Part shown: positions 1 through 20,360 of the stretch, one piece after another | Numbering within the stretch: position 1 is the first letter of the stretch | Layout: the number at the start of each line of letters is the position of its first letter | Source of the DNA: a virus | Reading direction: 5' to 3' (one strand) | IMG/VR virus record: IMGVR_UViG_3300014050_000178 | Span: 1 to 20,360 of that record | DNA: 20,360 nt | Position numbers and translations under genes: made by a program | Notes under the pieces: generated by a model | The model's input: the letters and a program-made list of their open reading frames with translations, nothing else | Told to the model about the DNA's origin: nothing | Databases searched by the model: none

Positions 1-2429
1 GCACCAGTTCCAGCAGTTGCAATATTAACAGTTCCTGTTGTTATTCCCGCACCAATTGCAATTGTTCCTGTAGTTACATCTGACCAAAGTGAAGGAGTTG
101 CTGCTGCACCTGTAGTTGTAGAAATTGAATTAATAAGTGGTGTTGTAATTGTTGGTGAAGTTGCATAAACTGGAGATCCAGTTCCTGTTGCTAATGTCCA
201 TACAGGAGCCGTTGCAGCACTTGCTGTTGTTACAGATGTTAATCCATAAGTTCCGTTAGTGGCTGGACCTACAATCCTTGCTGGAGCACCAGATGCGCCA
301 CCAGAAACCATATCTCCAAGAGTAGTCATTGGATTTGTAAATGGCGATGTCCAAACATATCCATTAGCAGTTCCATTGACTGCAAGCATTTGTCCAGCAG
401 TTCCAATTGAAACATAACCAGTTGTTGCAGATGCTGATTGATAAGGAATTGAATAAACAGTTGTGCCTGAAAGATTTGTTGCAGTAGTTGCAGTTGATGC
501 AGATGAAACAGAAAGACCTGAAATGTTTGTCCAAGTAGGTGCACCAGATGCATTACCAATTAACACCTGAGTATTTGTTCCTGCTGCTGTAGATGCATAA
601 GCAGTTGTTGATGTTGCATAAATTACGCCATACTGTGTGGGCGCTGTTCCTGTTCCTGTTCCTCCCTTTGAAATTGCAAGGGTAGTAATAGCAGGTTCAT
701 AAGCACTAGATGCTGTAAATGCAGCAGATCCTAATGTTCCTCCTGCACCAATATTTAATGTTGATCCATCAGTTCCTGCAAGAACTATGTCATTATTAAT
801 TTGTACATACTTTGCAGTTGTTCCACCAGATAATCTAAAACCTGTAGCATTGATTGTAGGTGTAAGTCCAAGTACAACTGTAGAAGAAAGAACTGAAGTA
901 TTATTTATTTTAAAAGTTTTAGCACTTGCAATATTCCAGTTTTCTGATGAAGTCCAGTTTGCATTTGTAGAATCCCAAACAATAGTTTTATCTGTTGCTC
1001 CTTTGAGGGTAATTCCACCACCATTTGCTGTAGCATCTGTTGCTGCCTGACCAAGTATATTTGTAACATTTCCTGCTGTAAAAGTAAGGGTAGATGAAAC
1101 AGTAATAGATGTAGCACTTGCAATAGTAACTACGCTCATTACTCCTGAACCAAAACTACCAGTTCCTGCTGTAGCAGTAATAACTTGTCCTGGAATTAAT
1201 CCAGCAGTTGAAGTCATTGCAGTAATTGTTGCTGTAAATGGACCTGCTCCAGATACCGTTCCAATAGTGCCAGTTGTGCTTATTGTTCCTGCTGCAACTG
1301 ATCCTAATTCAATATTTTTATCATCAACAACAAGAGTATTTGTATTTAAAGTATTTGTAGTGCCGTTTACAGTTAAATCTCCATTAATGGTAGTTGTTCC
1401 ATTAAGAGAAATTGTGCTTGTAGCCCCAGATAAAGATCCAATAGCAATCGCTGTGGTTCCAGCAGTTGATGCAGTTCCAATATTGATAGTTTTATTAACT
1501 GTGCCTGCTCCAGTGGCAATTGCGACGGTACCATTAAATGCTGAACCTGTTGCAATATTTACTCCACCAGTTGTTAAAGAACCACCCATAGAAATAGAAC
1601 CAGTTGTAATTGTGGTATTCCACAATGCTCCTGAAGTTCCTAATGCTGAAATATTAATTGTATCAATTACTGGAGTTGTAATTGTTGGAGATGTTGAAAG
1701 AACTACGTTTGCAGAACCTGTACTTCCAATCCAATCAGGAGCAACGGAAGCAGATGCTGTAACATTCTCACGAAGAAAATAAATGCCATTTGTTGCGTTG
1801 CCAGCAAGACGTGTAGGTGCACCTGATGCTCCACCATAAAGAATATCTCCAAGTGTTGTTAATGGATTTGCAACTAAGGTTCCAGTTGCTGAAGGTAATG
1901 TGTATGTAGCACCATTAGTTCCAGAAATCGTATATGCTGCTCCACCTGCAAAAGTAACTGCTACTGCAGTTGTTCCACCAGAAACTCTAAATCCAGTTGC
2001 ATTTGAAGTAAGAGATAAAGCATTAAAAGTTGATGCAGTTAAAGCACCAGTAAATGCTCCTGCGCCAGCAACATCAAGTGCTACTGTAGGAACAGACTTT
2101 AAAATTCCAACATTACCAGATGCATCAATAACAAATGGTGTTGAATCAGTACTGGCTGAATCTTCAACTAAAAATGAATTTCCAGTTCCAGTATTTGTAA
2201 TTCTTAATGGAACTCCAGTTCCTGCCTGATTGATAATAATTCCATCATCAGTTCCAGTAATTGTATAAGTATTTGTTTTGGTTAATATATTGGCAATATT
2301 TTTATCAACCTTTAAACCTAAAACAATTTCAAGTCTATCTGACAACGCTTTTATATCGCCATGCACATTTACTGGATCAGTAGATAGTGGATATGGTATT
2401 AAATATACGGAGGTTGCGCCTGAAGCCAT
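1..2429 (-). CDS. Large modular tail fibre protein, C-terminus cut off by the window edge
   Basis: The minus-strand frame is open from an ATG at 2429 to the left edge, giving 809 complete codons and no stop. The composition (Gly, Thr, Ala, Ser, Val, Asn) and repeats are typical of phage tail fibres. Motifs visible are GDLTVNGTT followed by VDDKNIELG at about residues 348-378, two NATGFR(V/L)SGGTTA blocks, and an AISKGGTGTGTAPTQYGVIY block, all recurrent in fibres of marine and freshwater phages. A unit of roughly 110-160 residues beginning NP(L/M)TTLGD and containing TSPTITTP occurs at about residues 186-345 and again from about 697 to the edge. Role by family: distal fibre for receptor contact. 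No Shine-Dalgarno precedes the start; an extended -10 lies 9 bases upstream, so the mRNA is probably leaderless. It diverges from the lysozyme gene. The true length is unknown. Confidence 0.9.
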   Translation of the reverse strand, partial: MASGATSVYLIPYPLSTDPVNVHGDIKALSDRLEIVLGLKVDKNIANILTKTNTYTITGTDDGIIINQAGTGVPLRITNTGTGNSFLVEDSASTDSTPFVIDASGNVGILKSVPTVALDVAGAGAFTGALTASTFNALSLTSNATGFRVSGGTTAVAVTFAGGAAYTISGTNGATYTLPSATGTLVANPLTTLGDILYGGASGAPTRLAGNATNGIYFLRENVTASASVAPDWIGSTGSANVVLSTSPTITTPVIDTINISALGTSGALWNTTITTGSISMGGSLTTGGVNIATGSAFNGTVAIATGAGTVNKTINIGTASTAGTTAIAIGSLSGATSTISLNGTTTINGDLTVNGTTNTLNTNTLVVDDKNIELGSVAAGTISTTGTIGTVSGAGPFTATITAMTSTAGLIPGQVITATAGTGSFGSGVMSVVTIASATSITVSSTLTFTAGNVTNILGQAATDATANGGGITLKGATDKTIVWDSTNANWTSSENWNIASAKTFKINNTSVLSSTVVLGLTPTINATGFRLSGGTTAKYVQINNDIVLAGTDGSTLNIGAGGTLGSAAFTASSAYEPAITTLAISKGGTGTGTAPTQYGVIYATSTTAYASTAAGTNTQVLIGNASGAPTWTNISGLSVSSASTATTATNLSGTTVYSIPYQSASATTGYVSIGTAGQMLAVNGTANGYVWTSPFTNPMTTLGDMVSGGASGAPARIVGPATNGTYGLTSVTTASAATAPVWTLATGTGSPVYATSPTITTPLINSISTTTGAAATPSLWSDVTTGTIAIGAGITTGTVNIATAGTG

Positions 2430-2438
2430 AGTGTTTTA

Positions 2439-2447
2439 ATTATACCA
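2439..2447 (-). promoter_or_regulatory. Extended -10 promoter for the large fibre gene (leaderless layout)
   Basis: TGGTATAAT on the minus strand ends 9 bases before the ATG at 2429. A start site 6-8 bases downstream would give a leader of 0-3 bases. No Shine-Dalgarno and no convincing -35 are present. Confidence 0.65.
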
Positions 2448-2493
2448 CGCTGAAAATAAATAAAAAAGTTTTTTGCTTTATGCGTAAACTTAC

Positions 2494-2522
2494 TTGACAT
2501 AACATTTTTTAGATGTTATACT
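2494..2522 (+). promoter_or_regulatory. Near-consensus sigma70-type promoter of the lysozyme gene
   Basis: TTGACA (2494-2499), a 17-base spacer, then TATACT (2517-2522), with a TG extension at 2514-2515. This is the strongest promoter seen in the window and it reads toward the plus-strand lysozyme. A perfect dyad, ATAACAT-7-ATGTTAT (2499-2519), fills the spacer and overlaps both boxes, so a repressor could bind here. GTTATAC also occurs as a direct repeat at 2515-2521 and 2526-2532. Confidence 0.8.
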
Positions 2523-2557
2523 AGAGTTATACACCTAAACGGGTGTTATTGTTTTCT

Positions 2558-2564
2558 AAGGAGG
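2558..2564 (+). promoter_or_regulatory. Strong ribosome binding site that decides the lysozyme start
   Basis: AAGGAGG ends 5 bases before the ATG at 2570. This favours that ATG over the in-frame GTG at 2543, which has no ribosome binding site and would place nine polar residues ahead of the signal peptide. Confidence 0.85.
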
Positions 2565-2569
2565 AAACT

Positions 2570-3151
2570 ATGAAAAATGATCAAAAATTTCTAATAGGGG
2601 TACTCGCATTCGTGCTTGGTTTTACAGGAGTTGTTGGAACAGTCAATGCTAACGCTTTGTCTACTGAAAATAACCTGAGTACTAAAACGGCTGCTACATC
2701 AACAACCGCTAAGGCGGTTTTTTTGGTTTCTAAGCCAAAAGGTTTGGTTCAAGTAAAAAAAGACTTAAATATTTTAGTAAAATATCAAAATTCTGCAAAA
2801 CTGACAGATAAAGAATTAAAAGATCTTCTTTCTGCTGTTGGTTTTAAAGGCAACCATCTTGTTGAGGCTTGGGCTATAGCCAAAAAAGAAACTAATGGAA
2901 ACCCACTGGGATTTAATGGAAATGTTAAAACAGGAGATGCTTCTTTTGGTTTATTTCAAATTAATATGCTTAAAGATATGGGACCAGAGCGTAGGGCTAA
3001 GTTTGGTCTTAACTATAATGCAGATCTTTTAAATCCCGTTTTAAATGCTCAGGTAGCCTATTGGATGAGCAGTGGTGGAACAAATTGGTCTTCATGGCAT
3101 GGAATAAGTTCAAGAACAAAAGCATGGATGAAAAAGTTTCCAGTTAATTAG
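2570..3151 (+). CDS. Secreted lysozyme / lytic transglycosylase-like protein, probable endolysin
   Basis: A 193-residue protein and the only clear plus-strand gene. Residues 7-29 form a hydrophobic segment ending in ANA, a typical Sec signal peptide or signal-anchor. A Thr/Ala/Ser linker follows to about residue 50, and a lysozyme-fold domain covers about 78-193. Hallmarks of the SLT/lysozyme superfamily are the helix AIAKKETNGNP with probable catalytic Glu107, TGDASFGLFQIN (121-132), and an AYWMSSGGTNWSSW-type block near the end. By family it cleaves the peptidoglycan glycan strand. The export signal suggests Sec-dependent (SAR-like) lysis without needing a holin for release, but a virion-associated lysozyme is also possible. 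It has its own promoter and strong ribosome binding site, and a terminator-like hairpin lies inside the coding sequence. Its stop overlaps the convergent oxygenase stop by 3 bases. Confidence 0.85.
   Translation: MKNDQKFLIGVLAFVLGFTGVVGTVNANALSTENNLSTKTAATSTTAKAVFLVSKPKGLVQVKKDLNILVKYQNSAKLTDKELKDLLSAVGFKGNHLVEAWAIAKKETNGNPLGFNGNVKTGDASFGLFQINMLKDMGPERRAKFGLNYNADLLNPVLNAQVAYWMSSGGTNWSSWHGISSRTKAWMKKFPVN
2704..2724 (+). terminator. Intrinsic-terminator-like hairpin inside the lysozyme coding sequence
   Basis: AACCGC (2704-2709), loop TAAG, GCGGTT (2714-2719) forms a perfect 6-bp GC-rich stem, and seven T run from 2718 to 2724. It lies at about codons 45-52, roughly 175 bases after the predicted transcription start. 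A second dyad, TTTTGG (2721-2726) with CCAAAA (2735-2740), overlaps the T run. Confidence 0.55.
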
Positions 3152-3663
3152 CAATACCACTGAACAATACAATAACGTGTTCCATCTATAACTGGATGGA
3201 CAATATGGTTATATGTGTATGCTGAAGGGAATATTAAAAGATCTCCTGCCTTTGGTTTTATATTAATTCCAAATCTAGGAAATTCAATATTTCCTCCAGT
3301 ATACCCATCATTAATGTAATATATTAATGAAATCCTACGTCTATTTAGTTCTGGATGATCATCAATATGATTATTAAATTTTTGCCCTGATCCATATCTT
3401 AAAAGAATGGGAACTTCTTTTGTTAAAAATATTGTGTTATATTTTTTTAAATATTTATCTAAATAAGGATTTAAATTATTTTCAAAATCTTTTAAGTAAT
3501 TTAATAAATTAAAATTATTTAATAATATGCTATCTGTATTTCTGCCATTTTCATTGTTTGGTCTTTCTAGACCCCAATCACGTTCTTTTATATTATCAAT
3601 ATAATTTTTAGGAAATATATTAATATCATTAAATAATTCAATTCCTTGGGTTAATTCCAACAA
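3148..3663 (-). CDS. 2-oxoglutarate/Fe(II) dioxygenase, prolyl 4-hydroxylase type
   Basis: A 171-residue protein with the double-stranded beta-helix iron and 2-oxoglutarate signature. The metal ligands are H99 and D101 in NNHIDDH and probably H153 in the block HIVHPVIDGTRY, and R163 should bind the 2-oxoglutarate carboxylate. The stretch GGNIEFP followed by PKAGDLLIFPS is typical of the P4H/PKHD branch. Family chemistry is hydroxylation of a protein or small-molecule substrate coupled to decarboxylation of 2-oxoglutarate; the substrate is not evident. The start is TTG at 3663 or the adjacent TTG at 3660. No ATG is available and the upstream gene ends 2 bases before. This is the last gene of the leftward island. 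Confidence 0.85.
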   Translation of the reverse strand: MLELTQGIELFNDINIFPKNYIDNIKERDWGLERPNNENGRNTDSILLNNFNLLNYLKDFENNLNPYLDKYLKKYNTIFLTKEVPILLRYGSGQKFNNHIDDHPELNRRRISLIYYINDGYTGGNIEFPRFGINIKPKAGDLLIFPSAYTYNHIVHPVIDGTRYCIVQWYC

Positions 3664-3664
3664 T

Positions 3665-4246
3665 TTAATCTATCCAATTTTTAATGTTTAAATTTATATT
3701 AATTACCCCACGAAGTCTTGTGTTTTCTGGTGGAGTTATTGCATGAAAGTGTCTTCCGTCCAAAAGAAAAGCAGAACCTCTTTTTGGTGTTATTCTTTCC
3801 ATTATTTCTCCTGGGGTATCTATTTGTGATCCAGTCAATCTTTGCTTATATAGAACTGTATCTCCATCACTGTCATTTACATAGTACAAAAATACCCAAT
3901 GTGGTATTGATGCATCAACATGAGGAAATAGCGTTGTTGCATTTTTTATTGAAGGTGTAAGATTGAATTTAATTCTAGAAATTGAATCAAAACTAATATT
4001 ATGCTTATTACAAAAAATATTAACAATTTTTTTTGCAATTATTGATTCTTTTCTTTCTTCATTTTCATTTACTGTAAATGTAAAATACGATATATCTTTT
4101 GCTCCAGTATTTATAATTCCTGGATGATCTAAACCATTATTATGAATAATATTTAAATAAGCCCAAGGGATTCCTGTTGACCAGTACATCTCATCTACTT
4201 CACAAATTTCTTCTTCAGTTAAAAATTTGTCATCATATATAAACAT
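3665..4246 (-). CDS. 2-oxoglutarate/Fe(II) oxygenase, divergent type
   Basis: A 193-residue protein. The iron-binding pattern is H109-V-D111 in FPHVDASIPHW, with a distal His (H168 in DGRHFHAITPPENTRLRG) and R177 or R179 as the 2-oxoglutarate anchor. ITPKRGSAFLLDG matches the beta strand before the distal His. It lacks the GG(N/D)I.FP block shared by the three P4H-like enzymes in this island, so it comes from a different branch and may act on a different substrate. AAAGGA precedes the ATG with good spacing. It lies 1 base after the sulfotransferase gene 4248-4838 and 1 base before the next oxygenase, so the three are surely co-transcribed. Confidence 0.8.
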   Translation of the reverse strand: MFIYDDKFLTEEEICEVDEMYWSTGIPWAYLNIIHNNGLDHPGIINTGAKDISYFTFTVNENEERKESIIAKKIVNIFCNKHNISFDSISRIKFNLTPSIKNATTLFPHVDASIPHWVFLYYVNDSDGDTVLYKQRLTGSQIDTPGEIMERITPKRGSAFLLDGRHFHAITPPENTRLRGVININLNIKNWID

Positions 4247-4247
4247 A

Positions 4248-4838
4248 TTAAATTTCCTTTATTATTTCTTCATACATGGCATATGCTTCATTTAGTATAT
4301 CATTATTTTTTATATATTCCCAAATTTTTATATATTCTGGATCTTGATTTGCGCCTCTTGGAAAATGTCCAGTATATAGGTCATGTCTATCATCTGCAAA
4401 TTTTTTCTGTTTAATTACATCTAAAACATTATCAATATTTAAATTAAATTCTGATGAAAAATTGTATTTATTTAAAAATTTAATAATTTCTTCTTTAGGA
4501 TTTTTTATTAATTTATCAAAATTAATTAAATAAGATTTTTTTAATTTAGACATTTCTAAAAAATATAAATAATTTTTACACTCTGATTTAATTATAATGT
4601 CTAATTCGTTAATATTTTCAGGTAATTTACCTACTAATAGCCACTTAAAAATATCTGAAGTTATACATTCTTTTGGATTCCTAATAATTGTTATAGTTAT
4701 TACTTCATCAATTCCAATTATTTGTGGCAAATGCACAACAGTAGTTTCATATTGCATTGTCCTCATAGAGTTTATTAATTCTGCAAGAAAGACAGATCCA
4801 GACCTAGGATAAGAATTTATTAATATTGGTTTTGTCAT
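4248..4838 (-). CDS. Sulfotransferase (PAPS-dependent)
   Basis: A 196-residue protein. SYPRSGSVFLAELIN (residues 9-23) is the 5'-phosphosulfate-binding loop of the sulfotransferase superfamily, and TIIRNPKECITSD (50-62, R53 and S61) is the 3'-phosphate-binding motif. A C-terminal segment RGANQDPEYIKIWEY fits the C-terminal part of the fold. By family it transfers a sulfo group from PAPS to a hydroxyl or amine. It is shorter than cellular carbohydrate sulfotransferases (about 250-300 residues) and of a different branch from the tandem HIPKTGG pair at 7548-9075. It is sandwiched between an oxygenase and the DUF6065-like gene with 1-base gaps. No Shine-Dalgarno is obvious, so translational coupling is likely. 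Confidence 0.85.
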   Translation of the reverse strand: MTKPILINSYPRSGSVFLAELINSMRTMQYETTVVHLPQIIGIDEVITITIIRNPKECITSDIFKWLLVGKLPENINELDIIIKSECKNYLYFLEMSKLKKSYLINFDKLIKNPKEEIIKFLNKYNFSSEFNLNIDNVLDVIKQKKFADDRHDLYTGHFPRGANQDPEYIKIWEYIKNNDILNEAYAMYEEIIKEI

Positions 4839-4839
4839 A

Positions 4840-5565
4840 TTATTTAAATATTTTTCTTACCCAATAATTTAACATGTAGTATCCTGTTTTTGATCTAAAT
4901 CTTTTTCCATCTTCTATTAATTTTTGTTGTGATTCTTCATGAGGCAATACAACTATTTCACTTTCCCAGTTTTCTCTTTTAAATGGAATTACTTGAATTA
5001 ATGGAGTACCCTTTTTAATAATACCTGAAAAATTTTTATTTATAAAAATAGGAATTGCTCCAGGTGTAAATATTTTATCATTTTCAATAACTCCACTAGT
5101 GATAACAAAGGGTAGTTCAAATCTATTTAAAGGGGTTACATACAGTGCGCTATACCCTTCTGGAAGGCTTACCCCCCATTGAGGAACGAGAGCAATATGA
5201 TCTTTATAAAATCCATCTGGAACATTAAAGCCTTTCATCTCTGGACGAAATTGAAAAATAGAGTTAAAGTCATGATCTATTTCAATTTCAACCTCATCTC
5301 CATTTTTTTGCACTATTATATCAACTGGACTTAATATAAAATATCCTAAAGACATTGAATCTAAAAAGGATATACAACCTTTAAATGTTGGGCTTTTACC
5401 ATCTTCATTATGTGCCCTAACACCATGTGATGAAAATTTTTTAGCCTTTAAATACCAATCTGGCAAAGATAAAATTGATGCTATTGGATTAATTAAATCT
5501 TTATCAGATTTTCTTTGAAAAGCATAAAACTTAATTAAATTAAATTTATTGATATTCTTCACCAA
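4840..5565 (-). CDS. DUF6065-like protein of unknown function
   Basis: A 241-residue protein. Several blocks look like the family I know as DUF6065: SLGYFILSPVDI (about 72-83), QWGVSLPEGYSALYVTPLNR (about 128-147), and GTPLIQVIPFKRENW near residue 190. I recall such proteins from phages and cyanobacteria, without a known activity. The alternation of short beta segments suggests a beta-rich fold, which is inference. The start is uncertain: TTG at 5565 or GTG at 5562, with only a weak AGGA upstream, and no ATG is near. It overlaps the preceding gene by about 20 bases. Sitting within the oxygenase/sulfotransferase operon, it may be an accessory or substrate-recognition factor. Confidence 0.7.
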   Translation of the reverse strand: MVKNINKFNLIKFYAFQRKSDKDLINPIASILSLPDWYLKAKKFSSHGVRAHNEDGKSPTFKGCISFLDSMSLGYFILSPVDIIVQKNGDEVEIEIDHDFNSIFQFRPEMKGFNVPDGFYKDHIALVPQWGVSLPEGYSALYVTPLNRFELPFVITSGVIENDKIFTPGAIPIFINKNFSGIIKKGTPLIQVIPFKRENWESEIVVLPHEESQQKLIEDGKRFRSKTGYYMLNYWVRKIFK

Positions 5566-5917
5566 AAAGGTCCTGTGGGTATGTATAACTTACAGAATTT
5601 TTATATCTATTTAATTCTGGAATTTTTTTTTCAACTTCTAAAATAACATTTTCAAAAGTTTCAAAATTTAAAGATTGACCTAAATTAATCATTTTATTTT
5701 TAACATTATTATAAAAACTTGTTGCAGTTATTTCATCAAAATAAATATTATAAAAATAAATATCTATATCTACCATCTGCATATCAGGGTTAGATCTAAA
5801 AACTGCAATTTCAAATTTATTATTTATTAATTTAAGACAAGATAATCTTAGCCAAAAAGACTGTCCAAATGGGATTGAATCTTTTAATTCCCAATACTTT
5901 ATTGAATCATCATGCAT
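5546..5917 (-). CDS. Hypothetical protein of the oxygenase/sulfotransferase island
   Basis: A 123-residue protein that I do not recognise. It has no signal peptide or membrane segment and no obvious catalytic motif. The N-terminal half is beta-like and aromatic-rich (QSFWLRLSCLKLI, then VDIDIYFYNIYFDEI), and the C-terminal half looks helical (about 65-100). GGAG with an 8-base gap precedes the ATG. Its end overlaps the DUF6065-like gene by about 20 bases, which suggests coupled translation and possibly a joint role. It follows the oxygenase gene after 22 bases. Confidence 0.7.
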   Translation of the reverse strand: MHDDSIKYWELKDSIPFGQSFWLRLSCLKLINNKFEIAVFRSNPDMQMVDIDIYFYNIYFDEITATSFYNNVKNKMINLGQSLNFETFENVILEVEKKIPELNRYKNSVSYTYPQDLFGEEYQ

Positions 5918-5939
5918 AATGTTTTCTCCATTTTTATAA

Positions 5940-6557
5940 TTATTGTTCTAAATTATCTTTATGTGCTTCAAACTCTGTCCAAAAACTAGATATTGTATAT
6001 CTAGTTCCATTTAATACTCTATTAACTCCATGTAGGTGATGAACATCCCCTGGGAAAAATGCAAGCATTTTTGGTTTAATGGGAATTGAAACTCCATGTT
6101 GTGGGAAATGAATATCTCCACCATCAAATTCATCATTTAAATATAAAACACAGCCAACTTGCCTCCAATTATAAACATGTGGCTGACCACCTAAATTTTC
6201 AAAATCTGAATGTACTGGCTGTACATATCCATGAGGCCACTTAATTAAATTTAAACTATCAGCATATATTGGTTTTTGTAAATTATATTCTTGAATAATT
6301 TTATTTTTTATTCTTTTTCTAATATCAATTAACATATTTAAAATTTCAAGGTCGTAGTCTGTTCCAAATCCTTTATGAACTAAGTTTAAACTAAAAGCAC
6401 CTAAAAATCTATTAGACCATTGGCCATATGGATCTCCATCTTTTCCACCAATATCCCACAAACTATTATTTGTTAAATATTTTTGATATTCAACTAATTT
6501 ATTATTTTCATCTTCTGAAATAAAATTGTGAACAACTTTAATATCTTCTATTGCCAT
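5940..6557 (-). CDS. 2-oxoglutarate/Fe(II) dioxygenase, prolyl 4-hydroxylase type
   Basis: A 205-residue protein. VQPVHSDFEN gives H116 and D118; HHLHGVNRVLNGTRY gives distal H176 and R186. GGDIHFP followed by PIKPKMLAFFPGDVHH is the typical P4H/PKHD core. It is the closest visible relative of the oxygenase encoded immediately upstream (6558-7124). Both end in an I(S/T)SFWT block after the Arg, so the pair probably arose by duplication. The ATG directly abuts the TAA of that gene. Family activity is hydroxylation of protein side chains or small molecules; the target is unknown. The start fits the relative, which begins near the equivalent point. Confidence 0.85.
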   Translation of the reverse strand: MAIEDIKVVHNFISEDENNKLVEYQKYLTNNSLWDIGGKDGDPYGQWSNRFLGAFSLNLVHKGFGTDYDLEILNMLIDIRKRIKNKIIQEYNLQKPIYADSLNLIKWPHGYVQPVHSDFENLGGQPHVYNWRQVGCVLYLNDEFDGGDIHFPQHGVSIPIKPKMLAFFPGDVHHLHGVNRVLNGTRYTISSFWTEFEAHKDNLEQ

Positions 6558-7124
6558 TTAATTTGTCCAATCTAATAAATGTTGTGCATAACCATATTCT
6601 TTCTGATATGTCCAAAAAGAAGTTATAGCGTAACGAACTCCACTAAAAATTTCTGTAACTCCATGCATATATTCAAAAGAAGATGGAAACATTATAAGCA
6701 TACCAGGTTTTGGAACTATTGTCAAATTTTGATTTGGAAAAAATAAATTTCCACCCTTAAAATTATTATTTAAATAAAGTACAGAAGAAAAATTTCTATA
6801 AGATGTTCCATTATCTTCACCATTATTTCCTGTAGAATCTGAGTGTGGGTTTCCAGTTTGTCCAGATTGTGTTCTACAAAATTGAAATAATTCAGGATAT
6901 ATTTCTTTATTTAAATTAAAATTATTTTTTATATTTTGTTTTATATCTTTACTAATATTGTTGATTTCATTTAAAACATTATTGTTGTTAATATTATTTG
7001 GATTTATGCATCTTTCATTCCATAGTAGATTATTTGGAATTTTTTGCCAACTATCTGTATTTATTAAATAATTATTAAACAGATTGATGTTTGTTTTTGA
7101 TAAAAAATTTTCAATTATTTTAAT
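6558..7124 (-). CDS. 2-oxoglutarate/Fe(II) dioxygenase with apparent ATT start codon
   Basis: A complete 188-residue oxygenase frame ending in TAA at 6558. It carries H94-S-D96 (GNPHSDSTG), GGNLFFP, a PKPGMLIMFPSS strand, distal H154 and R164 (YMHGVTEIFSGVRY), and ITSFWT. In frame there is no ATG, GTG or TTG before the catalytic HxD; the first TTG is codon 134. ATT at 7124-7122 lies 9 bases after AAGGAG, and starting there gives IKIIENFL, which aligns with IKVVHNFI at residues 6-13 of the downstream paralogue. I therefore place the start at 7124. Alternatives are a CTG at codon 15 or frameshift fusion to the upstream gene, whose end overlaps by 10 bases. The gene is easily missed by automatic callers. 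Conserved catalytic residues argue that it is functional. Confidence 0.75.
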   Translation of the reverse strand: MKIIENFLSKTNINLFNNYLINTDSWQKIPNNLLWNERCINPNNINNNNVLNEINNISKDIKQNIKNNFNLNKEIYPELFQFCRTQSGQTGNPHSDSTGNNGEDNGTSYRNFSSVLYLNNNFKGGNLFFPNQNLTIVPKPGMLIMFPSSFEYMHGVTEIFSGVRYAITSFWTYQKEYGYAQHLLDWTN

Positions 7125-7561
7125 TTTATTTTGCTCCTTGTAACACTTTTTTCTAATTCTTCATCATCATAAAAATTATTTTCAACTTCTTCAAGACTTA
7201 TATCTGGATTATTTTTAAAAACAGATATAACATAATTTTGACTATCTGATCCATCATTAAGCCAAGTTTGTCTTAATAAAACGTTTCCTTCTTTATCAAT
7301 ATAAGCAAAATGATACCAATTATATTTTTCATCTTCTGTTTTTAATTCTATGTTTTTATTTCTTTTTATATAGTTTGGAATCAACAATCCACTTTTTTTG
7401 TCCCAATAATCCCCAGTTTTTGCTTCAAAAACAAAATGATTAACATCTACAATATCAGAGTTTTGTTTGTAAACTTCATAAGATATGCTTTTTTTATCAA
7501 TAAAAGGAATTTTAAAAACAACCTCTTTATCAATTAAAAATACTGCATTATAAGTTTTCAT
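7115..7561 (-). CDS. Hypothetical protein of the oxygenase/sulfotransferase island
   Basis: A 148-residue protein that I do not recognise. It is soluble and mixed alpha/beta, with many charged and aromatic residues. Blocks such as KTGDYWDKKSGLLIP and YNWYHFAYIDKEGNVLLRQ look like beta strands, and an acidic helix follows (SLEEVENNFYDDEEL, about 121-135). AAAGGA precedes the ATG. Its start overlaps the tandem sulfotransferase by 14 bases, and its end overlaps the ATT-start oxygenase by 10 bases and contains that gene's ribosome binding site. A partner or substrate of these enzymes is possible by position only. Confidence 0.7.
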   Translation of the reverse strand: MKTYNAVFLIDKEVVFKIPFIDKKSISYEVYKQNSDIVDVNHFVFEAKTGDYWDKKSGLLIPNYIKRNKNIELKTEDEKYNWYHFAYIDKEGNVLLRQTWLNDGSDSQNYVISVFKNNPDISLEEVENNFYDDEELEKSVTRSKIKLK

Positions 7562-8303
7562 TTTTTTCCTTTACATAGTTATATATTTTAAAATCTAAAT
7601 CATTATTATTTATTATAGCATTCATATCCTTTTTTGTCAATAATGATTTTAAATATTTAGTTGTATAAATATTATTTAAATTTGACTCTAATATTTTTGC
7701 ATTTGTTTTTTTAACAAAATTAATATTATAATTATTAATAAACCATTGTTCTATTTGATTATTAAAATAATTAAAGTTATCAAGAGTTCCTACTATGTCA
7801 AAAGAATTTATTTGTTTTTTAGCAAATTCAAAACTAGTATTTGTATTTTGTAGACACCAATTTTTTGACCATTCTTCATAATTAATATTTTTTTCAAATA
7901 CAATATTGTTTGACTGATTACAAATAAATCTTGTCTGTATATTATTATGTTCAAAATAAAAATCATCTTCAAATAAATAATATTTTAATTTATCTACCAT
8001 TTCTGAATAATTTAAATATTTTTTATTATATTTTAATAATTTTTCATATATCCAAAGAAAATTACTAATTGATCTATCTATAGGATTTCTCACCATACAG
8101 GCTATTGAAAGATTATTTATTTTATCAATTGGATAGGTTCCTATATGTGCTTGAATATAGTTATATTTTGATAAATTTTTATCATATGGTGTTTTTGAAT
8201 TTAATAACATATTAAGATTGTTTATTCCAATATTTGAAACAACATTTGTCATAATTGAGGTACCACCAGTTTTTGGAATATGTAAAAAATATAAACTATT
8301 CAT
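7548..8303 (-). CDS. Sulfotransferase, HIPKTGG type, tandem copy B
   Basis: A 251-residue protein. LHIPKTGGTSI (7-17) is the PAPS 5'-phosphosulfate loop, with K11, T15 and S16. ACMVRNPIDRSISNF (68-82) is the 3'-phosphate motif with R72 and S78. A conserved KLKYYLFEDDFYF block follows. The length is usual for the sulfotransferase branch related to heparan sulfate and carbohydrate enzymes. It is a clear paralogue of the gene just upstream (8296-9075), with shared motifs in the same order; the two overlap by 8 bases. Unlike copy A it keeps the canonical TS after PKTGG. By family it sulfates a hydroxyl or amine of a glycan or protein; the acceptor is not evident. Confidence 0.85.
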   Translation of the reverse strand: MNSLYFLHIPKTGGTSIMTNVVSNIGINNLNMLLNSKTPYDKNLSKYNYIQAHIGTYPIDKINNLSIACMVRNPIDRSISNFLWIYEKLLKYNKKYLNYSEMVDKLKYYLFEDDFYFEHNNIQTRFICNQSNNIVFEKNINYEEWSKNWCLQNTNTSFEFAKKQINSFDIVGTLDNFNYFNNQIEQWFINNYNINFVKKTNAKILESNLNNIYTTKYLKSLLTKKDMNAIINNNDLDFKIYNYVKEKNENL

Positions 8304-9075
8304 TTTTAGATTTTATATAATTGTAAAGAAAAAGATCAAATGAATTATTGTCTAAAATTTGTTGTTTTTCTATTTCTGTAAGTGAATTAATTAATGACTC
8401 CGTTGTATATTCATTTAAATCTTTATCTATTATTTTAGATGGAATATTTTCAAATTCTCTATCACTAAAACTAACATCTAGATTATTCATAAACCATTGT
8501 TTTATTTTATTATAAAATATATCGTGTCTTTCTATTGTTTCAACTATTTCAAAAGAATCAATTAAATTTATTATATCTTCTAATGTATATTCTTCATCAT
8601 TTAAATACCAGATGTTATTATTTTTTTCAATAATATTTACATTTTCTTTTTTAAATAAATTTTGAAATGCTTCATCTTTCATATTGTTAAAAATTGATCT
8701 ACATTGAAGATTATTAACTGCCGAATAGTATGGATCTTCAAATAAATAATATTTTAATTTATCTTCAATTTTTTCTATTGTTTTGTATATTTCATTATCT
8801 TGAATATTTTGTATTGCATTATTATAGGAGTGAATAAAATTGCTAACAGATCTATCAATAGGATTTCTTACCATACAGGCTACTGAAATATTTTCATTTT
8901 TTGTTATTGGTGTTTTACCAAAATGACCAATTATAAAGTTTGATGAATTAAATTCTTCAATAGTAGAATCTGTAGATCCGATAAAAGGATTTAAATTAGA
9001 ATTGCCTTTAATTTTTGCTAATATATTCATACCTCCAGTTTTTGGAATATGTAAAAAATATAATTTTTTTGTCAT
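8296..9075 (-). CDS. Sulfotransferase, HIPKTGG type, tandem copy A with altered PAPS loop
   Basis: A 259-residue paralogue of the downstream gene. LHIPKTGGMNI (9-19) corresponds to the PAPS loop, but the usual Thr-Ser after PKTGG is Met-Asn (M16, N17). VACMVRNPIDRSVSNF (65-80; R70, S76) is intact, as is KLKYYLFEDPYY. The Thr/Ser at this position normally contacts the phosphosulfate, so this copy may bind PAPS less well, have a shifted role, or act in a heteromer. It starts 1 base after the zinc-ribbon gene and overlaps copy B by 8 bases. Both copies keep an (A/G)H(I/F)G motif (H51 here), which often lies near the acceptor site in this branch. Confidence 0.85.
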   Translation of the reverse strand: MTKKLYFLHIPKTGGMNILAKIKGNSNLNPFIGSTDSTIEEFNSSNFIIGHFGKTPITKNENISVACMVRNPIDRSVSNFIHSYNNAIQNIQDNEIYKTIEKIEDKLKYYLFEDPYYSAVNNLQCRSIFNNMKDEAFQNLFKKENVNIIEKNNNIWYLNDEEYTLEDIINLIDSFEIVETIERHDIFYNKIKQWFMNNLDVSFSDREFENIPSKIIDKDLNEYTTESLINSLTEIEKQQILDNNSFDLFLYNYIKSKNE

Positions 9076-9076
9076 T

Positions 9077-9319
9077 TTACCACTTTCCTAATGGACAAGA
9101 CGATTTTTGTAATTTTGTTTTAATTTTCATAAAACAACCACATTGTTTGCAGATTTTGGTTTCATGAATAAATTCTAAACAAGACAAGCAAGATAAATAT
9201 CGTTCTTTATGTGTTTCTTTGTCTACTTTATTTTTTGTAGAATCTAAAATATCCCAGGGTCTTGTACCATCTTTTTCAAATAAATTATTTTTTATATTTT
9301 TCCAAATATTATCTGACAT
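9077..9319 (-). CDS. Small zinc-ribbon protein heading the island
   Basis: An 80-residue protein with six Cys: C44-x2-C47, C57-x2-C60-x-C62 and C75. The C-terminal half, KICKQCGCFMKIKTK then SSCPLGKW, resembles a small zinc-ribbon family that I have seen in marine phages, without a known function. AAGGAG lies 5 bases before the ATG, and an extended -10 (TGATATACT) sits a further 8 bases upstream, so this is the probable first gene of the leftward oxygenase/sulfotransferase operon. The next gene starts 1 base after its stop. A regulator or nucleic-acid or protein-binding adaptor is possible but not shown. Confidence 0.8.
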   Translation of the reverse strand: MSDNIWKNIKNNLFEKDGTRPWDILDSTKNKVDKETHKERYLSCLSCLEFIHETKICKQCGCFMKIKTKLQKSSCPLGKW

Positions 9320-9337
9320 AATTGCTCCTTTTTAAAA

Positions 9338-9346
9338 AGTATATCA
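9338..9346 (-). promoter_or_regulatory. Extended -10 promoter of the oxygenase/sulfotransferase island
   Basis: TGATATACT on the minus strand, just after the stop of the fibronectin gene (9351-9353). The predicted start near 9331 gives a leader of about 12 bases that includes AAGGAG (9330-9325). Unlike the leaderless genes, this one has both elements. Confidence 0.6.
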
Positions 9347-9350
9347 TATC

Positions 9351-9878
9351 TTATGTACCAGTACATCCAACAAATTCATATGCTGGACCTCCATAGCATA
9401 TCATAACTCCAGTACCACCACTACAACGAGGATCATTAGGAACAAAGTACACATTGTATCCACCACAAGATGCTGGTGGATTAGAATAAATAGGTGGATT
9501 GAAATAAATAGGTGGGTTGTAATATGGGTTATAATAAGGAACAAATGGTGTCACTGAATTAGATGCAGAAGAACTAGTTGCGGATGATGATATATCTACG
9601 TTTGTTGATGTTCTTGTTTTTGCATTAACAGTAAAAGTATAGGCAGTTCCATTTGATAATCCTGTAATGTTAATTGATGTTGTTGCAGATGTTCCAGTGA
9701 TTGATCCTGGGCTTGATGTTGCTGTATATAAATTATTATCCCCTGGTTTTCCTAAATATGTTGGTAATGTAAAAGTAACAGTTGCACTTGCATCACCTGC
9801 AGAAGCAGTTCCAATAACTGGTACACCTGGTTGACGACCATCAGAAGAAGCAACAATACCTGGAATAATTGGAGTCAT
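9351..9878 (-). CDS. Fibronectin type III protein with Pro/Tyr/Asn-rich, four-Cys C-terminal tail
   Basis: 175 residues from the ATG at 9878, chosen because it overlaps the upstream TGA as ATGA with GGGAG about 10 bases before. An ATG at 9905 would overlap the fibre gene by 31 bases. Residues about 17-110 form one fibronectin type III domain (ATVTFTLPT, YTATSSPG, INITGLSNGTAYTFTVNAKT). Residues 112-136 form a tail built of repeats of PYYNP, PPIYF and NPPIYSNPP, rich in Tyr and Pro. The last 40 residues hold C138, C152, C161 and C172, possibly two disulfides. It is probably an exposed virion or fibre-tip protein. It lies directly upstream of the hydroxylase/sulfotransferase island, so its Pro and Tyr side chains are candidate targets; that is inference. 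Confidence 0.8.
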   Translation of the reverse strand: MTPIIPGIVASSDGRQPGVPVIGTASAGDASATVTFTLPTYLGKPGDNNLYTATSSPGSITGTSATTSINITGLSNGTAYTFTVNAKTRTSTNVDISSSATSSSASNSVTPFVPYYNPYYNPPIYFNPPIYSNPPASCGGYNVYFVPNDPRCSGGTGVMICYGGPAYEFVGCTGT

Positions 9879-11110
9879 GCCGTCAAATCTCCCATTGCTA
9901 CCCAAAGATTTGTAGCACGTTTAATAAGAGTGCAAGAAGACCATTGTGCACGTAATTTTAATCCAGGTGTTGCATTAACTGTAACAGCATTTGGAGTAGT
10001 TGCTCCTGCTAGTGTTACTTGACCTGAAGTTGTTTGTAAAATTGTTATTTGAGTTCCTACAGGGAAATTAGTTGTAGCATCTGATGGAACTGTAACTGTT
10101 CCTGCTGCAGGAATTTCAACAACTTTACCATCATCAGCAAGAACAACTGTATAAGCACCAGTTGGTGTTGTATTAAAAGCAATATGACTAACTGCATTGC
10201 CAGTTACGGCAAGAGAGGATAAAGTACCTACAGAAGTAATGTCTGTAAGGTTTCCAGAAGTAATAACAGTACCGCTGATATTTGGAAGATTAATAGTTCT
10301 ATCTACTGTTGGATCAATAACTCCTAATGTTGTTTCAAATGCATCTGCTGTTGAACCTTCAAAAGTTAATGTATCTGTAATATATCCTTGTGTAATTGTT
10401 GGTGCACTCAATGTTTTATTTGAAAGTGTTGCAGCACCTGAAATAGTATCAATATCAACACCATTAACTTGTACTGTACCAGTTCCTTTTGAAACTAAAT
10501 TTAATGTAATGTTTGTATCTGTTCCTGTTGCAGAAATGGTTGGTTTTCCTGTTGCAATTGCATTTGTAATAGTAATTTGATTTACAGCAGAAACAACAGG
10601 AGCAGGAAAAGTAATTAAAGATGCACCATTAGTATCAGCAATAAACGTGCTAGACATTTTAGGTGCAGTTAAAGTTTTATTTTGTAGTGTTACCGTATTT
10701 ACAAGTGTTACTTCAGGTGTAACCCATTGAAGTCCTGTTCCTGTTGCTGAGTTAGCAGTTAAAACTTGTCCATTTGTTCCAACAGTTAAAGCAGAAACTG
10801 CAGATGCTGCAGTAGCAGATACTAAAACACCTTTAGCAGACCATACAGATGCTTGAACTCCAAGTGAGCCAGATACTGAAGATATCTGAGTTTGAAGGCT
10901 ATAAAGACTATGAGCAATAGATGGGTTTACAAGTGCAGCGCCACTAGTATTTGATGGATCATATTGTCCAACACCTGTTCCAGTTGGTGCTCCATAATGA
11001 TAAAGACGAAGTGCTTCTTGAATGTCTGCATTATCAACAAGAGAAGGCATCTTAGTATTAAGATTAAAATTAGTTAATCCAGTAATAGCACTACCAATAA
11101 CTTCAGCCAT
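9875..11110 (-). CDS. Tail fibre / appendage protein, 411 residues
   Basis: Contains fibre modules: LQNKTLTAP (142-150) and LSNKTLSAP (229-237), then a FEGSTADAFETTL...RTINLP...GTVIT block (250-284) that also occurs twice in the 656-residue fibre. The end, from about residue 318 (YTVVLADDGKVVEIP, FPVGTQITILQT, TPGLKLRAQWSS, ATNLWVAMGDLTA), is a well-known phage fibre C-terminal head domain. The N-terminus (about 1-70) differs from the other fibres and may attach to the virion. GGGAGG with an 8-base gap precedes the ATG. The stop overlaps the start of the fibronectin gene by 4 bases, so the two products are probably made together. Confidence 0.88.
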   Translation of the reverse strand: MAEVIGSAITGLTNFNLNTKMPSLVDNADIQEALRLYHYGAPTGTGVGQYDPSNTSGAALVNPSIAHSLYSLQTQISSVSGSLGVQASVWSAKGVLVSATAASAVSALTVGTNGQVLTANSATGTGLQWVTPEVTLVNTVTLQNKTLTAPKMSSTFIADTNGASLITFPAPVVSAVNQITITNAIATGKPTISATGTDTNITLNLVSKGTGTVQVNGVDIDTISGAATLSNKTLSAPTITQGYITDTLTFEGSTADAFETTLGVIDPTVDRTINLPNISGTVITSGNLTDITSVGTLSSLAVTGNAVSHIAFNTTPTGAYTVVLADDGKVVEIPAAGTVTVPSDATTNFPVGTQITILQTTSGQVTLAGATTPNAVTVNATPGLKLRAQWSSCTLIKRATNLWVAMGDLTA

Positions 11111-11125
11111 TTTTTACACCTCCCT

Positions 11126-11686
11126 TTATCCTAGATAAGAAATAAATAGATGTACATCTTGGCTACCAGTCAGTTGTGACCATGCGCTTCCGTTGTAAGA
11201 TACTCCATTTATAACAATTGAAAGATTTTGATTTGGATAAGTTCCAGTAAGAGATACTGTAAAGGCATCTGCTACTGGATTTGCATTTTTAATATTATAA
11301 CGAATAACAAAATTACTTAATACAACACCGTTAACAGTTGTTAGATTTTTTACTGGAACTGTAATTGTAGTTGATCCAGTTGTGAATGTTGTTGTAGCAA
11401 TTGTTGAATATTGTGCAGGATTTAATTTTAATACTGGAGTCCAAACAGGGTTTCCTACTTCAAGCACATATTGATATAACCAACTATAGTATGTTTGAGA
11501 TGTATTAGTATTTACATACCAGTCATACAATGCTATATCTTGTCCTGCTAGTGTAATTGCTGGATCTCCGTTACCCGCCCATGTGCGTGATCCACGAGTT
11601 CCTTGTGTTCCAAAATCTACAGACAAATCTATTTCTGTGGGTCCACCATAAACTGTAAGATCAATATTGTCAATTGAATCTGCCAC
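11126..11686 (-). CDS. Small tail/baseplate structural protein with GxxG-R-G-S-R motif
   Basis: 186 residues from a GTG start at 11686. The GTG overlaps the upstream TAG by one base (TAGTG), so translation is coupled. Residues 26-42 (FGTQGTRGSRTWAGNGD) followed by IALYDWYVNTNTSQTYYSW resemble the collagen-like linker and beta motif (GxxGxRGSRW.xGxGxP, then DxYLNTxTxxVY) seen in minor tail proteins of many phages. The C-terminal part (about 95-186) is Thr/Val-rich beta and ends in VHLFISYLG. No enzyme motif is seen. It is probably a linker or appendage component of the tail tip. Confidence 0.7.
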   Translation of the reverse strand: MADSIDNIDLTVYGGPTEIDLSVDFGTQGTRGSRTWAGNGDPAITLAGQDIALYDWYVNTNTSQTYYSWLYQYVLEVGNPVWTPVLKLNPAQYSTIATTTFTTGSTTITVPVKNLTTVNGVVLSNFVIRYNIKNANPVADAFTVSLTGTYPNQNLSIVINGVSYNGSAWSQLTGSQDVHLFISYLG

Positions 11687-12030
11687 TATACTGCTCCAGT
11701 AATATCATCCGTAGAAGAAATAGTTCCAGTTAAAAGTGTATAGATAACAGATCCAGATGCAATTTGAACATCATAAACATATGTAGATCCACCAACAAGG
11801 TTTCTTCCAATGTTGGCAGGTAGTGTACAAGTAATAATATTTGTTGAAGTATTAACTGTTGTTGTGCCAGAGTACTGTGTTGCTCCTGTACCCCTGGCTG
11901 TAGCAATTGTAAATGTGGCGGTATATCCACTCAAAAGAAAAGCAGTACCTGTAGAGTCTTTTGGAGAAATGGTAAAGTTAAATGTGTCACCACGATAATA
12001 GTTAAAATTATATGTACCTGGAAATGCCAT
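11686..12030 (-). CDS. Small baseplate/tail protein with RGD-type N-terminal beta domain
   Basis: 114 residues. NFNYYRGDTFNFTI (8-21) followed by ATFTIATARG and a final YTLLTGTISSTDDITG matches the pattern of BppU-like N-terminal domains of phage baseplate proteins: RGDTxxF, a strand, then an acidic end. Two more proteins here (18803-19174 and 19258-19656) have the same plan. AGGAGG lies 7 bases before the ATG, within the end of the upstream gene. A TGGTATAAT motif (12057-12049) lies upstream but inside that gene. Role by family: a beta-sandwich subunit joining fibres to the tail. Confidence 0.7.
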   Translation of the reverse strand: MAFPGTYNFNYYRGDTFNFTISPKDSTGTAFLLSGYTATFTIATARGTGATQYSGTTTVNTSTNIITCTLPANIGRNLVGGSTYVYDVQIASGSVIYTLLTGTISSTDDITGAV

Positions 12031-12032
12031 AG

Positions 12033-12329
12033 TTAATCCTCCTGAATTATTATACCATTAGTAGTTGCCATTTCTTGCATAAGGGCATTAATCTCTTCTT
12101 GAGATAGTCCTGCTGCAAGTAATTTATCATTTGCACTTACTATTGGATCAATTATTTCTGGCGCTATAAATCTACCTGTTGACTCATCATAATTCCAACC
12201 AATACCAGCAGGATTTTCAGGTGTGTATTCAATAAGAATAACTCCTAATGCTGCTTCAGTTTCCTCTTTATTTTCTGCGACAATTATTGTTGAAACTGTA
12301 TTACCGCTCATTGCTGCAAATGTTGCCAT
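12033..12329 (-). CDS. Conserved small phage tail-region protein
   Basis: 98 residues. The pattern TVSTIIVAENKEETEAALG, then IEYTPENPAGIGWNYDE, then RFIAP is one I recognise from hypothetical proteins next to tail fibres in marine and freshwater phages. The C-terminal part (about 65-92) is an amphipathic helix (SQEEINALMQEMAT). No function is assigned, and a fibre-assembly chaperone or small fibre subunit is possible. AAGGAG precedes the ATG by 5 bases. It lies 8 bases after the glycine-rich gene, and its end carries the ribosome binding site of the next gene. Confidence 0.75.
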   Translation of the reverse strand: MATFAAMSGNTVSTIIVAENKEETEAALGVILIEYTPENPAGIGWNYDESTGRFIAPEIIDPIVSANDKLLAAGLSQEEINALMQEMATTNGIIIQED

Positions 12330-12337
12330 TTTTCTCC

Positions 12338-13645
12338 TTAGTAATATAAATAAATTATGCCATTTCCACCAGTGCCAGCAGTAGAAAAAGTACCTATTGC
12401 ACTTCCTCCGCCACCTCCACCTAAACCACCATTGCCTCCATTGGCACCAGAACCATTACCTCCAACAGCAGCAAATCCTGCACCGCCACCACCGCCACCG
12501 CCTGTAGTTTGTCTATAAGTTCCACCTGATGTATAAGTTCCAGTTGAAGCATTTGCTACAGTAAACTGAGTTGATGAAGCAGTTGTAATTGCTACGTTTG
12601 AAAGGTTTGCTGTTGTAAAGCCTAAAATTCCAGTTGTGGTTATAAACATTCCAGCAGTAAGTGTATTTGCAGCGGTATATGTAATTGGTCCAGTATATGA
12701 AAATACAATTGTTCCTGTTGCTGCTCCAGTAGTTGCATTAGCAACTGTAAAAGATGTTCCTGATACTGCAGATACGACTGTAAATGTACCATTATAACCA
12801 GTAGGTGTTGCTCCTGAAATAGTTACTGATGCACCAGCCAAAACTGCTGTTGATGTTGTTGAATAAGTTACAAATCCTGTAGAAGGAGAAGATGGTGTAA
12901 CTGCTGTAATTGATATAGCACTTGCTGTTCCTTGACCTACTGCATTTGTAATAGTTCCTGTTAGTGCTGTATTGCTTCCACCAGTACCTGCTGCAAAATA
13001 ATCACCAATTCCACCTCTTTCACCTGTAAATGAAGTGGCATTACCATTACTTCCTCCAGGAGTATTGTTAACTGCTGCTCCTCCACCTCCAATTAAACCT
13101 GAACCACCTTGATAAGCAGAACCGCTACCACCATTATTACCGCCTCCAGCACCACCAGCGGAAACACCAGCACCACCACCAGAATTTACTCCAACAGCAG
13201 ATACTGCATATCCTGGGTTTGTACTTGGAGCACCTGTATAAGAAACACCACCTGCTGTAGTAGCCCCACCACCTGCTCCGCCTGCACCAGCAGAACCACC
13301 TCCGCCTCCTGCAGCAAAGACCATTCCATAAACTGTTGCTCCACCTGCTGAGCCAGATCCGTTGTTACCTCCAGCGCCACCTGCTCCTACAGTACAAGTA
13401 TTAGAAATGTAAGTCCAACCAGCAGAAAATCCTCCTGCACCGCCACCACCGTTATAAGTGCTATTGTGTTGAGCACCTCCACCCCCTCCGCCAATACAAA
13501 CAGCATAAACTCTTTGAATTCCAGCAGGTATAACTGAAGATCCAGTAGCAACACCCATTACTCCACTACCAGTAATAGTTTGTTGTAACTTTAAACCAAA
13601 TGGTGTGTCTGAAAATTTTGCATTGTCATAAATTGATACGCTCAT
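12338..13645 (-). CDS. Glycine-rich adhesin-like protein 1, with beta-domain insert
   Basis: 435 residues. The N-terminal cap (1-50; FGLKLQQTITGSG, IPAGIQRVYAV) precedes Gly-rich repeats (52-225). A non-glycine beta insert at 226-378 is built of two similar halves, each ending in FTVANA(T/S)TG. A second Gly-rich stretch (381-428) ends in GGNGIIYLYY. Poly-Gly blocks resemble the polyglycine-sandwich adhesins of phage tail fibres (for example S16 gp38), which present variable loops to the host receptor. It is homologous at both ends to the next two genes, but only this copy has the insert. GGGAG precedes the ATG by 5 bases. Confidence 0.85.
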   Translation of the reverse strand: MSVSIYDNAKFSDTPFGLKLQQTITGSGVMGVATGSSVIPAGIQRVYAVCIGGGGGGAQHNSTYNGGGGAGGFSAGWTYISNTCTVGAGGAGGNNGSGSAGGATVYGMVFAAGGGGGSAGAGGAGGGATTAGGVSYTGAPSTNPGYAVSAVGVNSGGGAGVSAGGAGGGNNGGSGSAYQGGSGLIGGGGAAVNNTPGGSNGNATSFTGERGGIGDYFAAGTGGSNTALTGTITNAVGQGTASAISITAVTPSSPSTGFVTYSTTSTAVLAGASVTISGATPTGYNGTFTVVSAVSGTSFTVANATTGAATGTIVFSYTGPITYTAANTLTAGMFITTTGILGFTTANLSNVAITTASSTQFTVANASTGTYTSGGTYRQTTGGGGGGGAGFAAVGGNGSGANGGNGGLGGGGGGSAIGTFSTAGTGGNGIIYLYY

Positions 13646-13662
13646 ATTAACTCCCTATTGTA

Positions 13663-13671
13663 ATTATATCA
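13663..13671 (-). promoter_or_regulatory. Extended -10 overlapping a stop codon, upstream of glycine-rich gene 1
   Basis: TGATATAAT, in which TGA is the stop of glycine-rich gene 2 (13669-13671). The ATG at 13645 follows after 17 bases with GGGAG between, so a short leadered mRNA of about 10 bases is predicted. Confidence 0.45.
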
Positions 13672-14583
13672 GTAAAAGATGTAAAGGATTCCTGCACCGC
13701 CTGAGCCACCCGAACCAGACGCTCCACCAGCACCGCCTCCGCCTCCGCCTAAACCACCAACGCCAAGTGTGCCAAAACTACCACCAGCGTTACCATTACC
13801 TGCTAAACCACCGCCACCGCCACCTTGGGCTGCTTGATTAACTGTGTTTATTTCACCTGCACCGCCTAGCGTTATTGTACCAGTTGCGATATTAAATCCA
13901 TTACCTCCGCTACCGCCTGTGCGGGAACCAGTATTGTTTGGAGCAACACATCCTCCACCTCCTCCTGTTAAACCTGATCCACCAACGCCACCTGTTGAAC
14001 TTCCAGTTCCAGTTACTTGATTTCCTCTTCCACCACCACCTGAAATACCATTTCCACCTGCAGAGGCAGGAACATTTAATATTAAATCATTGGTAGTCCA
14101 AGAACCCCCACCTGCCCCAACGCCACCGTTTACGCTACCACCTGGAAGCCCATAGTAGTTTGTAGCACCAGTACCATTACGAGAACCTCCCCCTCCTAAA
14201 CTTCCACTTAGGGTAGCACCAGATCCACCACCTGCAATAATATGTCCGTAGCGAGTATAACCACCTGGATTATTTCTTGCACCACCTGCACCTACAATGC
14301 ATTGTGAATTTGCTAAAGTCCAGCCCCAAGCAACTCCACCACCGCCACCGCCTATGTAATTACCAGAATTATCACCCCCACCGCCACCGCCTGCTAAAAT
14401 AACATAAACCCAAGTAATACCAGAAGGAATTGTTACAGAACCTGATGATGTAATTGTTTGACGTAATCTTAAACCATGCGGAAGTATTGATGAAGTTAAT
14501 TGATTAGGTGTTATTGTATTAGAAGAAGAATGCCAAGTAGATACTTGTGTACCCGATTTATTTTTTTTAAATATACTTGTCAT
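13669..14583 (-). CDS. Glycine-rich adhesin-like protein 2
   Basis: 304 residues. The cap region 1-62 includes SSILPHGLRLRQTI and VTIPSGITWVYVI, followed by Gly-rich repeats from about residue 65 and the conserved terminal GGAGILYIFY. WGWTLANSQCIVGAGGA and TRYGHIIAGGG are shared nearly unchanged with glycine-rich protein 3, while the loops between the Gly blocks differ. This is the pattern expected of receptor-binding proteins diversifying after duplication. AGGAG lies 6 bases before the ATG. It is 9 bases from the end of gene 3, and its TGA is part of the next gene's -10 element. Confidence 0.85.
   Translation of the reverse strand: MTSIFKKNKSGTQVSTWHSSSNTITPNQLTSSILPHGLRLRQTITSSGSVTIPSGITWVYVILAGGGGGGDNSGNYIGGGGGGVAWGWTLANSQCIVGAGGARNNPGGYTRYGHIIAGGGSGATLSGSLGGGGSRNGTGATNYYGLPGGSVNGGVGAGGGSWTTNDLILNVPASAGGNGISGGGGRGNQVTGTGSSTGGVGGSGLTGGGGGCVAPNNTGSRTGGSGGNGFNIATGTITLGGAGEINTVNQAAQGGGGGGLAGNGNAGGSFGTLGVGGLGGGGGGAGGASGSGGSGGAGILYIFY
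14279..14333. repeat. 55-bp near-identical direct repeat, copy 1
   Basis: It matches 15185-15239 with a single difference (G at 14299, A at 15205) and lies in the same part of glycine-rich genes 2 and 3 (the segment coding for WTLANSQCIVGAGGA). The two copies are 906 bp apart. Confidence 0.85.
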
Positions 14584-14592
14584 GATTGTCTC

Positions 14593-15480
14593 CTAATAAA
14601 AAATGTAAAGTATTCCTGCGCCACCTGATGCACCACTTCCACCACCGCCTCCACCTAAACCACCTGCACCGCCTGAACTTGTAACTGCATTGTTGCCGTT
14701 TCCAGCAATACCAGCGCCCCCTCCTCCACCAGCATCTCCAATTGCATTAGTTGCACCATTACCGCCTGTGTAAACGGTCCCATTTATACCAATACCATTA
14801 CCACCTATGCCTCCTATGCGAGTTCCGCTAGTTGTTCCAAGACCACCGCCTCCGCCAATTATTCCACTTCCGCCATTACCACCTGTTAAAAATCCACCTG
14901 AACCACCACCGCCAGAAATGCCATCTCCACCATTTGCCCCTGCAACTGTGGTTGTGCCTCCAGTAGCACCACCACCACCTGCGCCAATTAAGCCAGGTCT
15001 ACCTTGACTACCTCCAGGAGTACCCCAATAATTTGTTTGACCATTTGAACCACCATTATTTGTATTTTGTCCTCCACCACCACCTGCGCCAAGAAGTGGA
15101 GTGCTAAAATTACCTCCGTTGCCACCTCCACATGCAATAATATGTCCATAACGAGTGTGACCACCTGAACCTTGGGTGTTACCAGCACCACCTGCACCTA
15201 CAATACATTGTGAATTTGCTAAAGTCCAGCCCCAAGCAATACCACCAGCGCCACCGCCAGCAGCAGCATTACCGCCTCCGCCACCGCCTACACATATTGC
15301 ATAAACCCAAGTAATACCAGAAGGTATTGTGACTGAAGTTGTTCCTGCATTTATTGTTTGACGAAGGGTTAATCCATGGGGGAATATAGATGAAGTTAAA
15401 CCAGTAGGAGTATTATTATCTTCTTGTGACCAAGTTCTTACTTGCGAACTAGAAACACCTCTACGTATTGGATTAGCCAT
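14593..15480 (-). CDS. Glycine-rich adhesin-like protein 3
   Basis: 295 residues, and a paralogue of the two genes downstream. The cap (1-62) has SSIFPHGLTLRQTI and VTIPSGITWVYAI, followed by Gly-rich repeats with the shared WGWTLANSQCIVGAGGAG and TRYGHIIACGGG blocks, and the conserved end GGAGILYIFY. The likely role is a receptor-binding adhesin at the fibre tip, by analogy with polyglycine adhesins. The ATG overlaps the upstream TAA (TAATG), with AGGA 7 bases before. Whether all three paralogues are used together or as alternatives cannot be told from the sequence. Confidence 0.85.
   Translation of the reverse strand: MANPIRRGVSSSQVRTWSQEDNNTPTGLTSSIFPHGLTLRQTINAGTTSVTIPSGITWVYAICVGGGGGGNAAAGGGAGGIAWGWTLANSQCIVGAGGAGNTQGSGGHTRYGHIIACGGGNGGNFSTPLLGAGGGGGQNTNNGGSNGQTNYWGTPGGSQGRPGLIGAGGGGATGGTTTVAGANGGDGISGGGGSGGFLTGGNGGSGIIGGGGGLGTTSGTRIGGIGGNGIGINGTVYTGGNGATNAIGDAGGGGGAGIAGNGNNAVTSSGGAGGLGGGGGGSGASGGAGILYIFY
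15185..15239. repeat. 55-bp near-identical direct repeat, copy 2
   Basis: This is the partner of 14279-14333, with one mismatch over 55 bases, inside glycine-rich gene 3. Recombination between the copies would swap or fuse the two adhesin genes in frame. Confidence 0.85.
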
Positions 15481-15842
15481 TACGCTATCCTATTTACATA
15501 CCCTGAAACTGTAATAACGTTTGCTGTTGCTGCATAAGCATAAATGCTATTACCTACTGATCCTGTACCTGTTAAAATCAGTCCAGGAACTACAAGAGTT
15601 AAACCAGATTGTGGCGGGATAGTAATTTTAATATCATCATCTACTGATGTAGTTCCACCATACTGAATAGTTAATAAACGTGCTGCAGTGTCTGAATTAT
15701 AAGCATATAACCAAATCTCATCTTTAACAGATGCAGAGATTCCTGTTGTATGAATAGTTGTACCAGTAGATGCAGTCGCCACTACTTTGATTGGTGAGCC
15801 ATCTGTTGCACCTGAGAACGGTACCTTACTATAAGTTGCCAT
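15480..15842 (-). CDS. Small fibre-associated structural protein
   Basis: 120 residues from the ATG at 15842. I prefer this start to the ATG at 15869 because TGGTATAAT ends 6 bases before it, giving a leaderless mRNA, and because MATYSKVPFSGATDG is a natural phage N-terminus. The earlier start would overlap the upstream gene by 8 bases. The body is beta-rich: GSPIKVVATA, TTIHTTG, DEIWLYAYNSDTAARLLTIQYGG, then IPPQSGLTLVVPGLIL and a final ITVSGYVNRIA. This resembles small virion proteins found in fibre operons of marine phages. There is no enzyme motif. Its stop overlaps the first adhesin gene. Confidence 0.75.
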   Translation of the reverse strand: MATYSKVPFSGATDGSPIKVVATASTGTTIHTTGISASVKDEIWLYAYNSDTAARLLTIQYGGTTSVDDDIKITIPPQSGLTLVVPGLILTGTGSVGNSIYAYAATANVITVSGYVNRIA

Positions 15843-15848
15843 ATTTTT

Positions 15849-15857
15849 ATTATACCA
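15849..15857 (-). promoter_or_regulatory. Extended -10, leaderless layout, for the gene starting at 15842
   Basis: TGGTATAAT ends 6 bases before the ATG at 15842, with no Shine-Dalgarno in between. It lies in the 19-base gap after the upstream stop (15862-15864). It could drive the three glycine-rich adhesins as a unit. Confidence 0.6.
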
Positions 15858-15861
15858 TTTC

Positions 15862-16110
15862 CTATCCAAATACCTGTGCTGCTAAAATTACTTGATCTTC
15901 ATCGGCTGGAGAACTTCCTGATATTGTTGTGGAACCACCAAGAGATACTGATGTTCCATTAATAGTTATGCTTGAATTTGTTAAACCTGAATTTGGAATA
16001 GTTGCAACACTGCCAAAAACTCCACTTGTATTTGTGACATATCCACTAGTAGTTAATCCTTGTACTACTATTCCATTTTTGACTACAAAATCTTTATTTG
16101 TTGTTGACAT
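15862..16110 (-). CDS. Small fibre-type protein sharing the N-terminal module of the 656-residue fibre
   Basis: 82 residues. The start, NKDFVVKNGIVVQG, matches NKDFRLKNGLVVEG at the start of the large fibre immediately upstream, so the two share a likely attachment or oligomerisation module. Residues about 42-62 (LTNSSITINGTSVSLGGST) are another common phage fibre motif. The protein is short and ends in ADEDQVILAAQVFG. It may be an adaptor, or a stump of a fibre that lost its distal part. AGGGA lies 7-8 bases before the ATG. Confidence 0.75.
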   Translation of the reverse strand: MSTTNKDFVVKNGIVVQGLTTSGYVTNTSGVFGSVATIPNSGLTNSSITINGTSVSLGGSTTISGSSPADEDQVILAAQVFG

Positions 16111-16141
16111 TGAAGTTCCCTATCCCTTCAGTTAAAAATCA

Positions 16142-18112
16142 TTATGCTTTAATATATGTCTTGTGTACCTTTACGCTTGTTGCTGCATTTGTTGCGGTAA
16201 CAAGAAGTCTAACATTTCCAGATAGATAATCTGCATTGATGGTTCCTAAAGATACATTACTAATCATATTTGCATAGACTGTAAGATATACATTGTTATT
16301 TCCATCAACCATGACTAATACTTCTACAGTTTCAATATCATTATTTTTCTTCAATTGAATTAAATATTTTGCACTGCTATAAGTTGTTGCAGACCATGTA
16401 TCAACTACAGTTTCTGTCAATCCAACACTTGCAGTTGAAGATCCTGTAAGAGAGTCAGCAAGCCCTAATGATGTAGCAGTTGCTGCACCAAGTACTGGAG
16501 TTACAAGAGTAGGTGTATTAGCAAAGACTAAAGCGCCAGATCCTGTCTCATCTGAAATAACACCTGCTAGTTCAGCAGAAGTTGTTGCTCCAAATGCTGA
16601 CAACTTATTTGCTATATATGCTACTGTTCCGCCAGCACCAAATGCTACAGAGGATGCATCAGTTCCTGTAAAAGTTAATGTATTACTTGCTGTAAGAGTT
16701 TTTCCATCAGCAATTGTTAATGTTGATCCTGTAGCAGGAGCAGTAATTGTAACTTTATTTATAGATGTTGCAGATGCAACTCCTAAAGTTGGTGTTGTCA
16801 AACTTGGAGATGTTGCAAATACAAGTCCGCCAGTACCAGTCTCATCTGAGATTACTGCTGCCAATTCTGCAGAAGTAGTTGAAGCAAAAGCATCTAACTT
16901 ATTATTTGTAAGAGCAACAGTTCCTGTAGTATCTGGCAAAGTAATAGTACGGTCTGCTGTAGGATTTGTTACTGTAAGGGTAGTCTCAAATGCATCTGCT
17001 GATGAACCTTCAAAAACAATGCTTGAGTCATTAAGAGTAAGGCCAGTAACTACTGGGCTTGTAAGAGTTTTATTTGTAAGTGTCTGAGAAGTAGAAAGGT
17101 CTACTGTAGTTGCTGTGTTAATACTAAAAGTATTACCAGTTAGTGTTAATCCAGTACCTGCAAGATATGTACCAGCACCTGAGAACTGTGTAAACAAGAT
17201 TGGGTCTGTTCCAATTGTTGCTGGACGGTTTGTTTGTACCCATCCAGTTCCACCATTTGTTGTACCACTATAAACAAACAAAAAGTCACCAGAATCAACT
17301 TCTGCTGCAGTGTCAAAGTCTAGTGCACGAGATGGTTGACCAGATGCTTGTACTACATAAATACCATTTTCAGATGTTGTTGTCTGATTTTTAACAAGAA
17401 TACGGTTTCCAGTTGCAAGTACAATTCCATCAAGAGTATCTCCGTTTTCAAGAGCATTTGCAAGGTTTACATTTGCAGTAGTTGCTGCAACTACAGATTC
17501 ATGAATATGAAGACCTTGTGATACTGAATCTACGTAAGCCTTTGTTGATGCATCTGTTGAATTTACTGGTGTTGGAACTGTTACTGTTCCTGTAAATGTT
17601 GGGGAAGCAAGAGGAGCCTTAAGACCAAGATCTGTTGTAAGGCCTGAAATCTTAGACTGAGCAATTGCTGCTGATGCATTAATATCTCCATCAACAATAG
17701 TTCCATCTGCAATCATAGTAGATGTAACTGTTCCTGAATCACCAGTTGTAATTACAGTACCAGATATGTCTGGAAGTGTGATTGTACGATCTGCGGTTGG
17801 GTCTACTACTGCAAGAGTTGTTTCAAAATTATTTGCCGTAGAACCTTCAAACTCAATGCTTGATCCAAACAAACCAACTATTGCTGGTGCTGACCACTCA
17901 ACGCCGTATGTAGCAGATGAGTTTGCTGTAAGTACCTGACCATTTGAGCCAACGCCTAAACGAGCAACTGCATCGTCTGCGCTACCAACAATTAAATCAC
18001 CTTTAGCATCAACGACACCTGCTGTAATAACATTTTTTCCATTAACGGTAGCAGTTGATCCTTCAACTACAAGTCCATTCTTGAGTCTAAAATCTTTATT
18101 AACAGTTGCCAT
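16142..18112 (-). CDS. Modular tail fibre protein, 656 residues
   Basis: N-terminal NKDFRLKNGLVVEG module (5-18); DAKGDLIVGSADDA...NGQVLTANS (35-65); a FEGSTANNFETTL...RTITLP...GTV block at 88-120, repeated at 367-399; STKAYVDSV then GLHIHESVVAATT (189-212); a module with RILVKNQTTTSENGIYVV (237-254) and ILFTQFSGAGTY (305-316); and two TTSAELAxVISDETG repeats (412-426 and 510-524). The C-terminal domain (566-656; DTWSATTYSSAKYLIQL to KVHKTYIKA) is shared with the 145-residue protein upstream. All are recurrent modules in phage fibres. The role is host recognition or connection to adhesins. AGGAGG or GGAGGAG precedes the ATG at close spacing. Confidence 0.92.
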   Translation of the reverse strand: MATVNKDFRLKNGLVVEGSTATVNGKNVITAGVVDAKGDLIVGSADDAVARLGVGSNGQVLTANSSATYGVEWSAPAIVGLFGSSIEFEGSTANNFETTLAVVDPTADRTITLPDISGTVITTGDSGTVTSTMIADGTIVDGDINASAAIAQSKISGLTTDLGLKAPLASPTFTGTVTVPTPVNSTDASTKAYVDSVSQGLHIHESVVAATTANVNLANALENGDTLDGIVLATGNRILVKNQTTTSENGIYVVQASGQPSRALDFDTAAEVDSGDFLFVYSGTTNGGTGWVQTNRPATIGTDPILFTQFSGAGTYLAGTGLTLTGNTFSINTATTVDLSTSQTLTNKTLTSPVVTGLTLNDSSIVFEGSSADAFETTLTVTNPTADRTITLPDTTGTVALTNNKLDAFASTTSAELAAVISDETGTGGLVFATSPSLTTPTLGVASATSINKVTITAPATGSTLTIADGKTLTASNTLTFTGTDASSVAFGAGGTVAYIANKLSAFGATTSAELAGVISDETGSGALVFANTPTLVTPVLGAATATSLGLADSLTGSSTASVGLTETVVDTWSATTYSSAKYLIQLKKNNDIETVEVLVMVDGNNNVYLTVYANMISNVSLGTINADYLSGNVRLLVTATNAATSVKVHKTYIKA

Positions 18113-18122
18113 TTTTCTCCTC

Positions 18123-18560
18123 CTAAACCTTTAATCCAGTTCGGTAAAACTTAAGATTAATAGGGCTAACCAGCGGTGTGATTACCATACTGATTATACC
18201 ATTATTTATACTAGTAGATATTGTTCCCAGCCTACCATCAATGTTAGATACCGTTCCAAATTCGCTTATATTTACATTTGTTCCGTCAAATACAAGGTTG
18301 ATTTCAGATCCAGAAAATCTAGAAGAGGCGTTGTGAGACAATTGAATCATATATTTAATAGTACGCCATTCGGCGGTATCAATAGTGTCAAAAACTGTAG
18401 CATTTTCAATACCATTTACATAATTAACTGGGTTAGTATTACTTCCAAGAGAAATTGCATTAAAGGCAGTAGTATCAATTAAATCAGAAAAATCTTGACC
18501 AGTAGGAATATCTCCTGTTTCAAATTTAGCCTTTAATTCGGATAGTGATACTATAGCCAT
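18123..18560 (-). CDS. Small structural protein, N-terminal SLSELKAKFETGD module
   Basis: 145 residues. LSELKAKFETGDIPTGQDF (6-24) followed by SDLIDT is a motif I recognise from fibre or baseplate proteins of marine phages. Residues about 56-145 (DTAEWRTIKYMIQLSH, EINLVFDGTN, RLGTIST, INLKFYRTGLKV) match the C-terminal domain of the neighbouring 656-residue fibre in layout. The two proteins therefore share a distal domain on different N-terminal anchors. An extended -10 ends 6 bases before the ATG and there is no Shine-Dalgarno, so the gene is probably leaderless. Confidence 0.8.
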   Translation of the reverse strand: MAIVSLSELKAKFETGDIPTGQDFSDLIDTTAFNAISLGSNTNPVNYVNGIENATVFDTIDTAEWRTIKYMIQLSHNASSRFSGSEINLVFDGTNVNISEFGTVSNIDGRLGTISTSINNGIISMVITPLVSPINLKFYRTGLKV

Positions 18561-18566
18561 ATCAAG

Positions 18567-18575
18567 ATTATATCA
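18567..18575 (-). promoter_or_regulatory. Extended -10 overlapping a stop codon, leaderless layout
   Basis: TGATATAAT ends 6 bases before the ATG at 18560, and its TGA is the stop codon of the upstream gene (18573-18575). No Shine-Dalgarno is present. Confidence 0.6.
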
Positions 18576-18803
18576 TAATATACGAAAATTAGAACCTATT
18601 ATAGCAATGCCAATGGGGTATATTGATGAAGTTTCTGTGCTAGTAAATTTTACATAAAAGTCTATATCTGACTTTGGACTAGATATAAATGATTTAACTG
18701 GATATAACTTTATATTAGAATTTTGAAAAGCAAATTTAACATTTGTTTTTGTATTATCAGAAAAAATTGTTTTAAAGGGGTTTGTAAATGAAAGTTTAAT
18801 CAT
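18573..18803 (-). CDS. Small hypothetical protein in the baseplate/fibre cluster
   Basis: 76 residues that I do not recognise. It is beta-like throughout (KLSFTNPFKTIF, VKFAFQNSNIKLYPVK, DFYVKFTSTE, PIGIAIIGSNFRIL), with no signal peptide or membrane segment. The ATG overlaps the upstream TAA (TAATG), so it is translated by coupling with the RGD-type baseplate protein. A small virion component is likely from position alone. Confidence 0.65.
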   Translation of the reverse strand: MIKLSFTNPFKTIFSDNTKTNVKFAFQNSNIKLYPVKSFISSPKSDIDFYVKFTSTETSSIYPIGIAIIGSNFRIL

Positions 18804-19174
18804 TATGAATTTGTTACATCTTTAATAACAATGATAGAACCTTTTGCTATTGTCCAAACTTTAGTAGCATCAGAAAACTCTATATCAAAGACATCTCCAG
18901 TTTGAAGTAGTTTAGATTGATTGCTTGTAAGGCTAACAATTATTGTTCCTGCAACTCCCGTTTTGGCTGTAGGCGTAATAGATGTTATTAAGTCATAAGC
19001 CTGAGTAGAAGGATTTAATCTTTTAATTTGCATAAGTCTAGTCCAAGCAGATATAGTCAATGGAAGTTTATCTCCATCTGTTACATAAACTTCAAAAGAA
19101 GAAGTATCTCCTCTAACCAAGGTCCAAGATAATGTAGGAGGCTCTACTCCAACTGAATAACTTTTAGCAGCCAT
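18803..19174 (-). CDS. RGD-type baseplate/tail protein, copy 2
   Basis: 123 residues. LSWTLVRGDTSSFEVYV (about 15-31), then ISAWTRLMQIKR, a variable strand region, and a final VWTIAKGSIIVIKDVTNS. The same order (TLVRGD(T/S)S, a WxxxxQ-type strand, then a WT...G.I.VI.DVT end) is seen in the next upstream protein at 19258-19656, and more distantly in 11686-12030. This is the pattern of BppU-type N-terminal domains in phage baseplates. The upstream 28-residue gene ends directly before its ATG. Confidence 0.75.
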   Translation of the reverse strand: MAAKSYSVGVEPPTLSWTLVRGDTSSFEVYVTDGDKLPLTISAWTRLMQIKRLNPSTQAYDLITSITPTAKTGVAGTIIVSLTSNQSKLLQTGDVFDIEFSDATKVWTIAKGSIIVIKDVTNS

Positions 19175-19261
19175 TTATGCACCAACCTTATATGTTTTAT
19201 TTTCAACTTTAATAACTGGAGGTAATTGATTAACAATAGAAACTTTTACTACTATGTTCAT
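19175..19261 (-). CDS. 28-residue mini-gene between two RGD-type proteins
   Basis: ATG at 19261 overlaps the upstream TGA as ATGA, with GGAGG 6 bases before, and TAA at 19177-19175 lies directly before the next ATG. The peptide runs MNIVVKVSIVNQLPPV and ends KVENKTYKVGA. It has no membrane segment. The strong ribosome binding site, the coupled overlap and the exact fit between neighbours argue for translation. Its function is unknown; it could be a small virion peptide or a remnant of a larger gene. Confidence 0.6.
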   Translation of the reverse strand: MNIVVKVSIVNQLPPVIKVENKTYKVGA

Positions 19262-19656
19262 AGACTTCCTCCAGTTGTAACATCACCAATAACACAAATT
19301 GTTCCAACTACAGGAGTCCAAGTTGTGCTAGTTGATGGAATCGTAACTTTTAAATCAAATGGTATTTCTGCCATAACTGAAGCATAGTTTAATCCCCAAG
19401 TAGAGGTAATATCAGCAGAAGCAGAAATAATAACATATCCACTATATTTTGTAACTGTCAATTCTTCATAAGATTCATTTATTGGGTCATAGGCGGTAGA
19501 TACAAAGGTCCAAGTAGAAATATTCCATGGTGTAGTTTCATCATAATTTAAAAAATCTATTCTGAGTTGAGAACTATCACCACGAACTAAAGTCCATTGA
19601 ACATTGGCTGGATCTAAGCCAATTTTATTAATTGAAGAACATTCTGAACATGTCAT
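19258..19656 (-). CDS. RGD-type baseplate/tail protein, copy 1
   Basis: 132 residues. CSECSSINKIG at 3-13 has two Cys. NVQWTLVRGDSSQLRIDF (18-35) is followed by WNISTWTFVSTAYDP, a beta-rich middle, and the end WTPVVGTICVIGDVTTGG. It is a paralogue of 18803-19174 and shares a plan with 11686-12030. Role by family: beta-domain connecting fibres to the tail tip. An extended -10 lies 8 bases before the ATG with no Shine-Dalgarno, and a TTGGGA -35 lies 18 bases further up, so it is probably the first gene of the leftward fibre operon and leaderless. Confidence 0.78.
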   Translation of the reverse strand: MTCSECSSINKIGLDPANVQWTLVRGDSSQLRIDFLNYDETTPWNISTWTFVSTAYDPINESYEELTVTKYSGYVIISASADITSTWGLNYASVMAEIPFDLKVTIPSTSTTWTPVVGTICVIGDVTTGGSL

Positions 19657-19664
19657 AATAAACG

Positions 19665-19694
19665 ATTATACCATAAAAATGACTAATCTCCCAA
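19665..19694 (-). promoter_or_regulatory. Promoter of the tail/fibre operon
   Basis: On the minus strand, TTGGGA (19694-19689), an 18-base spacer, then TGGTATAAT (19673-19665), ending 8 bases before the ATG at 19656. The -35 lies inside one arm of the adjacent 11-bp inverted repeat. Confidence 0.65.
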
Positions 19695-19726
19695 GACGCA
19701 GAGGGGTGGGTAGTATCTTGGGAGAT
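19686..19726. repeat. Perfect 11-bp inverted repeat (hairpin or operator)
   Basis: ATCTCCCAAGA (19686-19696) and TCTTGGGAGAT (19716-19726) around a 19-base loop that contains GGGGTGGG. On the minus strand only a weak T run follows, so it could be a terminator or a protein-binding site. The left arm carries the -35 of the 19656 promoter. Confidence 0.75.
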
Positions 19727-19763
19727 AGCCAACTAAATTATAACATAATATACCAAATTGGGT

Positions 19764-19783
19764 TGTGGATAACTTGTGGATAA
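19764..19783 (-). promoter_or_regulatory. Two perfect tandem DnaA boxes
   Basis: TTATCCACA occurs twice on the minus strand (19783-19775 and 19772-19764), separated by 2 bases. Both match the bacterial consensus exactly. They are followed on the right by an AT-rich tract. Host DnaA could bind here. Confidence 0.65.
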
Positions 19784-19837
19784 AGAATTTACCAAATCGT
19801 TACAATTGCCAACGGTATAAAAGTTGTAAAACAGAGA

Positions 19838-19853
19838 AAGTATGTGTATACTT
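19838..19853. repeat. Short dyad AAGTAT-GTGT-ATACTT
   Basis: Perfect 6-bp arms around GTGT, between the DnaA boxes and the AT-rich tract. It could be a binding site or chance in AT-rich DNA. Confidence 0.35.
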
Positions 19854-19877
19854 AAATATATATAAAGAAAAGAATAT

Positions 19878-19915
19878 ACTATATATAAGTTTTTAAAATA
19901 TCTTTTATATATAGT
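19878..19915. repeat. AT-rich inverted repeat, 11-bp arms
   Basis: ACTATATATAA (19878-19888) and TTATATATAGT (19905-19915) around a 16-base loop, 28 bases past the stop of the small membrane protein gene. It has almost no G or C, so it is unlikely to be an intrinsic terminator. It could be part of an unwinding element. Confidence 0.5.
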
Positions 19916-19942
19916 AATAAGGAAAATAGGAAAATTAGATTA

Positions 19943-20191
19943 TTAATTCTTAGCAATATATTCTATAAGAATTGAATACATTTTGTCAAGTTTTTTATCC
20001 ATATCACGACGACTAATATCTGCTTCATTAACACGCAGTTCAAGTCTTGTAATTTGGTCTTTTAAACTTGAGCCAGAATTTGGGCGAAGTTCGGATAGAT
20101 AATGTTTTACAAGCCATTTAATTCCGAAAGCAATAGAAGAAACAATAGTAAGTATTGCTACGATTAGTGAGGCCCAGTCTTGAATTGTCAT
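19943..20191 (-). CDS. Small membrane protein with coiled coil, holin-like
   Basis: 82 residues. One hydrophobic segment (about 7-28, including LIVAILTIVSSIAFGIKWLV) precedes a basic stretch. The motif SELRPNSGSSLKDQI (about 34-48) and a heptad-like helix to residue 80 (RLELRVNEADISRRDMDKKL) follow. The membrane helix plus LRPN(S/G)GSSLKDQ plan is one I associate with small proteins of actinobacterial phages, often tentatively called holins. No lysis function is shown here, and the lysozyme lies 17 kb away in this window. TGATATAAT ends 9 bases before the ATG and there is no Shine-Dalgarno, so the gene is probably leaderless. Confidence 0.75.
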   Translation of the reverse strand: MTIQDWASLIVAILTIVSSIAFGIKWLVKHYLSELRPNSGSSLKDQITRLELRVNEADISRRDMDKKLDKMYSILIEYIAKN

Positions 20192-20200
20192 AACAAACTT

Positions 20201-20209
20201 ATTATATCA
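20201..20209 (-). promoter_or_regulatory. Extended -10, leaderless layout, for the small membrane protein
   Basis: TGATATAAT on the minus strand ends 9 bases before the ATG at 20191. No -35 is recognisable and no Shine-Dalgarno follows. Confidence 0.6.
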
Positions 20210-20341
20210 CTATTTAAGACGCAAATATAAGTACTTGCGAAAAATAGAAGTGCCGTTAAGTCGTCGCCGAAATAGAGATACCCAAACAATCTTTTGACAA
20301 ATTATGATCGCAAGCGATCTAATAGTGTCACTAGTTGTCAT
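20210..20341 (-). CDS. Possible 43-residue cationic small protein
   Basis: ATG at 20341 to TAG at 20210, on the minus strand just upstream of the small membrane protein. The peptide has a hydrophobic run (SLAIIICQKIVWVSLF, 9-24) followed by a basic end (RRRLNG, then FRKYLYLRLK). There is no convincing ribosome binding site, and a plus-strand promoter-like sequence overlaps it, so it may be chance. If real, it resembles a small membrane-active peptide. Confidence 0.25.
   Translation of the reverse strand: MTTSDTIRSLAIIICQKIVWVSLFRRRLNGTSIFRKYLYLRLK
20294..20323 (+). promoter_or_regulatory. Plus-strand promoter-like sequence with palindrome in the spacer
   Basis: TTGACA (20294-20299), 18 bases, TCTAAT (20318-20323). 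The spacer contains GATCGC-AA-GCGATC (20306-20319). It points off the right edge, suggesting a rightward transcription unit beyond the window. Confidence 0.4.
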
Positions 20342-20360
20342 ATAACTTCTAATAGGCTAT

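Follow-up and report, generated by a model that had tools for sequence, protein, structure and literature searches.

The window, a 20,360-nucleotide stretch of viral DNA (IMG/VR record IMGVR_UViG_3300014050_000178), contains one contiguous leftward gene block (3148-9319, minus strand) that is best read as the enzyme half of a cassette modifying a repeat adhesin, whereby the 2OG-Fe(II) oxygenases of the block hydroxylate the repeat; we put the probability of this reading at about 0.62. The repeat as the substrate, the residue that is changed, the site of sulfate, and the effect on attachment are points that we infer. The adhesin gene (9351-9905), overlooked in the preliminary description of this DNA, lies directly upstream of the block.

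Gene content of the block

The block was previously described as a single leftward operon of ten genes beside the fibre genes, with overlaps and 1-base gaps. The coordinates bear out this layout, with successive genes spaced by 1, 1, 1, -20, 22, 0, -10, -14, -8, and 1 bases; the gene count was wrong, as the listed parts sum to eleven: four 2OG-Fe(II) oxygenases (OX1 to OX4), three sulfotransferases (ST1 to ST3), a small six-Cys protein (ZNR), a dUTPase-fold protein, and two further proteins (UNK1 and UNK2), all encoded on the minus strand. The block forms an AT-rich island (G+C 0.20-0.29 per kb versus 0.31-0.49 in the surroundings), its core gene set is preserved in relatives, and the relatives compared show purifying selection (dN 0.02-0.07, dS about 0.5-0.66); on these grounds, the block is not a chance product. 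Promoter-like sites were no more frequent than in shuffled sequences.

Three of the four oxygenases exceed the curated PF13640 cut-off of 27 bits: OX1 (3148..3663, 61.3 bits), OX3 (5940..6557, 33.6 bits), and OX4 (6558..7124, 48.8 bits). Only OX2 (3665..4246, 17.8 bits) falls below it; this divergent member is recognized by its HxD motif (position 109) together with distal His and Arg residues, and it has relatives in loci L003, L004, and L005. The OX4 frame has no ATG, GTG, or TTG start; its best start is probably an ATT, located nine bases past AAGGAG and aligning with the Met of its relatives. All four proteins contain the HxD...H iron triad plus a distal Arg, with the HxD residues (H99/D101, H109/D111, H116/D118, and H94/D96) exactly where they had been reported, and this pattern occurs in 293 of 306 oxygenases (150-330 aa) of related loci versus 181 of 982 other ORFs. 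In profile comparison, the nearest solved relatives of OX1, OX3, and OX4 are prolyl hydroxylases: OX1 matches a bacterial prolyl 4-hydroxylase and EGLN1, and OX3 and OX4 match prolyl 3- and 4-hydroxylases. A search of bacterial and archaeal genomes for OX3 found none, hence no clue to the host, and among named phages OX3, ST1, and ST3 had either no close relatives or weak matches only.

The three sulfotransferases were likewise borne out, each containing the 5' PAPS loop that had been noted and an RNP motif. ST1 (4248..4838; PF00685, 32.4 bits) belongs to a family distinct from that of the other two, and ST3 (8296..9075) matches PF03567 (26.6 bits); both are above the 22-bit cut-off of their respective profiles. 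ST2 (7548..8303) has no Pfam sulfotransferase match and is assigned by its motifs, its match to PHROG 3347, and its homology to ST3, of which it is a paralogue (42% identity).

As for the remaining proteins, ZNR (9077..9319), described as a zinc ribbon, matches DUF6171 (PF19668, 31.7 bits, cut-off 27). UNK2 (7115..7561) is a single sequence among all loci compared, with no relative there and no Pfam or PHROG match. UNK1 (5546..5917), a 123-aa protein, was found only together with the YNPP repeat and OX3/OX4, and its predicted structure (pLDDT 82.6) gave no convincing fold match. The product of 4840..5565 (PHROG 7084) had been labelled DUF6065-like, a label that we dropped: the window protein has no PF19541 match at E<=1, and one relative scores 14.4 bits against a cut-off of 26.6. 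This protein is instead predicted to have a dUTPase-like fold, as its AlphaFold2 model (pLDDT 90.8) resembles dUTPases (Foldseek E 1.7e-4; VIA-align Z up to 9.4 over 117-138 residues) at a low sequence identity of 10-22%. In haloviruses, its relatives are located near ribonucleotide reductase or thymidylate synthase. Such a fold and such neighbours, together with weak Tet_JBP scores, would suit hypermodification of DNA or nucleotides, whereby the oxygenases and the dUTPase-fold protein make modified bases. We consider this very improbable, given that the Tet_JBP scores are far under the cut-off, that the best profile matches are prolyl hydroxylases, and that neither the sulfotransferases nor the co-variation with the adhesin described below would be explained.

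Co-variation of the oxygenases with the adhesin repeat

Upstream of the block, the tail-fibre gene FIB2 (9875..11110, minus strand) encodes a C-terminal region of ~105 aa that is a widespread fibre-tip domain, with at least 588 relatives in IMG/VR; those in isolated phages are annotated as minor tail protein or tail fibre. Between FIB2 and the block, the 9351..9905 ORF (minus strand) encodes a probable fibre-tip adhesin, the proposed substrate, which consists of a weak FN3 domain (fn3 match E 1.5e-4, just under the cut-off) followed by a C-terminal, low-complexity repeat rich in Tyr, Asn, and Pro (YYNPYYNPPIYFNPPIYSNPP) that is short in the window, about 21 residues. In other tail-fibre loci, the tip proteins carry different aromatic/proline repeats (FFPP, FSPP, PPVT, and FGFTP), most of them beside other oxygenase sets.

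Three separate IMG/VR scans, started from the repeat, OX4, and UNK1, all reached the same contig group. Every real NPPxYxNPP repeat adhesin found adjoins cassette genes, the YNPP repeat gene is present in all 11 OX4 loci, and all 9 UNK1 loci belong to this group; UNK1 occurs in 8/8 YNPP loci versus 0/59 others (p 1.5e-10). Some further NPPxYxNPP matches (e.g., in L011, L013, L026, and L031) were left out, being portal-like proteins or short ORFs that arose by chance. Rather than being scattered among relatives, the OX4-OX3-UNK1 core stays together next to fibre genes in each relative that we found to span this region.

Fibre-tip loci numbered more than 588, of which the analysis covered the best 80. 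In 70 loci picked regardless of their enzymes, oxygenase density was 0.16-0.64 per 10 kb upstream versus 2.2-3.8 from the tip gene onward. Similarity of oxygenase sets followed similarity of repeats, with a value of 0.497 in a Mantel test that handles kinship among the loci, itself of uncertain degree, only in part. The value was 0.485 when phage backbone was controlled for, 0.531 for the fibre-scan loci only, and 0.521 with the YNPP loci removed (all partial values p<=0.001). The kind of hydroxylase thus changes with the adhesin repeat, so the enzymes probably decorate the phage's own adhesin. The same co-variation could arise from host-receptor matching if the cassette modified a host-surface or phage-made glycan (e.g., a sulfated polysaccharide), altering the receptor or blocking superinfection, with shared host specificity linking it to the adhesin. 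The ST2/ST3 profile is in fact closest, with weak scores, to heparan sulfate 6-O- and 3-O-sulfotransferases, and the name of the matching PHROG is galactose-3-O-sulfotransferase. However, the oxygenase profiles match protein prolyl hydroxylases, and the oxygenases co-vary with the repeat and not with the N-terminal portion of the adhesin (0.02) or with the upstream fibre gene (-0.03); a glycan target is therefore unlikely.

The N-terminal and upstream comparisons are insufficient as sole linkage controls because recombination can fall inside the adhesin gene, and downstream non-enzyme genes were added as a further control. Locus L041 provides such a case, a natural swap: its fibre genes share 93% and 84% DNA identity with those of the window up to base 9625, within the adhesin gene, and from there on L041 has another repeat (FFPP) and a different enzyme set. 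The repeat and the enzymes lie side by side, so some of the co-variation reflects the exchange of modules. Taken further, the repeat end and its downstream cargo might be swapped with no functional coupling at all, the enzymes acting on metabolites as products of auxiliary metabolic genes, for instance in the 2OG/nitrogen metabolism suggested for cyanophages (PMC3037559). This breakpoint speaks for such hitch-hiking, as does the tendency of non-oxygenase downstream genes to track the repeat too (0.294); against it, the oxygenases track the repeat beyond those genes (0.454 given the other downstream genes, p<=0.001), with an excess whose bootstrap interval, 0.004 to 0.370, barely excludes zero. 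OX4, moreover, keeps company with the repeat at 44-56% identity, across backbones that are for the most part unrelated and with varying gene order. We regard complete uncoupling as rather unlikely and retain modification of the adhesin repeat as the preferred reading.

Counting against this reading, 10/25 FGFTP-type loci lack an oxygenase within a distance of 8 kb. The isolated phages speak for it: among six that have the tip domain, five lack a PF13640 gene genome-wide, and in the sixth one lies at a distance of about 165 kb; two translated next genes in these phages contain no such repeat. No FGFTP-type tip adhesin was found in named phages, and hence no cultured relative that combines the two parts.

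Distribution of the sulfotransferases

It had been proposed that the block is a two-step system, in which the very hydroxyls that the oxygenases place on a polymer or fibre then receive sulfate from the sulfotransferases. The fibre-linked modification set is supported and can be narrowed to the upstream repeat adhesin; the two-step coupling is not supported. Both kinds of enzyme do share one block in the window, L003, and L122, but no recognized sulfotransferase lies nearby in 5/8 loci with the same repeat (YNPP) or in 57/59 loci with other repeats, and a tyrosine of the repeat could be sulfated with no earlier hydroxylation. Such a two-step system is quite improbable. As most related cassettes have no sulfotransferase, these enzymes look like an optional extra on which the oxygenases do not depend. 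Sulfotransferases accompany YNPP in 3/8 loci versus 2/59 others (p 0.010), an association that is only suggestive because the count includes the window itself and misses an FFPP locus, L076. Among FFPP-type repeats, loci that have sulfotransferases cannot be told by tyrosine content from those that lack them.

Proposed mechanism

In the proposed modification of the adhesin, the phage would make the fibre-tip protein (9351-9905) ending in the Tyr/Asn/Pro-rich repeat, which the P4H-like oxygenases (OX3 and OX4 at a minimum) would hydroxylate inside the infected cell, ahead of fibre assembly, perhaps assisted by UNK1 and the dUTPase-fold protein. The hydroxylated residue would most likely be proline, possibly asparagine or tyrosine. 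The extra sulfotransferases of the window phage would probably sulfate the same protein, on tyrosine or another hydroxyl. The outcome would be a chemically altered sticky tip with changed attachment, and the repeat would for the most part move from phage to phage together with its matching enzymes.

Genes for 2OG-Fe(II) oxygenases are frequent yet unexplained in phages of aquatic habitats, and sulfotransferase genes turn up next to them repeatedly. The co-variation names a concrete candidate substrate for these oxygenases, the adjoining repeat adhesin, and suggests that phage attachment chemistry may be diversified after translation. A literature search that covered few subscription journals turned up no paper in which a phage oxygenase modifies an adhesin repeat. 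More tentatively, and at somewhat less than even odds, a large phage group may carry interchangeable adhesin and modifier cassettes, with each aromatic/proline repeat class paired with dedicated hydroxylases and sometimes sulfotransferases. The result would be a tunable glue comparable to the hydroxylated structural proteins of eukaryotes, and it would explain many phage 2OG oxygenases.

Comparison with known systems

Known prolyl hydroxylases act on proline-containing protein sequence, which is often repetitive. The bacterial and collagen enzymes (P4H 3itq/5hv0, prolyl 3-hydroxylase 1, and EGLN1/PHD2) belong to the same 2OG-Fe(II) family, share the HxD...H...R residues, and are the best profile matches of OX1, OX3, and OX4; unlike them, the phage cassette appears from sequence comparison to have several divergent paralogues, each set tied to one adhesin repeat. 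Phages also modify their own virion proteins with phage-encoded glycosyltransferases. The likeness lies in phage enzymes changing the phage's own virion proteins, whereas the window cassette would use a different chemistry, with an enzyme repertoire that, judged from the loci compared, shifts with the repeat sequence.

OX1 to OX4 share their superfamily with the 2OG-Fe(II) oxygenases (PHROG 61) of marine phages, T4-like cyanophages among them. The cyanophage enzymes have been proposed to act in 2OG/nitrogen metabolism or in DNA repair (PMC3037559), and a structural likeness of phage 2OG-Fe(II) oxygenases to the prolyl hydroxylase EGLN3 has been noted (PMC12774648). Some PHROG 61 enzymes are encoded not behind a repeat adhesin but in a replication cluster or another one; in S-SSM7, for example, the gene sits between uvsX and gp41. 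Sulfotransferases were reported in a group of OM43 phages that also has 2OG oxygenases, and their function was called unclear (PMC10580990). They belong to the same enzyme class as those of the window, which differs in having three in one block directly behind an adhesin gene.

A leftward enzyme block and the repeat adhesin beside it

The 20,360 bases of the window are the entire viral-contig record, which is probably a genome fragment. From 3148 to 9319 the long ORFs point leftward and are closely packed (gaps up to 22 bases, overlaps up to 20); their transcription order is ZNR (a six-Cys DUF6171 protein), the sulfotransferases ST3 and ST2, the small protein UNK2, the 2OG-Fe(II) oxygenases OX4 and OX3, the small protein UNK1, a dUTPase-fold protein, ST1, OX2, and OX1. 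This tight run supports the single leftward enzyme operon of the preliminary description; its count of ten genes becomes eleven. The island is AT-rich (G+C 0.20–0.29 vs 0.31–0.49 in the rest of the window). OX4 has no ATG, GTG, or TTG start; at the position of Met in its relatives, AAGGAG is followed nine bases on by ATT (7122–7141, minus strand), which may be an unusual start codon or reflect a single-base change. A perfect TTGACA-17-TATAAT with a TG extension lies within the last part of ST2, ahead of UNK2-OX4-OX3 (7640–7612, minus strand); overall, promoter-like sites are no more numerous than in shuffles. A lone rightward gene with a lysozyme-like SLT_3 domain (2543–3151, plus strand) shares four bases with the end of OX1.

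Directly upstream of the block is a gene missed at first (9351–9905), encoding a small protein, here called the repeat adhesin, which matches FN3 weakly and carries a Tyr/Asn/Pro repeat ahead of a terminal segment that contains Cys. This gene begins inside the final stretch of a fibre gene (9875–11110), the last 105 residues of which form a common tip domain present in at least 588 IMG/VR stretches; in isolated phages carrying this domain, the gene is annotated as minor tail protein or tail fibre. From this context, we infer that the repeat adhesin is a virion protein. Three glycine-rich proteins (295–435 aa) stand in succession among the fibre genes (12338–15480, minus strand).

Enzyme identities

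Among solved proteins, the best profile matches of OX1, OX3, and OX4 are prolyl hydroxylases. Those nearest to ST2 and ST3 are heparan sulfate sulfotransferases, a weak match that fits a protein or a sugar substrate alike. OX1 (3148–3663), OX2 (3665–4246), and OX3 (5940–6557) are matched by PHROG 274 and 2297, whose labels (endonuclease V/DNA endonuclease) look wrong for these oxygenases. The protein at 4840–5565 (minus strand) had been called DUF6065-like, but its score places it outside that family, and its predicted structure (pLDDT 90.8) adopts a dUTPase-like fold. In the haloviruses HJTV-3 and HSTV-2 (Hafunaviridae; L032 and L033), its relatives are flanked on one side by tail genes and on the other by ribonucleotide reductase or thymidylate synthase. 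UNK1 gave no recognisable fold in the fold comparison. Between relatives, dN/dS is low for OX3, OX4, UNK1, and the dUTPase-fold protein.

The YNPP set in other viral contigs

A codon-pattern scan for NPPxYxNPP across 2.9 million viral contigs returned 24 stretches, in which all real repeat adhesins (L002/L003, L004/L005, L015, and L025) adjoin relatives of the oxygenases, UNK1, ZNR, or the dUTPase-fold protein. A search with an alignment of OX4 found 11 loci, some on new contigs, each with a YNPP adhesin no more than a few genes away; a UNK1 scan gave nine loci, all in this same contig group. Most other YNPP loci have backbones unrelated to that of the window, OX4 identity to the window falls to 44–46%, and gene order is not fixed: OX4-OX3-UNK1 precedes the adhesin in L034 and comes after it in L124. 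By sequence, the front part of the adhesin is FN3-like in the window, L003, and L122 (Pfam run on the window) and PASTA-like in L004, L034, L036, L124, and L128 (Pfam run on L004). Several YNPP adhesins carry a C-terminal Hint (intein-like) domain, namely those of L004 (4454–5458), L034 (7942–8871), L122, L124, and L128, and those of the window and L003 are without it; Hint-driven self-processing in a tail-tip protein would be unusual.

Other repeats, other oxygenase sets

In a general survey of loci picked solely for their fibre-tip domain, the gene that follows often encodes an FN3- or PASTA-like protein with a different low-complexity repeat (FFPPFFPFFPP, SPPAFFAPPGFF, PPVTPPVT, or PFGFTPFGFTP). 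Across 70 such loci, 2OG oxygenases number 19 in ~496 kb upstream vs 163 in ~540 kb downstream. An oxygenase lies within 8 kb in 21/22 FFPP (mean 4.4), 9/9 FSPP (4.4), 8/8 YNPP (2.5, excluding the window's OX4, which has no standard start), 3/3 PPV (1.0), and 15/25 FGFTP loci (0.9), fractions that are not unbiased rates because loci of the third scan were picked by the dUTPase-fold protein. In a T4-like contig (L006, 1–1543), a long fibre protein with repeats of SNDTATA is followed directly by an oxygenase, which may be a further case of this arrangement with a different repeat.

Six isolated phages carrying the tip domain served as controls. The next gene, translated in two Gordonia phages, encodes no such repeat (the other four were read from annotations). 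Five of the six have no gene of the oxygenase family PF13640 in the whole genome; the sixth has one, ~165 kb away. In S-SSM7, one oxygenase sits between uvsX and gp41, so the adhesin-linked pattern does not cover all phage oxygenases.

A natural swap is seen in L041, a close relative of the window, with DNA identities of 93% and 84% across the aligned fibre genes. The alignment stops at window base 9625, inside the adhesin gene, past which L041 differs in its enzyme set and has a repeat of the FFPP type. This cassette (L041, 3504–5191) also holds methyltransferase-like and IMP dehydrogenase/GMP reductase-like proteins, and a run in another phage contig (L008, 5524–12310) combines several oxygenase-like genes and two sulfotransferases with SET-domain-like and radical-SAM-like proteins, the accessory names in both being given by sequence appearance only.

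Co-variation of oxygenases with the repeat

Over 57 deduplicated loci, with repeats compared by dipeptide similarity, oxygenase-set similarity correlated with repeat similarity at 0.497 and barely with backbone similarity (0.132; 0.037 given the repeat). The oxygenase-repeat correlation given the backbone was 0.485 (null s.d. 0.056–0.058; p ≤ 0.001). It was 0.497 without the window and the OX4-scan loci, 0.531 in fibre-scan loci only, and 0.521 without all YNPP loci. Neither the N-terminal part of the same adhesin (0.02) nor the upstream gene (−0.03) tracked the repeat. Because recombination can fall inside the adhesin gene, other downstream genes are the fairer control for linkage; these also track the repeat (0.294), but the oxygenases track it over and above them (0.454 given downstream genes; 0.564 in fibre-scan loci; p ≤ 0.001), with a bootstrap interval of 0.004–0.370 for the difference between oxygenases and downstream genes. 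When only unrelated backbones were allowed, the nearest neighbour by oxygenase set had the right repeat type for 29 of 55 loci vs 10.5 expected, compared with 20 when neighbours were chosen by downstream genes and 8 when they were chosen by upstream genes.

Proposed substrate and comparison with known phage enzymes

We favour the repeat adhesin as the substrate of the oxygenases, with a probability of roughly 0.6. Hydroxyproline is our first guess for the product because proline is common to all repeat types and the nearest relatives of the enzymes are prolyl hydroxylases. Asparagine or tyrosine, the marks of the YNPP type, is also a possible modified residue. An earlier proposal coupled hydroxylation to sulfation in two steps. 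Sulfotransferases occur in 3/8 YNPP and 2/59 other loci, numbers too small for certainty, and their absence from most loci argues against an obligate coupling.

Modification of virion proteins by phage-encoded enzymes is known in general. The literature searched contained no report of hydroxylase sets being paired with adhesin repeats. Roles in host nitrogen metabolism and DNA repair have been proposed for phage 2OG oxygenases (PMC3037559), and the function of phage sulfotransferases has been called unclear by the authors describing them (PMC10580990). Phage 2OG oxygenases are reported to resemble a human prolyl hydroxylase in structure (PMC12774648).

Follow-up and report, generated by a model that had tools for sequence, protein, structure and literature searches.

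Translation from AUU or AUA is known in bacteria. According to works cited in PMC2268962 and PMC13009471, infC and pcnB are two E. coli genes with an AUU start. In Staphylococcus aureus, AUU is the start codon of cvfC1, and AUA is that of ccpN, infC and citZ (PMC13009471). Natural AUU and AUA starts with an extended Shine-Dalgarno (SD) sequence work in S. aureus at about 10% of the AUG level (PMC13009471), and ATT in E. coli initiates at about 0.3% of ATG (Hecht 2017, as cited in PMC10666635). Here we describe a phage gene for a 2OG-Fe(II) oxygenase that has no usable canonical start and carries an ATT at a well-placed SD. The window is the whole of the 20,360 bases analysed from IMG/VR virus record IMGVR_UViG_3300014050_000178, one metagenome-assembled contig, and the features discussed are collected in Table 1.

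Table 1. Features at the oxygenase locus of the window
Feature	Position	Strand	Remarks
2OG-Fe(II) oxygenase (prolyl-4-hydroxylase-like), 188 codons from ATT	6558..7124	-	frame open to 7160
Proposed start ATT	7122..7124	-	9 nt 3' of AAGGAG; sequence, spacing scan
AAGGAG, SD-like hexamer	7134..7139	-	within 3' end of upstream gene P0002
ATA, rival start	7116..7118	-	overlaps P0002 TAA as ATAA, the geometry of the ortholog ATGA
P0002, upstream gene, 148 aa, function unassigned	7115..7561	-	stop TAA 7115-7117
Paralogous 2OG-Fe(II) oxygenase, downstream, 205 aa, ATG	5940..6557	-	adjoins orthologs too
123-aa gene, function unassigned	5546..5917	-	also within ortholog module
phrog_7084 gene, TTG/GTG start	4840..5562 (or 5565)	-	also within ortholog module

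The minus-strand frame is open from 7160, with a TGA at 7163-7161 just before it, down to the stop at 6558-6560. Read from the ATT, the 188-residue protein has the N-terminus IKIIENFLSKTN. The product is a predicted 2OG-Fe(II) oxygenase with a prolyl-hydroxylase fold. It matches the PF13640 profile with 48.8 bits against a curated cut-off of 27 (E 1.4e-12) and also matches PHROG 61, 2OG-Fe(II) oxygenase. Residues H94, D96 and H154 of the HxD...H iron triad and the 2OG-binding R164 are invariant among the aligned relatives. The AlphaFold model (mean pLDDT 93.3, pTM 0.90) has a double-stranded beta-helix fold, and its first strand comprises residues 2-4, numbering from the ATT. The top PDB matches found with Foldseek are prolyl hydroxylases, the first being chlorella virus vCPH (5c5t, E 1.2e-8).

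The first in-frame ATG, GTG or TTG is TTG 6725, which is codon 134 from the ATT and lies past the HxD motif (H94/D96), so that an active enzyme is impossible from any canonical start. The frame scan bears out what the earlier note had claimed, an intact 188-residue oxygenase without a canonical start before its active site. The sole in-frame CTG is codon 15. The hexamer AAGGAG, which the same note had placed 9 bases ahead of ATT 7124, is indeed there, with 9 nt between its 3' end and the ATT. Over the cassette minus strand 3148-9320, an SD match of at least 6 nt at a spacing of 3-13 nt occurs at 0.36% of positions, and the AAGGAG before the ATT is tied with the SD of the 9077-9319 gene as the best of the cassette. 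The gene had also been described as fitting exactly between its neighbours; it abuts the downstream gene at 6557, but when read from the ATT it overlaps P0002 by 10 nt. Similarly, the alignment of its N-terminus with the downstream paralogue holds for the segment IKVV, but the paralogue starts five residues (MAIED) earlier. Another ATT, upstream at 7157, was rejected as a start, since no SD precedes it and the protein would gain about ten residues that orthologs do not have.

Orthologs were collected by scanning viral-contig proteins with the pair P0001 and L014 and with the downstream oxygenase. They were found in nine contigs (about six distinct sequences), each beside the same second oxygenase: L014/L096 (55% identical), L097/L098, L099 and L100/L101 (43-46%), and L103 and L104 (45%). 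In this module an oxygenase of 188-194 aa is followed, as in the window, by one of 205-206 aa, which is orthologous and 58-70% identical in every locus inspected. A 122-133 aa gene is also shared with the window, and phrog_7084 is present in several copies. The difference lies at the 5' side. All nine copies start with ATG, which overlaps the upstream stop as ATGA, and the gene before it, a 68-aa gene in L014 and a large tail-associated gene in the others, is unrelated to that of the window, which has no ATG. ATT is found in none of the nine and therefore is not a conserved regulatory start; the infC-type autoregulated expression suggested in the earlier note finds no support.

The position of the ortholog ATG relative to the window ATT varies with gap placement. 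With one gap, the ATT stands opposite the ATG, while in a gap-free alignment it stands opposite ortholog codon 2. Anchored on the common ATAATTGAA, the ATG of L099 (GTT ATG ATA ATT GAA) is opposite AAA 7121-7119, one codon past the ATT. The homologue comparison at this codon, proposed in the earlier note, thus gives ATG in every copy, level with the ATT or no more than one codon away from it. The ATT would lie no further than one codon from where the orthologs start, in an ambiguous register, unless ATAA is the true register. As judged from these comparisons, the canonical start of the window oxygenase is gone under every alignment considered. Among 80 homologues surveyed, an ATG stands where the start is expected in nearly all and none requires ATT or ATA, and near-cognate starts as a habit of the family were rejected. 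The exceptions are L050 and L084, which look like TTG starts, and L042, where the frame is broken. In L050, at about 1390-1501, the homologous frame seems to start (TTG) directly after an apparent tRNA gene, and its start may coincide with the tRNA 3' end.

Because ATG is present in all orthologs, a consensus error or a minority variant in the metagenome assembly has to be considered, with the phage population carrying ATG at or beside this codon. One to two substitutions would be enough, and the window is a single contig for which no close relative was found. Viral-contig protein scans with the oxygenase gave no relative above 56% identity and those with P0002 gave only L008, although the records nearest the window may be left out of both. 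Neither protein had matches among annotated phages, no relatives were found in bacterial genome contigs, and a scan of viral contigs for the pattern SD-ATT-KIIENF gave no match. On the other hand, two adjacent substitutions are required if the ATG is the codon aligned to that of L099 (7121-7119), and no further broken gene is seen in the window, so there is no sign of poor consensus quality. Substitution errors are rare in assembled consensus, and we regard this explanation as quite unlikely. The weights behind this and the other four readings of the locus are our judgement and were not computed.

The upstream gene content changes where the start is missing. P0002 is 73% identical to its counterpart in L008, its sole relative found in the viral-contig scans. 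L008 shares with the window a block consisting of the P0002 homologue, two sulfotransferase-like genes and a small cysteine-rich gene; after the P0002 homologue it has a different oxygenase, of 204 aa and with an ATG start. The downstream paralogue of the window is 70% identical to its L014 counterpart. Since P0002 comes from another module, in which a different oxygenase follows, a module junction can be placed at the oxygenase start, and the window probably represents an L008-like upstream block joined there to an L014-like downstream block. No parental sequences were near enough to place the breakpoint of this join.

We tentatively favour, at somewhat less than an even chance, a functional accessory oxygenase gene that has lost its ancestral ATG and is weakly translated from AUU 7124 via the SD. 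That ATG, which was coupled to an upstream stop in an ATGA overlap, would have been lost in the window lineage where a different upstream module joined. The AAGGAG in the end of P0002 could then set the initiator tRNA on the AUU, 9 nt away, and weak translation of the oxygenase would now start there. The unbroken 188-codon frame with every catalytic residue present is consistent with such use, and we infer that ribosomes initiate at the AUU and that the enzyme is produced. The S. aureus starts with an extended SD are a precedent for it. Against it stand the ATG in every ortholog, with ATT conserved in no sequence found, and the low rate of ATT initiation in E. coli. The SD-ATT arrangement on which the earlier note based its proposal is real, but the start is not conserved, and ATT initiation is plausible and unproven.

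The same start loss may instead have left a recent null allele, the ATG having been removed by mutation or by module joining and the gene being silent, or nearly so, and too young for decay. This agrees with the ATG in all orthologs, with the coincidence of the module junction and the oxygenase start, and with the weakness of near-cognate starts. Such accessory cassettes turn over fast, and a dispensable oxygenase with a paralogue directly downstream could go without cost. However, its frame and catalytic residues are unbroken, and an SD at usable spacing is improbable by chance. Under random mutation, with one indel assumed per ten substitutions, the median number of neutral mutations that breaks the frame is about 5 (0.9% per site), and in 95% of cases it is broken by about 21 (3.7% per site), so decay should show once neutral divergence reaches roughly 1-4%. 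As the frame is lost this fast under drift, a long-silent gene would look otherwise; what remains is a gene still in use or one whose start disappeared only a short while ago. We also counted changes on the window branch and on the L014 branch, judged against the other orthologs, with three neighbouring genes for comparison. Window-only to L014-only changes are 20:11 in the oxygenase and 47:46 in the three neighbours. Relaxed selection on the oxygenase cannot be demonstrated from this count, the difference not being significant (Fisher p 0.21), and the slight surplus of window-only changes leans, non-significantly, towards relaxed constraint and a null allele. Overall, we consider a silent gene unlikely, though a serious competitor to AUU initiation.

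A third possibility, overlooked in the earlier note, is termination-reinitiation at AUA 7118. At this codon the stop of P0002 would share ATAA with the start, and no other site here has the 4-nt overlap geometry of the orthologs. One G-to-A change turns ATGA, present in 9/9 ortholog copies, into ATAA and leaves the upstream protein unaltered; ATAATT differs from the ATGATT of L014, the nearest ortholog, by one change. Among coupled gene arrangements the -4 overlap is the most frequent (PMC10666635), and AUA starts exist in S. aureus, as in infC, ccpN and citZ (PMC13009471). This register, however, requires that, compared with L014, 9 nt were deleted after codon 2, and the AAGGAG is 15 nt off, beyond the ordinary SD range. 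The ATT start keeps the N-terminal strand of the model, whereas an ATA start at residue 3 would clip it, since the strand is formed by residues 2-4. AUA is likewise a weak start, and we give re-initiation a slim chance. Relative to P0002 the oxygenase is also in the -1 frame, and an A6 run is present at GAAAAAAG, as might be expected if a programmed -1 frameshift fused the two proteins. However, there is no classical slippery heptamer in the correct phase and no notable structure (z -0.78). The L008 homologue of P0002 is a separate gene that ends within a few residues of the same point. Homologues fused in frame to the upstream protein, which the earlier note had named as evidence against an ATT start, did not turn up among the ortholog copies found. 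With no suitable slippery site, strong structure or fused ortholog, fusion was rejected as very improbable.

The oxygenase belongs to a cassette at 3148-9319 (to 9320) beside tail genes, which contains three PF13640 oxygenases and three sulfotransferase-like genes and is flanked by a tail-fibre-type gene and a lysin-like gene. At 20-29% GC it is far richer in AT than the greater part of the window. The mixture of genes differs among the related cassettes of L007, L008, L014, L097 and L103, and this difference suggests that accessory modules are shuffled behind tail genes. Three of the 11 cassette genes, the 6558-7124 oxygenase included, have no near ATG. The phrog_7084 gene (4840-5565) has a TTG/GTG start inside the previous gene and ATG in L097, L099 and L101, and the last oxygenase of the cassette, at 3148-3663 on the minus strand, starts TTG TTG directly after the previous stop. 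At the left end of the window, an 811-codon open frame (1-2435, minus strand) runs past the end; it is repetitive and Thr/Ala/Gly-rich and looks like another tail-fibre gene. The plus-strand gene 2543-3151 is transglycosylase/lysin-like with an N-terminal signal-like segment. Its sole phage matches are Streptomyces phages, e.g. WheeHeim, Forthebois and RickRoss (39-46% identity), and these matches hint at an actinobacterial host.

If the ATT start is true, this is a phage auxiliary gene with near-cognate initiation, and gene callers limited to ATG, GTG and TTG drop or truncate intact enzymes. If the start loss is true, the locus shows an accessory gene just as it is being inactivated at a module junction. 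Under either reading the reach stays local, with a single accessory oxygenase of a single uncultivated phage concerned. It is a long shot that AT-rich phage cassettes form a wider class, in which recombination or mutation at 4-nt overlaps would erode ATG, AUU or AUA with an SD in the upstream gene would keep the genes in attenuated form, and callers restricted to ATG, GTG and TTG would miss them.

As an enzyme, the window oxygenase shares PF13640, the HxD...H motif with the Arg, and the double-stranded beta-helix with PBCV-1 vCPH (PDB 5c5t) and Bacillus P4H (PDB 3itq, 5hv0). Its identity to solved prolyl-4-hydroxylase-type enzymes is only about 20%, and it differs from known prolyl-4-hydroxylases in its non-canonical start codon. 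The natural AUU and AUA genes, infC and pcnB of E. coli and cvfC1, ccpN, infC and citZ of S. aureus, combine a near-cognate start with an SD, as here, the SD of the S. aureus starts being extended. Relatives share the starts of cvfC1 and ccpN, and both have been mapped by experiment (PMC13009471), whereas the window ATT is read from the sequence of one contig only. To the ATT-started genes already known (infC, pcnB and cvfC1), the window oxygenase would add one.
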